A stretch of DNA of 64,000 nt from Brevundimonas lenta (GTDB lineage: Bacteria; Pseudomonadota; Alphaproteobacteria; Caulobacterales; Caulobacteraceae): contig NZ_JACIDM010000002.1 in the NCBI RefSeq assembly GCF_014196335.1, positions 620,001 through 684,000 of the forward strand, written 5' to 3'. This document shows positions 1 to 64,000 of this stretch, in pieces (the stretch's first letter is position 1; every line of letters starts with the position of its first letter). A program made the translations under genes and the position numbers. The notes below the pieces were generated by a model that was not told the DNA's origin, ran no database searches, and saw only the letters and a list, made by a program, of their open reading frames with translations.

Positions 1-399
1 ATTGGCCCCGGTCGACAGCCGGGCGGTCGGCAGGCCGGGCACCGGACACGGCAGGGTCATGACCGGCGGCAGGTCGAGCAACGGCGTCACGCCCTTCTCG
101 AAACCGAGGACGCGGGCGTCCATGTCGCGGTAGCTGACCGACGAGGCCTGATAGACCGCCGCGTGTTCGAGATCGCGCGAGCCGCAGGAGCCGAGCGAGA
201 CGATCAGGTCCGGTTGATGGCTGGACGCCTCAAGGCGCGCCAGGGTCGCCGCCAGGGCGACGGCGGCCTCGACAGGGCCGACGCCGGTGATCAGGGGCTG
301 GATGCGCGCGCGAAGCGCCGGGCCGTATTCGACCGGCGCCGCCATCACGCAGAGGACGGAAAGATCGCCGTAAGTCTGGAGGGACCAGCTCCCGTTCAC
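1..399 (-). CDS. 5'-methylthioadenosine/S-adenosylhomocysteine nucleosidase (3' end cut by window)
   Basis: The protein runs off the left edge; about 133 N-terminal residues are visible. The reading has the phosphorylase-superfamily layout of MTA/SAH nucleosidases: a first beta strand with VMAAPVEYGPAL, a GVGPVEAA loop, PDLIVSLGSCGS (equivalent of the family's TGSAG loop), and YRDMDARVLGFEKG, matching the YHDADVTAFGYEYGQ segment of E. coli Pfs. The enzyme hydrolyses MTA and SAH, the by-products of polyamine synthesis and methylation. The start is a GTG at 399-397 forming a GTGA overlap with the rsmB stop, so it is probably translationally coupled to that methyltransferase. The C-terminal catalytic Asp region lies outside the window. 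Confidence 0.8.
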   Translation of the reverse strand, partial: MNGSWSLQTYGDLSVLCVMAAPVEYGPALRARIQPLITGVGPVEAAVALAATLARLEASSHQPDLIVSLGSCGSRDLEHAAVYQASSVSYRDMDARVLGFEKGVTPLLDLPPVMTLPCPVPGLPTARLSTGAN

Positions 400-1808
400 G
401 CCGTCCTCTCGTAGACGGCGGCGAAGAAGCCGTCGGTGTTGGTGGAAGCGGGCGAGAGACGCAGGCGGTGGCCGCTGGCGGCGTTCGCCAGCTTGGCGCG
501 GGCGGCATCGGTCAGGGTCGGCGTGCTGAGCAGGTCGGAGATCGCGACCGGGATGAAGCCGGGGTGCGCGGCTTCGAAGGCGTCGGCGGTGGCTTCGTTC
601 TCGCCGGTCAGCATCGAGCAGGTGACATAGACCAGGCGACCGCCCGGCTTCACCAGGTGGACGGCCTGGTCGAGGATGCGCAGTTGCAGGGCATGGAGGC
701 GCTCGACCTCGTCGGTCTTCAGCCGCCAGGCGTCCTCGGGACGGCGGCGCCAGGTGCCGGAGCCGCTGCAGGGGGCGTCGACGAAGACCAGGTCGGCCTT
801 GCCGTTGACGTCCTCGACCCCGCCGCCGTTCTGGCCCAGCAGGCGCAGATCGGCGGAGACGCCGGCGCGCTGCAGGCGCGGGCGGATGTTGTCGAGGCGC
901 TTCTGGACCACGTCGCAGGCGATCAGCTTCATGCCCGCGGCGAGCTCGACCTTCGGCTTGCCGCCGGCGCCTTCTTCGCCGCCGGTGGGCGACCAGCCGG
1001 CCGGCTTCGGCGCGACCGCGCCGGGCTTGGCCTGCGGCAGGGCCTGGGCGGCCAGGGCGAGGGTCTTGCCGCCGCCGCCGGCGCAATAGTCGACGACGAT
1101 GGTGTCAGGCGTGAACGGGATGCCGGCGCCGGCCAGCCAGGTGACGATCTGGCTGCCTTCGTCCTGGATCTCGATCTGGCCCGCCTTGAAGGCGTCCTGG
1201 GCCTGGACGTTGGGCGGCGGCTCGGACGGGAGGCGCAGGCCCCAGGTCGAGAACGGCGTCCGCTCGGGCGTCAGGCCGGCGGCCGTCAGCTCGCCCTTCA
1301 CGCCGTCCACGGTGGCGCGGGCGCTGTTGACGCGCAGGTCGATCGGCGCGCGCGGGGCCATCAGCTCGCGGGCCTCTTCGGTCCAGCGGTCGCCGAAGGT
1401 GGTCTTGAAGTCCTCGACCACGAACTCGGGCAGGCCGGCGGCCACCCAGCCGGGCAGATCGCCTTCGCCGGCCGTCAGGCGGGCGCGTTCCTGCTTGGAC
1501 AGCGGACGCGGGCCGTAGCCGTCGCCCGAGTGCAGGGCCTCGATCTCTTCAAGCGACAGGCCGTCGATCAGGCTGAGCGAGCCGATGACGAGGGCGCGGC
1601 CGTCCTCGCGGCCGCCCATGGCCCAGACCAGACGGCCGCGGGCGCGAAGCACGCGGTAGACGCGGTCGGCGACGGCGCGGCGGTCCTTGGACCCGGCGTA
1701 GCGGTTGGTCTGTCCCCAGGCCTTGAGCACGACTTCGGCCGGGGCGCGGCCCTGGGCGATGCTGTCCAGAACGGAGGCGGCGGCGGCGAGGCGGGCGGCT
1801 GGGGTCAA
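396..1808 (-). CDS. rsmB: RsmB/NOP-family 16S rRNA (cytosine-5) methyltransferase
   Basis: A 470-residue protein with an N-terminal NusB-like helical region (about 1-140) and a C-terminal Rossmann methyltransferase. The SAM-binding motif is VVDYCAGGGGKT (about 238-249). Both cysteines of m5C RNA methyltransferases are present: DAPCSG (Cys347) and VTCSML (Cys397). It is expected to methylate C967 of 16S rRNA. A Gly/Pro/Lys-rich stretch at about 258-290 sits between SAM motif I and the next strand and looks like a lineage-specific loop. It lies 9 bases after the MAPEG gene and overlaps the nucleosidase downstream, so guaB, MAPEG, rsmB and the nucleosidase form one leftward run. Confidence 0.92.
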   Translation of the reverse strand: MTPAARLAAAASVLDSIAQGRAPAEVVLKAWGQTNRYAGSKDRRAVADRVYRVLRARGRLVWAMGGREDGRALVIGSLSLIDGLSLEEIEALHSGDGYGPRPLSKQERARLTAGEGDLPGWVAAGLPEFVVEDFKTTFGDRWTEEARELMAPRAPIDLRVNSARATVDGVKGELTAAGLTPERTPFSTWGLRLPSEPPPNVQAQDAFKAGQIEIQDEGSQIVTWLAGAGIPFTPDTIVVDYCAGGGGKTLALAAQALPQAKPGAVAPKPAGWSPTGGEEGAGGKPKVELAAGMKLIACDVVQKRLDNIRPRLQRAGVSADLRLLGQNGGGVEDVNGKADLVFVDAPCSGSGTWRRRPEDAWRLKTDEVERLHALQLRILDQAVHLVKPGGRLVYVTCSMLTGENEATADAFEAAHPGFIPVAISDLLSTPTLTDAARAKLANAASGHRLRLSPASTNTDGFFAAVYERTA

Positions 1809-1817
1809 TTCAGGCTT

Positions 1818-2216
1818 TCAAACAAACAATGCGGCGAGGACCATCACCAGACCGGCGGCGGCGACGAGCCAGACCAGGGTGCGGATGTATGGAACGCCGA
1901 AGGCGTAGAGCGGGACGTAAATGACCCGCGCAAAGAAATAGAGATGAGCGCCGAGGGCGGTCAGGAAACCGTCCTTACCCGCGATATGCGCCATGATAAC
2001 GGCGGCGGCGAAGATCGGCAGGGTCTCGAACAGATTGGCCTGGGCGCGCATCAGGCGGCCGGCCAGCTTGCCGGGCGGCGGGACCTCGGCGTCGCGCGGT
2101 CCCGCATTCCATTTGGCGCCGAGCTCCGAGGTCCGGACCACGGTCGCCAGCCCGATCTGGACCAGCGCCAGGATCAGGGTGAAGGCCAGCATGATGAACT
2201 CAGGCGTCATATCCAT
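1818..2216 (-). CDS. MAPEG-family membrane protein
   Basis: A 132-residue protein of four predicted membrane helices. The second part carries the MAPEG-type RAQANLFETLPIF segment, followed by helices ending in a short C-terminus. The MAPEG superfamily (membrane-associated proteins in eicosanoid and glutathione metabolism) includes microsomal glutathione transferases; bacterial members of this length are mostly uncharacterised and the substrate cannot be read from sequence. It sits 19 bases after guaB and 9 bases before rsmB on the same strand. A GGGAGGG ribosome-binding site lies upstream. A start two codons further in (ATG, residue 3) is equally possible. Confidence 0.85.
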   Translation of the reverse strand: MDMTPEFIMLAFTLILALVQIGLATVVRTSELGAKWNAGPRDAEVPPPGKLAGRLMRAQANLFETLPIFAAAVIMAHIAGKDGFLTALGAHLYFFARVIYVPLYAFGVPYIRTLVWLVAAAGLVMVLAALFV

Positions 2217-2235
2217 GCCTGCCGGCCCTCCCTTC

Positions 2236-4392
<2,157 letters not shown>

Positions 4393-4489
4393 TCACGTCG
4401 GGTTGCAATAATACTCTTTGAGATTGCAGTCCGACAACCTTGACCACTACGGTGGCGAGGCCCGCTTCCGGGCACAGGGAGTCCATGCA

Positions 4490-4741
4490 ATGAACGTGAA
4501 GACCCTCAAATCCACGGTGGTGCGTACCGCCCAGATCGCCGTCCTTGCGCTGGCCACCACGACCGGCGTCGGCTTCGGCGCAGCTCTCGCCGCGCCTGCG
4601 TTCTCGATCGAACGGGAATACTTCTCGGACGCCACCTACAACGTCACGGTCGGCGGCAGCGGCATCACCTGCGGCGCCAACCAGTGGGGCTGGGGCGAGC
4701 GGACGGAGTACGTGCTGTACTACTACGAATCCTGCGCCTGA
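4490..4741 (+). CDS. small secreted Cys-containing protein (DUF6289-like)
   Basis: An 83-residue protein. It has a positively charged start (MNVKTLKSTVVRTAQIAV), a hydrophobic stretch and an ALAAPA cleavage-like site near residue 36, then a mature part of about 48 residues with two cysteines (ITCGANQWG and the C-terminal YYESCA) that could form a disulfide. The Tyr-rich EYFSDATYNVTV pattern resembles the DUF6289 group of small exported proteins; this is from memory and tentative. The start was chosen at 4490 because GGGAG lies 5' of it and the upstream residues would spoil the signal peptide. It stands alone between DUF2061 and convergent rlmE. Confidence 0.6.
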   Translation: MNVKTLKSTVVRTAQIAVLALATTTGVGFGAALAAPAFSIEREYFSDATYNVTVGGSGITCGANQWGWGERTEYVLYYYESCA

Positions 4742-4760
4742 CGCCGGTAGGTCTGGCCGC

Positions 4761-4781
4761 GGGGAGGGAATTGCCCTCCCC
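4761..4781. terminator. hairpin between convergent genes
   Basis: GGGGAGGG (4761-4768) pairs with CCCTCCCC (4774-4781) around a 5-base loop. It lies between the stop of the small secreted protein and the stop of rlmE. No U-run follows on either strand, so termination efficiency is uncertain; it could serve both strands. Confidence 0.5.
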
Positions 4782-4789
4782 GCAAGGCT

Positions 4790-5500
4790 TCAACGCTTGT
4801 TCAGCGCGACCAGGAAGACCTCGGCGCTGTCCTTCCGGCTTGAGGCCGGCTTGACGTATTTCACCGTCTCGAACTCCGCGCGCAGGCGGGCCAGCACGCC
4901 GCCGGCGTCGCCGCCCTGGAAGTTCTTGGAGACGAAATTGCCGCCCGGTTTCAGGGTGCGGATGGCGAAGTCCGCCGCGATCTCGATCAGGGCGATGATC
5001 TTCAGATGGTCGGTCTGGCGGTGGCCGACGGTGTTGTGGGCCATGTCCGACAGGACCAGGTCCGGCGGGCCGCCCAGCAGGTCGATCATCTGTTGATCGA
5101 CGCCCGGATGGGTGAAGTCGGCCTGAATCAGGGTGGCGCCGGGAATCGGCTCGATCATCAGCAGGTCGACGCCCACGACCGAGGTCGCACCGCGTTCCAG
5201 CGCCACCTGGACCCAGCCGCCGGGGGCCGCGCCCAGGTCGATGACCCGGCTGCCCCGTTTGATCAGGCGAAAGCGGTCGTCGATCTCCAGCAGTTTGAAG
5301 GCGGCGCGGCTGCGCCAGCCTTCGGCCCGCGCGCGCTCGGACCATTTGTCGGACAGCTGGCGTTTGATCCACTGCTGGCTGGACATCGACTTGGTGTCCG
5401 CCGTCTTCATCTTGGTGCCCATGCCGCGGCCTGCAGCCGTTCCGCCCGTGGGCGGTTTGACCATGCGGCGGCGTTCGACGGGCTTTTCGTCTTCGCTCAT
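4790..5500 (-). CDS. rlmE: 23S rRNA 2'-O-ribose methyltransferase (RlmE/FtsJ)
   Basis: A 236-residue protein of the FtsJ family, expected to methylate U2552 of 23S rRNA. It has SRAAFKLLEID followed by VIDLGAAPGGWVQVA (SAM motif I), the LSDMAHNTVGH segment and LKPGGNFVSKNFQGG, giving the K-D-K-E catalytic set. The N-terminal 40 residues are basic and low in complexity (RRRMVKPPTGGT), longer than in E. coli RlmE. The ATG at 5500 is used; the frame is open upstream but lacks family similarity. Divergent from the cyclophilin gene. Confidence 0.93.
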   Translation of the reverse strand: MSEDEKPVERRRMVKPPTGGTAAGRGMGTKMKTADTKSMSSQQWIKRQLSDKWSERARAEGWRSRAAFKLLEIDDRFRLIKRGSRVIDLGAAPGGWVQVALERGATSVVGVDLLMIEPIPGATLIQADFTHPGVDQQMIDLLGGPPDLVLSDMAHNTVGHRQTDHLKIIALIEIAADFAIRTLKPGGNFVSKNFQGGDAGGVLARLRAEFETVKYVKPASSRKDSAEVFLVALNKR

Positions 5501-5567
5501 GCATCCCACATAGCCGCGACCGGCTTTGCGGGCTATGGACCCGCGACAATTCACAAGGAGCGTACCG

Positions 5568-6032
5568 ATGACCGATGAAACCCTGACCTTCTCGCTGGAC
5601 ACCGGCGACGGCGAACAGCGCGACGTGGTCATCAAGCTGCGCCCCGACCTGGCGCCGGGCCACGTGGCCCGCATCACCGAGCTGGCCAAGGAAGGCTTCT
5701 ACGACGACGTGGTCTTCCACCGCGTGATCCCGGGCTTCATGGCCCAGGGCGGCGATCCGACCGGCACCGGCACCTCGGGCTCGAAGAAGCCGGACCTGAA
5801 GGCCGAGTTCTCGGCAGAGCCGCACGTGCGCGGCGTGTGCTCGATGGCCCGCACCAGCGATCCGAACAGCGCCAACAGCCAGTTCTTCATCTGCCTGGAC
5901 GACGCGACCTTCCTCGACCGCCAGTATACGGTCTGGGGCGAAGTGATCGAAGGCATGGACAACGTCGACGCCCTGCCGAAGGGCGAACCGCCCCGCAAGC
6001 CGGGCAAGATCGTCAAGGCCACGGTGGCCTAA
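5568..6032 (+). CDS. cyclophilin-type peptidyl-prolyl cis-trans isomerase
   Basis: A 154-residue cyclophilin that catalyses proline isomerisation during protein folding. The core motifs are FHRVIPGFMAQGGD (active-site Arg and Phe), the GSGT-type loop as GTGTSGSKK, MARTSDPNSANSQFFI and FLDRQYTVWGEV. There is no signal peptide, so it is the cytoplasmic PpiB-like form. Start ATG 5568 has AAGGAG at 5555-5560. A strong hairpin terminator follows within 10 bases of the stop. Confidence 0.95.
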   Translation: MTDETLTFSLDTGDGEQRDVVIKLRPDLAPGHVARITELAKEGFYDDVVFHRVIPGFMAQGGDPTGTGTSGSKKPDLKAEFSAEPHVRGVCSMARTSDPNSANSQFFICLDDATFLDRQYTVWGEVIEGMDNVDALPKGEPPRKPGKIVKATVA

Positions 6033-6039
6033 AAGGAAA

Positions 6040-6066
6040 GGGCCGCTCGATGGAGCGGCCCTTTTT
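6040..6066 (+). terminator. intrinsic terminator after the cyclophilin gene
   Basis: GGGCCGCTC (6040-6048) pairs perfectly with GAGCGGCCC (6053-6061) around GATG, followed by TTTTT (6062-6066). The A-rich run just before it gives a weaker U-tract in the other direction, so it may also end the convergent rnd transcript, whose stop is at 6067-6069. Confidence 0.9.
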
Positions 6067-7215
6067 CTATTCGATCTCGACGACCTCGACCCGCGGTCCG
6101 TTGAGGACCAGGGCGATTTCGCCGCGCTTGAGCTTCAGGGCGTCGTCGCCGAACAGCTGGCGGCGCCAGCCGTGCAGAGCCTCGACGTCGGCGTTGTCGT
6201 CGAGCGCGATCTTCTCCAGGTCGGCGACGTTGGCGATCAGCTTGGTGGCCACGCCGGCGTTGTCGCTCTTGGCCTTGAGCAGGACCTTCAGCAGTTCGAC
6301 GACCGAGGGCGGCGCAGGCTGGTTGTGCGACGGACGCTCCAGCTTGGGCGCATGCGCCTCCGGATCGGCCAGCACGCGCTTCAGCTCGGCGGTCAGCTCC
6401 AGACCGAGGCGCGAGGCGCCGAAGCCCTTGGGCACGGAGCGCAGGCGGTTGAAGGCGTCCGGGTCGGTCGGACCCTGGGCGGCGATCTCGTCGATCGCCT
6501 CATCCTTGAGGATGCGGCCGCGCGGCTGGTCGCGCTCCTGGGCCGCGCGCTCGCGCCAGACGGCGGTCGCGACGAAGGCGGCGAGATATTTGGCGGCGTA
6601 CTTCTTGGGCTTCAGACGCTTCCACGCCTTTTCCGGATCGGTGTCGTACAGCGCCGGATCGGTCAGATCCTCCATCTCGGCGGTGACCCAGTCGATGCGG
6701 CCGTCCTTCTTCAGACGATCGCGCAGCTTGGGGAACAGGGCCGCGAGATGGGTCACGTCGCCGAGCGCATAGACCAGCTGCGCCTCGGACAGCGGCCGGC
6801 GGGCCCAGTCGGTGAAGCGGCTGCCCTTGTCGACTTCCTGGCGCAGCATCTGGCGGACCAGGGCCTCGTACGAGACCTGATCGCCGAAGCCGGCGGCCAT
6901 GGCGGCGACCTGGGTGTCGAACATCGGCTTGGGCATCGCGCCCAGCTTCACAAAAATTTCCACGTCCTGGCGGGCGGCGTGGAAGACCTTGAGAATCGAT
7001 TCGTCGCGCAGGAGCTCGAGGAAGGGCTCCAGATCGAGGCCCTCCGCCAGCGGATCAATGATGGCGGCGTCCGTCGGCGAAGCGGCCTGGATCAGGCACA
7101 GCTTGGGCCAGTACGTCGTCTCCCGCATGAATTCCGTATCGACGGTGATGAAGGGAGCTGTGGCGAGGCGTGCACAGAAGTCGCGCAGAGCGTCGGTGGT
7201 GGTGATCGGCGTCAT
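6067..7215 (-). CDS. rnd: ribonuclease D
   Basis: A 382-residue 3'-5' exoribonuclease of the DEDD family acting in tRNA 3' maturation. Exonuclease motifs are FITVDTEFMRE (Exo I Asp and Glu), VFHAARQDVEIF (Exo II) and QLVYALGDVTHL (Exo III with Tyr and Asp). The C-terminal half contains an HRDC-type helical region (about 205-290). Start ATG 7215. On the minus strand a GCTATAG box lies only a few bases upstream of the ATG, so the mRNA may have a very short leader or none. Divergent from purM. Confidence 0.93.
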   Translation of the reverse strand: MTPITTTDALRDFCARLATAPFITVDTEFMRETTYWPKLCLIQAASPTDAAIIDPLAEGLDLEPFLELLRDESILKVFHAARQDVEIFVKLGAMPKPMFDTQVAAMAAGFGDQVSYEALVRQMLRQEVDKGSRFTDWARRPLSEAQLVYALGDVTHLAALFPKLRDRLKKDGRIDWVTAEMEDLTDPALYDTDPEKAWKRLKPKKYAAKYLAAFVATAVWRERAAQERDQPRGRILKDEAIDEIAAQGPTDPDAFNRLRSVPKGFGASRLGLELTAELKRVLADPEAHAPKLERPSHNQPAPPSVVELLKVLLKAKSDNAGVATKLIANVADLEKIALDDNADVEALHGWRRQLFGDDALKLKRGEIALVLNGPRVEVVEIE

Positions 7216-7295
7216 TCGGATGCTATAGCCCCGCGCGCGCCCGTTGTGGCAAGAGCCGCGACACAATTCCGCCCTCTGATTCAGGCCCGTGACCG

Positions 7296-8333
<1,038 letters not shown>

Positions 8334-8341
8334 GCGGCGCC

Positions 8342-8938
8342 ATGACCGACACCGCCCGTCGCCGCGTCCGCACGGCGATCCTGATTTCCGGCGCCGGGTC
8401 GAACATGGCCGCGCTGATCGAGGCCTCGCGCGCGGCCGACGCCCCGTTCGAGGTCGCCGTGGTGATCTCGAACAAGCCGGACGCCAGCGGCCTGACCGTC
8501 GCGGCGGCCCTGGACGTGCCGGTCATGGCCGTCGACCATCGCCTGTTCGGCAAGGATCGCGAGGCGCATGAGCGGGCGATCGACGCGGTGCTGATGGATC
8601 ATGGCGTCGAGGTGGTGGCCCTGGCCGGCTATATGCGCCTGCTGACGCCCTGGCTGGTCGGGCGCTGGAACGGGCTGATGCTGAACATCCACCCCAGCCT
8701 GCTGCCGAAATATCCCGGCCTGGACACCCACGCCCGTGCGCTGGCGGCGGGGGATGAGGAGGCCGGCTGCACGGTGCATCTGGTCGACGAAGGCGTCGAC
8801 GAAGGCCCGGTTCTGGACCAGGAAGCGGTGCCGGTGCTGCCGTTCGACACGCCGGAAACCCTCGCCCAGCGGGTGCTGACGGCCGAGCATCGGCTGTATC
8901 CGCGGGCGCTGGCCGCCTTCTGTCGCGGCTTGCATTAG
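8342..8938 (+). CDS. purN: phosphoribosylglycinamide formyltransferase
   Basis: A 198-residue folate-dependent GAR transformylase. Motifs are LISGAGSNMAALIEA (phosphate-binding loop), LAGYMRLL, the catalytic NIHPSLLPKYPGLDTH with Asn and His, and a downstream Asp in VDEGVDEGPVLDQ. The start at 8342 follows the purM stop by 8 bases, consistent with co-transcription and coordinated purine synthesis. Confidence 0.96.
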   Translation: MTDTARRRVRTAILISGAGSNMAALIEASRAADAPFEVAVVISNKPDASGLTVAAALDVPVMAVDHRLFGKDREAHERAIDAVLMDHGVEVVALAGYMRLLTPWLVGRWNGLMLNIHPSLLPKYPGLDTHARALAAGDEEAGCTVHLVDEGVDEGPVLDQEAVPVLPFDTPETLAQRVLTAEHRLYPRALAAFCRGLH

Positions 8939-9021
8939 AAGTTCGTAATCAAAGGCCTTTTCCGGCGACAGCGCGCCGGGCTTGAGTCAGGTTGCCGCCA
9001 GCAATTCCACTGGGGGCTTTC

Positions 9022-11085
9022 ATGCTCAAAATCCGCCTCATGGCCTGCGCCGCCGGCGCCGTTCTCACCCTCGCCGCGACCGCCGCGGCCGCCCAGTCGG
9101 CGCCCCCGATCGTCGAGATCCCGGCCGCGACCAACCCCGCCATCGGCCAGTTCGGCTTCGACGTCGGCGGCATGGATACGTCCATCTCCGCCGGTGACGA
9201 CTTCAACCGCTACGCCAGCGGCACCTACCTGCACAACACGCCGATCCCGGGCGACAAGACGTCCTACGGCGCGTTCGACATGCTGTACGACAACTCGCAG
9301 GAGAACCTGAAAGCCCTGATCGAGGAAAGCGCCGCCAATCCGACGTCCAGCGCCGAGGCCGCCCGTATCGGCGCCTTCTATTCCAGCTTCATGGACGAGG
9401 CGACGGTCAACCAGCTGGGCGCCAGCCCGCTGCAGGCCGACCTGGCCGAGGTGCGCGCCGCCGACACCCGCGAAGAGATCGCCGCCCTGATGGGCCGCAC
9501 CCAGGGCGGCTTCGGCTCCAGCCTGTTCGGCATCTATGTCGCCGAGGATCTGAAGGACCCGGACGAGCACAGCGCCTACATCGTGCAAGGCGGCATCGGC
9601 CTGCCGGACCGCGACTACTACCTCGAGGAAAACTTCGCCCCGCAGCGCGCCGCCTACCTCGCCTATATGACGAAGGCGCTGGAGCTGGCCGGCTGGCCGA
9701 ACCCCGAGCAGGCGGCGGCCGACATCATGGCCTTCGAGACCCGCATCGCCGAGCAGCACTGGACCCAGGTCCAGAGCCGCGACATCGAGAAGAGCTACGC
9801 CCCGACCACCCTCGCCGACCTGGCCCGTAACGCGCCGGGCTTCGACTGGAACGCCTGGGCGACCGGCGCCGGCATCCAGGACGCGCCGCGCATCGTGCAG
9901 TCGCAGGACAGCGCCTATCCGGGCATGGCCCGCGTCTTCGCCGAGACGCCGATCGCCACCCTGCAGTCATGGCAGGCCTTCCACGTCATCGACCAGGCCT
10001 CGCCCTATCTGTCGCAGCCCTTCGTTGACGCCCGCTTCGACTTCTACGGCAAGGCCCTGAGCGGCCAACCGGAGAACCGCCCGCGCTGGAAGCGCGGCGT
10101 GTCGCTGGTCAACGGCTCGCTCGGCGAGGCGCTGGGCAAGGAATATGTGGCCCGTCACTTCCCGGCCGAGTCCAAGGCCCAGATGGAGGCCCTGGTCGCC
10201 AACCTGCGCGCCGCCATGACCGAGCGCCTGAAGCACCTCGACTGGATGAGCGAGGAGACGCGCGAGCAGGCCCTCTACAAGATGAGCCGTTTCGGCGTGA
10301 AGATCGGCTACCCGGACCAGTGGCGCAGCTATGACGGCCTGCAGCTGATCCCGGGCGATCTGTACGGCAACGTCGAGCGCTCGAACGCCTTCGACTGGGC
10401 CTGGAATCTCGGCAAGCTGAAGCGTCCGGTCGATCCGCTGGAGTGGGGCATGACCCCGCAGACGGTGAACGCCTACTACAACCCCCCGCGCAACGAGATC
10501 GTCTTCCCGGCCGCCATCCTGCAGCCGCCGTTCTTCGATCCGAACGCCGACCCGGCGGTGAACTACGGCGGCATCGGCGCGGTCATCGGCCACGAGATCA
10601 CGCACGGCTTCGACGACCAGGGCCGCAAGGTCGACGGCGACGGCGTGCTGCGCGACTGGTGGACGGCCGAGGACGGCGCCAAGTTCGAGCAGCGCGCGGC
10701 CGTTCTGGGCGCCCAGTATTCGGCCCTGGCCCCGCTGGAAGGCTCGAACGTCAACGGCGACCTGACCATGGGCGAGAACATCGCCGACCTGGGCGGTCTG
10801 CTGATGGCGCTGGACGCCTACCACATGTCGCTGAACGGCCAGCCGGCCCCGGTGATCAACGGCCTGACCGGCGACCAGCGGGTCTTCCTCGGCTGGGCCC
10901 AGGTCTGGCGCGAGAACATCCGCGACGAGGCCCTGCGCCAGCAGGTGACCGTCGATCCGCACGCCCCGGCCCAGTACCGGGCCGCCGTGCCGGTTCGCAA
11001 CATCGACGCCTGGTACGAGGCGTTCGGCGTGAAGCCGGGCGATGAGCAGTACCTGGCTCCGGAAGCGCGCGCCCGCATCTGGTAA
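9022..11085 (+). CDS. M13-family (neprilysin/PepO-like) zinc metallopeptidase, exported
   Basis: A 687-residue protein with a signal peptide (MLKIRLMACAAGAVL, then AATAAAAQS). Zinc ligands are in GHEITHGFDDQG (HExxH, about residue 523) and MGENIADLGG (third ligand Glu, about 585). The N-terminal half is the helical M13_N domain, and the NAYYNPPRNEIVFPAAILQPPFF substrate-binding stretch is present. It should degrade oligopeptides in the envelope or outside. The start at 9022 follows a GGGGG ribosome site. It appears to be a single-gene unit with a strong terminator behind. Confidence 0.95.
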   Translation: MLKIRLMACAAGAVLTLAATAAAAQSAPPIVEIPAATNPAIGQFGFDVGGMDTSISAGDDFNRYASGTYLHNTPIPGDKTSYGAFDMLYDNSQENLKALIEESAANPTSSAEAARIGAFYSSFMDEATVNQLGASPLQADLAEVRAADTREEIAALMGRTQGGFGSSLFGIYVAEDLKDPDEHSAYIVQGGIGLPDRDYYLEENFAPQRAAYLAYMTKALELAGWPNPEQAAADIMAFETRIAEQHWTQVQSRDIEKSYAPTTLADLARNAPGFDWNAWATGAGIQDAPRIVQSQDSAYPGMARVFAETPIATLQSWQAFHVIDQASPYLSQPFVDARFDFYGKALSGQPENRPRWKRGVSLVNGSLGEALGKEYVARHFPAESKAQMEALVANLRAAMTERLKHLDWMSEETREQALYKMSRFGVKIGYPDQWRSYDGLQLIPGDLYGNVERSNAFDWAWNLGKLKRPVDPLEWGMTPQTVNAYYNPPRNEIVFPAAILQPPFFDPNADPAVNYGGIGAVIGHEITHGFDDQGRKVDGDGVLRDWWTAEDGAKFEQRAAVLGAQYSALAPLEGSNVNGDLTMGENIADLGGLLMALDAYHMSLNGQPAPVINGLTGDQRVFLGWAQVWRENIRDEALRQQVTVDPHAPAQYRAAVPVRNIDAWYEAFGVKPGDEQYLAPEARARIW

Positions 11086-11107
11086 GGACCTCCTCTCCGA
11101 AACGGAC

Positions 11108-11137
11108 ACGGCCCCGGCGAGCGATCGCCGGGGCCGT
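11108..11137 (+). terminator. hairpin terminator after the M13 peptidase gene
   Basis: A perfect 13-base-pair stem: ACGGCCCCGGCGA (11108-11120) with TCGCCGGGGCCGT (11125-11137) and loop GCGA, then TCT. It is strong but has a poor U-tract. Confidence 0.75.
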
Positions 11138-11219
11138 TCTGCATTCAGGGCCAGGGTTCGACCGGATCGACCTCTGCCCGCGGGTTCTTAGCTTCCGCTG
11201 AAACCTCCGGAGGCTTCCC

Positions 11220-12626
11220 GTGACCACTTCATCGATCGCCGCCACCCTGTCGCCGGGCTGGACCCGTGCCCTGCCCGCTGGACCGGACACCAAGGTCAAG
11301 GTCACCGACGCCTGGGTCCGCCTGATCGCCGGCGAGGCCTATTTCTGGGGCTGGCCGCTGACCAACATCTACACCCGGCGGCTCAACTTCCAGGACGTCC
11401 CGGAACCGATGCTGGCCGGACCGGCGCCGGCGGCGCCTCTGAACCAGGTCAGCATGCTGACCGACTATGTCACCCCGGACCAGCGGCTGGTCTGCTGCCC
11501 GAACCAGGACGTGGTCTACGGCGCCGGAAGCCTTGCGCTCGACCTGACGCCTGCGGTGGTCCAGGTGCCGGACTTCGGCGACCGCTTCTGGGTCTACCAG
11601 ATGGTCGACCTCCGCACCGACGGCTTCGTGCAACTGGGAAAGATGTACGGGACGACGCCGGGCTTCTACCTCGTGGTCGGTCCCGACTGGGCCGGCGAGA
11701 TCCCCAAGGGCATCACCGACGTCTTTCGCTCGCCGACCAATACCGGTTTCGCGGCGCCGCGCATCTTCCAGGATGACACCGCGGAGGACCGGGCGGCGAT
11801 CCAGCCGCTGCTCAACCAGGTGATGGTCTATCCCCTCAACCAGTTCGACGGGACGATGAAGACCCGGGACTGGAAGGGCATCAAAACCGTTCCCGGCGAG
11901 GAAGGCGGCGCGAGCGAAAAGCGGTTCGTGTTCCCCGAGACCTTCTTCGACCTGCTGCCGTCGATCCTGGACGACGCCCCGCCCCTGCCCGGCGAGGAGG
12001 CTCGCTACGCCCTGTTGCGCGGCCTGATCGCGGCCATCAAGGCGGACCCCACGCTGAAGAAGGCGGCGGTCGAGGCCGCGACGGCGGTGGAGGAGACGGT
12101 CATCCTGCCGCTGCTGCAGTTCCGCAACTACGGCCAACAGCTGCCGCACAACTGGAGCACCATCTCGAACGAGGCGGCGTTCGGCACCGACTATTTCACC
12201 CGCACAGCCGCCGCCCGCTCCAATATCCTGGTCAATGCGCCCAACGAGACGAAGTATTTCTACCAGGACCTCGACGTCTCGGGCGACCGGCTCAACGGCG
12301 CCAAGCGCTACACGGTGACCTTCGCGAAGGACGAGACGCCGCCGGTCAACGGCTTCTGGTCGCTGACCCTCTACAACGAGCACCACTTCTTCGCGCCCAA
12401 CGACCTGAAGCGGTATTCGCTCGGCACCAAGAACAAGGACCTCATCGTCGCTTCCGACGGCTCGCTGACGATCTACGTCCAGGCCGATCCGCCGTCCGAC
12501 GACAAGCGCAGCAATTGGCTGCCCGCGCCGAAGGACGCCGATTTCACCCTCTACGTCCGCAGCTACTGGCCGAAGGCGGCCGTTCTCGACGGCTCATGGA
12601 CGCCGCCGCCGGTTGAACGGACCTGA
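11220..12626 (+). CDS. DUF1254/DUF1214 domain protein, paralogue 1
   Basis: A 468-residue protein with the N-terminal DUF1254 region (AYFWGWPLTNIYTRR, CCPNQDVVYGAGSLALDL, FWVYQMVDLRTDGF) and C-terminal DUF1214 region (NGFWSLTLYNEHHFF to FTLYVRSYWPKAAVLDGSW). Many members are exported; here I see no signal peptide. The molecular function of the family is unknown. It starts with GTG at 11220, with GGAGG 7 bases upstream. It is followed after 17 bases by a shorter paralogue, so the pair is co-transcribed. Confidence 0.85.
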   Translation: MTTSSIAATLSPGWTRALPAGPDTKVKVTDAWVRLIAGEAYFWGWPLTNIYTRRLNFQDVPEPMLAGPAPAAPLNQVSMLTDYVTPDQRLVCCPNQDVVYGAGSLALDLTPAVVQVPDFGDRFWVYQMVDLRTDGFVQLGKMYGTTPGFYLVVGPDWAGEIPKGITDVFRSPTNTGFAAPRIFQDDTAEDRAAIQPLLNQVMVYPLNQFDGTMKTRDWKGIKTVPGEEGGASEKRFVFPETFFDLLPSILDDAPPLPGEEARYALLRGLIAAIKADPTLKKAAVEAATAVEETVILPLLQFRNYGQQLPHNWSTISNEAAFGTDYFTRTAAARSNILVNAPNETKYFYQDLDVSGDRLNGAKRYTVTFAKDETPPVNGFWSLTLYNEHHFFAPNDLKRYSLGTKNKDLIVASDGSLTIYVQADPPSDDKRSNWLPAPKDADFTLYVRSYWPKAAVLDGSWTPPPVERT

Positions 12627-12643
12627 TCCAAAGGAGAGATGAC

Positions 12644-13594
12644 ATGAACGCGCCTGTCCCGGTCACACCCGACAATTTCGCCCGCGCGGAGACCGACCTC
12701 TACTTCGGCAACGCCGTCCGCGAAGGCGGCTTCGGCAAGTTCCACCACTTCCGCGAGCCGATGCCGATCGACCATCAGTCCGTGGTGAGGGCCAACCGCG
12801 ACACCCTCTACTCGTCGGCCGTATTCGACCTCGACGCCGGGCCGGTGACGGTGATCCTGCCGGACGCCGGCAAGCGGTTCATGTCGCTGCAGGTGTTCGA
12901 CGAGGACCAGTACACGGTCCAGGTCGCCTACCGCGCCGGCCGCTACACCTTCGACCGCGCGAGCGTCGGCACCCGGTACATCATGGCCGGCATCCGCACC
13001 CTGGTGAATCCCGACGACCCGGCCGACCTGGCCGCCGTGCACGCGGTGCAGGACTCCCTCGCCAGCGAGCAGGCCGCGCCGGGCGCTTTCGAACCCTCGT
13101 CGTGGGACAAGGACAGCCAGGACAAGGTGCGCAAGGCGCTCGTCGAGCTGGGAACCACCCTCCCCGACACCAAGGGGATGTTCGGCCGTAAGGACCAGGT
13201 CGATCCGGTCCTGCGGCTGATAGGCTCGGCCATGGCCTGGGGCGGGAATCCGGAGACGGAGGCGCTCTATCTCAACGTCACGCCGCCGAAGAACGACGGG
13301 AAAGCGGTCTACCGCCTGAGGGTCAAGGACGTGCCGGTCGACGGCTTCTGGTCGGTCAGCGTTTACAACGCCGAAGGCTACTACGAGGCCAATGACCGCA
13401 ACGCCTATACCCTGAACAGCATCACGGCGAAGACCGACCCGGACGGCGCTGTGACCATTCAGTTCGGCGGCGCGGGCGACGCGCCCAACCTGCTGCCGAT
13501 CACGCCGGGCTGGAACTATATGGTCCGGCTGTACCGGCCACGCCCAGAGGTTCTCGACGGCTCCTGGACATTCCCGGAAGCGACCGAGGTCTAG
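12644..13594 (+). CDS. DUF1254/DUF1214 domain protein, paralogue 2 (short form)
   Basis: A 316-residue protein with the compact DUF1254 signature (GGFGKFHHFREPMPIDHQS, VVRANRDTLYSSAVFDLDAG, PDAGKRFMSLQVF) and the DUF1214 end (DGFWSVSVYNAEGYYEAND, YRPRPEVLDGSWTFP). It lacks about 100 residues of paralogue 1, mainly near the N-terminus, and has no signal peptide. AAGGAGA lies just upstream of the ATG. Function unknown; the tandem arrangement suggests partners or an expanded family. Confidence 0.85.
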   Translation: MNAPVPVTPDNFARAETDLYFGNAVREGGFGKFHHFREPMPIDHQSVVRANRDTLYSSAVFDLDAGPVTVILPDAGKRFMSLQVFDEDQYTVQVAYRAGRYTFDRASVGTRYIMAGIRTLVNPDDPADLAAVHAVQDSLASEQAAPGAFEPSSWDKDSQDKVRKALVELGTTLPDTKGMFGRKDQVDPVLRLIGSAMAWGGNPETEALYLNVTPPKNDGKAVYRLRVKDVPVDGFWSVSVYNAEGYYEANDRNAYTLNSITAKTDPDGAVTIQFGGAGDAPNLLPITPGWNYMVRLYRPRPEVLDGSWTFPEATEV

Positions 13595-13601
13595 ACAGCA
13601 A

Positions 13602-13631
13602 AACGGCCGGACCCGCGAAGATCCGGCCGTT
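13602..13631. terminator. hairpin between convergent genes
   Basis: AACGGCCGGA (13602-13611) pairs with TCCGGCCGTT (13622-13631) around a 10-base loop, between the DUF1254 pair and convergent ndk. It has short A and T ends on both sides, so it can act in both directions. Confidence 0.7.
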
Positions 13632-13654
13632 CCGATGTTCAGCAGTCGTGGGCC

Positions 13655-14074
13655 TTAGCCGACGATCTGGTCGTCCGAGAAGAACTGCTCGATTTCGATG
13701 GCGGCGTTCTCGAGCGAGTCCGAGCCGTGGACCGAGTTTTCACCGATCGACAGGGCGAACTGCTTGCGGATGGTGCCTTCGGCGGCCTGTTCCGGGTTGG
13801 TGGCGCCCATGACTTCACGGTAGGCGGCGACGGCGTTCGGGCCTTCCAGGACCTGGACGACAACCGGCTCGGCGGTCATCTGGCCGACCAGCTCGCCGTA
13901 GAACGGGCGCTCGGCGTGAACGGCGTAGAATTTCTGGGCTTGCTCGGTCGACAGCTTGACGCGGCGTTGGCCGACGATGCGCAGGCCGGCGCCTTCGATC
14001 ACGGCGTTGATCGCGCCGGTCAGGTTGCGGCGCGTGGCGTCGGGCTTGATGATCGAGAAGGTGCGTTCGGTCAT
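13655..14074 (-). CDS. ndk: nucleoside diphosphate kinase
   Basis: A 139-residue Ndk of normal size that equilibrates (d)NDP and (d)NTP pools through a phospho-histidine. [12 protein letters not shown] at the N-terminus binds nucleotide; the catalytic His lies in [10 protein letters not shown]. The start at 14074 gives [12 protein letters not shown]. The frame is open further upstream but the extra residues are not conserved. Confidence 0.97.
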
Positions 14075-14113
14075 GGGAAGTGACTTCTTGTTTGGGAGAT
14101 TGAGGGTCGCGGG

Positions 14114-14142
14114 CTTATAGCGGCGCCCTCCCCGCTTTCCAA
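14114..14142 (-). promoter_or_regulatory. candidate vegetative promoter of ndk
   Basis: On the minus strand TTGGAA (14142-14137) and TATAAG (14119-14114) are separated by exactly 17 bases, with the -10 box about 39 bases from the ndk ATG. This is one of the better sigma-70-like matches in the window, seen by eye. Confidence 0.5.
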
Positions 14143-14217
14143 CCGCCTCACAATTTTGCCTCGATCGCCCGCCGAACGGCGTTGCAGACCGAAGCCGCAT
14201 AAGAATCTGACCGACCG

Positions 14218-16101
14218 ATGCTGCAGATCAATCGCCTGACCCTCAACGCCTGGGGCCGTTCGTTTCTGGACGACGCCTCCGTCAGCCTGCCGCCCGGCGC
14301 CAAGGTCGGCCTGGTGGGCCGCAACGGCATCGGCAAGTCGACCCTGTTCAAGGTGATCCTTGGCGAGCTGGTCGCCGGCGGCGACGAGGTCAGTCTGCCG
14401 AAGACCGCGCGCATCGGCTCGGTGGATCAGGAACACCCGGCCACGCCCGTCAGCGTGCTGGAGACCATCCTCGAGGCCGACGCCGAGCGCCACGACCTGC
14501 TGACCCGGCTGGAGACGGCCGAGCCGGAGGAGATGGGCGAGATCTGGGGCCGGCTGATCGAGATCGACGCCGACGCCGCCCCGGCGCGCGCCTCGGAAAT
14601 CCTCGTCGGCCTCGGCTTCAGCCAGGAAGACATCCAGCGGCCGATGTCGCATTTCTCGGGCGGCTGGCGGATGCGCGTGGCCCTGGCGGCGGCCCTGTTC
14701 GCCGAGCCGGACATGCTGCTGCTCGACGAACCGACCAACTACCTCGATCTGGAAGGCGCCCTGTGGCTTGAGGCGCGCCTGAAGAAATATCCGGCGACGG
14801 CGCTGATCATTTCGCACGACCGCGAGATGCTGAACGAAGTCTGCACCCACATCCTGCACCTCTCGAACCGCAAGCTGGACCTCTACTCGGGCAACTACGA
14901 CACCTTCGAGAAGACCCGGGCTGAAAAGCTGCGCCTGATGAGCGCGACCCAGGCCAAGCAGGAAGTCGAGCGGGCGCACCTGCAGAAGTTCATCGACCGC
15001 TTCAAGGCCAAGGCGTCCAAGGCCACCCAGGCCCAGTCGCGGGTCAAGAAGCTGGAGAAGATGGAGCGGATCGAGCTGCCGCCGGAGGAGCGCGTCGCGC
15101 CCTTCGTCCTGCCGTCGCCGGAACGTCCCCTGCCCCCGCCGCTCATCCGCCTGGAGCGGGCCAATGTCGGCTACGAGCCGGGCAAGCCGATCCTGAAGAA
15201 CCTCAACCTGCGCATGGACCTGGACGACCGCATCGGCCTGCTGGGCGTCAACGGCGCGGGCAAGTCGACCTTCGCCAAGCTGATCGCCAAGGCCCTGACG
15301 GTCGAGACCGGCGAGTTCCACCGCGACGGCAAGATGCGCGTGGGCTGGTTCCACCAGCACCAGATCGAGGCGATGGACCCGACCGACACGCCGCTGGAGA
15401 TCATCCGCCGCGCCATGCCCGAGTCCTCGGAATCCAGCCGACGCTCGAAGCTGGCGCGGTTCGGTCTGCCGTTCCAGAAGCAGGAGACCACGGTCGCCAG
15501 CCTGTCGGGCGGCGAGCGCGCCCGTCTGCTGCTGAACCTGGTGGCGATGGACTCGCCGCATATCCTGATCCTCGACGAACCGACCAACCACCTGGACATC
15601 GACAGCCGCCGCGCCCTGCTGGATGCGCTGAACGAGTACACCGGCGCGGTCATCCTGATCACCCACGACCGCTCGCTCATGGAACTGGTGGCCGATCGCC
15701 TGTGGCTGGCCGCCGACGGCACGGTGAAGCCGTTCGAGGGCGACATGGACGACTACGCCAAATTCGTCCTCGACCGCGCGAAGCAGGTCGGGATGAAGCC
15801 GTCGCAGGTGAAGCAGGAGCTGGTTGAGGAAGCCGCCCCGGCCCCGGCCGCCAAACCGCAGCAGAAGAAGGGCGGGCCCTCGCCCTCGACCCTGCGACAT
15901 GCGGTGAAGAAGGCCGAGGAGCGGATGACCCAGCTGACCGCCGAGCTCGCCCGCCTGGACGACGATCTGGCCAACGCCGCGGTCAGCGATCCGAAGAAGC
16001 TGGAGGGTCTGACCCGCGCCCGCGCGAAAGCCCAGGCCGATCTGGACGCCGCCGAGGCCGCCTGGGTGGAAGCCGAAGAAGCCCTCGCCGAGGTGGCATG
16101 A
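14218..16101 (+). CDS. ABC-F family ATPase (YheS/Uup-like)
   Basis: A 627-residue protein with two ABC domains and no membrane segments. Domain 1 has Walker [10 protein letters not shown] and signature SGGWRMRV, then [11 protein letters not shown]. Domain 2 has [18 protein letters not shown] and [11 protein letters not shown]. They are joined by a basic helical linker (about 235-290), and a C-terminal coiled coil (about 560-627) follows a Pro/Ala stretch. ABC-F proteins act on translating ribosomes; substrate class cannot be fixed here. It ends in an ATGA overlap with the DUF2164 gene. Confidence 0.92.
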
Positions 16102-16349
16102 CGAAGGCGATCGCTTTCAGCCGGGAGGAGATCGCGGCGATCACGGCGAAGCTGCGGACCTATTTCCGCGACGAGCTGGACGTCGAGCTGCGCGACCTGC
16201 CGGCCGAAATGCTGATCGACTTCCTGGGTCGGGAGATCGGGCCGTTCTTCTACAATCGGGGCCTCTACGACGCCCAGGCCGTGGTGGCGAAGAAGGCCGA
16301 GGACATCGCCGAGGCGATTGCGGGGCTGGAGCGGGCCGACCCGAACTGA
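16098..16349 (+). CDS. DUF2164 family protein
   Basis: An 83-residue soluble protein with the DUF2164 layout: [32 protein letters not shown] and [17 protein letters not shown]. Function unknown. The start codon overlaps the ABC-F stop codon (ATGA), so its translation is probably coupled to that gene. It is 44 bases ahead of mutL on the same strand. Confidence 0.85.
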
Positions 16350-16393
16350 GCGGCCTTCTTCCCTTCCGGCGAAACCGGCATACTTGCGAATCC

Positions 16394-18253
<1,860 letters not shown>

Positions 18254-18327
18254 GCAATCGGGCCACCTCGCAACCCGGACCGGTGCCATGGCTTACGTAG
18301 CGGGTGGACGCCAAGGAAGACAACAGC

Positions 18328-18912
18328 ATGGGATCGCCGCATGTAAGAGTCATGACCTCGGCCGATGAAGACGCCGCGGCTCAAACCGTCGTCCTGGCGT
18401 TTGCGGCAGACCCGATGGCGCGGTGGACCTGGCCCAACGCCCGCCGATACCTGGAGGCCATGCCCCGGATGGTTCGGGCGTTCGGCAGCAAGGCGTTCGA
18501 AAGCGGAACCGCCTATTGCACGGATGACTACGGCGCGACGGCGTTGTGGCTGCCCCCCGGGGTGCAATCCGACGAGGAAGGTCTCGGCGCGGTGATCGAA
18601 TCCACGGTCGCCAGGGCCCGCCGGCCCGAAACCGACGCCGTTTTCGAGCAGATGGCTGCCTTCCACCCGACTGCACCTCATTGGTACCTGCCTCTGATCG
18701 GCACGGATCCAGCGCACCAGGGCAAAGGCCTCGGAGACGCGTTGATGGCCTACGCGCTTGAACAATGTGATCGCGACCACGCGCCGGCCTATCTGGAATC
18801 CTCGAACCCGCGAAACATCCCTTTCTACCGTCGCCACGGCTTCGAAGTGATGGGCGAGATCCAGGTCGGTTCCTCGCCGACGCTCGTCCCGATGCTGCGG
18901 CCGCCGCGTTGA
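18328..18912 (+). CDS. GNAT-family N-acetyltransferase
   Basis: A 194-residue acetyltransferase. The acetyl-CoA loop is GTDPAHQGKGLGDALM, and YLESSNPRNIPFYRRHGFEV is the typical end of the fold. The N-terminal part (LAFAADPMARWTWP, YLEAMPRMVRAF) resembles GNATs of the puromycin-acetyltransferase-like type, but the substrate is unknown. ATG 18328 is chosen because AAGGA precedes it; a GTG at 18304 would add 8 residues. It lies 74 bases after mutL. Confidence 0.85.
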   Translation: MGSPHVRVMTSADEDAAAQTVVLAFAADPMARWTWPNARRYLEAMPRMVRAFGSKAFESGTAYCTDDYGATALWLPPGVQSDEEGLGAVIESTVARARRPETDAVFEQMAAFHPTAPHWYLPLIGTDPAHQGKGLGDALMAYALEQCDRDHAPAYLESSNPRNIPFYRRHGFEVMGEIQVGSSPTLVPMLRPPR

Positions 18913-18944
18913 GCTTGAGGACGGACTGGTCAAGAATACGGTCC

Positions 18945-19409
18945 ATGCCCTCCATCCTCTTCGTCTGCCTCGGCAACATCTGTCGCTCGCCGCTGGCCGA
19001 GGGGGCGCTGCGGGCCGAGGCCGAACGGCGGCGGATGGATGTCGAGATCGACTCCGCCGGCACCGGCAATTGGCACGCGGGCGAGCCGCCGGATCGGCGG
19101 GCGCAGGCCGTGGCGCTTGGACATGGCGTGGATATCTCGCGGCTGCGGGCGCGGCAGGTGCGGCCGGCGGACTTCCGGCGCTTCACCCACATCGTGGCCC
19201 TGGATCACGAGAACCTGGCCAATCTGAAGAAGCTGCGCCCGGCGGATGCGACCGCCGGGCTGAGCCTGCTGCTGGACTATGTGGAGGGCCGCGAGGGCCA
19301 GGCCGTCGCCGATCCGTGGTTCGGCGACGATGCGGGATTCGAGGTCACCTGGACCGAGGTGACGGCCGCGGCCCAGGGACTGCTCGCCCGTCTCAGCCGC
19401 GACCGGTGA
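18945..19409 (+). CDS. low-molecular-weight protein-tyrosine phosphatase family
   Basis: A 154-residue protein with the P-loop CLGNICRSP (Cys8 nucleophile, Arg14) at the extreme N-terminus and the general-acid loop DPWFGDD near residue 129, both in the canonical LMW-PTP positions. Family members dephosphorylate tyrosine, including on exopolysaccharide kinases, or related small substrates. Its 3' end overlaps the convergent small membrane protein gene by 17 bases. Confidence 0.9.
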   Translation: MPSILFVCLGNICRSPLAEGALRAEAERRRMDVEIDSAGTGNWHAGEPPDRRAQAVALGHGVDISRLRARQVRPADFRRFTHIVALDHENLANLKKLRPADATAGLSLLLDYVEGREGQAVADPWFGDDAGFEVTWTEVTAAAQGLLARLSRDR

Positions 19410-19686
19410 TCTTGCGCCAGATGCGCTTGCGGGCCTCGAACACCGAGACGCCCAGGGCGGCGGCGCTGATCCAGAACAGCAGCTCGGTCGAGACAGCGGC
19501 CACGATCGCGAGGATCAGGCGCGTGCCGCGATCGACGTCGAGGTACAGGCCGACGCCCAGCGAGATCCAGCCACAGACGGCGACGACCGCGACCAGCCCG
19601 GCCAGGGTCCAGAGGAATTTACGGCTGCGCTTCACGGCGCCCGCGGGTTGGGCTGCCGGGGTTTCGGGGATCGGGTCGGCGGACAT
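19393..19686 (-). CDS. small two-helix membrane protein, unknown function
   Basis: A 97-residue protein with a Pro/Ala-rich cytoplasmic start, a helix at about 25-47 (FLWTLAGLVAVVAVCGWISL), a second at about 57-82 and a basic end (EARKRIWRKITGRG). No family recognised. It is divergent from the sigma factor gene at 19780, so the 93 bases between them must carry both promoters. Confidence 0.6.
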   Translation of the reverse strand: MSADPIPETPAAQPAGAVKRSRKFLWTLAGLVAVVAVCGWISLGVGLYLDVDRGTRLILAIVAAVSTELLFWISAAALGVSVFEARKRIWRKITGRG

Positions 19687-19779
19687 GGGGGGAGGCTCCT
19701 GTGAAAATCATGCTCCTGAGGTGAAAGTCCCGGCCGATCGGCGAGTCTTTCATCCTGCCGACGCAGCGGAGCGTCGAAG

Positions 19780-20301
19780 GTGGTGAGACCGGGCGGTTTG
19801 GGCAGGGACGCGGGATTTGAGGCGCTGGTCGGCGAGCACGGCGCGATGCTGCGCCGCATCGCCGGCAGCTACGAAGCCGACCGCGAACGCCGGCGCGAGC
19901 TGGAACAGGACATCCTGCTGGCCGTCTGGCGCGCCCTGCCGTCCTTCCGGGGCGAGGCGCCGATCCGCGCCTTCCTCGCCCGCGTGGCCCACAATCGGGC
20001 GGTGACCCATGTCTCGCGCGAGGCCGCCGCACCGCGCCGCAGCCCGCTGGACGAGGCCCTGCCCTCCTCCGACCCGTCGCCGCTGGACCGGGTGGAGGCG
20101 GACGATCTGCGGGAACGGCTGGCGTCGGCCGTGCGCAGCCTGCCGCTGTCGCTGCGCCAGCCCGCCAGCCTGACCCTGGAGGGGTTCAGCCCGGCCGAGA
20201 TCGGCCAGATGCTGGGCCTGAACGCCAACGCCGTTTCGATCCGCCTGACCCGCGCCCGCGCCGAACTGCGCGCCCTGATGAACCCGGAGGCCCCGCGATG
20301 A
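19780..20301 (+). CDS. sigma-70 family (ECF-type) RNA polymerase sigma factor
   Basis: A 173-residue protein with region 2 (FEALVGEHGAMLRRIAGSY, ELEQDILLAVWRALPSFRG, AFLARVAHNRAVTHVSRE) and region 4 (LPLSLRQPASLTLEGFSPAEIGQMLGL, AVSIRLTRARAELR). It starts at one of two adjacent GTG codons (19780 or 19783). The 3' end overlaps the next gene as ATGA, the usual arrangement for a sigma factor and its regulator. Target genes unknown. Confidence 0.88.
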   Translation: MVRPGGLGRDAGFEALVGEHGAMLRRIAGSYEADRERRRELEQDILLAVWRALPSFRGEAPIRAFLARVAHNRAVTHVSREAAAPRRSPLDEALPSSDPSPLDRVEADDLRERLASAVRSLPLSLRQPASLTLEGFSPAEIGQMLGLNANAVSIRLTRARAELRALMNPEAPR

Positions 20302-20861
20302 CGCACGAACGGCCCGACGACTGGAGCGACCTCGCCGAGGTCTGGACCACCCCGAACGGGGGCGTCGAACCGACCGCTGAACTGGTGCGGGGCATCCGTC
20401 GCCGCGCGTGGCTGGCGCGGGTGAATTTCCAGCTCGAAGCCTGGGGGGCCGTGCTGGCAGGCGTCGCCGGCGGCTGGATCGCCTTCCGGCACGACGAGCC
20501 GTTGCTGGGCGCGGCGGCCTTCGTCTTCGCCGTCTTCGCCCTGGCCGTGACCCTGTGGGCGCGGCGGGGCGCCGAGCCCGGCGAGGCGGATACGCCGGCG
20601 GCGGCCCTGCGCACCGCGATCGGCCAGGCTCGCTCTGGCCTGCGTTGGGCGAGAGCCGGTCAGGCGACCACGGTGGCCGCCCTGCTGTTCGTGGTGGTGG
20701 TCGCGGTGGATGAGGGCATCGCCGGCAAGGCCTGGCTGTATGTGCCCGCGGGCATGTTCCTGACAGCCTGCTCGATCCTGTACGAACGCCACACCTGGCG
20801 CTGCCGACGGCGGATCGCCGACCATGAGGCGGCGCTGGCGGAGCTGGATCCGCCGGCCTGA
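20298..20861 (+). CDS. membrane protein coupled to sigma factor (possible anti-sigma)
   Basis: A 187-residue protein: an acidic soluble N-terminus of about 45 residues (DDWSDLAEVWTT), then four likely membrane helices (about 48-64, 71-88, 117-135, 141-156) and a charged tail. There is no HxxxCxxC zinc motif of classical ZAS anti-sigma factors. Its role is inferred only from the ATGA overlap with the sigma gene. It ends 2 bases before the convergent Kelch-type gene. Confidence 0.65.
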   Translation: MTHERPDDWSDLAEVWTTPNGGVEPTAELVRGIRRRAWLARVNFQLEAWGAVLAGVAGGWIAFRHDEPLLGAAAFVFAVFALAVTLWARRGAEPGEADTPAAALRTAIGQARSGLRWARAGQATTVAALLFVVVVAVDEGIAGKAWLYVPAGMFLTACSILYERHTWRCRRRIADHEAALAELDPPA

Positions 20862-20863
20862 CC

Positions 20864-21889
20864 TCAGAGGGTCAGCGCCTCGACGATGCCGGTCGCCTCG
20901 CCGCCGGACGCGACCGCTCCACCGGCGACCGCATAGACGGTGTCGCCGATGGCCGCCGCGGCGAGACCGTGGCGCGGCGTCAGCATGGCGGGGCCGGCCG
21001 ACCACGCGTCGGCGGCCGGGTCGTAGATCCAGGTCTCGCGGAACACGCCGCCGTCGCCGCGCCCGGCGAACCATTCGCCGCCGAAGGCCACCAGCCGGTC
21101 GCCGACCGCCGCCATAGCGAGGCCGCCGCCGACCTGATTGTCGGACGCTCTCGAGCGCGGAATGGGCGCCAGGGTGTCCCAGCGGTCGCGCTTGGGATCG
21201 TAGCGATCCAGCCGACCGGTCCCGCTGCCCTCGACGGTGCGGCCGCCCGCCACCCAGATGACGCCGTTCAGCACCGCTCCGGCGGCGCTGTTACGAGCCA
21301 TGGGATTGGGACGCGCGGTCTCCCAACTGCCGCCGAGGAAGACGCGGTGGGTGGCGATGTCGCGCTGGTCGGACCACTCGCCGTTAGCGGAGCCGCGGGG
21401 CGCCCGCCCGGTGATCAGATGCAGCGCGCCTTCGAAGGCGACGCCGACCGCCTCGCTCTGCGGCCCCGGCAGGGAGGGCGCTTCCTCCCAGCCATTGGTC
21501 CCGAGGGTCCAGACGTCGGTCATGGAGGTCCAGTCGCCGGCGTCGGTGCGGCCGTAGCCGCCGAGGGCGTAGACCCGGCCATCGCCGTTGGCGATCAGCA
21601 TCGGATGGTGCCGCGGCTCCGGCAGGGACGGTCCGAGGTCCCACTGATCGGCGGCGGGTGAATAGAAGGCGGTGCGATCCTCGATGTGCAGCCCGTCCGG
21701 GCGACCGACCAGGCCGCCGGCGATGACGATGCGGCCCTTGGAGACCGTGGCGTAGATCTCCTGCACCGGCCAGGGCATCGACTCCCGGGCGCTCCAGGCG
21801 GGGGCCGGCTCCTGCGCACAGGCGGCGAACGGGACCGCGGCCGAGGCTCCGGCGGCGGCGAGAAACACGCGTCGATCGATCGGATACAT
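20864..21889 (-). CDS. exported Kelch-repeat beta-propeller protein
   Basis: A 341-residue protein with a Tat-like start (MYPIDRRVFLAAAGASAA) ending in FAACAQE, so it may also be lipidated. Five to six Kelch-type blades follow, each with a GG pair and a Trp spaced behind it (YALGGYGRTDAGDWTSM, WVAGGRTVEG, VAFGGEWFAGRGD, YAVAGGAVASGG). Bacterial Kelch proteins include N-acetylneuraminate epimerases and sugar oxidases, but no catalytic residues can be assigned here. ATG 21889 is chosen because it starts the signal peptide. Confidence 0.8.
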   Translation of the reverse strand: MYPIDRRVFLAAAGASAAVPFAACAQEPAPAWSARESMPWPVQEIYATVSKGRIVIAGGLVGRPDGLHIEDRTAFYSPAADQWDLGPSLPEPRHHPMLIANGDGRVYALGGYGRTDAGDWTSMTDVWTLGTNGWEEAPSLPGPQSEAVGVAFEGALHLITGRAPRGSANGEWSDQRDIATHRVFLGGSWETARPNPMARNSAAGAVLNGVIWVAGGRTVEGSGTGRLDRYDPKRDRWDTLAPIPRSRASDNQVGGGLAMAAVGDRLVAFGGEWFAGRGDGGVFRETWIYDPAADAWSAGPAMLTPRHGLAAAAIGDTVYAVAGGAVASGGEATGIVEALTL

Positions 21890-22022
21890 GCCCCAGCCTA
21901 GCCCCACAGAGGCGGAATGCGCTATACGGCCGCGTCCAACCCTGTCGGGAAGCCTATGTCCGAGATTGCGCGAAAGGCCTGAGGCCTCGCAGTCACCGCT
22001 GTGAAGAGCCTCTGAACCACCC

Positions 22023-22057
22023 GCCGGCGTGAGTGCGCCGGCGTGAGCCTTCACGCC
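22023..22057. promoter_or_regulatory. direct repeat and hairpin upstream of the YjhX gene
   Basis: Two copies of GCCGGCGTGAG (22023-22033 and 22037-22047) are spaced 14 bases apart. The second overlaps a perfect 7-base-pair hairpin GGCGTGA/TCACGCC (22040-22046 with 22051-22057), followed by TTT. It ends 18 bases before the yjhX ATG and could be an operator or a leader attenuator. No function is proven. Confidence 0.35.
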
Positions 22058-22075
22058 TTTCCGGACCATTCTGAA

Positions 22076-22351
22076 ATGAACATCTCCCGTGCGGAGCAAC
22101 GCACGTTGCACGCCCTCGCGCAGGGCGGCGGCATCGTGCTGGAACGCGATACCGACGGCCGCATCCTGCGTGCCGACTGCTTCACCCGTGACGGCTTCCT
22201 GCTGACCGACTGCAATCTGTCGGTGTGGAAGAAGCTGAAAACCAAGGGGCTGATCGCCTCGCACTGCGGCGGACCCTACCGGGTCAACCGCGACGGCCTG
22301 GCGCGCATGCGCAGCCAGCTGGACAACCGGGTGTCAGCCCGGCGCTGGTAG
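22076..22351 (+). CDS. yjhX: YjhX-family (UPF0386) putative toxin
   Basis: A 91-residue protein that closely follows E. coli Yjh[19 protein letters not shown], an internal [20 protein letters not shown] and [19 protein letters not shown]. The fold looks like a small winged helix. E. coli YjhX is annotated as the toxin of a YjhX/YjhQ pair, YjhQ being a GNAT protein. No GNAT gene is adjacent here (nearest are at 18.3 and 27.5 kb), so this is an orphan. Its last 18 bases overlap convergent rsmD. There is no strong ribosome-binding site. Confidence 0.85.
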
Positions 22352-22909
22352 AGCCCGAAGGAAGAGGACGCGCGCGGCGCCGTAGTCGCGCGCGTCCAGC
22401 CGTTCGTAGCCGGGCGTGTCGATCTCGGGCTCGTCCGAGCCGCGCTCGAAGACGACGGTGGCGCCGGGCTTCAGCCAGTTTCCTTCCAGCAGACGCGCCA
22501 GGGTCTGTTCGCCGAGGCCCTTGCGGTAGGGCGGATCGAGGAAGGCGATGTCAAAGGCCTCGCCGGCCGATCCAGGGCGGACGCCCAGGTCGGTGGCGCT
22601 GCGCCGGTGCACGCGCGTGCGGCCCATCAGGCCCCAGGCGTCGCCGTTCTCGCGGATGGCGCCGCGGGCCTCGTCGTCGATCTCGACGAACAGGGCGAAG
22701 GCCGCGCCCCGGCTGATGGCTTCATAACCCAAGGCGCCGGAGCCGGCGTACAGGTCGATGATCCGGGCGCCGTTCAGCGGCTGCGCCCAGTCGGCATGCT
22801 CAAGGATGTTGAAGATGGCCTGCCGCGCGCGGTCGGAGGTCGGACGGGTGTTCTGGCCGTCAGGCGTGACGATGGCGCGGCCCTTCAGGCTGCCGGCGAC
22901 GATGCGCAT
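22334..22909 (-). CDS. rsmD: 16S rRNA (guanine-966-N2) methyltransferase
   Basis: A 191-residue Rsm[12 protein letters not shown] at the start, [18 protein letters not shown] motif [15 protein letters not shown] and catalytic FLDPPYRKG are all present. It modifies G966 in the 30S subunit. It starts 3 bases after the GFA-family stop, so the two are co-transcribed with rluB. Confidence 0.96.
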
Positions 22910-22912
22910 TGC

Positions 22913-23332
22913 TCAGGTCTCGTCGGAAAACTGCGCCATGACCTCTTCGCCGGTCAGGCGCGGACGGTCGCCGGCGAAGGCGTAGTTGGCGGGCTTGGAG
23001 TCGATGAATATCTCGTCCTTGAAGGCGAAGGCGCCGGGATCGTCGAACGCCTGCACCGACACGGCGGTGATCCCGCCGGCCTTTAGCCTCCAGAACAGGG
23101 TCGAGCCGCAGGTGCGGCAGAACTGGCGATCCGCCCACTCCGACGAGTCGTAGGTTCCCACGGCCGCCGGATCGGCGACCTCAAGGCTGTCGCCGCAGTC
23201 GACGCTCAGATAGACGCCGCCCGACCAGCGCCGGCAGCTCTCGCAGTGACAGGCGTGCATGCCGTGTTCGGGCACGGCCGTGAAGGTCACAGCGCCGCAC
23301 AGGCAGCGCCCGGACAGACGGGCGTCAGACAT
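22913..23332 (-). CDS. GFA/CENP-V family zinc protein
   Basis: A 139-residue protein with the family's zinc ligands: GRCLCGAV, CHCESCRRW and FCRTCGSTLFW. The family takes its name from glutathione-dependent formaldehyde activation, but most members have no verified activity. It sits between two RNA-modification genes: 20 bases after rluB and 3 bases before rsmD. Confidence 0.9.
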   Translation of the reverse strand: MSDARLSGRCLCGAVTFTAVPEHGMHACHCESCRRWSGGVYLSVDCGDSLEVADPAAVGTYDSSEWADRQFCRTCGSTLFWRLKAGGITAVSVQAFDDPGAFAFKDEIFIDSKPANYAFAGDRPRLTGEEVMAQFSDET

Positions 23333-23352
23333 GATCGTTCAGCCTCCGGGTG

Positions 23353-24909
23353 TCAGCGCGGCCCGCGCGGGCCGCCCTTGCCCCCGCCGCCGGGACGCGA
23401 ACCGCCAGGGCGAGCGCCGCCCGGCGGGTTGCTGCGGGTTCCGCCACCGCGCTTGAAGGGCGCGTCGCCCCGCGGGGCCTGACCGTCACGCGGCTTGAAC
23501 GGCCGACTCGGACGATCTCCCTCAGCCGCCGGCCTTGAGCCGAAGGCTGGTTTGGCGCCCGGCTTGCGGGGGCCGCCGGCGCCGCGCGGCTTGTCGATGA
23601 ACTGGTCGGCGCGCGGCGTGAAGGCGCGTTTCGGACGCTCGTCGCGGTCGGAGCGCTCGCCGTCGGCCGGACGCGGGGCGGTCCGCTCGCGGGGCTTGAA
23701 GGTCTTCGAGTGCTCGAACTTCGGCTTGGCCTTCGCCCAGCCTTCGCCCTTCGGGGCACGACGACCGGTGTCGCCGCCCTCGGATGCGGCGGCTTCGGCG
23801 GCGCGGGTCCGGCTGGGCTTGCGCGAGGGATCGGACATGGCCGAGCCGGACGCGCCCTTGACGATGGGGGCCGAGGTGCGGCGGCCGGGGATCGGCGCCG
23901 GCGTCTGGACCGTGTTGCCGGTCGGCAGGTTCTCGGGGCGGATATGCTGCGCCAGCATTTCGCGGATCACGCGCGGGCCGACTTCCTCGACCGAGCCCAC
24001 CGGCAGGGTGCCGAGCTGGAACGGGCCGTAGGCGAGACGGATCAGGCGGTTCACGGTCAGACCCAGATGCTCCAGCACCTTGCGGACTTCGCGGTTCTTG
24101 CCCTCGGTGATCGAGACGCTGATCCAGAGGTTGGCCGGACCGCGGCCTTCCGAGTCGCTCTTCTCCTTGGCCTTGTCGAGGGTCGCCTCGATCGGGCCGT
24201 AGCGGACGCCGTCGACGGTGACGCCGTCCTTCAGCGAATCCAGCTGCAGCTGGCTGACCCGGCCGCGGGCGCGGGCGCGGTACTGACGGACCAGTTCGGT
24301 CGAGGGCAGCTCCAGCGCACGGCTGAGCTCGCCGTCGTTGGTGAGGATCAGCAGGCCCTCGGTGTTGAGGTCGAGGCGGCCGACGGAGATGACGCGCGGC
24401 AGGCTGCTGGGCAGGGCGTCGAAGACGGTCGGGCGACCGCCGGGGTCGCCGTGCGAGGTCACCAGGCCGGCGGGCTTGTGATAGCGCCACACGCGCGTCG
24501 CCTGGGCCGAACCGATCGGCTTGCCGTCAACGGTGATGACGTCGTCGCGCGTGACCAGGGTCGCGGGCGTGTCGAGGATCTTGCCGTTCACCGCGACCTT
24601 GCCGAGGCCGATCAGGCGCTCGACCTCGCGGCGCGAGGCGATGCCGGCGCGGGCCATGGCTTTGGCGATGCGTTCGCTGCGCTTGGGGCCCTCGTCGGCC
24701 TTGGCGCCGGGCTTCGCATCCCTGGAAGAAGGCTTGCCGTCTTTGGCGAAAGGCTTGCCGCCCGGCTTGCCGAAGGATTTGCCGCCCTTGGGCGGGCCAC
24801 GGTCATCGGCGCCTTCGACGCGCTTGACGTAGGGTTTGCGGGGGCCGTCGCGGCTGTCGTCTTGACGCGGGCGCGGCTTCTTGTCGTTGTCTCGGGGATG
24901 GCTGACCAT
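23353..24909 (-). CDS. rluB: RluB/RsuA-family pseudouridine synthase with long basic tails
   Basis: A 518-residue protein, about twice the catalytic core. An S4 domain (ERIAKAMARAGIASRREVERLI) and the synthase core follow, with the catalytic Asp in GRLDLNTEGLLILTNDG and the ending ITEGKNREVRKVLEHLG. These are flanked by about 75 residues of Lys/Gly/Pro-rich N-terminal tail and about 180 residues of Arg/Gly/Pro-rich C-terminal tail (PRGGGTRSNPPGG type), both predicted disordered and RNA-binding in character. Start ATG 24909 lies inside the tadA start region on the other strand. Confidence 0.92.
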   Translation of the reverse strand: MVSHPRDNDKKPRPRQDDSRDGPRKPYVKRVEGADDRGPPKGGKSFGKPGGKPFAKDGKPSSRDAKPGAKADEGPKRSERIAKAMARAGIASRREVERLIGLGKVAVNGKILDTPATLVTRDDVITVDGKPIGSAQATRVWRYHKPAGLVTSHGDPGGRPTVFDALPSSLPRVISVGRLDLNTEGLLILTNDGELSRALELPSTELVRQYRARARGRVSQLQLDSLKDGVTVDGVRYGPIEATLDKAKEKSDSEGRGPANLWISVSITEGKNREVRKVLEHLGLTVNRLIRLAYGPFQLGTLPVGSVEEVGPRVIREMLAQHIRPENLPTGNTVQTPAPIPGRRTSAPIVKGASGSAMSDPSRKPSRTRAAEAAASEGGDTGRRAPKGEGWAKAKPKFEHSKTFKPRERTAPRPADGERSDRDERPKRAFTPRADQFIDKPRGAGGPRKPGAKPAFGSRPAAEGDRPSRPFKPRDGQAPRGDAPFKRGGGTRSNPPGGARPGGSRPGGGGKGGPRGPR

Positions 24910-25383
24910 GATGAGCGGTTCATGCACATGGCCTTGGCCCTGGCGCAAGCGGCGGCGGACGCGGGAGAGACTCCCGTCGGCTGCGTGATCGTCGATGAAT
25001 CGACCGGAAACGTGATCTCAGAGGGCATGAACGGCCCGATCGGCGCCCACGATCCGACCGCCCACGCCGAGATCGTGGCCATGCGCGCGGCCGCGGAAAA
25101 ACTCGGAAACTACCGGCTGACCGGCCTGACGCTCTATGTGACGCTGGAGCCGTGCGCCATGTGCGCCGGGGCGATCAGCCATGCGCGGATCGGCCGGGTC
25201 GTCTGGGGGGCCGACGACGCCAAGGGCGGCGCGGTGATCCACGGCCCGCGCTTTTTCGAACAGCCGACCTGCCACTGGCGGCCGAAGGTCGAGGGCGGGA
25301 TTCTGGCTGGCGAAGGCGGTGATCTGCTGCGGGCTTTTTTCCGCGCGCGGCGCAAAGGAACGGCGGCCCAGACGGCGCGTTGA
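24898..25383 (+). CDS. tadA: tRNA adenosine-34 deaminase
   Basis: A 161-residue deaminase that makes inosine at the wobble position of tRNA-Arg(ACG). Zinc and catalytic residues are HAE (His56, Glu58) and PCAMC (Cys86, Cys89), with GMNGPIGAHDPTAHAE as in E. coli TadA. The start at 24898 matches the usual N-terminus (DERFMHMALALA). It overlaps the start of divergent rluB by 12 bases. Confidence 0.95.
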   Translation: MADHDERFMHMALALAQAAADAGETPVGCVIVDESTGNVISEGMNGPIGAHDPTAHAEIVAMRAAAEKLGNYRLTGLTLYVTLEPCAMCAGAISHARIGRVVWGADDAKGGAVIHGPRFFEQPTCHWRPKVEGGILAGEGGDLLRAFFRARRKGTAAQTAR

Positions 25384-25413
25384 GCAGTCGATGTAACTGC
25401 AAGGCTTGCGCGT

Positions 25414-25818
25414 ATGAGACTGACGACCGCCTCCGTCCTGCTCGTGGTCGCGCTGGGAGCCTGCGGCCCCAAGCCCGCTGACGCCCCGACCGACGGCGAT
25501 TCCGTGCGCGAGCGGGCCCAGGAGGCACAGACGGCCCGACGCCGCACCGGGGCCGAACTTCAGGATCGGGCGATGAACCGGGTGATCCGGACCGTCTACC
25601 TCTGCAACAACAGCGAGCGCCTGTCGGTCGATTTCGACAACCCGCGCCAGATGGCGACCGTTCGCAATTCCAGCGGCGAGGCCGTGGATCTGTTCCAGGA
25701 ACACGGCGCCGACGGAATCTGGTATCGCGCCTCCGGTTACGAGCTGCGCGGCAAGGGCGTCATGGCGACCTGGACCGCAGATGGCCGCCCGCCGACGGAC
25801 TGCCGCGCCGTCGACTAG
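25414..25818 (+). CDS. MliC-like lysozyme-inhibitor lipoprotein
   Basis: A 134-residue lipoprotein with lipobox VALGAC (Cys17). After a polar linker the C-terminal domain reads VYLCNNSERLSVDF, then EAVDLFQEHGADGIWYRASGYELRGKG and a final PPTDC. This is the pattern of MliC/PliC inhibitors of C-type lysozyme, with the two domain cysteines available for a disulfide. It lies 30 bases after tadA, possibly in the same transcript. Confidence 0.78.
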   Translation: MRLTTASVLLVVALGACGPKPADAPTDGDSVRERAQEAQTARRRTGAELQDRAMNRVIRTVYLCNNSERLSVDFDNPRQMATVRNSSGEAVDLFQEHGADGIWYRASGYELRGKGVMATWTADGRPPTDCRAVD

Positions 25819-25820
25819 CA

Positions 25821-25840
25821 CGAACGACACATTTCGTTCG
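25821..25840. terminator. weak hairpin after the MliC-like gene
   Basis: CGAACGA (25821-25827) pairs with TCGTTCG (25834-25840) directly behind the stop codon. The stem is short and there is no U-run, so this is a weak terminator candidate only. Confidence 0.35.
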
Positions 25841-25915
25841 CCGTAGCCCGGCCTGGCTAGCCCGTTTCCTGAAATTGACGTCCGTTCGGATAGGGAGCCA
25901 CCTGCCCTCCGATCC

Positions 25916-25944
25916 GGACGGCCTGGCCGATCTGAAGGCCGTCC
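25916..25944 (+). promoter_or_regulatory. hairpin in the leader of the RTX gene
   Basis: GGACGGCCT (25916-25924) pairs perfectly with AGGCCGTCC (25936-25944) around an 11-base loop. It ends 33 bases before the RTX start codon, without a U-run. It could stabilise the mRNA or regulate translation; no riboswitch class recognised. Confidence 0.35.
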
Positions 25945-25977
25945 CCAACGCGAAACGCGCACTGTGGGAGCAGGCAA

Positions 25978-27531
25978 ATGGCTGTTTTTGAAGGCGGTTC
26001 GGGGAGAGACACGTATGTCGGCGGAGCCGACGCGGACACGATAAGGGGCAACGGGGGCAACGACCGTCTGGACGGCGGCGGCGGCAATGACGTCGTCGAA
26101 GGCGGCGCAGGCAATGACGACCTTCGCGGCGGCGCCGGACGCGACCGGGTCGACGGCGGCATCGGCAATGACGTCCTGTGGGGCGGCGACGACGGCGACT
26201 TCCTCGCGGGCGAGGAAGGCAATGACTGGGTCTCGGGAGACGCCGGGAATGACAATGTCTCCGGCGGCGATGGCAACGACATCGTCCTCGGCGGCGACGG
26301 CAATGACAACGTCGACGGCGACGACGGCAACGACGTCCTGTTCGGCGGCGCCGGAGGCGACGACATCGTGGCCGGGGACGGCAACGACATCCTGTGGGGC
26401 GACGAGGGCGACGACGATCTGCAGGGCGGCGCCGGCGATGACCTGATGTATGGCGGCGTCGGCGACGATGACCTGACCGGCTATGAGGGCGTCGACATCA
26501 GCCTCGGCGGCGCGGGCGCCGACACCTTCGGCTTCTTCCTGGGCGATTTCGCACCCAGCTCGACCCTGGCGGTCACTGACATCGTGCTGGACTTCCAGGG
26601 CGCGGGCGTCGCGGGCGGCGATCTGCTCAGCCTGAATTTCGAGACGGTCGCATGGGGCGGCAAGATCAACGTCCGGGTCCGTGAGGGCTCCCTGCTGCCG
26701 GGCGCCGGCGACGGCGTGACCCAGATTTTCTACACCCAGCGCCAGGGCAGAACCTGGCTGATCGCCGACGAGAACGATAACGGACGCCTCGACGATTCCG
26801 ACTTCACAGTCGAGTTCCTGGGCACGCAGAACTTCACCCAGGACGACTTCACCCGCACCGACTTCGTCATCGTCGGCACGGGCGGCGATGACGAGCTGGA
26901 AGGGACGGAGGACGCCGATCGGATCTTCGGGGCCGGTGGCGACGACACGATCAACGGCCTCGGCGGCGACGACGAGCTTCACGGCGGCGAAGGCAATGAC
27001 GTCATCGACGGGGGGCCGGGCGGCTTCGACTTCCTGTTCGGTGACGGCGGAGACGACACCCTGACGCTGGCGAGTAGCGACGGCGGGGGCGTGGCCGACG
27101 GCGGCGAAGGCGATGACACCCTGTTCGGAAGCGACGTCGGCTTCTTCAGCGACCTGCAGGGCGGGAACGGAAACGACACCCTCAACGCCGGAGCCACATC
27201 CACGACCCTGAGCGGCGGCGACGGGGCGGACGTGCTGGTCAGCGGCGCGGGCGATGATCAGTTGAACGGCGGATACAACGAGGACTTCTCGCTGGACGGC
27301 GATCCGGATCTGTTCGTCTACGGCGCCGGGCCGTGGGGCACGGACAACGTCTATCAGTTCGAGGACGGCTCGGACCTGTTCGACCTGCGCGGCAGCGGCC
27401 TGACCTTCGCGGACCTCGTCATCGTCAACGAGGAGTTCCTGACCACGATCACCTCCGCCAACGGAACGATCTTCATCAACAAATTCGACGGGCCGGTGGA
27501 GATCACCGCCGACGACTTCATCTTCGAATAG
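25978..27531 (+). CDS. RTX calcium-binding repeat protein (517 aa), likely type I secreted
   Basis: An acidic protein that begins in RTX repeats at residue 5. Block 1 (about 5-182) has some 18 GGxGxDxxx-type nonapeptides. A non-repeat part follows (about 183-300, with DIVLDFQGAG and a Ca-loop-like DENDNGRLDDSD), then block 2 (about 300-435) and a C-terminal region of about 80 residues ending FIFE, typical of type I secretion substrates. There is no signal peptide or enzymatic domain. GGGAG precedes the ATG. No type I secretion genes lie in the window. Confidence 0.85.
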   Translation: MAVFEGGSGRDTYVGGADADTIRGNGGNDRLDGGGGNDVVEGGAGNDDLRGGAGRDRVDGGIGNDVLWGGDDGDFLAGEEGNDWVSGDAGNDNVSGGDGNDIVLGGDGNDNVDGDDGNDVLFGGAGGDDIVAGDGNDILWGDEGDDDLQGGAGDDLMYGGVGDDDLTGYEGVDISLGGAGADTFGFFLGDFAPSSTLAVTDIVLDFQGAGVAGGDLLSLNFETVAWGGKINVRVREGSLLPGAGDGVTQIFYTQRQGRTWLIADENDNGRLDDSDFTVEFLGTQNFTQDDFTRTDFVIVGTGGDDELEGTEDADRIFGAGGDDTINGLGGDDELHGGEGNDVIDGGPGGFDFLFGDGGDDTLTLASSDGGGVADGGEGDDTLFGSDVGFFSDLQGGNGNDTLNAGATSTTLSGGDGADVLVSGAGDDQLNGGYNEDFSLDGDPDLFVYGAGPWGTDNVYQFEDGSDLFDLRGSGLTFADLVIVNEEFLTTITSANGTIFINKFDGPVEITADDFIFE

Positions 27532-27534
27532 GCG

Positions 27535-28125
27535 TCAGAACGCCGCCAGCCGGGCGTCCAGGCGCGCCCGGACCTCGGGCCAGTCGTCATCGAGGATGGC
27601 GAACTGGGCGGTGTCGCGGATACGGCCGGTGAAGGTGATCTTGTGCTTGAGCAGGACGCCTTCATCACGCGCGCCCAGCTTGCGGATGGCGGCCTGGCTG
27701 CCGGGATTGGTCGCGTCGGTGATGATCTCGATCCGCACCGCGCCGGCGTCGAAGGCGTGACCGAGCAGCAGGCGCTTGCAGGCCGGATTGACCGGCCCTC
27801 CCCTCGCCTCGGGCCGGTAGAAGGTCGAACCGATCTCGCAGCGGCGATAGTCGGGCTTGATCTCGTACAGGCTGGTCGTGCCGACGAGGGCGTTGTCGGA
27901 CTTGCGACGCACAGCCCACGGGATGCGGGTCCCCTGCTCCATCGCGGACATCGCAGACGCCCACCAGCCGTCGAAGTACGGGCCGTAGGCGGCGGCGACC
28001 ATGATGTCCCACGCCGGCTGGTCGCAATCGAGCGCGGCCTGCATTTCGGACCGTAGCGCCTCTGACAGAGGCTCCAGCCGAACGAAGCGGTCCTCGAGCG
28101 GGATAGCCTGCAGCTCCATCCGCAT
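27535..28125 (-). CDS. GNAT-family N-acetyltransferase (RimJ-like)
   Basis: A 196-residue protein of the RimJ/RimL type: EDRFVRLEPLSEA, VGTTSLYEI with the CEIGSTFYRPEARGG acetyl-CoA loop, and IITDATNPGSQAAIRKLGA. Substrate unknown. The start overlaps the aroB stop by one base (TGATG), so it is the last gene of aroK-aroB-GNAT. Confidence 0.88.
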   Translation of the reverse strand: MRMELQAIPLEDRFVRLEPLSEALRSEMQAALDCDQPAWDIMVAAAYGPYFDGWWASAMSAMEQGTRIPWAVRRKSDNALVGTTSLYEIKPDYRRCEIGSTFYRPEARGGPVNPACKRLLLGHAFDAGAVRIEIITDATNPGSQAAIRKLGARDEGVLLKHKITFTGRIRDTAQFAILDDDWPEVRARLDARLAAF

Positions 28126-29231
28126 CAGGCCGCGCCTTCCGACTTGAGGAAGTCCCGCACGGCGGCGCGGTCGACGTCGCGGGCGGTGAAGGCGTCGCCC
28201 AAGTCGCGAGCGAGGATCAGGGTCAGACGCCCGCCCTCGGCCTTCTTGTCGCCGGCCATGCGTTTCACCAGGCGGTCGGCGGAGAAGGTTCCGACCTGGT
28301 CGAGCCGGACCGGCAGGCCCGCAGCCGCGATCACCGCCTCAACCCGGGCCGCGGCGTCAGGCGGGCAGAGGCCGGTCGCGGCGGAGAAGCGGAAGGCCAG
28401 GGCGCAGCCGAGGGCGACGCCCTCGCCGTGGGTCAGCTTCGTCTCGTCGAAGTCGAGTTCGGCCTCGATGGCGTGACCGAAGGTGTGGCCGAGGTTCAGC
28501 AGGGCGCGGCGGCCCGCCTCCTTCTCGTCCTCGCCGACGATGGCGCTCTTGATCTCGACCGAGCGCACGACGGCGCGCTCCAGCGCCGCCGGGTCGCCCT
28601 TCGCGCCGGAGGCTCCCTCGCCCGCCAGCCAGTCGAGGAAGGCGGCGTCGCAGATCAGGCCGTGCTTCAGGACCTCGGCCCAGCCGGACTTCAGCTGCCG
28701 TTCCGGCAGGGTGCCGAGCACGTCGATGTCGGCCAGCACGAGGCGCGGCTGATGGAAGGCGCCGACAAGGTTCTTGCCGCGCGGCGTGTCGATCGCGGTC
28801 TTGCCGCCGACCGAGGAGTCGACCTGGGCCAGCAGGGTCGTGGGGACCTGAACGAAGTCGATGCCGCGCATGTAGAGGGCGGCCGCCAGCCCGGCGAGGT
28901 CGCCGACGACGCCTCCGCCCAGCGCCACCACGACATCGCTGCGGTCCAGCTCGAAGGCCAGCAGGCGATCCAGCACCCGCTCCAGCTCGGCGAAGGATTT
29001 GGAGCCCTCACCCGGCGGCACGGTCAGCAGCCGGGCCTTGATGCCGGCGGCGGCCAGCGAGGCCAGCACGGCCGGGCCATGGATGGCGGCCACGGTCTCA
29101 TCGGTGACGACGGCGGTTCGCCCCTTCGCCAGGGGCGCGATGCGGGCGCCGAGTTCGGACAGCAGTCCGCGCCCGACGACGACGTCGTAGGGGCGGAAGG
29201 CGCCGCCGGAAACGGGGATGGTCGTGGTCAT
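28125..29231 (-). CDS. aroB: 3-dehydroquinate synthase
   Basis: A 368-residue enzyme of normal length for the second step of the shikimate pathway. It has the NAD-binding [35 protein letters not shown], the zinc-ligand regions [11 protein letters not shown] and [12 protein letters not shown], and a helical end. ATGA overlap with aroK upstream indicates translational coupling. Confidence 0.97.
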
Positions 29232-29785
29232 GCGCGCTTCCTTAGCGCGCCGTGCGCCTCAAGCGCAGCCACGATGGCGTCGACCGCCTGGGCATGCGCC
29301 CCGCCCGCCACGTCGACCATCACGTCGGCCTCGCTGTAGATCGGGTAGCGGGCCTCGGCCAGGGCCGTCAGGGCTTCCAGCGGATCGCGCCCGCGCAGCA
29401 GGGGCCGGGTATCGCGGCGTTGCACGCGCTGGGCTACCGTTTCCAGATCGGCGCGCATCCAGACAGTGACCGCACGCGCCTTCAACAGACCGCGCGTCTC
29501 GGCATTGAGCATTGCGCCGCCGCCCGTTGCGAGGATCAGGCGGGGCCCCTCCAGCAAGCGGCGCATGACGCGGGCCTCACCCGCACGGAACTCCGACTCG
29601 CCCAGTTCGGCGAAGATGTCGGAGACCGTCATGGCGGCGGCCTCCTCGATCTCGATGTCCCCGTCAGCGAACGGAAGGTTCAGCCGCCTGGCCAGCCGCC
29701 GGCCGACCGTCGATTTCCCCACGCCCATCAGACCGACGAGGGCTATGGTGCGGCGATGGACGGGAATCGGTTCGACATCGCTCAT
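29228..29785 (-). CDS. aroK: shikimate kinase
   Basis: A 185-residue kinase. Walker A is GLMGVGKST (18-26), followed by the shikimate-binding DGDIEIEE, an Arg in [10 protein letters not shown], and the ATGGGAM loop. Start ATG 29785 gives an 11-residue lead before the first strand; the open frame upstream is not similar to the family. It is divergent from xerD with 110 bases between. Confidence 0.95.
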
Positions 29786-29895
29786 CGCCGGCCTCGGGCG
29801 GGCGTGCGACGGAACAGGGTTGGCGGGAACGGCGGGCGCGACATGGTCCAACAACCCTCTACACCAAGCCGCGCGGGCGAAAAGCGGGCGCAGCG

Positions 29896-30795
29896 ATGAG
29901 CAGTCCACAGATCGAGGCCTTTCTGGAGATGATGGCGGTCGAACGCGACGCCTCGCCCCACACCCTGTCCGCCTACGGACGGGACCTGGCGGACGCCGAA
30001 GGCGGCGTTCCCGGCGGGCTGATGACGGCGGACGAGGCCGGGGTCGAAGCCTGGTACGCCGGGCTGGGCGCGCGCGGCCTGTCGCCGGCGACCCAGTCGC
30101 GACGTCGGGCAGCGGTGCGGCAGTTCTACCGTTTCGCGCTCGGCGAGGGCTGGCGCACGGACGATCCGTCCCGCCGGCTGGACGCCCCGAAACAGGGCCG
30201 CCCCCTGCCCAACACCCTGAGCCGGGACGAGGTCGAACGCCTGCTGACCGCCTCTGCAATGCGCGATGGGGCGGCAGGCGTGCGGCTGGTGGCGCTGGTC
30301 GAGCTGGCCTACGCGTCCGGACTGCGCGTGTCGGAACTGCTGGCGCTGAAGGTGGAGGCGGTGCGCCGCGATCCGGCCTGGCTGATCGTGCGGGGCAAGG
30401 GCGGGAAGGAACGGCTGGCGCCGTTGAACCTGTCGGCACGTACGGCTGTCAAAGCCTGGCTGACGACGCGGGATGCGGGCCGCAAGCCCGAGACGCCCGA
30501 CAGCCCGTGGCTGTTCCCCTCCCCCGTCGGCAAGAGCCACCTGACGCCGCGTCGTTTCGCGCAACTGCTGGACCAGGCGGCGATCGATGCCGGCATCGAC
30601 CCATCCCGGGTCAGTCCGCACGTGCTGCGCCACGCCTTCGCGACCCATTTGCTGGAAGGCGGGGCCGATCTGCGGGTCGTCCAGACCCTGCTTGGCCATG
30701 CCGACATCGCCACGACCCAGATCTACACCCATGTCGCCACGGACCGTCTGGCCCAGATGGTGCGCTCCAAACACCCGCTGGCGAGGGATGACTGA
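29896..30795 (+). CDS. xerD: site-specific tyrosine recombinase XerD
   Basis: A 299-residue recombinase of housekeeping XerC/D size. The SAM-like N-terminal domain (FLEMMAVERDASPHTLSAYG) precedes the catalytic domain with the RKHRH-Y set: ASGLRVSELL, GKGGKERLAPL, HVLRHAFATHLLEGG, LLGHADIATTQIYTHV. It resolves chromosome dimers at dif with XerC. It lies between aroK and accA and shows no sign of being an integrase of a mobile element. Confidence 0.92.
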   Translation: MSSPQIEAFLEMMAVERDASPHTLSAYGRDLADAEGGVPGGLMTADEAGVEAWYAGLGARGLSPATQSRRRAAVRQFYRFALGEGWRTDDPSRRLDAPKQGRPLPNTLSRDEVERLLTASAMRDGAAGVRLVALVELAYASGLRVSELLALKVEAVRRDPAWLIVRGKGGKERLAPLNLSARTAVKAWLTTRDAGRKPETPDSPWLFPSPVGKSHLTPRRFAQLLDQAAIDAGIDPSRVSPHVLRHAFATHLLEGGADLRVVQTLLGHADIATTQIYTHVATDRLAQMVRSKHPLARDD

Positions 30796-30880
30796 ACCGC
30801 CGCTTGCCCCGCGGCGTTGACCTGACTAGGTTCCGCCGCCTTCCGAAGCGCCACACGGCGCGCCTGTTCCGGACGCCTTG

Positions 30881-31831
30881 ATGGCCACCCATTACCTCGA
30901 GTTCGAAAAGCCGATCGCCGACCTGGAGGCGAAGATCGAGGAGCTGTCGCTGCTCGCATCCACCGCGGGCTCGTTCGACTCCGAGATCGAAGGCCTTCGC
31001 AAGAAGGCCGAGCAGCTGCGCAGGAAGACCTACAGCAGCCTGGACCCGTGGATGAAGACGCAGGTGGCGCGCCATCCGCAGCGCCCGCACTTCGTCGACT
31101 ACGTCGAGAGCCTGCTGACCGACTTCGTCGAGCTGAAGGGCGACCGGCAGTTCGGCGACGACCAGGCGATTCTGGGCGGTCTGGCCCGCTTCCGCGGTCA
31201 GGCTGTCGTGGTCATGGGCCACGAGAAGGGTCATGACACCCAGACCCGCCTGACGCACAATTTCGGCATGGCCCGGCCCGAGGGCTACCGCAAGGCGGTG
31301 CGCCTGATGGACATGGCCGAGCAGTACGGCCTGCCGGTGCTGACCTTCGTCGACACGGCCGGCGCCTATCCGGGGCTCGGCGCCGAGGAGCGCGGCCAGG
31401 CGGAAGCCATCGCCCGCTCGACCGAGCGCGGCCTGACCCTGGGCGTGCCCTCGATCGCCACCATCACGGGCGAAGGCGGATCGGGCGGGGCCATCGCCAT
31501 CGCCGCGGCCAGCCGCGTGCTGATGCTCGAGCACTCGATCTATTCGGTCATCTCGCCGGAAGGCGCCGCGGGCATCCTGTGGCGCGACGGCAGCCGCGCC
31601 CGCGACGCCGCCATGGCCATGAAGATCACCGCGCCCGACCTGGTCGACCTGAAGATCGTCGACCGAATCATCGGCGAACCGCTGGGCGGGGCGCACGCGG
31701 ACCGGGAAGCGGCCATCAAGGGCGTCGGCGACGTGATCGAGGAAGAGCTCAAGGCTCTGTCGGGCCTGTCGCCGGACGAACTGCGCAAGGATCGGGCCCG
31801 CAGGTTCTACGCGATCGGCCGTTTGAGCTGA
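30881..31831 (+). CDS. accA: acetyl-CoA carboxylase carboxyltransferase subunit alpha
   Basis: A 316-residue AccA that moves the carboxyl group from biotin to acetyl-CoA with AccD, starting fatty-acid synthesis. It has LEFEKPIADLEAKIEEL, the RPHFVDYVESL region, GHEKGHDTQTRL, TFVDTAGAYPGLGAEERGQ and GEGGSGGAIAI. The ATG at 30881 is preferred over the TTG one codon upstream. Confidence 0.97.
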   Translation: MATHYLEFEKPIADLEAKIEELSLLASTAGSFDSEIEGLRKKAEQLRRKTYSSLDPWMKTQVARHPQRPHFVDYVESLLTDFVELKGDRQFGDDQAILGGLARFRGQAVVVMGHEKGHDTQTRLTHNFGMARPEGYRKAVRLMDMAEQYGLPVLTFVDTAGAYPGLGAEERGQAEAIARSTERGLTLGVPSIATITGEGGSGGAIAIAAASRVLMLEHSIYSVISPEGAAGILWRDGSRARDAAMAMKITAPDLVDLKIVDRIIGEPLGGAHADREAAIKGVGDVIEEELKALSGLSPDELRKDRARRFYAIGRLS

Positions 31832-31914
31832 GCCGTTAACCTCCCGCTCACCATGAGTTGAGACTATCCCGTTATGCGGGATCACATTTCAATGTTCACC
31901 TTCAGGGTGCCGGG

Positions 31915-32490
31915 ATGACACCGGGAATGGAGTCGCTGCGTGAAAGCGCGGTGATCAATCTGACGGGCGCCGTGACCATGGTGGTCGACGACTCTCCCTT
32001 CGGTCTCGACATCACCGCCAGCGCCCTGCTCGGCTTCGGCATCAAGACCCGCTACGCCTGCCACAGCGCGGCCGAGGCGATCGATATCCTCAAGGAACAG
32101 AGCATCGACCTGCTGGTGGTCGACACCGAGATGCCGGAGATGGACGGCTATCAGCTGGTGCGCTGGCTGCGTCGGTCCGGCCTCGACCCCAACGCCTTCG
32201 CCCCGGTGATCATGACCGCGACGCACATGCGTCGGTCCCGCGTGGCCGAGGCGCGCGACTGCGGCGCGAATTTCGTCATCACCAAACCGTTCAGCGCCGC
32301 CAGTCTGCTGGAGCGAATCGTCTGGGTGTCCCGCGATACGCGTCCCTTCCTCGAAGTCGGCGATTACTTCGGTCCCGATCGTCGATTCCGCCGGGGAAAT
32401 CCGCCTGGTGAAGAACGCCGCGCAGACGTGCTACGCAAAGCTCAGTTCGAAGCTGAGAAGGCCGCGGCCGCCGCGGAATCCGGTGAATGA
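31915..32490 (+). CDS. single-domain CheY-like response regulator with Arg-rich C-terminal tail
   Basis: A 191-residue protein with one receiver domain: TMVVDDSPFGLDIT (acidic pair), phospho-acceptor Asp in VVDTEMPEMDGYQ, IMTATHMRRSR and FVITKPFS (Lys). After the domain comes a basic segment with YFGPDRRFRRGNPPGEERR, then a charged helix. Caulobacter Cle proteins, CheY-like regulators of the flagellar motor, are reported to bind c-di-GMP through Arg-rich segments; this tail is reminiscent of that. Start 31915 is tentative. The stop overlaps the next gene (ATGA). Confidence 0.82.
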   Translation: MTPGMESLRESAVINLTGAVTMVVDDSPFGLDITASALLGFGIKTRYACHSAAEAIDILKEQSIDLLVVDTEMPEMDGYQLVRWLRRSGLDPNAFAPVIMTATHMRRSRVAEARDCGANFVITKPFSAASLLERIVWVSRDTRPFLEVGDYFGPDRRFRRGNPPGEERRADVLRKAQFEAEKAAAAAESGE

Positions 32491-32960
32491 CGGTTATCAC
32501 CCACGCCCGACGGGCGTCCCGACTGGCCAAGCTTATCGACACGCCGGGCGGCGTGAGCATCGGCACAGCGTTGGCGCAGGCCAAATCGAATCTCGAGGCG
32601 CTGCAGCCGCGTAGCCTGGAAGAGGTGGCGAAGGCCGTCGCAGAACTCGGCGCCATCCAGCCGCCCGCGACGCCCGAAGACGGCGACGCCGCCCTGACCA
32701 CCGCCTACCACGCCGCGTCGCGCGTCATCGACGCCGTGGGGCCGTTCGGGCTGGAAGACATCCGCCTGGCCGCCCTGGGCCTGTGTGAACTGATCGACGC
32801 AACCTCGGCCGACAAGCCGTTCGACTGGCGCGTCCTGCCCGTTTACGCCCAGTCGCTGCAGCTGCTGCTGTCCTTGCCGGCGGAACAGACGGACGCCCGG
32901 GCCAAGGTTCGCGCCAGCCTGGGCGAAATGGTCGACCGGAAGCTGGCTCAGACCGGCTGA
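32487..32960 (+). CDS. CheE-like protein
   Basis: A 157-residue soluble helical protein beginning MTVITHARRASRLAKLID and containing TPGGVSIGTALAQAKSNLEAL. The start pattern (basic residues, PGG, then a helix with AxxNL) and its position directly behind a CheY-like gene recall CheE of the Caulobacter chemotaxis cluster, where cheE follows cheYIII. The role of CheE is unclear. The match is from memory, so the name is tentative. The 3' end overlaps the convergent ABC transporter gene by 13 bases. Confidence 0.6.
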   Translation: MTVITHARRASRLAKLIDTPGGVSIGTALAQAKSNLEALQPRSLEEVAKAVAELGAIQPPATPEDGDAALTTAYHAASRVIDAVGPFGLEDIRLAALGLCELIDATSADKPFDWRVLPVYAQSLQLLLSLPAEQTDARAKVRASLGEMVDRKLAQTG

Positions 32961-34831
32961 GTCGTCCGCGCGCCGCGCGTCTGCTTGCGCCACAGCGCCG
33001 CATATTCCCCGCCCTGCCGCGCGACCAGTTCATGGTGCGCGCCGCGTTCGAGGATGCGCCCGGCCTTGAGGACCAGGATCTGTTCGGCGTCGGCGATGGT
33101 CGACAGGCGGTGGGCGACAACCAGGGTGGTGCGGCCGGTGCGCGCCTTGCGCAGGGTCTTCTGGATCGCCGCCTCGGTGCGGCTGTCCAGGGCGCTTGTG
33201 GCCTCATCGAGGATCAGGATGCAGGGATCCGCCAGCAGGGCGCGGGCGATGCCGACGCGCTGACGCTCGCCGCCGGAAAGCTTCAGGCCGCGCTCGCCGA
33301 CGACGGTCTCCATGCCCTGCGGCAGGTCGCGGATGAAGTCGGCCAGCTCCGCCGCCTCGGCCGCCGCCCAGATCGCGACATCGTCGGCGTCGGGCCGGGC
33401 GAAACCGATGTTGGCCCGCAGGCTGTCGTTGAACAGGGCCACGTCCTGCGGGACCAGCGCGACGGCCGCCCGCAGCGATTCCTGGGTCACCTGCCGGACG
33501 TCGACGCCGTCGATCAACACGCGGCCTTCCTGCGGATCGAGCAGGCGCAGGGCCAGTTTGACGATCGTGGACTTGCCGGAGCCCGACGGGCCGACCAGGG
33601 CGGTCGTGGTGCCGGGAGCGGCGAGGAAGCTGACGTCCTCGAGGCCATTGGCCCGCGCGTCGTGCCGGAAGCCGACGCTTTCGAAGGCCAGGGCGGCGCC
33701 CCGGGCGTCCGCAGGCTGCGGCAGCGGAATGGCGTCGGGCGCATCCGCCACCTGCGGCGTCTGACGGGTGACCTTCAGCATCTCCTCCATGTCGATGAAG
33801 GACTGGCGGATTTCGCGGTAGGCGAAGCCGAGGATGTTCAGCGGCGCATACAGCGAGATCATGATCAGCACGGCGGCCGTCACATCGCCGGGGCCCATGC
33901 GGCCGGCGGCGGCCTCGAAGCCGGCCATGACCGCCATGACGCCCAGGCCGATGTTCATGATCACCGCCTGGACGATGTTCAGAAGCGCCAGCGAGCTGTT
34001 CGCTTTCAGCGCGGCTCGCGTGTAGTCGCCCAGCGCCTCATCGTAGCTGCGGGCGGCGCGCGCCTCGGCGCCGAAGGACTTCACCGTCTCGTAGTTCAGC
34101 AGGGCGTCGACGGAGACGCCGGCGGCCTCGCTGTCGGCCGCATTCATTTCGCGCCGGTGCTCGATGCGCCAGTTGGACAGGGCGAAGGTCGAGACGGCGT
34201 AGATCGCCACCACCACCACCGCCAGCACGCCGAAACGCCAGTCGTAGCGGCCCGCCAGCACCCCGGCGGCCAGCACCAGTTCGACGCCGGTCGGGACGAG
34301 GTTGAACGCCAGAATGCGCAACAGGAAGTCGACCGCCCGCGAGCCGCGATCCATCGTCCGCGACAGGGAGCCCGAGCGCTTGGTCTGGTGGAAATCCAGC
34401 GACAGGCTGAGCGCATGGGCGAAGGTCTCGGCCGCGGCGGTGCGTTGCGCGGCGGAGCGGACGGGCGCGAAGATCACGTCGGAGACGTTGGGCGCGACCG
34501 CCGACAGCAGGCGGACGAAGGCCCAGCCCACCGCAAAGGCCGCGAAGCCGAGGCCGAAGGCGACGCCCGCCCCCTGCCCCGCCGCCAGGTGGTTCACGGC
34601 GGCTCCGAGCACCAGCGGCGCCAGGACGCCCAACGCCTTGCCTGCGAGGGTCATCAGGATCGCGGCGATCAGGCGCAGATGAAGCTGGGGCGCGTTCGAC
34701 CGCCGGACCAGCTGCGCCAGATCGGCCAGGGCGCGCCAGGTCGGCGGCCCGTCGGGATTGGGGGCGCCGGCCTGGGCCGCCTTCGCCACCGGATCACGCC
34801 GCCGTCCGGATCGTTCGCCTCGCATACTCAT
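32948..34831 (-). CDS. Atm1/HMT-type ABC exporter
   Basis: A 627-residue half-transporter with six membrane helices (about 55-345) and an ABC domain. The Atm1-family signatures are DFHQTKRSGSLSRTMDRG and DALLNYETVKSFGAE. The ATPase shows GPSGSGKST, LSGGERQRVGIARALL and ILILDEATSALD. Family members export glutathione-linked metal or sulfur compounds across the inner membrane. It functions as a homodimer. Start 34831, or the ATG two codons later. Confidence 0.92.
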   Translation of the reverse strand: MSMRGERSGRRRDPVAKAAQAGAPNPDGPPTWRALADLAQLVRRSNAPQLHLRLIAAILMTLAGKALGVLAPLVLGAAVNHLAAGQGAGVAFGLGFAAFAVGWAFVRLLSAVAPNVSDVIFAPVRSAAQRTAAAETFAHALSLSLDFHQTKRSGSLSRTMDRGSRAVDFLLRILAFNLVPTGVELVLAAGVLAGRYDWRFGVLAVVVVAIYAVSTFALSNWRIEHRREMNAADSEAAGVSVDALLNYETVKSFGAEARAARSYDEALGDYTRAALKANSSLALLNIVQAVIMNIGLGVMAVMAGFEAAAGRMGPGDVTAAVLIMISLYAPLNILGFAYREIRQSFIDMEEMLKVTRQTPQVADAPDAIPLPQPADARGAALAFESVGFRHDARANGLEDVSFLAAPGTTTALVGPSGSGKSTIVKLALRLLDPQEGRVLIDGVDVRQVTQESLRAAVALVPQDVALFNDSLRANIGFARPDADDVAIWAAAEAAELADFIRDLPQGMETVVGERGLKLSGGERQRVGIARALLADPCILILDEATSALDSRTEAAIQKTLRKARTGRTTLVVAHRLSTIADAEQILVLKAGRILERGAHHELVARQGGEYAALWRKQTRGARTTQPV

Positions 34832-34874
34832 CCCCGGGATATGGACCCCATGCCCCGGGGATCAAAGGCTTCGT

Positions 34875-36080
34875 TCAGCCGCGACCGCCGTGCTTCGCAT
34901 ATTCCAGCCGCGCGATGGCCCGGTTGTGGACCTCGTCGGGGCCGTCGGCGATGCGTAGGGTTCGGACCATGGCGTACATCTCGGCCAGCGGCGTGTCGGA
35001 GGACACCCCCGCCCCGCCGTGCGCCTGGATGGCGTCGTCGATGATCTTCAGGGCCATGCGCGGCGCGGCGACCTTGATCTGGGCGATCTCGGAGCGGGCG
35101 TTCTTGGCCCCGCCGTTGTCCATCATCCACGCGGCCTTCAGCACCAGCAGGCGGCACATCTCGATCTCGGTCCGGGCCTCGCCGATGCGCTGCTCCCAGA
35201 CCGAGTGCTCGGCCAGGGTCTTGCGGAAGGCGGTGCGCGACAGCAGCCGCTGGACCATCAGCTCCAGCGCCCGCTCGGCGGCGCCGATGACGCGCATGCA
35301 GTGGTGGATGCGGCCCGGCCCGAGGCGGCCCTGGGCGATCTCGAAGCCCCGGCCCTCGCCGGCGATCAGGTTCTCGACCGGAACGCGGACGTTCTCCAGC
35401 ACCACCTCGGCGTGGCCGATGGGGCGTTCGTCATAGCCGAACACGGTCAGCATGCGCTCGACGCGGAAACCGGGCGTGTCGACGGGCACCAGGATCTGCG
35501 ACTGCTGGGCGTGGGTGGCGGCGTCCGGGTCGGTCTTGCCCATGACGATGCTGATGGCGACGTTCGGGTGGCCCATGTTGGTCGACCACCATTTGCGGCC
35601 GTTGATGACGTAGTGGTCGCCGTCGCGGTCAATGCGGGTCTGGATGTTGGTGGCGTCGGACGAGGCTACTTCCGGCTCGGTCATCAGGAAGGCCGAACGG
35701 ATCTCGCCGGCCATCAGCGGCTTGAGCCAACGCGCCTGCTGTTCGGCGTTCCCGTACATATGGAGCACTTCCATATTGCCGGTGTCCGGGGCGTTGCAGT
35801 TGAACACCTCGGCCGACCACAGGTGGCGGCCCATGATCTCAGCCAGCGGGGCGTATTCCAGATTGGTCAGGCCGGCGCCGTGCTCGCCCGGTAGGAACAT
35901 GTTCCACAGACCCGCCTCGCGCGCCTGGGCCTTCATCTCCTCCATGACCGGCGGCTGGCGCGTATGATCCTCGCGGACCTGGGCCCAGTACTCGGCCGAG
36001 CGCGGCAGCACCTTCTCGTCCATGAAGCGGCGGACGCGCTCCTGCCAGTGCAGGGCCCTGTCGCTGGGGCGGAAGTCCAT
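34875..36080 (-). CDS. acyl-CoA dehydrogenase (ACAD10/11-like)
   Basis: A 401-residue flavoprotein that oxidises an acyl-CoA at the alpha-beta bond. It has [18 protein letters not shown], the FAD-binding [10 protein letters not shown], the substrate segment [14 protein letters not shown] and the C-terminal [19 protein letters not shown]. The GRIHHCMR type fits the ACAD10/11 group, acting on long or unusual acyl chains. It is separated from the SCP2 gene upstream by a terminator. Confidence 0.92.
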
Positions 36081-36100
36081 GGTCGTTCTCCGATACGAAA

Positions 36101-36130
36101 ACGGCGCGGCCCCTTTCGGAGCCGCGCCGT
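36101..36130 (-). terminator. intrinsic terminator between SCP2 and acyl-CoA dehydrogenase genes
   Basis: ACGGCGCGGC (36101-36110) pairs with GCCGCGCCGT (36121-36130) around 10 bases. Read leftward, the stem is followed by TTTTC, so it should end the SCP2 transcript before the dehydrogenase gene. Confidence 0.75.
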
Positions 36131-36156
36131 GAAATCATCTGGTCGCCGTCAGCGTC

Positions 36157-36462
36157 TCAGCGCTTCAGCAGCGGGGCCAGCTTCTGGGCGATCATCATGT
36201 CGCCGGCGATCTTCAGCTTGCCCTGCATGAAGGCCATCATCGGATCCAGCTTGCCTTCCGACAGGGCGATGAAGTCGTCCCACGAGATCGAGACGGTGGC
36301 GTCGGCCGGCTTGTCGTCGTTGCTCACCGAGTTCGGAACCGAGGCGCCGTCGATGAAGATCTTGCCGGTGTCGCCCAGGTCGATCTTCACGGTCTTGCCC
36401 AGACCGGAGTTCTCGCCCACGGCGCCGCGGATGTGTTCGGTGACAGATGCCAGATCGGCCAT
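36157..36462 (-). CDS. SCP2 sterol-binding domain protein
   Basis: A 101-residue single-domain SCP2-like lipid carrier: IRGAVGENSGLGKTVKIDLG, FIDGASVPNSVS, DATVSISWDDFIALSEGKLD and MMAFMQGKLKIAGDM. Such proteins bind acyl-CoA or sterol-like lipids. Its position next to an acyl-CoA dehydrogenase suggests a role in lipid breakdown, although a terminator separates the two. Confidence 0.92.
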   Translation of the reverse strand: MADLASVTEHIRGAVGENSGLGKTVKIDLGDTGKIFIDGASVPNSVSNDDKPADATVSISWDDFIALSEGKLDPMMAFMQGKLKIAGDMMIAQKLAPLLKR

Positions 36463-36573
36463 GAGAGTTCTCCGGTAACGGTTGAGGCTCCGACCTAGAC
36501 CGCCCGGACGACCCTGCCAAGATCACGCGAGGTCAAGTTATCCGGCGCGATCTGTCGCGCCCGGCGCGTGTGG

Positions 36574-37122
36574 TCAGTAGAAGGTCGTTTCCGGATCAGC
36601 CTCGGGACCGATCGCGCCTGGCGCGGCCTGTTGAAGGCGGTCCAGTCTTTCCTGCCGCGCCCGCCGCTCGGCCGCGTAGTCGGGAGTCGGCGCATCGAAG
36701 CCGAAACGGCTTGTATGGGCGACAACCGGAGCGACGTCCGGGGGCCGCACGTTAGCCGCCTCCTGCGTCCATCGCACACGCGGCTCGTTCCGGGGCGGAG
36801 GTTCGATCCAGGCGGTCTGGTAGGTCGCATCGTACACGTCCATGTCGGGATCCCGCGCCGGGATCGGAACATGCTCGTAGGCATCGACCAGTTCGCCGAC
36901 CTCCATGCGGGCTCCGGGTTGGACGACCGGCTCGACCGGCGCCACGACCTCGACCCTGACCGCGTCGTCGGAGCTGATCCGCCCGGGCTGAGGCAAGGGC
37001 GCCCGCAGCAGGGCAGCCGTTGCGAGGCCGGCGCAGGCCACAACACCCGCGGCCGCCACCGCCACGACTCGCGTGCGACGGGGAACGGCGCCGTACGCCT
37101 CGCCTGATCGAATATGCGCCAA
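36574..37122 (-). CDS. membrane-anchored protein of unknown function
   Basis: A 182-residue protein with one membrane helix near the N-terminus (about 18-40, RVVAVAAAGVVACAGLATAA) and a Pro-rich, probably periplasmic remainder (EPPPRNEPRVRW, DPDMDVYDATYQTAW). I recognise no domain. It ends with a charged helix and ETTFY. It is divergent from the large RTX gene, with 156 bases between. Confidence 0.6.
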   Translation of the reverse strand: MAHIRSGEAYGAVPRRTRVVAVAAAGVVACAGLATAALLRAPLPQPGRISSDDAVRVEVVAPVEPVVQPGARMEVGELVDAYEHVPIPARDPDMDVYDATYQTAWIEPPPRNEPRVRWTQEAANVRPPDVAPVVAHTSRFGFDAPTPDYAAERRARQERLDRLQQAAPGAIGPEADPETTFY

Positions 37123-37278
37123 CCCGGGTACTCCACGGATACCAGGACAAGGGAAGGCGCGAGAGCTGATTTGGTTCGGACCGGGACGCGTAGACTTTGT
37201 CAGTGATCAGATAACGTCGATTTCATTCCCGCCGAGGGTGAGTTAATACTCGCGTAAATATAGGGGCGGGGGGCACGC

Positions 37279-40200
37279 ATGTCGGTCATTCACGGCACGG
37301 ACGGTCACGACTTCATCGAAGGAACGTCGGGGCCCGATGTTCTCATCGGCGGAACCGGCAGCGACACCTATGTCGTCAACAGCGCGGGCGACATCGTCAT
37401 TGAAGACGCCGACCCGGAAGGAGCAGCCGCGCGCGCATGGTGGGGAACCACCGCCGCCGAGCCGATCACGCTCGTGCGCACGGGGCCCGGTGAATACTGG
37501 GTGCGCATCCAGATCGAGGGGGCGCCGGACGGCGTGTTCGCGGAGTTCCGCCTGGCAGATGTTTCGGCCGGCGTGCTCGGCATCAGCGGTCTGCGAGTCG
37601 CGGACACGGCCGGCGAAATTCCGGTCACGGTGATGGCGGACGGGGATTCGGTCTGGGAGTACGCTTTCCAGCTCGGTCGTCCGAACACCGACGGTTCGCC
37701 TACCGATTTCGAATGGTACGGCGGAGGCCACGGATTCCAGCAACTCAAGGCTCTGGGCCTTACGCTGGACGGCATCGACTTCTCGGCACTTCCGATCGGC
37801 AGGCCGGTCAACGGAAGCGCCCTGTCCGTGCTTCAGGACCTGCGGATCATGCTGCCCGAAGACGGAGTCACCGAGGCGGGATCCGTGCTGCTTCAGCACG
37901 TCTTCAACCAGTCCGGCATGTCCATTCGCCATGCTCATGACTTCCACGAAGGGTTTGAGCTCTCGCGCGCCTACAGCGCCATGATGCCAGTCCAGGGAGC
38001 GGGACAAGGCGGCATCGACTGGATGCAGGTCGGCGACGGGCCGGCGCACCGGATTCTGTACGACGGGACCTCATACCTCGAGCCGGGTCGGCCGACGTTC
38101 GCAACGGCCTGGGGCGATGCGCACAACTTCCTGCTTCGTATGAGCCTGCCCACGGGCGGGCCCGACGCGAACGGCGACTGGTCGCAGGCCGAACCGTGGG
38201 GAATGTGGCTCTACGACACGTCGGTCGACTACTCGAAGATCTACGTCAACTGGCTGGAGGGCGGCCTCGCCGGCACGTACCCCGCCGGCGCGAGCCGTCA
38301 CGAGACCCACTACGCCGTATCCCTGCGAGACACGGCTCTGCCGACCGGAGTGACGCCTCTCGGACCGCGCGCGGCCAGTCAGGGGGTCGACACCATCCTC
38401 GCCTCCATCAGCCTCACCCTGCCCGAGAACGTCGAAATTCTGCGTCTTACCGGCGCCGACAACCTGTCCGGCTTTGGCAACCGCCTGAACAACACCATCA
38501 TCGGCAACGCCGGAAACAACACCCTGGACGGCGGCGGTGGAGCGGACCTTCTCTACGGCGGCGCCGGCGACGACACCTACCTGGTTCGGGACCTCGAAGA
38601 CTACGTCGGGGAGGAAGCCGGCGAGGGCGTGGACACCGTCCTGAGCTTCGTCACCCTGCATACCCTCACCGGCCACATCGAGAACCTGATCTACCTTGGC
38701 CGCGCGAACTTCGCCGGAACAGGCAACGCCGCCGACAACCGCATCGAGGGGAGCTTCGGATCCGACACCCTGCGCGGCATGGGCGGCGACGATGAGTTGC
38801 TGGGCAAGTCCGGGGACGACACCCTTGTGGGCGGCGCGGGTCGGGACCTCCTGGTCGGCGGCGCCGGTCTGAACATCATGCTGGGCGAGGAAGGCGACGA
38901 CGTCCTGGACAGTCGCGGCGGGGTCGGCACCCTGCAGGGCGGCTCGGGCAACGATGTCTATTTCGTCGACGACCGCACGATCAGCGTCGTCGAAGCGGCC
39001 GGCGACGGCATGGATGAGGTACGGACCGCATCGGTCAGCTTCGTCCTGCCCACCGAAATCGAAATCCTGACCTATACCGGGAGCCAGGCCTTCTCCGGCA
39101 TCGGCAACAGCCTGGCCAACACTGTGACCGGCGGCGGTCTCGCCGACCTACTGAATGGCGAGGGCGGCGATGATCACCTGTCCGGCCTCGGCGGCGCGGA
39201 TGTCCTGATCGGCGGATCCGGCCACAACCACCTCGACGGCGGAGACGGGCTGGACAGCGCCTACTACGCCGCGGATCCGACCGCCGTGTTCGTCGATCTG
39301 GGGGCCGGGGTGGCGACGAACGGCCACGGCGGTCACGACACCCTGGTCGGCATCGAGAACGTGGTCGGCACGGCCTTTGCCGACAGCATCCTGGGCAACG
39401 CGGCGGCCAATGTGATCAACGCGGGCGGCGGCGACGATCTTCTGGCCGGCCGTGGCGGCTCCGACACTCTCGTCGGCGGAGCGGGCATCGACACCGCCAG
39501 CTACGCTTTCGCCATCCGCGGAGTCGACGTGCGTCTGCATCTCGGAACGACCCGAAACGACGGCGAAGGCTCGGTGGACACCCTGATCGGCATCGAAAAC
39601 ATCCTCGGCTCGGATTTCAGCGACTTCATCACCGGGGACGCCGGCTCCAACAGCCTTCGCGGCGGAGGCGGAGCCGACAATCTGATCGGCTTCGCCGGCA
39701 ACGACGCTCTCTACGGGGGGGCCGGCGCGCTCAACACGCTGCAGGGCGGCCTGGGCGACGATCTGTACGTCATCGAGGCGGCCGACTCCGTCATCGAGCT
39801 TGTCGGCGAGGGCACCGACACGGTGCAGGCGTACATCGGCGTCTACGTGCTGGCCGGCAACGTGGAGATCCTCACCTACGTCGGCGTCGGCGACTTCATG
39901 GGCACCGGAAACAACGACGCCAACACGATCAACGGCGGCGCCGGCGACGACATCCTGCGCGGCAGGGGCGGCGCCGATCTGCTGAACGGCGGCGGCGGGT
40001 CCGACACGATCGATTACACGCTCGCCGGCGGCGCGGTCTTCGCGCGGGTGGATCGCCAGCATGCCACCGACGACGGCGACGGTTCGGTCGACACCTATAC
40101 CCAGGCCGAGCATCTGACCGGCTCGAACTACAACGACATCCTGATCGGAGACGCCGGGGCGAATGTGCTCAAGGGCGGAATCGGCAAGGACATCCTGCTG

Positions 40201-40701
40201 GGGATGGACGGAAACGACATCCTCTGGGGCGGCGCCGCCGGCGGCGACAATCAGCTGCAGGGCGGACGCGGCGACGACTATTACATCCTCGAATCCGTCG
40301 ACACCGTCGTCGAACTGGCCGGGGAAGGCATCGACACAGTCGAGGCCCGCATCGCCAAATACGTCATCCGCGACAACGTCGAGAACGTCATCTTCACCGG
40401 CACGACCAAGTTCCAGTGCTTCGGCAATGTGCTCGACAACCACATCACCGGCGGGGACAAGGACGACATCTTCCGGGGCGGCGGCGGCAATGACACGATC
40501 CTGGGCGGCGGCGGCAATGACGAGTTGCAGCTGCGGGGCTCGGCCCAGGACTACGTCATCACGCGGGAGGAGGACGGCTGGCGCATCACGGACAACGTCC
40601 TGGGACGTGACGGCTCGGCCTATGTCGAAAGCATCGAAATGCTGCGCTTCCTGACCGGCGGCGCCACCCAGGCCCTGGGCGGTTTCGGCGACGGCTTCTG
40701 A
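37279..40701 (+). CDS. large RTX protein with unrecognised N-terminal domain (1140 aa)
   Basis: Residues 1-45 form one RTX-like block (GTDGHDFIEGTSGPDVLIGG). Residues about 46-360 form a non-repeat domain rich in Trp, Tyr and His (SIRHAHDFHEGFE at 215-227), which I cannot assign. From about 366 on come some five long units, each with a VDTVxA strand, an NVExLxYxG step, an FxGxGNxxxN turn and several GGxGxDxL nonapeptides. The C-terminus (about 1080-1140) is non-repeat and ends GFGDGF, fitting type I secretion. No signal peptide is present. A calcium-dependent exported enzyme or adhesin is the likeliest reading. Confidence 0.82.
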   Translation: MSVIHGTDGHDFIEGTSGPDVLIGGTGSDTYVVNSAGDIVIEDADPEGAAARAWWGTTAAEPITLVRTGPGEYWVRIQIEGAPDGVFAEFRLADVSAGVLGISGLRVADTAGEIPVTVMADGDSVWEYAFQLGRPNTDGSPTDFEWYGGGHGFQQLKALGLTLDGIDFSALPIGRPVNGSALSVLQDLRIMLPEDGVTEAGSVLLQHVFNQSGMSIRHAHDFHEGFELSRAYSAMMPVQGAGQGGIDWMQVGDGPAHRILYDGTSYLEPGRPTFATAWGDAHNFLLRMSLPTGGPDANGDWSQAEPWGMWLYDTSVDYSKIYVNWLEGGLAGTYPAGASRHETHYAVSLRDTALPTGVTPLGPRAASQGVDTILASISLTLPENVEILRLTGADNLSGFGNRLNNTIIGNAGNNTLDGGGGADLLYGGAGDDTYLVRDLEDYVGEEAGEGVDTVLSFVTLHTLTGHIENLIYLGRANFAGTGNAADNRIEGSFGSDTLRGMGGDDELLGKSGDDTLVGGAGRDLLVGGAGLNIMLGEEGDDVLDSRGGVGTLQGGSGNDVYFVDDRTISVVEAAGDGMDEVRTASVSFVLPTEIEILTYTGSQAFSGIGNSLANTVTGGGLADLLNGEGGDDHLSGLGGADVLIGGSGHNHLDGGDGLDSAYYAADPTAVFVDLGAGVATNGHGGHDTLVGIENVVGTAFADSILGNAAANVINAGGGDDLLAGRGGSDTLVGGAGIDTASYAFAIRGVDVRLHLGTTRNDGEGSVDTLIGIENILGSDFSDFITGDAGSNSLRGGGGADNLIGFAGNDALYGGAGALNTLQGGLGDDLYVIEAADSVIELVGEGTDTVQAYIGVYVLAGNVEILTYVGVGDFMGTGNNDANTINGGAGDDILRGRGGADLLNGGGGSDTIDYTLAGGAVFARVDRQHATDDGDGSVDTYTQAEHLTGSNYNDILIGDAGANVLKGGIGKDILLGMDGNDILWGGAAGGDNQLQGGRGDDYYILESVDTVVELAGEGIDTVEARIAKYVIRDNVENVIFTGTTKFQCFGNVLDNHITGGDKDDIFRGGGGNDTILGGGGNDELQLRGSAQDYVITREEDGWRITDNVLGRDGSAYVESIEMLRFLTGGATQALGGFGDGF

Positions 40702-40742
40702 GGCGGCACGCTCCCGGGGCGGCGGCGCGACCCGGGAAGTTC

Positions 40743-40834
40743 TGGCGGAGACGGAGGGATTCGAACCCTCGGTACCCCTTACAGGGTACGACGATTTAGC
40801 AAACCGTTGCCTTCAGCCACTCGGCCACGTCTCC
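40743..40834 (-). tRNA. tRNA-Ser(GCT)
   Basis: The minus strand gives acceptor GGAGACG paired with CGTCTCC, discriminator G and an encoded CCA (40745-40743). The D arm contains GGCCGAGTGGCTGAAGGC, the anticodon loop is TTGCTAA with anticodon GCT, a long class II variable arm lies around GTACCCTGTAAGGGGTAC, and the T arm has GGTTCGAATCC. It reads AGC/AGU codons. It is convergent with the large RTX gene; there is no integrase or duplicated 3' end next to it. Confidence 0.97.
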
Positions 40835-40952
40835 GGCAGGCGGCGTGCTTAGCGGAGCCGGCGGCGCTGTGCAACGGGTCAGGCGACGACGAGCGTTAAC
40901 GGGACGGTCAGCCGGCTGTGCATAGATGCGCGCGAACTCTCGTCAGAGCCGT

Positions 40953-42515
40953 ATGACCGACGCCGCGACACGACTTTCGCACGACGACGCCCTGCCTCCG
41001 GCGGGGGCGGACGCGTCCGGGCTGCGCGCCTGGGCGGCCGCGGCCGTGAACGACAAGGCGAAGGGGGCCGCACGGCGTGGGCCGTTCCGGCCGGACGTCT
41101 GGCTGAACGCGCGGCAGCGGCACGCTTCGCGGCTGGCGGCGCATTATTTCCGGGCCTTCGACGTGCTGGCGGTGGGCGCGATCGCCCTGCTGTGCGCCTG
41201 GGCCGCCTCCCCCGGGCCGTTGGTGCATGCGGAGCTGTCGCAGGCGGCGCCGTTCGGCGTCGGGGCGCTGACGGTGCTGGCGCTGATGCGGTCGCTGGGC
41301 CGGTATCGATTCGCGCGCGGTCAGAAGACCTCACTGCATCTGGCCTCGGTCGCCGCGATCGTCGGCGTTGGGGCCGTGGCCGCCATGGCGACCGGCGGGT
41401 TGCTGCGCGGGGGCGAGGCGCAATGGTCGGCCTATCTAGTGTGGGCGGCGCTGACCCTGGTCAGTCTCAACGCCCTGCATATGGGCTGGAGCGACATCGT
41501 CGGGCGCTGGCGGGCCTCGGGCGCGCTGACGCCGAACATCGTGCTGGTCGGGGCCACCCGGCGGGCGGAGGCGCTGATCCGGGAGGCGTTGAAGCGGCGC
41601 GACCTGAACGTTCTGGGCATCTTCGACGACCGGATGGCGCGTTCGCCGCAGGCCATAGAGGGCGTGCCGGTGCTGGGCGCCTCCGGCGACCTGCTGACGC
41701 ACAAGATGACGCCCTATGTGGACCGGGTGGTGCTGGCCATCGATCCGAAGGCCGAGGCGCGAGTGCGCGAGCTGACGGCGCGGCTGGGAGCCCTGCCCAA
41801 TGAGGTGACCCTGCTGGTCGAACCCAATGGCGCGGCCGAGACGGCGTCGGCGCTGGACCGGCTGGCGGCGGCGCCGCTGGCCGACGTGCAGGGGCCGGTG
41901 GATGAGGACCGGCGGGCGTTCAACAAGCGAATTCAGGACCTTGTCATCGGCCTGATCGCCCTGGTGCTGCTGGCGCCGGTGATGGCGCTGATCGCGCTGG
42001 CGATCCGGATGGACAGCCCGGGGCCCGTGATGTTCCGGCAGCGCCGGCACGGCTTCAATCAGGAAGAGATCGTCGTCTGGAAATTCCGTTCGATGCGGCA
42101 GGAGACGGCCGACGCGACGGCGAGCCGTCAGGTGACGCATGACGACGACCGGGTGACCAGGGTCGGGAAGTTCATCCGCAAGACCAGCCTCGACGAATTG
42201 CCTCAGCTTCTCAATGTGCTGGCGGGCGAGATGTCGCTGGTGGGACCCCGGCCGCACGCGATCGGCATGAAGACCGGACATGTGGAGTCGGCGCGGCTGG
42301 TGGCGGAGTATGCGCACCGGCACCGGATCAAGCCGGGCATGACCGGCTGGGCGGCCGTGAACGGCTCGCGCGGGCCGCTGCATACGGCCCAGGACGTGCG
42401 CCGCCGGGTGCAGCTGGATATCGACTATGTCGAGCGCCAGAGCCTGTGGATGGATCTGTGGATTATGGCGATCACCATTCCCGTGCTGCTCGGCGACCGG
42501 ACGGCGATCCGTTGA
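40953..42515 (+). CDS. hfsE: undecaprenyl-phosphate sugar-phosphotransferase (HfsE/WcaJ-like)
   Basis: A 520-residue polyisoprenyl-phosphate hexose-1-phosphate transferase: four N-terminal membrane helices (about 55-175), a CoA-binding-like Rossmann region (IVLVGATRRAEAL), a fifth helix (IALVLLAPVMALIALAI) and the catalytic domain with DSPGPVMFRQRRHG, WKFRSMR, DELPQLLNVLAGEMSLVGPRP and GMTGWAAVNGSRG. It loads the first sugar on the lipid carrier. In Caulobacter HfsE, PssY and PssZ share this job; HfsE is inferred from the following hfs-like genes. Start 40953. Confidence 0.85.
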   Translation: MTDAATRLSHDDALPPAGADASGLRAWAAAAVNDKAKGAARRGPFRPDVWLNARQRHASRLAAHYFRAFDVLAVGAIALLCAWAASPGPLVHAELSQAAPFGVGALTVLALMRSLGRYRFARGQKTSLHLASVAAIVGVGAVAAMATGGLLRGGEAQWSAYLVWAALTLVSLNALHMGWSDIVGRWRASGALTPNIVLVGATRRAEALIREALKRRDLNVLGIFDDRMARSPQAIEGVPVLGASGDLLTHKMTPYVDRVVLAIDPKAEARVRELTARLGALPNEVTLLVEPNGAAETASALDRLAAAPLADVQGPVDEDRRAFNKRIQDLVIGLIALVLLAPVMALIALAIRMDSPGPVMFRQRRHGFNQEEIVVWKFRSMRQETADATASRQVTHDDDRVTRVGKFIRKTSLDELPQLLNVLAGEMSLVGPRPHAIGMKTGHVESARLVAEYAHRHRIKPGMTGWAAVNGSRGPLHTAQDVRRRVQLDIDYVERQSLWMDLWIMAITIPVLLGDRTAIR

Positions 42516-42528
42516 GACGGAGTCGCTG

Positions 42529-43977
42529 ATGTTCTGGAGGGGGGTCTGGGGCTACCTGCCGGCCAATATCGTCCAGGGGGTGGTCGGGTTCCTGACCATC
42601 GTGCTGTTTACGCGGCTGCTGAGCCCCGAAGACTTCGGGCGGTATGCGCTGGCGTTCTCGGTGATGACGCTGGCGCATGTGGCGGTGTTCAGCTGGCTGG
42701 AGGCCGCGATGGCGCGGTTCTGGGCGGCGGAGAGCGGCGCGGGGCTGCAGGGGCATTTCGCGAGCCTGTACCGGGCGGCGTTCGGGCTGAGCGGCCTGTT
42801 CGTGATCGCAGCCGGCCTGGCGGTGTGGCTGTGGCCGGCGGATGCGCTGTTCAAGGTGGCGCTGGCAGCGGGTCTCGCGGGGGCGCCGGCGCGGTGCCTG
42901 CTGAAGCTGGGCCAGGAACGGTATCGGGCGGCGGGCGAGGTCGGCAAGGCGGCCGGGCTGGATATGGCGGTGGCGATCGGCGGGCTGGCGATCGGCGTGG
43001 GCTTCGCGCTGGCGGGCGCAGGCGGCGCGGCGCCGTTGCTGGGGCTGGGGCTGGCGCCGCTGGCCGCCCTGCCCTTCGTGCTGCCGGGAGAGTTGAAGGA
43101 AGCGCGGGGCGGAACCTTCGAGCGCGAGCGGGTGCGGACCTATGCGGTCTATGGCTATCCGATCGCGGCGTCGCTGGCGCTGACCGTCGTGCTGGCCTCG
43201 ACGGACCGGTTCCTGCTGGCGGCCTTCGTGGATGAGGCGGCGGTGGGCGCCTATCACGCAGGCTATTCGATCGCGAACCGGACGCTGGACGTGCTGTTCC
43301 TGTGGCTGGGGTCGGCGGGGCAGCCGGCGCTGGTGATGGCGCTGGAGCGCGGCGGGACGGACCGGCTGAAGATCGCGGCGCGGGAGCAGTTGTCGACCTT
43401 CCTGCTGATCGGCCTGCCGGCGGCGGCGGGGGTGGCCCTGGTGGCGACACCGCTGGCCGAGGTGTTGATCGGCGAGGACCTGCGCGGCGCGGCAGCGGCG
43501 ATCACGCCGTGGATCGCCCTGTCGGCGCTGCTGTACGGCCTGACGGCCTACTATTTCGGCCAGGCGTTCACGCTCGGCCGCAAGACGAAACATCTGCTGG
43601 CGGCGATGGCCGTGCCGGCGGTGGCGAATGTGATCCTGAACCTGCTGCTGATCCCGCGCTTCGGCGTGATGGGGGCGGCCTGGGCGACGGCGGCGAGCTT
43701 CGGCCTCGGGCTGCTGACGACGGCGGCGATGGGGCGTCGGGTGATGGCGCTGCCGGTGCCGTGGGACAGCCTGATCCGCTGCGCAGGGGCGACGGCGGTG
43801 ATGGCGCTGGCCGTGTCCGCCCTGCCCCCGATCGGCGGCTTCGCGGAGCTGATGCTGGATGCAGCGACGGGTGTGGTGGTGTATGCCGTTGTAGCCCTGT
43901 TGCTGAATGCAGCGGGAGTGCGCGACGTGGCGCTGAGACTTCTGAACCGGATGCGGACGCGAAAGGCGGAGGCATGA
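42529..43977 (+). CDS. hfsF: polysaccharide flippase of the MOP/Wzx type (HfsF-like)
   Basis: A 482-residue membrane protein with 12-14 helices, opening with FWRGVWGYLPANIVQGVVGF and LFTRLLSPEDFGRYAL, the standard start of Wzx/RfbX flippases. It should turn lipid-linked repeat units across the inner membrane. It starts 13 bases after the sugar transferase stop and overlaps the next glycosyltransferase gene (ATGA). Confidence 0.85.
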   Translation: MFWRGVWGYLPANIVQGVVGFLTIVLFTRLLSPEDFGRYALAFSVMTLAHVAVFSWLEAAMARFWAAESGAGLQGHFASLYRAAFGLSGLFVIAAGLAVWLWPADALFKVALAAGLAGAPARCLLKLGQERYRAAGEVGKAAGLDMAVAIGGLAIGVGFALAGAGGAAPLLGLGLAPLAALPFVLPGELKEARGGTFERERVRTYAVYGYPIAASLALTVVLASTDRFLLAAFVDEAAVGAYHAGYSIANRTLDVLFLWLGSAGQPALVMALERGGTDRLKIAAREQLSTFLLIGLPAAAGVALVATPLAEVLIGEDLRGAAAAITPWIALSALLYGLTAYYFGQAFTLGRKTKHLLAAMAVPAVANVILNLLLIPRFGVMGAAWATAASFGLGLLTTAAMGRRVMALPVPWDSLIRCAGATAVMALAVSALPPIGGFAELMLDAATGVVVYAVVALLLNAAGVRDVALRLLNRMRTRKAEA

Positions 43978-44912
43978 GCGGACCGGCGAAGATCACGGAC
44001 AACGCGGCCTGGAAGGCGGCGACGCCAGCGGTGTCGGTGCTGATCCCCTTTCTGCGCGACGATCCGACCGAACTGCTGGGCCTGCTGGACGAAGAAGCCG
44101 CCTCGGTGAAGGGCGGGGTCGAGATCGTGGTGCTGGATGACGGCACCAAGGACGCCGACCTGACCGCCCGCCTGAAGACGCTGGTGAAGGGCATGGCCCT
44201 GCCCGTCCGGCTGATCAGCCTGTCGGCCAACGAAGGCCGTGCCGTGGGCCGCAACCGGCTGGCTTCGGCGGCGCGCGGCGGCAGCCTGCTGTTCCTCGAC
44301 AGCGACATGCGGCCGGATCACCGGCGCTTCCTGCGCGACTGGGCCGACCTGGTGTCGCGCGAGGATCCGGCAGTGGCGTTCGGCGGCTTCTCGCTGCTGC
44401 AGGCGCCGAACGATGCGAAATTCCACGTGCACCGGGCCATGGCGGCCAAGTCGGAGTGCGTGCCCTACACCGAGCGGGCGAAGCAGCCCGAGAAATACGT
44501 CTACACCTCCAACCTGCTGGTCCGGCGCGACGTGTTCGAGGCCGAGGCCTTCGACAGCGGCTTCACCGGCTGGGGCTGGGAGGACGTCGAGTGGGCCATG
44601 CGCGTGTCGCGCCGGTTCCGCGTCGTGCACCTGGACAATGCGGCGACGCATATGGGCCTGGACACGGTCGAGGCCCTGGCCGGCAAGTATGAACAGTCGG
44701 CGCCGAATTTCGCGCGCATGGCGGACCGGCACCCGCAGATCGTCGCGGCCTATCCGAGCTACAAGGCGGCGAAGCTGCTGAAGCGGCTGCCCGCCCTGCC
44801 CCGCCTGCGCGCGGCGATGCGCAAGGCGGCGTCGATCAACTGGCTGCCGGTGGCGGCGCGGGCCTTCTCGCTGCGCCTGTATCGCGCGGCGCTGTACGCC
44901 GAGGCCGTCTGA
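43974..44912 (+). CDS. GT2-family glycosyltransferase
   Basis: A 312-residue protein with an N-terminal GT-A domain: VSVLIPFLRDDP, EIVVLDDGTKD, SANEGRAVGRNRL and LLFLDSDMRPDH (DxD-type metal site). The GWGWEDVEW segment matches the ED motif of family 2. It presumably adds a sugar to the lipid-linked unit. ATGA overlap with the flippase gene and TGATG overlap with the next transferase place it in one operon. Confidence 0.9.
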   Translation: MSGPAKITDNAAWKAATPAVSVLIPFLRDDPTELLGLLDEEAASVKGGVEIVVLDDGTKDADLTARLKTLVKGMALPVRLISLSANEGRAVGRNRLASAARGGSLLFLDSDMRPDHRRFLRDWADLVSREDPAVAFGGFSLLQAPNDAKFHVHRAMAAKSECVPYTERAKQPEKYVYTSNLLVRRDVFEAEAFDSGFTGWGWEDVEWAMRVSRRFRVVHLDNAATHMGLDTVEALAGKYEQSAPNFARMADRHPQIVAAYPSYKAAKLLKRLPALPRLRAAMRKAASINWLPVAARAFSLRLYRAALYAEAV

Positions 44913-45931
44913 TGGGCGACGTCGCGGTCATCATTCCGACCCTGAGGCGGCCCGAAAGCCTTGAGCGGGCCTTGCGCTCGCTGTTCAAACAGACCGGCGT
45001 GGCGGATCGCCTGAACGAGGTGGTGGTGGTCGACAACGATCCGACCGGGTCGGCGGCCGCGACGGTCGAGGCGCTGCGTCCCTACTCGCCCTGGGGCCTC
45101 GTGTATCGCCATGCGCCGCAGCCGGGCGTGGCCACCGCGCGGAACGAGGGCCTGAGAGCCACCGCCGCGCCGCTGATCGCCTTTCTGGACGATGATGAGG
45201 CCGCGAGCCCCGGATGGCTGGCCGCCCTGCTAAAGGCGCAGGAGACGACCGGCGCGGACGTGGTGTTCGGGCCGATCACCGGCCGGGCGCCGGACGCGAA
45301 GCCGTGGCTGAAGCCGTGGCTGGAGAAATTCTTCGGTCGCGAAGGACCGGACACGACGCGGCTGATCGACCACTCGTACGGATGCGGCAACTCGCTGATG
45401 GTGCGGGCCAATGCGCTGCGCGGCTGCGAGCCGTTCAATACGGCGGCGGATCATGCGGGCGGCGAGGACGACGCCCTGTTCGCGGCGCTGAAGGCGCGCG
45501 GCGGACGGTTCGGCTGGGCGGCGGACGCCCGCGTCGAGGAGTTCGCTCCGGCGCACCGGGCGACGCTGGAATACGCCCTGGCGCGGGCTTTCGCCTATGG
45601 CCAGGGACCGAGCCAGACGGCGGCGACGGCGCAGGACTGGCCGGCCGTCGTGCGCTGGATGTTCATCGGCGGCGCCCAGACCGTGGTGTACGGGACGGCG
45701 GCGGCGGGCCTGACGCTGATCGGCAGCCCGAAGCGCGCCGACTTCTATGACCGCACCGCGCGGGGCATCGGCAAGCTGTTCTGGATGAAGGGCTTCGAGC
45801 CGCATTTCTATGGCGCCCGTGAGCTTGCCCGGCTGGATCGGACGGTGGCGGCAAGCCCCGTCGAAAAGCCGGCCCGCACCCGGTCGGCGGGTCAGCCCGT
45901 CAGGCGCTTCAGGAAGGCCGGCGGGTTGTAG
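44912..45931 (+). CDS. GT2-family glycosyltransferase
   Basis: A 339-residue transferase: VAVIIPTLRRPESLERAL, VVVVDNDPTGS, GVATARNEGL and LIAFLDDDEAAS (DDD metal site). A C-terminal amphipathic/membrane-associated part (about 245-275) may tether it to the inner membrane. The start overlaps the previous stop (TGATG). The last 40 bases overlap the convergent HfsB-like gene. Confidence 0.9.
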   Translation: MGDVAVIIPTLRRPESLERALRSLFKQTGVADRLNEVVVVDNDPTGSAAATVEALRPYSPWGLVYRHAPQPGVATARNEGLRATAAPLIAFLDDDEAASPGWLAALLKAQETTGADVVFGPITGRAPDAKPWLKPWLEKFFGREGPDTTRLIDHSYGCGNSLMVRANALRGCEPFNTAADHAGGEDDALFAALKARGGRFGWAADARVEEFAPAHRATLEYALARAFAYGQGPSQTAATAQDWPAVVRWMFIGGAQTVVYGTAAAGLTLIGSPKRADFYDRTARGIGKLFWMKGFEPHFYGARELARLDRTVAASPVEKPARTRSAGQPVRRFRKAGGL

Positions 45932-46593
45932 GTCGAGCGATTGACCACAACGCCGGCGATGCGTCCGCCGACAGCCTCGATTTCATCGCGCAGAATCATC
46001 GGCTCGCCCGCCGCGGTGCTTTCGGCCGCAACCACCAGGACTGTCGCGTCGACGAAGGGGGCCAAGGTGATGGCTGTGTCGCTGCGGTCGGCCGCGGGCG
46101 AGTCGATGACCACAGTATCCGCGTGGCGGCGCAGGACGTCCCAGTAGCGGGCGTCGCCGACGACCTCGGCGCGCTGGCCTGAACGCAGACTTTCACCGGC
46201 GAAACGCGTGACCCACAGGCGGCCGCCGAGGAATGGCCGGGCGGTGATCAGGCGGGCCGGATGCACCGGGTTGCCCTGACGATCGAGCACGCGCGGAGTG
46301 ACGGCGAAGAAGATGGAGCCGTCGGGCGTGGCCATGGCGGCCTTGCCGACGCCGCCGAAGCGCTCGGGCTCGGCCGCAGCGGCGTCGAACTGCCCCTGCT
46401 GGGCGAGGTCGGCGTCGATCAGCCAGACGGGGCGGCGGGCGCGGACGGCAGCCAGACGGGCGTACTCGCGGGCGACGGTGGAGACCCCCTCCCCCGTATT
46501 GGCGGCGGCGATCTGGACCACGCGGCCGCGATGGCCCGGCGCTGGACCCAGCGCCGCCCAGAGGGCTGCCATTTCGGACGTCAGATCGACCAT
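45892..46593 (-). CDS. hfsB: HfsB-like P-loop protein with altered Walker A
   Basis: A 233-residue protein related to the CpsD/BY-kinase partner of Wzz proteins. The P-loop reads NTGEGVSTVAREY, with Val37 where the GEGKST Lys is expected. VWLIDADLAQQGQF (Walker A') and VVIDSPAADRSD (Walker B) remain. There is no C-terminal Tyr cluster. It probably regulates chain synthesis with the HfsA-like protein rather than acting as a normal kinase. ATG 46593 is used; a TTG at 46611 would add six residues. Confidence 0.75.
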   Translation of the reverse strand: MVDLTSEMAALWAALGPAPGHRGRVVQIAAANTGEGVSTVAREYARLAAVRARRPVWLIDADLAQQGQFDAAAAEPERFGGVGKAAMATPDGSIFFAVTPRVLDRQGNPVHPARLITARPFLGGRLWVTRFAGESLRSGQRAEVVGDARYWDVLRRHADTVVIDSPAADRSDTAITLAPFVDATVLVVAAESTAAGEPMILRDEIEAVGGRIAGVVVNRSTYNPPAFLKRLTG

Positions 46594-46640
46594 CGAATCG
46601 CTACGCGCCAATCACCAGGGCGTACGCTAACACGGGCCGC

Positions 46641-48083
46641 TCACCGCCCCTTCATGGGGGCGACGGCGAGCACGGGCATGTCGAGGGTGCGGCCGGTGGA
46701 GGCCGGGGTGACGAAGCCGCGGCGCGTGAAGACCCGCAACAGGCCGATGCACAGGGCGGTGAAGCCGGCGAACAGGAAGACGGCCGCCAGAAGCGGCGCC
46801 TTCAGGCTCTTGCCGCGCGTGGGGGCCTCGGCCCGCTCGATGACGGTGACGTTGTCGGCGCCGGCGGCGACCAGGGCGCTGTCGGCGCGCGACTGGCTTT
46901 CGCGCTGCTGGAACTCACGGACGGCGGCGGTGAGGTTCTCGCGATTGCCGGCCAGGGTGGCGTTGGTCGATTCCAGACGGGTCAGTTCGGCCTGACGGCT
47001 GCGCAGCTGGTTCAGCTGGCCTTCGAGCACCGACAGGCGGGCGGCCAGGGCGTCGCGGTCGGCGGCGGCGTTGATGCGCGCGGTCTCGATCTCGGTGAAG
47101 ATGGTGCTGGGGCCGGTGCGGACCTCCTTGGCGCCGACGGCGGTGCCGGTGGCGACGAAGGCCTGGAGGGCGGCGATGCGTTCGTCGATGTCGCGGATCG
47201 GCTGGGCGTCCTCGGTGTAGCGGGACAGCAGGTTCTCGCGCTCGGTGCGCAGTTGCAGGATCTGGTCCTGGGCGGAGATGTTGAGGTCCTGCTGGAGGAC
47301 GACCTCGGCAGGCTGTTGCGCCAGCTGGGCCTCGAGCGTGGCGAGGCGCTGGCTGGCCTGGTTCAGCTGGGCGCGGACGGACAGGGTTTCGGTGAAGACG
47401 GTCTGGTAGGTGGCCGCCAAAGTCGCCTTGGCGGTGGCGAAGTCGCCAAGGTTGTTCGACTGCAGGAAGGCCTCATAGGCGTCGTCGGCCTGGGCCAGTT
47501 CGTTCTCGAAGGCGAGGCGCTGGGCGGCGAAGGCCGGACTGGCGCGGTCGCGGAACACGGCGCGGCGCTGGATCAGATACTGGTCGACGACGGCGTTCAG
47601 CACCTTGGCGGCGCGCTGCGGGTCATTCGACTGGAAGGAGACGGAGATGATGGCGCTGCCCGGCGTCACGCCGACGCCGAGACCGGCGTCCAAAGCCTTG
47701 AGGGCGGCGGTCTTGCGCTCGCCGGCCGTGCCGCGGCCGGGACCGAGGATGGCGTCGGGGCCGAGGGCGTCGACGGTGCGGCGCTTGACCTCGAGGCTGC
47801 CGAGGATGGCGGCTTCGGATTGAGCGACGGCGTCGGCCTCAAGCGGCTGGCCGCTGCGGTCAGTGACGCCGACGCGGGGCTGGTAGACGTACTCCTGCCC
47901 GACGCCGGCATAGACGCTGGCGGTGGCGGTGTAGGATTTCTGGAGCATCAGCACGGCGGCCGCGCCGATGGCGAACACCGCCAGGAAGATGACGATCATC
48001 AGCACCAGTTCGCGGAACAGCAGGCCGACGACATCGAAGAAGCCGTAGCGCGGTCGGACTGTCGTGTACGCCGTCGTGCGCAT
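46641..48083 (-). CDS. hfsA: HfsA-like polysaccharide co-polymerase (Wzz/GumC-like)
   Basis: A 480-residue inner-membrane protein: a first helix at about 27-49, a periplasmic Wzz domain (YTATASVYAGV), a long coiled coil (about 190-400) and a second helix at about 427-448 (LLAAVFLFAGFTALCIGLL). It lacks a fused kinase domain; the HfsB-like gene 47 bases downstream would supply the cytoplasmic partner. It should control chain length and connect to the outer-membrane exporter. Divergent from the exporter gene. Confidence 0.85.
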   Translation of the reverse strand: MRTTAYTTVRPRYGFFDVVGLLFRELVLMIVIFLAVFAIGAAAVLMLQKSYTATASVYAGVGQEYVYQPRVGVTDRSGQPLEADAVAQSEAAILGSLEVKRRTVDALGPDAILGPGRGTAGERKTAALKALDAGLGVGVTPGSAIISVSFQSNDPQRAAKVLNAVVDQYLIQRRAVFRDRASPAFAAQRLAFENELAQADDAYEAFLQSNNLGDFATAKATLAATYQTVFTETLSVRAQLNQASQRLATLEAQLAQQPAEVVLQQDLNISAQDQILQLRTERENLLSRYTEDAQPIRDIDERIAALQAFVATGTAVGAKEVRTGPSTIFTEIETARINAAADRDALAARLSVLEGQLNQLRSRQAELTRLESTNATLAGNRENLTAAVREFQQRESQSRADSALVAAGADNVTVIERAEAPTRGKSLKAPLLAAVFLFAGFTALCIGLLRVFTRRGFVTPASTGRTLDMPVLAVAPMKGR

Positions 48084-48140
48084 GCGGGCGGGGTGATTCC
48101 ATCGAACAGGACTAACCAGCTCAGCCTTGGGGCGCCCGCG

Positions 48141-48159
48141 TTAACCATGGGTTACCCAT
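48141..48159. promoter_or_regulatory. CtrA-like box and palindrome between hfsA-like and hfsD-like genes
   Basis: TTAA (48141-48144), 7 bases, then TTAC (48152-48155) matches the CtrA site TTAA-N7-TTAA with one mismatch. It overlaps ATGGGT-T-ACCCAT (48147-48159), a palindrome with one central base. It lies in the 122 bases between two divergent starts. Candidate operator, by eye. Confidence 0.4.
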
Positions 48160-48205
48160 AAGCCCCCACCCTGCTCTCGAAACCGCTTCCGGGAACGATT
48201 CCGCC

Positions 48206-48964
48206 ATGTCCATCGACCGTCGCCTGATGCTGCTGGGTCTGTGCGGGATCGGCGGCGCCATGGCCAGCGGCTGCGCCAACGGCGACCGTGAGGCCCGGAA
48301 CCTCAGAATCACGGAGGCGGGTCCCGGACGGATCCAGACCGTGCCGCCGCAGTATTTCCAGGACATCGGCTTCTCGGACTGGAGCGACGCCGAGCCGGAA
48401 TATGTGCTGTACCCCGGCGACGAGATCGAGATCGCCACCCCGACCGCCAGCGAACTGACGCGGACCCAGAAGATCGGCCCGGACGGGCGTATCTCGCTGC
48501 CGCTGGTCGGACAGATCATGGCGGCGGACCGGACCATCGCGGAGCTGGAGGCCGACGCCTCGGCCGCCTACGCCAGCCAGCTGCGCCGGCCCGTGGTCGA
48601 GGTGACGCTGAAGACGGCCGGACCGCTGAAGGTATGGGTCGACGGCCAGGTGCGGACGCCGGGCGTCTACGACATGCCGGGCGACATCGATGCCTGGCAG
48701 GCGGTGATCCAGGCGGGCGGCTTCACGCCGTCAGCCAAGCGCGACCAGGTGGCGCTGGTCCGGCGCGGTCCGGGCGGTTCGCGCATGCTGCGGGCGGTGG
48801 ACCTGAGCCCCAACGACCGCGAGATCGTGGCCCTGCGGCGGGGCGACATCGTCTTCGTGCCGCTGACGGTCATCGGCGAGGTCGCGGAATGGGTGACCCA
48901 GTTCCGGTTGGCCCTGCCGATCGGCTTCAGCTACGCCATTGGCGGGCAGTATCAGTCGTTCTAG
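48206..48964 (+). CDS. hfsD: HfsD-like outer-membrane polysaccharide export lipoprotein (Wza family)
   Basis: A 252-residue lipoprotein (MASGC lipobox, Cys23). The Poly_export domain reads YVLYPGDEIEIATPTASEL, IGPDGRISLPLVGQI and YASQLRRPVVEVTL; a SLBB-like part follows (VWVDGQVRTPGVYDMPG, VIQAGGFTP), then a C-terminal amphipathic end (WVTQFRLALPIGFSYAIG) that may form the membrane-crossing ring. It would export the polysaccharide through the outer membrane, with the HfsA-like protein beneath it. Confidence 0.87.
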   Translation: MSIDRRLMLLGLCGIGGAMASGCANGDREARNLRITEAGPGRIQTVPPQYFQDIGFSDWSDAEPEYVLYPGDEIEIATPTASELTRTQKIGPDGRISLPLVGQIMAADRTIAELEADASAAYASQLRRPVVEVTLKTAGPLKVWVDGQVRTPGVYDMPGDIDAWQAVIQAGGFTPSAKRDQVALVRRGPGGSRMLRAVDLSPNDREIVALRRGDIVFVPLTVIGEVAEWVTQFRLALPIGFSYAIGGQYQSF

Positions 48965-48994
48965 CGGCGCGTCGTCGGAGGCGCCCTGCCTGCG

Positions 48995-49025
48995 AAGTGA
49001 TTAGTGGCTAGTGGTTAGTGATTGC
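48995..49025. repeat. left heptamer array, inverted partner of 49436-49466
   Basis: Four tandem 7-base units AGTGATT, AGTGGCT, AGTGGTT, AGTGATT run from 48996 to 49023. The first 19 bases (48995-49013) are a perfect inverted copy of 49448-49466. Over 31 bases there are 3 mismatches. It sits 30 bases after the hfsD-like stop and 28 bases before the four-helix-bundle ATG. Confidence 0.85.
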
Positions 49026-49053
49026 ACCGGAGCTGGGTCGCAGGGGGCAGCCT

Positions 49054-49446
49054 ATGACCGAGGGCGTTACGAACTATCGAGACCTTCAGGTCTGGCGCCA
49101 GGCCCTCGACTGGGCAGAGGCCATCTACGAAGCGACGGCGCATTGGCCACGCGATGAGCGGTTTGGCCTCATAGCGCAAATCCTACGGGCCGCCGTCTCT
49201 GTCGCCTCAAACATCGCCGAGGGAGCGGCTCGCCGCAGCACGGGGGAATTTCTTCAGTTCGTGGGAATGGCTCGCGGATCTCTCGCCGAAGCCGAAACCC
49301 AGCTCATTCTGTCCCAGCGACTGGGCTATTTGCCCGCGGCCGACGCGACCGCTCTTCTCACCGCCTCGCGAGACATCAGCCGGATGCTGGTGGCGCTCTC
49401 CGGGTCGCTGACCCGTCGCAGGAACGGCGCCCCAGGCAACCACTAG
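49054..49446 (+). CDS. four-helix-bundle protein of the 23S rRNA IVP/Avd type
   Basis: A 130-residue all-helical protein: YRDLQVWRQALDWAEAIYEA, WPRDERFGLIAQILRAAVSV, ASNIAEGAARRSTGEFLQF, ARGSLAEAETQLILSQRLGY. This is the S23/IVP family, first found encoded in 23S rRNA intervening sequences and related to Avd of diversity-generating retroelements. It has a good GGGGG ribosome site. No reverse transcriptase is near. Its stop codon lies inside the right heptamer array, so gene and repeats travel as one unit of about 470 bases. Confidence 0.88.
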   Translation: MTEGVTNYRDLQVWRQALDWAEAIYEATAHWPRDERFGLIAQILRAAVSVASNIAEGAARRSTGEFLQFVGMARGSLAEAETQLILSQRLGYLPAADATALLTASRDISRMLVALSGSLTRRRNGAPGNH

Positions 49447-49466
49447 TCACTAGCCACTAATCACTT
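49436..49466. repeat. right heptamer array, inverted partner of 48995-49025
   Basis: On the minus strand four 7-base units read AGTGATT, AGTGGCT, AGTGACT, AGTGGTT (49465 back to 49438). The outer 19 bases are identical to the left array in inverted orientation. The unit carries the last codons and the TAG of the four-helix-bundle gene. No clear target-site duplication is visible outside the pair. Confidence 0.85.
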
Positions 49467-49501
49467 GCCACGCTCGATATCCGAAGGCGGCGTCCGATCT
49501 C

Positions 49502-49804
49502 CTACGCCGCGAGCTTGACCACGCCGGCGTCGATCCAGCGGCGGGCGGCCTTCTGGGCTTCGCAGATTTCGTCCTGATCCATCTCCTGGCTCATTTCGCG
49601 GCGATAGACGCGCGCCTCAATGGAGCCCTTCATGGCGGCCAGGTTGAAGATCATGTGGGCCGAGACCCGGTCCATCGGGCAGCCGTTCTGCCCGGTCGAA
49701 TAGGACATGCCGAGGCGGAACAGGTCCGAGCCGTCCATGTCAGCGGTCGGCAGGGGCAGAGCCTCCTCGACCATGTCAGGCGCCATTTCTTGCGCGTTCA
49801 TCAC
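49502..49804 (-). CDS. small Sel1-like repeat protein
   Basis: A 100-residue protein. After an acidic start, LFRLGMSYSTGQNGCPMDRVSAHMIFNLAAMKG followed by A..YR.EMSQEM and EAQKAARRWI follows the Sel1/TPR-like spacing (LG..Y..G..v..D...A...f..AA..G). The level of match is modest. Such proteins usually mediate protein contacts. The 212-base stretch upstream (49805-50016) is comparatively AT-rich and probably holds its promoter. Confidence 0.6.
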   Translation of the reverse strand: MMNAQEMAPDMVEEALPLPTADMDGSDLFRLGMSYSTGQNGCPMDRVSAHMIFNLAAMKGSIEARVYRREMSQEMDQDEICEAQKAARRWIDAGVVKLAA

Positions 49805-50016
49805 CGTATCTCCCGGATCCGGAGCCTTTCTGGCCCCGCTCTCTGACCCGAATGAAATACCCGCGGTTTGAAGTTAAAGTTAACAGCAGAGGGCCCGGAA
49901 GACCTTTTGTGTAAAGGCCCGATGAACTTTCGGACCTTCCTTCAGACCTCTGAAATAGTTTGGAAATCCCTGATTCAGAGGGACTAACGAAACCTCACCC
50001 GGAAGCTTACGAACGG

Positions 50017-50736
50017 TTACCGGGCGCGTTGTCCGAACAGCACCTTGCGCGCTTCTTCGGCCTCCTTGCCAGAGGCGGCCAGGTTGCGGCGCAGGTCGTC
50101 GCCGAGGGCGCGGCCGGCGATGACGGCGGGCCTGCTCCCTACCCGCTCATGCCAGGCCTTGAGGTGCGGGAAGTCGGCGAGGTCCTGTCCCTGATGCTCG
50201 GGCAGGACCCAGGGCCAGGCGGCCATGTCGGCGATGGAATAGTCGCCGGCGAGGTAGGGACGGTCGGCCAGGCGGCGGTCCATGACGCCGTACAGGCGGT
50301 TTGTCTCATTGGTGTAGCGGCGCACGCCATAGGCCAGGTGGCGCTGGTCCTTCGTGAGGGCGGGCGCGTACTGGCGGAAGTGGTGCGTCTGCCCGGCCAT
50401 GGGGCCGAGGCCGCCGACCTGCCAGAACAGCCACTGGTCGACCTCGGCCTTGCCGCGCAGGTCGTGCGGATAGAATTTGCCGGTCTTGGCGCCGAGGTAC
50501 TGCAGGATGGCGCCGGACTCGAAGATCGACAGGGGCATGCCGTCGGGGCCGTCCGGATCGACGATGGCGGGCATGCGGCCGTTGGGGCTGATGGCCTGGA
50601 AGGCGGGCGTGAATTGCTCGCCGACGCCGATGTTCACCGGCTTCATCTCATAGGGCAGGCCCATCTCCTCCAGCGCGATGGAGATCTTCCAGCCGTTGGG
50701 CGTGGGCCAGTACCAGAGTTCGATCGGGCGGGTCAT
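50017..50736 (-). CDS. glutathione S-transferase (Nu-class/YfcG-like)
   Basis: A 239-residue protein. The thioredoxin-like domain reads IELWYWPTPNGWKISIALEEMGLPYE, NGRMPAIVDPDG and LSIFESGAILQYL; the helical domain has WLFWQVGGLGPMAGQ, typical of the YfcG/Ure2-like Nu class with disulfide-bond reductase or conjugating activity. It stands alone, leftward. Confidence 0.93.
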   Translation of the reverse strand: MTRPIELWYWPTPNGWKISIALEEMGLPYEMKPVNIGVGEQFTPAFQAISPNGRMPAIVDPDGPDGMPLSIFESGAILQYLGAKTGKFYPHDLRGKAEVDQWLFWQVGGLGPMAGQTHHFRQYAPALTKDQRHLAYGVRRYTNETNRLYGVMDRRLADRPYLAGDYSIADMAAWPWVLPEHQGQDLADFPHLKAWHERVGSRPAVIAGRALGDDLRRNLAASGKEAEEARKVLFGQRAR

Positions 50737-50898
50737 GCGGGCTCCTGCGACGCTTCATGGCAGGTGGCCCCGCCGACGTCCTCGCGCAACGGCGAACCTG
50801 ACAGGAATGTTCAGAAGCGGTTCATGCACCAGGGTTGAGCGTGGCCGCATGTTTAACGGGACGCGGACAGGGCGTCGCCGGGAGCAGGGAGACTGAAC

Positions 50899-51453
50899 AT
50901 GAACCGCTTCACCAAAGCCGCCTTGATGGGCCTGGTGCTGGCCGCGACGGCCGCGCCGCTGGCCGCCGAGGCGCAGAGCCGGGGCGACCGCCGCGACGAC
51001 CGGGGCCGGGAGTACCGCCAGGACCGCCGCGACGACGACCGGGACTACCGCCGTGACCGTGACCGCCGCGACGACCGTCGTGACTATCGGGACGACCGCC
51101 GCGACTATCGTTCGGAGCGCAGTGACAACTATCGCCCCCAACGCTGGAGCCGCAGCAACCGCGACTGGTGGCGCGGCCGGGACGACTTCAACGACTATCG
51201 CGGATACCGCAGCGGCTACTGGTATGCGCCGAGCTACGGCTACTACCGGGTCGAGCCGCGCTACTCCGGCTATCGCTGGCAGCGGGGCGGATATCTGCCG
51301 TACGCCTATCGCAGCTACTACGTCCGTGATCCGTACGTGTACGGCCTGCGCCCTGCCCCGCGCGGCTATCGCTATGTCTACGCCGGCGACGACATCGTCA
51401 TGATCGCCGTCGCCACGGGCCTGATCGCGAGCGTGCTGTACGACGTGTTCTGA
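50899..51453 (+). CDS. RcnB-family exported protein, Asp/Arg-repeat type
   Basis: A 184-residue protein with a signal peptide (LMGLVLAATAAPLAAEAQS). Residues about 28-75 are an Arg/Asp run (RRDD and DRRDYR repeats), then an aromatic RcnB-like domain (WYAPSYGYYRV, QRGGYLPYAYRSYYV, LRPAPRGYRYVYAGDDIVMI) and a final helix. RcnB of E. coli affects Ni/Co homeostasis in the periplasm; metal binding here is inferred. Followed by a clear terminator. Confidence 0.8.
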   Translation: MNRFTKAALMGLVLAATAAPLAAEAQSRGDRRDDRGREYRQDRRDDDRDYRRDRDRRDDRRDYRDDRRDYRSERSDNYRPQRWSRSNRDWWRGRDDFNDYRGYRSGYWYAPSYGYYRVEPRYSGYRWQRGGYLPYAYRSYYVRDPYVYGLRPAPRGYRYVYAGDDIVMIAVATGLIASVLYDVF

Positions 51454-51475
51454 TCCGGCGCTTCAGATGTGAACG

Positions 51476-51509
51476 ACGCCCTGCGGACTTCGGTTTGCAG
51501 GGCGTTTTT
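51476..51509 (+). terminator. intrinsic terminator after the first RcnB-family gene
   Basis: ACGCCCTGC (51476-51484) pairs with GCAGGGCGT (51497-51505) around 12 bases, running into TTTTT (51505-51509). Confidence 0.88.
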
Positions 51510-51621
51510 CATGGGCGCAAAATCGCAAAACGTGAGACGTCGTTCGTTCAGTCACGGTTCAGGTTAACGGCGCGACCTTGCCGACAAGCCGCCTGACAGG
51601 GGCGTGCGGAGAGAAACGAGA

Positions 51622-52653
51622 ATGAAACGATCATTTATGGTCGCGGTCGCGGTGGCGTCCTTCGTCGTGCCGGCCGTCGCGCCGGTCGTGGCGGCGGCGC
51701 AGGACGGGGTGTCGGAAAGCCGGCGCCGTCCGGGAGCCTCGCGACCCGAGAGCAATGAAGGGTCCCGGGGGGGATCCGGCCGGAGCGGCTCAAGCAGCGG
51801 CGGCTCCAGCTCGAACAGCGGCTCCAGCAGTTCCGACACGCCCCGCGTCGAACGGCCGCGGCCGGACACGCCGCGTCCGTCGCGGCCGAACCAGCCGCGC
51901 CCGGAGACGTCGGACTCCGACCGTCCGGACACGCCGACGACCCCGCGCCCCAACCGGCCGGATCGTCCGGACCGGCCAGGCGGATCGGATCAGCCGAACC
52001 GCCCGGATCGCCCCGGCGGCGAGCGGCCGGATCGTCCCGGGCGTCCCGGCGGCGGCGATCGTCCCGACCAGCCGGGCCGTCCTGATCAGCCCGGCCGACC
52101 CGATCGGCCTGGTCGTCCCGACGGTGGCGGCCGCCCTGATCGTCCGGGCACGCCCGGCCGGCCGGGCGGCTGGACCGGAGACCGTGGTGATCGCGGAGAC
52201 CGGGGTGATCGTGGTGACCGGGGTGACCGTGGGGATCGCGGTGACCGGGGCGACTATCGCGGACGGGATCGTGACCGCGACCGAGATCGCGACGACTTCC
52301 GCCGGCGCTTCAACGGCGAGCAATGGAGACGCGACTGGAACCGCCGCCACGGCGACGGCTGGTGGCGTCATGACCGGCGCTTCCGGGACTACAGCGGCGT
52401 GCGGATCGGCTTCTATTTCGCGCCCGGCTACGGCTACTACAGCGTTCCCCGCAACTACTGGGGTCAGCGCTGGCAAGTGGGCGAGTACCTGCCGTCGATC
52501 TTCTGGCGCTACCAGCTGAACGACTGGCGCACCTTCGGCCTCGGCTATCCGCCGGCCGGGACGCGCTGGGTGCTTGTCGACAACCAGATCTATCTGATCG
52601 ACGCCTACGACGGCTACATCATCGAGGTCATCTACGACGCCTGGTCCTGGTAG
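51622..52653 (+). CDS. RcnB-family exported protein with long low-complexity region
   Basis: A 343-residue protein with a signal peptide (FMVAVAVASFVVPAVAPVVAAAQD). Residues about 35-215 are low complexity: Ser/Gly, then Pro/Asp/Arg (PDRPGRPD type), then GDR triplets and DRDRDR. The C-terminal 115 residues form the RcnB-like domain (FYFAPGYGYYSVP, GQRWQVGEYLPSIFW, GLGYPPAGTRWVLVDNQIYLID). It is a longer paralogue of the neighbour at 50899. Start ATG 51622. Confidence 0.82.
   Translation: MKRSFMVAVAVASFVVPAVAPVVAAAQDGVSESRRRPGASRPESNEGSRGGSGRSGSSSGGSSSNSGSSSSDTPRVERPRPDTPRPSRPNQPRPETSDSDRPDTPTTPRPNRPDRPDRPGGSDQPNRPDRPGGERPDRPGRPGGGDRPDQPGRPDQPGRPDRPGRPDGGGRPDRPGTPGRPGGWTGDRGDRGDRGDRGDRGDRGDRGDRGDYRGRDRDRDRDRDDFRRRFNGEQWRRDWNRRHGDGWWRHDRRFRDYSGVRIGFYFAPGYGYYSVPRNYWGQRWQVGEYLPSIFWRYQLNDWRTFGLGYPPAGTRWVLVDNQIYLIDAYDGYIIEVIYDAWSW
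52177..52248 (+). repeat. eight tandem 9-base units coding Gly-Asp-Arg
   Basis: Eight in-frame units of the form GGN-GAY-CGN encode (GDR)8 inside the second RcnB-family gene. Third positions vary, so the amino-acid pattern is kept although the DNA has diverged. Confidence 0.9.
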
Positions 52654-52675
52654 GTCCGAACGTCTGAAATGCCTG

Positions 52676-52705
52676 ACGCCGGTCGCTGTACGCAGCGGCC
52701 GGCGT
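52676..52705 (+). terminator. hairpin terminator after the second RcnB-family gene
   Basis: ACGCCGGTCGCTG (52676-52688) pairs with CAGCGGCCGGCGT (52693-52705) with one G-T pair and a 4-base loop, followed by TTCG. It lies before the ppk1 ribosome-binding site, which supports starting ppk1 downstream at 52762. Confidence 0.7.
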
Positions 52706-52761
52706 TTCGCTGTCGCAAAGGCGAGGTTGCAGCCGCCGCCGGGTCGGGCCAGAACCGGAGG

Positions 52762-54987
52762 ATGACGGATCCGGTAATCAGCGACAGCACCACCGGCGAG
52801 GAGATCTCCTCCTCCCGCGCGCCCCAGCTGCAGTTGTCCGAAGAGCTGATGGCCTCGCCCGAACGGTTCTTCAACCGCGAGACCTCGTGGCTGGCCTTCA
52901 ACGGGCGAGTGCTGGAGGAAGCCGCCAACCCGGCCCACCCGCTGCTGGAGCGCCTGCGCTTCCTGTCGATCTCGGCCAACAACCTGGATGAGTTCTTCAT
53001 GACCCGCGTCGCCGGCCTGAAGGGCCAGGTGCGCGAGCGGGTGCGGGTGGTGTCGGCCGACGGCCTGACGCCCGCCGAGACGCTGGAGCGGGTCAATGTC
53101 GCCGCCGGCGGCCTGATGGCCGAGCAGCAGCGCCGCTGGCGCAAGCTGCGCAAGGAGCTGGCGGTCGCCGGGATCGAGGTCGTCGATCCGTCGAAGATCA
53201 CCAAGACCGAGCGCGAGCGGCTGGAGCCCGAGTTCCTGAACCAGCTGTTCGCCGTGCTGACGCCGATGGCGATCGACCCGGCCCACCCCTTCCCCTTCCT
53301 GCCCAACCTGGGCTTCTCGCTGGCGCTGAAGCTGAAGCGGAAGTCCGACCGGCGGACGCTGTACGCCCTGGTGCCCGTGCCGACGCAGGTGAAGCGGTTC
53401 TGGCCGCTGGCGACCGACGGCCGCTCCTCGCCGGGGCGGAAGCGCTACATCACGCTGGAGAGCCTGCTGATGCTCTTCATCGACCACCTGTTCCCCGGGT
53501 GCGAGGTGATGGAGCGCGGCGTGTTCCGCCTGATCCGCGACTCCGACATCGAGATCGAGGAAGAGGCCGAGGACCTGGTCATGGAGTTCGAGGAGGCGCT
53601 GAAGCAGCGTCGCCTGGGCTCGGTGGTGCGCATCAAGATCGAGGCGTCGATGCCCGACGATCTGCGCACCTTCATCACCGACGAGCTGGACGCCGCGCCG
53701 CAGGACACGGTTCTGATCGACGGCATGCTGGGTCTGGCGCAGGTGGCCGAACTGATCCCCACCGGCCACCCGGAGCTGAAATTCCCCGGCTACGAGCCGC
53801 GCTATCCCGAGCGGGTGCGCGACAACGGCGGCGACATCTTCGCGGCGGTCCGCGAGAAGGACATGCTGATCCACCACCCGTTCGAGAGCTTCGACGTGGT
53901 GGTCCAGTTCCTGCGCCAGGCGGCGCGCGATCCGAACGTCATCGCCATCAAGCAGACGCTGTACCGGACGTCGAAGGACAGTCCGATCGTGGCCGCCCTG
54001 ATCGAGGCGGCCGAGAACGGCAAGAACGTCACCGCCCTGGTCGAGATCAAGGCGCGCTTCGACGAGGAGGCAAACCTGAAATGGGCCCGCGCCATGGAGC
54101 GCGCCGGGGTCCATGTCGTGTTCGGCTTCGTCGAGTGGAAGACCCACGCGAAGCTCAGCGTCGTGGTGCGGCGCGAGGGCGACGGGCTGAAGACCTACTG
54201 CCATTTCGGCACCGGCAACTATCATCCGTTCACCGCGCGCATCTACACGGACCTGAGCCTGTTCAGCTGCGACCCCGTGCTGGCCCGGGACGCTTCGCGC
54301 GTGTTCAACTACATCACCGGCTATGCCCAGCCCGACGAGTTGGAGGCGCTGGTCGTTTCGCCGCTGAACATGAAGCGGACGCTGATCGACCTGATCGGCA
54401 AGGAGATGACGGCGGCGGCCCAGGGCAAGCCGGCGGCGATCTGGGCCAAGATGAACGCCCTGGTCGACCCGGAGATCATCGACGCCCTGTATCGCGCCAG
54501 CCAGTGGGGCGTGCGCATCGAGCTGGTTATCCGCGGCATCTGCTGCCTGCGTCCGGGCGTGCCCGGGCTGAGCGAGAACATCCGGGTCAAGTCGATCGTC
54601 GGCCGCTTCCTGGAACACAGCCGGATCGTGGCCTTCGCCAACGGCCATGACCTGCCCAACAACAAGGCGAAACTGTTCATTTCCTCGGCCGACTGGATGC
54701 CGCGCAACCTTGATCGCCGGGTCGAGTTGATGACCCCGGTGCGCAACGCGACGGTGCACGACCAGGTGCTGGACCAGATCATGGTCGCCAATCTCAAGGA
54801 CGACGCCCAGAGCTGGGTGCTGGCGGCGGACGGCGGCTATCGCCGCGTCGCGCCCGCCGACGCCGAACGGCCGTTCTCGGCGCACCGCTACTTCATGACC
54901 AACCCGAGTCTGTCCGGCCGCGGCCGCAAGGTGAAAACCCTGCCCGGTCACCTCAGCTACGATCGCCCCGAGCGGAAAAAGCACTGA
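52762..54987 (+). CDS. ppk1: polyphosphate kinase 1
   Basis: A 741-residue enzyme that builds polyphosphate from ATP. It has [35 protein letters not shown], the catalytic [10 protein letters not shown] with His481 (autophosphorylated), and [23 protein letters not shown] 52762 follows CCGGAGG. It overlaps ppx by one base (TGATG), so synthesis and breakdown of polyphosphate are coupled in one operon. Confidence 0.96.
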
Positions 54988-56495
54988 TGCCCGAGGCCCT
55001 GCTGTCTGCGATCGGCGCGCCACGCGACGTCGCGGCGATCGATATCGGCTCAAACTCCGTGCGTCTGGTGCTGTACCGGCTGGAAGGCCGGGCGATCTGG
55101 ACCGTGTTCAACGAGAAGGTCCTGGCCGGTCTGGGCCGCGATCTGGCCGCGACCGGCAAACTGTCCGTCGAAGGCGCGGCGCAGGCGCTGACCGCCCTGA
55201 AGCGGTTCGCGGCGGTGATCGACGGCGTGCAGCCGGCGCACACCTTCGTCGCCGCCACCGCCGCCGTGCGGGAGGCCGAAGACGGTCGAGCCTTCTGCGA
55301 CCGCGTGGCGGCGGAGACCGGACTGCGCATCCGCATCCTGTCGGGCGAGGAAGAGGCCCGGTACGCGGCGCTGGGCGTGCTGGCCGGCATTCCCGACGCC
55401 GAAGGCGTGGTGGCCGACCTGGGCGGCTCCAGCCTGGAGCTGACGCGCGTCGAGGGCGGTACGGTCGGGCGGGGCGTGACCCTGCCGCTGGGTCCGTTCG
55501 CCATGGGCGACCAGAAGGGCGACGACACCGACCGCCGGCGGGCCGCCATCGCCAGCCGACTGGAACCGGCGAACGCCTACCGGACCGACACCCTGTACGC
55601 CGTCGGCGGCGCCTGGCGGACGCTGGCGCAGGTGCATATGGATGTCACCGGCTATCCCCTGCACGTGGTGCACCAGTACGCAATGAGCGCAGCCGATGTG
55701 CGCGAGACGGCCCGGCTGATCGCGCGGCAGTCGAAGGCCTCGCTGGAGAAATGGCCCGGCCTGTCGAAGAAGCGCGCCGAGACCCTGCCGCACGCGGCCC
55801 TGGTGCTGGAGGGCCTGATCGAACGGCTGGGCCTGAAGCGGGTCATGCTGTCGGCCTGGGGCGTGCGCGAGGGCCTGGTCTATGAGGCGCTGGACGCCGA
55901 GACGGCGATCACCGACCCCCTGCTGGCGGGCAGCTCCGCACTGGGGGCGCGCCAGGGCATTTCACCGACGCTTCCCGGGGCGCTCAGGGCGTGGATCGAT
56001 CCGGTGGTCGGCGCCCTGCCCGCCTCGTTCGGCAAGGAGCGCGACGCCGTGCTGGCCGACGCCGCCTGCCGGCTGGCCGATCTGGGCGCGCGTCTACATC
56101 CGGATCACCGCATCGAGCTGGCGTTCGACCAGGTGCTGCGCGCGCCGGTGGCGGGGCAGACCCACGCCGAGCGGGCCTATCTGGCGACAGCGGTGAACGC
56201 GCGCTACGGCGGCTCGTCGGCCACGCCCGAGCCCGCGACCATCAGCCGGCTGCTAACCGAGGAGCAGCGCAAGGGTGGACGCGCCCTGGGGCTGGCGATC
56301 CGCCTGGCCTGCGATCTGTCGGGCCGGTCGCCGCAGTTGCTGGTCAACGCCCGGGCGTCGGTGAAGGACGGCGTGCTGGGGCTGACCGCGGCCGAGGGCT
56401 ATGCGGACGTGCTGCTGGGCGAACAGACCCGCCGGCGCGGCAAGGCGCTGGCCGAGGCGATGGGGCTGAAGCTGGAGATCGCGGGACGGGAGTGA
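54987..56495 (+). CDS. ppx: Ppx/GppA-family exopolyphosphatase
   Basis: A 502-residue member of the ASKHA fold. The N-terminal AAIDIGSNSVRLVLY, FVAATAAVREAEDG, LSGEEEARYAALGV and VVADLGGSSLELTRVEGG are the phosphate-binding and catalytic motifs. The C-terminal part (about 320-500) is a helical HD-like region. It releases phosphate from polyphosphate and may act on pppGpp. Confidence 0.94.
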   Translation: MPEALLSAIGAPRDVAAIDIGSNSVRLVLYRLEGRAIWTVFNEKVLAGLGRDLAATGKLSVEGAAQALTALKRFAAVIDGVQPAHTFVAATAAVREAEDGRAFCDRVAAETGLRIRILSGEEEARYAALGVLAGIPDAEGVVADLGGSSLELTRVEGGTVGRGVTLPLGPFAMGDQKGDDTDRRRAAIASRLEPANAYRTDTLYAVGGAWRTLAQVHMDVTGYPLHVVHQYAMSAADVRETARLIARQSKASLEKWPGLSKKRAETLPHAALVLEGLIERLGLKRVMLSAWGVREGLVYEALDAETAITDPLLAGSSALGARQGISPTLPGALRAWIDPVVGALPASFGKERDAVLADAACRLADLGARLHPDHRIELAFDQVLRAPVAGQTHAERAYLATAVNARYGGSSATPEPATISRLLTEEQRKGGRALGLAIRLACDLSGRSPQLLVNARASVKDGVLGLTAAEGYADVLLGEQTRRRGKALAEAMGLKLEIAGRE

Positions 56496-56504
56496 CGTCC
56501 TCCA

Positions 56505-56636
56505 CCGCTCATCCCCGCGAAAGCGGGGACCAAGTACTTTGGGTGATCGGTGCAAGCCGTGATGGCCCGTCCGCTGCCCGGAAACGCCGGCGCTCAAGCG
56601 ACAGAACTGGGTCCCCGCTTTCGCGGGGATGAGCGG
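56505..56636. repeat. REPIN-like inverted repeat pair
   Basis: A 27-base sequence at 56505-56531 is repeated exactly, inverted, at 56610-56636. Each copy holds its own hairpin CCCCGC-GAAA-GCGGGG. The 78 bases between are unlike the arms. It fills most of the 162 bases between convergent ppx and the lipoprotein gene. Palindromic repeats of this CCCCGCGAAAGCGGGG type are frequent in alphaproteobacteria; the arrangement resembles two REP units in a REPIN, and it may also end transcription. Confidence 0.8.
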
Positions 56637-56657
56637 ATCAAATGCCGTGGCGTGAGC

Positions 56658-57224
56658 TCAGTCGCCCATCCACCAGCGCAGGCGCACGGCCTGGGCCGGG
56701 GCGTCGCCGACCTTGAGCGAGCCGGTCAGGACCACGCCCTCGTCGCCGAGATTGCGCCGCGACGTGGCCAGCGCGCCCTGATCCAGACGGCCGTCGAAGA
56801 TCACACGACCCAGCTCCGGCGAACGGCCCTCGAAGCGGACCTGGGCGTCGTTGACGGTGTACGAGGTCGGCAGCACGCGGGCCGTGATGCTGTGGGCCTC
56901 GCCGATCTCGGTCCTGACCATCGGGCTGTTGACGTCGTCGAACTGCAGCATGACCGGGCCGAAGGTCGCGCTGCGCTCGCCGCCCTGCCAGGACTGGAAC
57001 TCGGCCGCCTGGCCGATGAAGAGATGGTCGAGCGACCAGTTGCCGACGCGGACCGGATCCAGCGGCATGTAGTAGCCGGAGAGATCGCCGCTGGCGGCGT
57101 AGACGGACGCGGCGGCGGCCGGCGGCGCGTCGGCGCCTTTCGACGGCTCTGAAGGACCATCGCAGGAAGACAGGCCGAAGACGGCGAGCGCCGCGAAGGC
57201 GGTGGCGAGAACGCGACGACGCAT
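56658..57224 (-). CDS. lipoprotein of unknown function
   Basis: A 188-residue lipoprotein with lipobox FGLSSC (Cys21). The mature part is mainly beta strand (YYMPLDPVRVGNWSLDHLFIG, TFGPVMLQFDDV, TEIGEAHSITARVLPTSYTV, VVLTGSLKVGDAP). I recognise no family. It starts 8 bases after the methyltransferase-like gene on the same strand, so the two are probably one operon. Confidence 0.7.
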   Translation of the reverse strand: MRRRVLATAFAALAVFGLSSCDGPSEPSKGADAPPAAAASVYAASGDLSGYYMPLDPVRVGNWSLDHLFIGQAAEFQSWQGGERSATFGPVMLQFDDVNSPMVRTEIGEAHSITARVLPTSYTVNDAQVRFEGRSPELGRVIFDGRLDQGALATSRRNLGDEGVVLTGSLKVGDAPAQAVRLRWWMGD

Positions 57225-57232
57225 GGGCAACC

Positions 57233-57853
57233 TCAGGGAAGGTGAAGGAGCGGGGCCAGCCAACCGATGTTCTGGAGATGCTCCACGGATTCGAACAGCG
57301 GAACAGCCAGCAGGAAGACCAGACCATCACGAATGGTGGTCAGGAAGAAGCGGGGACGAACCTCGAGCATGCCGTCATCGCGCCATTTCGAAAAGTCCAG
57401 ACCGAAACGCGGGGTGCGCGCGCGATAGGAAGCGTATTCCGCTCCGAAGGCCTCGTTCAACCAGGCCTCTTCACGGCGAACCGTGAACCAGAAGACCACG
57501 ACAGTCAGCGCGAGGAACAGGAGCGCCAGCGAGAGGCTGCCCGTCTGGGCGCCGACGCCGAAGGCACCGATGAAGCTGAACACATACAGCGGATTGCGGC
57601 TGACCGAATACGGTCCGCGGTCGACGATCTCGGCCTTCTTGCGCCCGCCGATGTAGAGCGAGCACCACGCCCGACCGACGATGCACAGCGCGATCATGCC
57701 GAGGCCCAACGCCTCAAGCCCTTCGTGCAACTCGCCCGTACCCCAGGCGGAACGGGTCAGGACGGCCACGGTGACGACGGCGAGGATGCCGACTCCCATG
57801 ACGGCTTTGCGGATCTTCTGAACGCGCTGCAGATCGAAACTGGCTGTGGTCAT
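57233..57853 (-). CDS. isoprenylcysteine carboxylmethyltransferase-like membrane protein
   Basis: A 206-residue membrane protein with four to five helices and the ICMT/PEMT signature RGPYSVSRNPLYVFSFIG, followed by RREEAWLNEAFGAEYASYRARTPRFG. The family contains SAM-dependent methyltransferases and many uncharacterised bacterial members; the substrate is unknown. A last helix (GLVFLLAVPLFESVEHL) lies at the C-terminus. Confidence 0.85.
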   Translation of the reverse strand: MTTASFDLQRVQKIRKAVMGVGILAVVTVAVLTRSAWGTGELHEGLEALGLGMIALCIVGRAWCSLYIGGRKKAEIVDRGPYSVSRNPLYVFSFIGAFGVGAQTGSLSLALLFLALTVVVFWFTVRREEAWLNEAFGAEYASYRARTPRFGLDFSKWRDDGMLEVRPRFFLTTIRDGLVFLLAVPLFESVEHLQNIGWLAPLLHLP

Positions 57854-57925
57854 GACTGAACTCCGGACGACGAATGGATCGTCCGCGTCGCGCCCCGTTG
57901 CAACCGGTTTGTTTGCGCGCCCGCC

Positions 57926-58891
57926 CTAGCGATCCAGCGACTGATCCAACGCCCGGAATGAGGCGATCGAAAGATTGGTGGCGCTGACGAAGACCGAGGG
58001 CGTGATGCGCTCGAAATCATCCGAGGGGCGGTGATAGTCGGGGTGGTAGTTCACGCCGAGATACAGGAACGGAATCTGCGCCTTGTAGAAGGCGGCGTGG
58101 TCGGAGGACTCGACCCAGTTGTCCTCGCCGATGTCCTGCGGGGTGTCCTTGCCGAAGGCCAGGGCGACCGCGCCGTCAGCCGGAATGCGGTCGAGGACCG
58201 GGCGGAACTGCGGGTTCTGCCAGGTGCCGGTGACCCACAGCTTGCCGTCGGTCTCGGCGCGGGCGGTCATGTCGAAATTGAGGTTCATGGCGATGGATTC
58301 GAGCGGCACCGGCGGGGCCTCGACGAAATGCTTGGCGCCCAGCAGACCGCGCTCCTCGCCGTCGAGGGCGACGATCAGGACGCTGTGTTCGGGAGCCTGG
58401 CGCTTCAGATCGGCGGCCAGGGCCAGCATGGTGGCGACGCCCGAGGCGTTGTCGTCGGCGCCGTTGTAGATCTGGCCGTTCGAAACGCCGACGTGGTCGT
58501 AGTGGGCGGTGACGACGATGTATTTGTCGCTGACCCGCGTGCCGGGGATGACGCCGATGATGTTGACGCCGTTGAAGGTCTTGGGCCCCTCGCGGGTGCG
58601 GCCGGTCATCTCCCACGGCTGCAGCCGGCCCATCATGGGGGCGCCGACGCCCAGCGCGTCCAGACGGCCGACGATGTAGTTGCGCGCCATCTCGCCGCCG
58701 GGGGCGCCGGTGTCGCGGCCCTGCATCTCGTCGGAAGCGAGGATGCGGACATCTTCCAGCAGTTGGGCCTGGAAGGCGGCGGGCGGTTGCGCCACGGGCG
58801 TTGCGACGGGCGTCGCGCCGTCGGTGACGCAGGCGGACAGCAGCAGGCCGGCGGCGGCGGACGACAGGGCCAGGCGGCGGAACGGGATCAT
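57926..58891 (-). CDS. M28-family zinc metallopeptidase, lipoprotein
   Basis: A 321-residue peptidase with lipobox LLLSAC (Cys21). Zinc ligands follow the M28 order: VVTAHYDHVG (His, Asp), YNGADDNASGVATML (bridging Asp), ALDGEERGLLGAKHF (catalytic and ligand Glu), LNFDMTARAET (Asp) and NYHPDYHRPSDDFERI (His). It probably trims peptides in the periplasm. Single gene, divergent from ligA. Confidence 0.94.
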   Translation of the reverse strand: MIPFRRLALSSAAAGLLLSACVTDGATPVATPVAQPPAAFQAQLLEDVRILASDEMQGRDTGAPGGEMARNYIVGRLDALGVGAPMMGRLQPWEMTGRTREGPKTFNGVNIIGVIPGTRVSDKYIVVTAHYDHVGVSNGQIYNGADDNASGVATMLALAADLKRQAPEHSVLIVALDGEERGLLGAKHFVEAPPVPLESIAMNLNFDMTARAETDGKLWVTGTWQNPQFRPVLDRIPADGAVALAFGKDTPQDIGEDNWVESSDHAAFYKAQIPFLYLGVNYHPDYHRPSDDFERITPSVFVSATNLSIASFRALDQSLDR

Positions 58892-58993
58892 GGGAGCTTC
58901 CTCGGGATTCGCGGCGACGCTAGCGGGTCGTTGCGGCGGCGTCAGTTTAACTCTGTGTCATGGGCGGCTCGCGGCGCGCGGCCGGGATGCTAG

Positions 58994-61342
<2,349 letters not shown>

Positions 61343-61362
61343 TATCCAGACCGGAGCAATCG

Positions 61363-61785
61363 ATGCGTCCCGCCCTTTTCGCCGCCGTCGTAACGGCCGT
61401 CGCCGCCCTCGCCGCCCCCGCCCTCGCCGGCGATCCGACCGGCTTGTGGCAGACCCCGACCAACGGCGGACAGGTGCGCATCAGCCGATGCGGCCAGGCG
61501 CTGTGCGGCGTGCTGGTGACCTCGGCCACCATCCGCGCCAATCCGGGCGAGCTGGACGTGAACAATCAGGACCGTTCCCTGCGCACCCGGCCGCTGCGCA
61601 ACCTGCCCCTGCTGCGCGGCTTCACCGGCGGGCCGACGGAATGGACCGGCGGCAGCGTCTACAACCCCGCCGACGGCCGGACCTATCGCGGGACCATCAC
61701 CATGCAGGGCGACAACACCCTGCAACTGCGCGGCTGCGTGGTCGCGCCGCTGTGCCGGACCCAGACCTGGACGCGCGTGCCCTAG
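61363..61785 (+). CDS. DUF2147 exported protein
   Basis: A 140-residue protein with a signal peptide (MRPALFAAVVTAVAALAAPALAG). The mature domain follows DUF2147: GLWQTPTNGGQVRISRCG, LCGVLV, VYNPADGRTYRGTI and LQLRGCVVAPLCRTQTWTRV. Two cysteine pairs are available. Function unknown; a lipocalin-like beta barrel is likely. It lies 20 bases after ligA. Confidence 0.88.
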   Translation: MRPALFAAVVTAVAALAAPALAGDPTGLWQTPTNGGQVRISRCGQALCGVLVTSATIRANPGELDVNNQDRSLRTRPLRNLPLLRGFTGGPTEWTGGSVYNPADGRTYRGTITMQGDNTLQLRGCVVAPLCRTQTWTRVP

Positions 61786-61789
61786 GGCG

Positions 61790-62155
61790 ATGGCGAAGAC
61801 CGACTTCCGCACCGTCGAGGATTATTTCGCCTCGCGTTCGCCGGAGGAGCGCGAAGTCCTGCTGGCGATGCAGGCGGCGATCCTGGACGCCGTTCCGGGC
61901 GCGGAGTCCGTGATCAGCTACCAGATCCCGGCCTACAAATCGGATGGCTGGCTGTTCTACATTTCGGCGCACGCGAACCACTACAGCCTGTCCTGCCCGC
62001 CGCCGTTTTTCGACGGCTTCAGGAACGAACTGGCGTCGTACAGGGTGTCGAAATCGGCCGCGCAGTTCCCGAAGAACCGGCCGGTCCCCTACGCCCTGAT
62101 CTCCGACATGGCGAAGGTCAGGGCGCGGGAGAACCGTGAGCGCGCCAAGGCCTAG
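61790..62155 (+). CDS. DUF1801 (YdhG-like) family protein
   Basis: A 121-residue protein: [54 protein letters not shown] and [17 protein letters not shown]. This is the DUF1801 fold, a family that includes iron-chaperone-like Fra proteins; its role here is unknown. It starts 4 bases after DUF2147. Its TAG shares four bases (CTAG) with the stop of the convergent reductase gene. Confidence 0.85.
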
Positions 62156-63141
62156 CGGTTCAGCGCCGCCCGGGCGGTTTCCGCATAGCGGTGACCCGAC
62201 GCGGCGCCCTTGGGGAAGACCGCCTCGATACGCGCGAGGTCGTCGGCCGTCAGCATGATGTCGGCGGCGGCGGCATTGTCTTCCAGAGTGCGGATACGGC
62301 GGGTGCCGGGGATCGGGACCAAGTGTTCACCCTGCGCCAGCACCCAGGCCAGCGCGAGTTGGGCCGCAGTGACGCCCTTGTCATCGGCGATGGCCGTGAC
62401 CGCCTCGACCAGGTCGAGGTTCTTCTGGAAATTCTCGCCGGTGAAGCGCGGGTTGGTGCGGCGGAAGTCGTCGGCGGCGAGGTCGTCGATGGAGCGGATC
62501 TCGCCCGACAGGAAGCCGCGGCCCAACGGGCTGTAGGGCACGAAGCCGATGCCCAGTTCCTCACAGGTGGCCAGCAGTTCGTCCTCCGGCTCGCGGCTCC
62601 ACAGGGAGTACTCGGTCTGCAGGGCGGTGATCGGATGGGTGGCGTGGCCGCGACGCAGGGTCTCCGGCGCGGCTTCCGACAGGCCGAGGAAGCGGACCTT
62701 GCCCTCCTTCACCAGCTCGCCCATCGCCCCGACCGTCTCCTCGATCGGCGTGTTCGGGTCGACGCGGTGCAGATAATAGAGATCGACGTGGTCGACCTGC
62801 AGCCGCTTCAGGCTGCCCTCGATGGCGCGACGCACATTGGCGGGCGAACCATCGACGGTCAGGGCGGTGCGCTCGGCGTTGTAGCCGATGCCGAATTTGG
62901 TGGCGATGAAGGCCTGGTCGCGACGGCCCTTGAGCGCCTCGCCGAGCAGTTCCTCGTTGGTGTGGGGGCCGTACATCTCGGCCGTGTCGAGGAAGGTGAC
63001 GCCCAGATCGAGGGCGCGATGGATGACCTCGGCGCCGCCCGCCATGTCGAGCTTGTCGCCATAGAAGGCGCTCATGCCCATGCAGCCGAGACCGATGGCC
63101 GAAACCTCAGGGCCCGAACGACCCAGCTTGCGCGTCTTCAT
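62152..63141 (-). CDS. aldo/keto reductase
   Basis: A 329-residue NADPH-dependent oxidoreductase of the YajO/AKR13-like group. The catalytic tetrad is in FLDTAEMYG (Asp, Tyr), IATKFGIG (Lys) and DLYYLHRVD (His). The cofactor site is near [19 protein letters not shown]. The substrate cannot be read from sequence. Start ATG 63141 gives [19 protein letters not shown]. Confidence 0.93.
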
Positions 63142-63166
63142 CTGCGCGTCTCCTGAAATGTGAGGA

Positions 63167-63189
63167 AGCCGGCGGTCGTCCCGCCGGCT
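63167..63189 (-). terminator. hairpin between M24 peptidase and aldo/keto reductase genes
   Basis: AGCCGGCGG (63167-63175) pairs with CCGCCGGCT (63181-63189) around 5 bases. It lies in the 73 bases after the M24 peptidase stop on the minus strand. Only TTCC follows, so it is a weak terminator candidate. Confidence 0.5.
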
Positions 63190-63214
63190 CACAGGAGATG
63201 GGCGCCGTTCCGCC

Positions 63215-64000
63215 TTATTTCAAGGGCGCGCAGGCGGTCTCCAGCCAGGCCTTCGACTCGCCGTCCAGCAGCGGACCGACCTTGGCCCAGGTCTCGGCGT
63301 GGTAGGCGTCGACGTAGGCGCGCTCGTCCGGGGTCAGCAGATCGACGTCGATCAGTTTGCGGTCCAGCGGCGCGAAGGTCAGCTGTTCGAAGCCATGCAT
63401 GGGGCGCTCGCCGCCCGGGATGGCGGTCGGCGCGGTAACCACCTGCAGGGTCTCGATGCGGATGCCCCAGTGGCCCTCACGGTAGTAGCCGGGCTCGTTG
63501 GACAGAATCATGCCGGTCAGCAGCGGCTGGGTGTTCACCGCCTTGGCGATGCGCTGCGGGCCCTCGTGGACGCCGAGGTAGCTGCCGACGCCGTGGCCGG
63601 TGCCGTGGTCGTAGTCGAAGCCCTGCATCCACAGCGGCAGGCGCGCCAGCGCGTCCAGCTGGTGCCCGGTCGTGCCGGCCGGGAAGCGCACGGTCGCCAT
63701 GGCGATGTGGCCCTTGAGCACGAGGGTGAACATGCGGCGCTGGTCGGCGGTGGCCTCGCCGACGGCCATGGTGCGGGTGACGTCGGTGGTGCCGTCCAGA
63801 TACTGGCCGCCGCCGTCGACGAGCAGCAGCGAGCCCTTCTCGATGCGGCGGATGGTGCGCGTCACCGGCTTGTAGTGCGGCAGGGCCCCGTTCGGACCGG
63901 CGCCGGCGATGGTGTCGAAGCTGAGGTCCTTGAGCGCGCCGGTCTCCTCGCGGAAACGCTCCAGCGCCTCGGCGACCTCACGCTCGCTGGGCAGGGTCTC
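63215..64000 (-). CDS. M24-family Xaa-Pro aminopeptidase (5' end cut by window)
   Basis: The C-terminal 261 residues are visible; the start lies beyond the right edge and the frame is open to base 64000. Metal ligands of the pita-bread fold are present in order: [19 protein letters not shown] (two Asp), [18 protein letters not shown] (His), [11 protein letters not shown] (Glu) and GIRIETL (Glu). The C-terminal segment with [19 protein letters not shown] is typical of aminopeptidase P. It removes N-terminal residues before proline. Confidence 0.93.

What the first reader, a model, noticed from the sequence alone, without database searches (positions are those of the whole stretch)
48995..49466. 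Four-helix-bundle (IVP/Avd-like) gene enclosed by inverted arrays of a 7-base repeat
The gene at 49054-49446 lies between two arrays, each of four AGTGRYT heptamers in opposite orientation. The outer 19 bases are identical and 31 bases match with 3 mismatches. The stop codon is inside the right array. Proteins of this family bind nucleic acid or ribosomal components in other systems (rRNA intervening sequences, Avd in retroelements). A gene plus repeats of only about 470 bases, dropped behind an exopolysaccharide export gene, looks like a minimal mobile or structured-RNA unit that needs helpers in trans. I know of no described mechanism.
Basis: partly seen in the sequence, partly recalled or inferred. 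Interest (0 to 1): 0.75.

Follow-up and report, generated by a model that had tools for sequence, protein, structure and literature searches.

The report
Mobile element ended by heptamer arrays
A ~470-base stretch holding one small gene between mirror-image rows of a 7-base repeat turns out to belong to a very widespread, apparently undescribed class of tiny mobile DNA, which would explain why rows of 7-base repeats are scattered through so many bacterial genomes.

Summary
It is far from chance and not local.

(1) The unit is present, present without its gene, or cleanly absent at the same hfsD-Sel1 junction in relatives.
(2) Of 157 IVP loci from the genus and from many phyla, 123 have period-7 arrays. 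Each lineage has its own heptamer, left and right arrays match as inverted copies, and the G-rich strand points inward.
(3) Heptamer sequence follows protein phylogeny, and gene-less multi-copy elements with the same heptamer occur in genomes that carry the cognate IVP gene; non-cognate pairings show nothing.
(4) Closely related cyanobacterial plasmids show full, gene-less and empty alleles, one with no target duplication.
(5) Elements sit just after stop codons.

Best reading: a minimal mobile element whose only protein recognises its own heptamer arrays and also serves gene-less satellites. Binding, the DNA or RNA intermediate and the catalyst are inferred or unknown. Reverse transcriptase and Y1 transposase are not the general helper. 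The rRNA "intervening sequences" look like a special case. I found no description linking IVP genes to heptamer repeats, but only open-access papers were searchable.

The parts
48996..49023 (+). left heptamer array, 4 x AGTGRYT, G-rich strand pointing inward
49024..49053 (+). spacer between left array and start codon, with AGGGGG ribosome-binding-site-like motif at 49042-49047
   Evidence: sequence
49054..49446 (+). IVP / S23-family four-helix-bundle protein gene, 130 aa
   Evidence: PF05635 E=1e-34, TIGR02436, model and fold match to 2gsc
49438..49465 (-). right heptamer array, 4 x AGTGRYT on the minus strand; overlaps the last codons and the stop
49466..49472 (-). degenerate fifth heptamer CGTGGCA

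Best explanation
The 48996-49465 unit is a full-length copy of a minimal mobile element class: inverted arrays of a lineage-specific heptamer (most often 4 units each) enclosing one gene for an IVP-type four-helix-bundle protein, about 450 bp in all. Shown here: the gene-array linkage across phyla; cognate co-variation of protein and heptamer; gene-less satellites with the same arrays in many copies; presence/absence at the same sites; placement just after stop codons; and, at the one site where the ends can be read cleanly, insertion without target duplication. Inferred: the protein, by homology a pentameric ring, binds its own heptamers as single- or double-stranded nucleic acid, roughly one heptamer per subunit as TRAP does with its triplets, brings the two arms together, and makes the bounded segment a substrate for insertion at gene 3' ends; satellites with the same arrays are served in trans. 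The protein shows no catalytic signature, so strand transfer is probably done by host machinery (replication or repair of DNA, or an RNA route without an element-linked reverse transcriptase). The rRNA intervening sequences that encode the same protein look like a special case of this element in rRNA genes.
For: Inverted-repeat score >=12 across the gene in 71% of 104 IVP loci against 0% at displaced own flanks and 2% for mispaired loci; period-7 arrays in 54% of flanks against 3% displaced, while periods 3-6 and 9-13 are at or near background. 157 loci: arrays at 67/77 in the genus and 56/80 in other taxa; left and right consensus heptamers agree within 1 base in 76/85 as inverted copies, 9% for shuffled loci, 1/85 in direct orientation. 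G-rich strand inward in 98/100 left arms. Heptamer follows protein: Mantel r 0.56 against a permutation maximum of 0.14; 19 changes on the tree against a minimum of 38 for shuffled labels. Genome-level specificity for three heptamers: 11/12 vs 11/119 (p=2e-9), 13/13 vs 17/118 (p=4e-10), 10/11 vs 29/120 (p=2e-5); all six non-cognate pairings p>=0.38. Gene-less copies: about 25-50 in some genomes, with a conserved 58-nt core. Alleles at the hfsD site, at other genus sites, and on Nostoc/Calothrix plasmids with 85-95% identical flanks. 39% of gene-less array sides lie 0-15 nt after a stop codon against 1.8% of random points.
Against: No transposition has been observed and no excised or intermediate form has been seen. 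The protein has no recognised catalytic motif. 34 of 157 IVP loci gave no period-7 array at the threshold; some carry period-8 or degenerate arrays, others show none. Some genomes keep many arrays without a cognate IVP gene (G012, G068, G098), so arrays persist alone. The 58-nt core shows no covarying structure.
Confidence: 0.8

Rival explanations
1. A domesticated or regulatory RNA-binding system: inverted heptamer arrays at the 3' ends of genes act as mRNA-end hairpins bound by the IVP ring (TRAP-like), and IVP is their regulator rather than their mobiliser.
For: Elements sit directly after stop codons, often between convergent genes; the arrays would pair in RNA; protein and heptamer co-vary; the family is pentameric (PMC4990558, citing Lin 2006).
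Against: Full, gene-less and empty alleles at the same sites and multi-copy satellites show gain and loss of the whole unit. The gene lies inside the arrays themselves and is patchy (68/131 genomes). A regulatory role could coexist with mobility.
Confidence: 0.25
2. Heptamer arrays are independent slippage repeats or another element's ends at gene 3' ends, and the IVP gene is cargo that recombines into matching arrays.
For: Arrays exist in genomes without IVP and vary in unit number; many sites are shared by several elements.
Against: Heptamer identity follows the IVP clade. Several IVP genes in one genome each carry their own heptamer. In about 150 kb examined nothing but a short core lies between paired arrays. 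In Nostoc an element of ~419 bp matches alone in unrelated contexts.
Confidence: 0.08
3. Helper-dependent retroelement (Avd-like, with a reverse transcriptase in trans) or REPIN-like element moved by a Y1/RAYT transposase.
For: Fold similarity to Avd; the REPIN/RAYT logic of short palindromic satellites.
Against: RVT_1 is absent from the window's genome and equally frequent in IVP+ (18/68) and IVP- (17/63) genomes; only 1 of 22 AGTGRYT-array genomes has one. Y1_Tnp is in 4/131 genomes.
Confidence: 0.07

Closest known systems
23S rRNA intervening sequences (IVS) encoding S23p/IVP, e.g. Coxiella burnetii (PMC4990558)
   Same: Same protein family, similar size (428 nt against ~450), inverted-repeat ends. 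The Coxiella IVS also has three tandem heptamers (GACAGAT) with strain-variable copy number just before the ORF, which its authors did not connect to a wider class.
   Different: This unit is not in an rRNA gene; it has gene-less multi-copy satellites and many lineage-specific heptamers. RNase III excision untested here.
Unexplained bacterial heptamer repeats: GGGAATC in Xanthomonas and GGGGA(C/T)T in Nostoc (PMC4692102), TAACTGA in Beggiatoaceae (PMC4679880), intergenic tandem heptamers in general (PMC6344855)
   Same: Same kind of arrays; Rehm et al. report 70-75 convergent inverted pairs per Xanthomonas genome. Xanthomonas IVP genes are flanked by GGGAATC-type inverted arrays.
   Different: Those papers found no mobile element, gene link or function; TAACTGA repeats are mostly unpaired direct repeats and were not tested here.
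REPIN/RAYT systems (PMC3116915)
   Same: Short palindromic intergenic satellites with one cognate protein gene.
   Different: The protein is a four-helix bundle, not a Y1 transposase; ends are tandem heptamers; the gene lies inside the element.
Avd of diversity-generating retroelements
   Same: Same fold, pentameric ring (fold; ring from own knowledge).
   Different: No reverse transcriptase or template/variable repeat; DivGenRetAVD score 18.9 against cut-off 80.
MITEs and insertion sequences
   Same: Inverted ends, non-autonomous copies, presence/absence alleles.
   Different: No transposase anywhere in the element; no target-site duplication at the site that could be read.

Membership tests
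IVP / S23 protein family (PF05635, TIGR02436) | Profile match over the curated cut-off | tested here: met
   119.3 vs 33.8 bits; TIGR02436 114 vs 24 bits
IVP / S23 protein family (PF05635, TIGR02436) | Four-helix bundle fold | tested here: met
   Model pLDDT 93; 2gsc TM 0.93, 2rld TM 0.90
IVP / S23 protein family (PF05635, TIGR02436) | Homopentameric ring | not testable with these tools
   Reported for XCC0516 (PMC4990558); not modelled
rRNA intervening sequence (IVS) | Located inside an rRNA gene | tested here: not met
   Between hfsD and a convergent Sel1-like gene; no Rfam match
rRNA intervening sequence (IVS) | Encodes S23p within inverted-repeat ends | tested here: met
rRNA intervening sequence (IVS) | Excised from RNA by RNase III | not testable with these tools
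Diversity-generating retroelement | Avd equivalog score and a reverse transcriptase | tested here: not met
   18.9 vs 80 bits; no RVT_1 in G000
REPIN/RAYT | Y1 (TnpA_REP) transposase as cognate protein | tested here: not met
   Y1_Tnp in 4 of 131 genomes, absent from most array-rich ones
MITE | Terminal inverted repeats | tested here: met
MITE | Target-site duplication | tested here: not met
   Clean site on Nostoc plasmids shows none; the other sites are too diverged to tell
MITE | Cognate transposase | tested here: inconclusive
   IVP tracks satellites genome by genome but has no known catalytic activity

The most novel reading that the evidence does not exclude
IVP elements are a bacteria-wide class of mobile DNA that moves with no transposase or reverse transcriptase of its own: a pentameric four-helix ring reads a heptamer code (one heptamer sequence per protein lineage), mobilises its own gene and gene-less satellites into gene 3' ends, and is the source of most intergenic heptamer tandem repeats and of the rRNA intervening sequences.
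Probability: 0.5. Interest if true: 0.95.

Novelty: categorically new. Interest (0 to 1): 0.86.

Why it matters
Tandem heptamers are reported as the most abundant intergenic tandem repeats in prokaryotes, with "no clear clue" to their function (PMC6344855), and S23/IVP proteins have had no known function although two structures date from 2006-2007. Linking the two gives each an explanation and makes it testable: a protein-heptamer recognition code with many natural pairs, possibly a transposition route without a dedicated transposase, and an origin for rRNA intervening sequences. It would also change the annotation of thousands of "four helix bundle protein" genes to mobile-element genes.

Tried and rejected
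Hairpin-loop targeting (as in rRNA helices): a few empty sites look like hairpins (e.g. TAACC-TCC-GGTTA in G012), but outer flanks of 80 elements are no more complementary than mispaired flanks; rejected as a general rule. Conserved RNA fold of the 58-nt core: RNAalifold -6.9, no covariation. Reverse transcriptase or Y1 transposase as required helper: no association. Phage carriage: no IVP match in 50,697 phage records. Rfam: nothing in 48500-49900, and only SAH riboswitches near 20 other loci. Sigma-70 promoter or intrinsic terminator in 48700-49800: none. In-register similarity of the two arms in gene-less elements is only marginally above shuffles. First stop-codon test let stops inside the arrays count; redone with stops outside only.

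Full report
What is in the window. The 130-aa gene at 49054-49446 is a bona fide IVP/S23 family member enclosed by four AGTGRYT heptamers on each side in inverted orientation.

Presence and absence at this place. In 61 genomes of the genus the hfsD-Sel1 neighbourhood was compared. G000 and G111 carry the whole unit there; G083 carries it directly after hfsD. G104, G012 and G042 carry a short gene-less AGTGRYT element or remnant right after the hfsD stop codon. In G114, G034, G021, G077 and G059 the spacer between the two genes is about 20 bases or less. The unit therefore comes and goes as a whole, and the same spot has been used repeatedly. These genomes are only about 75-85% identical here, so exact ends cannot be read.

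The arrays are not confined to this gene. The genome has one IVP gene but several other AGTGRYT arrays. All those read are convergent pairs around a 37-96 nt interior without a gene. In G083, G098, G012 and G061 one such family, with a conserved 58-nt core, is present in tens of copies. In about 150 kb of array-rich sequence nearly every array is one arm of a close convergent pair (two are unpaired), and no unrelated gene is enclosed.

The link to IVP genes is general. Motif-free tests on 104 loci and 157 loci from the genus and from a genome-wide scan (Proteobacteria, Bacteroidota, Planctomycetota, Chloroflexota, Spirochaetota, Cyanobacteriota, Clostridia, candidate phyla and others) show inverted arrays with period 7, strongly above displaced and mispaired controls. 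A few loci have period 8. The heptamer differs by lineage: AGTGRYT, AGGCAGT, AGTGGCG, AGGGATT, GGGAATC in Xanthomonas, GGGAGTA, GGGAACA and GGGTGTA on cyanobacterial plasmids. Left and right arrays of a locus agree with each other; direct orientation is practically absent (1 of 85). The 80 non-genus loci are the best matches to a Xanthomonas protein, so they are not a random sample of the family.

Protein and repeat change together. Heptamer distance follows protein distance (Mantel r 0.56, permutation maximum 0.14), and heptamer class changes 19 times on the protein tree against at least 38 for shuffled labels. Genomes with several IVP genes have a different heptamer at each (G041, G058, G107, G117). 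For three heptamers, genomes with the cognate IVP type contain the cognate arrays (p 2e-9, 4e-10, 2e-5), while all six non-cognate combinations are at background. These counts include arrays at the IVP gene itself, and IVP types are known only for loci that were read.

Independent alleles with close flanks. On Nostoc plasmids the tra site (TraM-like gene) has an IVP element in pC052_D and pNe_5, a gene-less GGGAACT-type element in pNsp_c, and nothing in p057_A and p057_K (94-95% identical flanks). A second site has the element in pNsp_a and not in pC052_A, pC052_B or pNsp_b; the junction reads TTCTAA[element]TTATGC against TTCTAGATTATGC, with no target duplication. An element of ~419 bp matches by itself in Aulosira, Trichormus and Scytonema plasmids in other surroundings. 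A third element lies between ribonucleotide reductase genes in Nostoc edaphicum and is absent in Calothrix NIES-4105. In the genus, one site after a stop codon holds an AGTGGYT element in G098, a TTAGGAA element in G061 and nothing in G012.

Where they land. With only stops outside the element counted, 32 of 82 sides of gene-less elements have the stop codon of a >=150-aa frame within 15 nt, against 1.8% of random points; for full elements 14/52 upstream and 6/52 downstream against 1.6%. Selection against other sites would give the same picture, so this is not proof of target choice.

Mechanism. Shown: whole-unit mobility over evolutionary time, cognate protein-repeat pairing, satellites, array size peaking at four heptamers in both full and gene-less elements, inward G-rich strand. 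Inferred: direct recognition of the heptamers by the pentameric ring, bridging of the two arms, trans service to satellites. Unknown: the strand-transfer activity and whether the intermediate is DNA or RNA. RVT_1 and Y1_Tnp do not track the element.

Relation to what is known. Coxiella's rRNA IVS encodes the same protein and carries three tandem heptamers before the ORF with strain-variable number (PMC4990558); Ralph and McClelland's idea of a mobile IVS is quoted there. Heptamer repeats have been described repeatedly without explanation (PMC4692102, PMC4679880, PMC6344855). Ten searches of the open-access library found no paper that joins the two. Subscription papers and preprints could not be checked, so novelty is provisional.

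Noticed in passing
L338:6976-7140 (G098:C20), many copies in G083, G012, G061: A second, unrelated ~155-bp palindromic repeat (CTCTCCCATTGGGAGAGG ... CTTCTCCCAATGGGAGAAGG) in the same kind of intergenic site; it occupies a place where G012 and G083 carry a heptamer element.
   Followed up: no
L319 (G058:C71, 20464-20700): Inverted repeats of CACGAAG-type units at a site where G000 has a heptamer element; from memory such repeats flank GxxExxY (TIGR04256) genes in other bacteria, possibly a parallel element class with another protein.
   Followed up: no
L002, L004, L005, L007, L010 and others (GAGTGGC family): The IVP reading frame starts inside the left array, so the heptamers encode the N-terminus (MSGEWRVASGE).
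   Followed up: partly
L398, Anabaena sp. 90 plasmid pANA02: A four-helix-bundle gene lies between cas6 and cas4 of a CRISPR locus.
   Followed up: no
L161, L176, L177, L182: IVP genes flanked by inverted arrays that look like period 8 (or 8-9) instead of 7.
   Followed up: partly
G012, G068, G098: Genomes with AGTGRYT arrays (tens of copies in G012 and G098) but no cognate IVP gene found: satellites without a master copy.
   Followed up: partly
L336 and L337, Calothrix brevissima NIES-22 plasmids 1 and 2: The same IVP unit with GGGTGTA arrays follows a phage-integrase-family gene on both plasmids.
   Followed up: no
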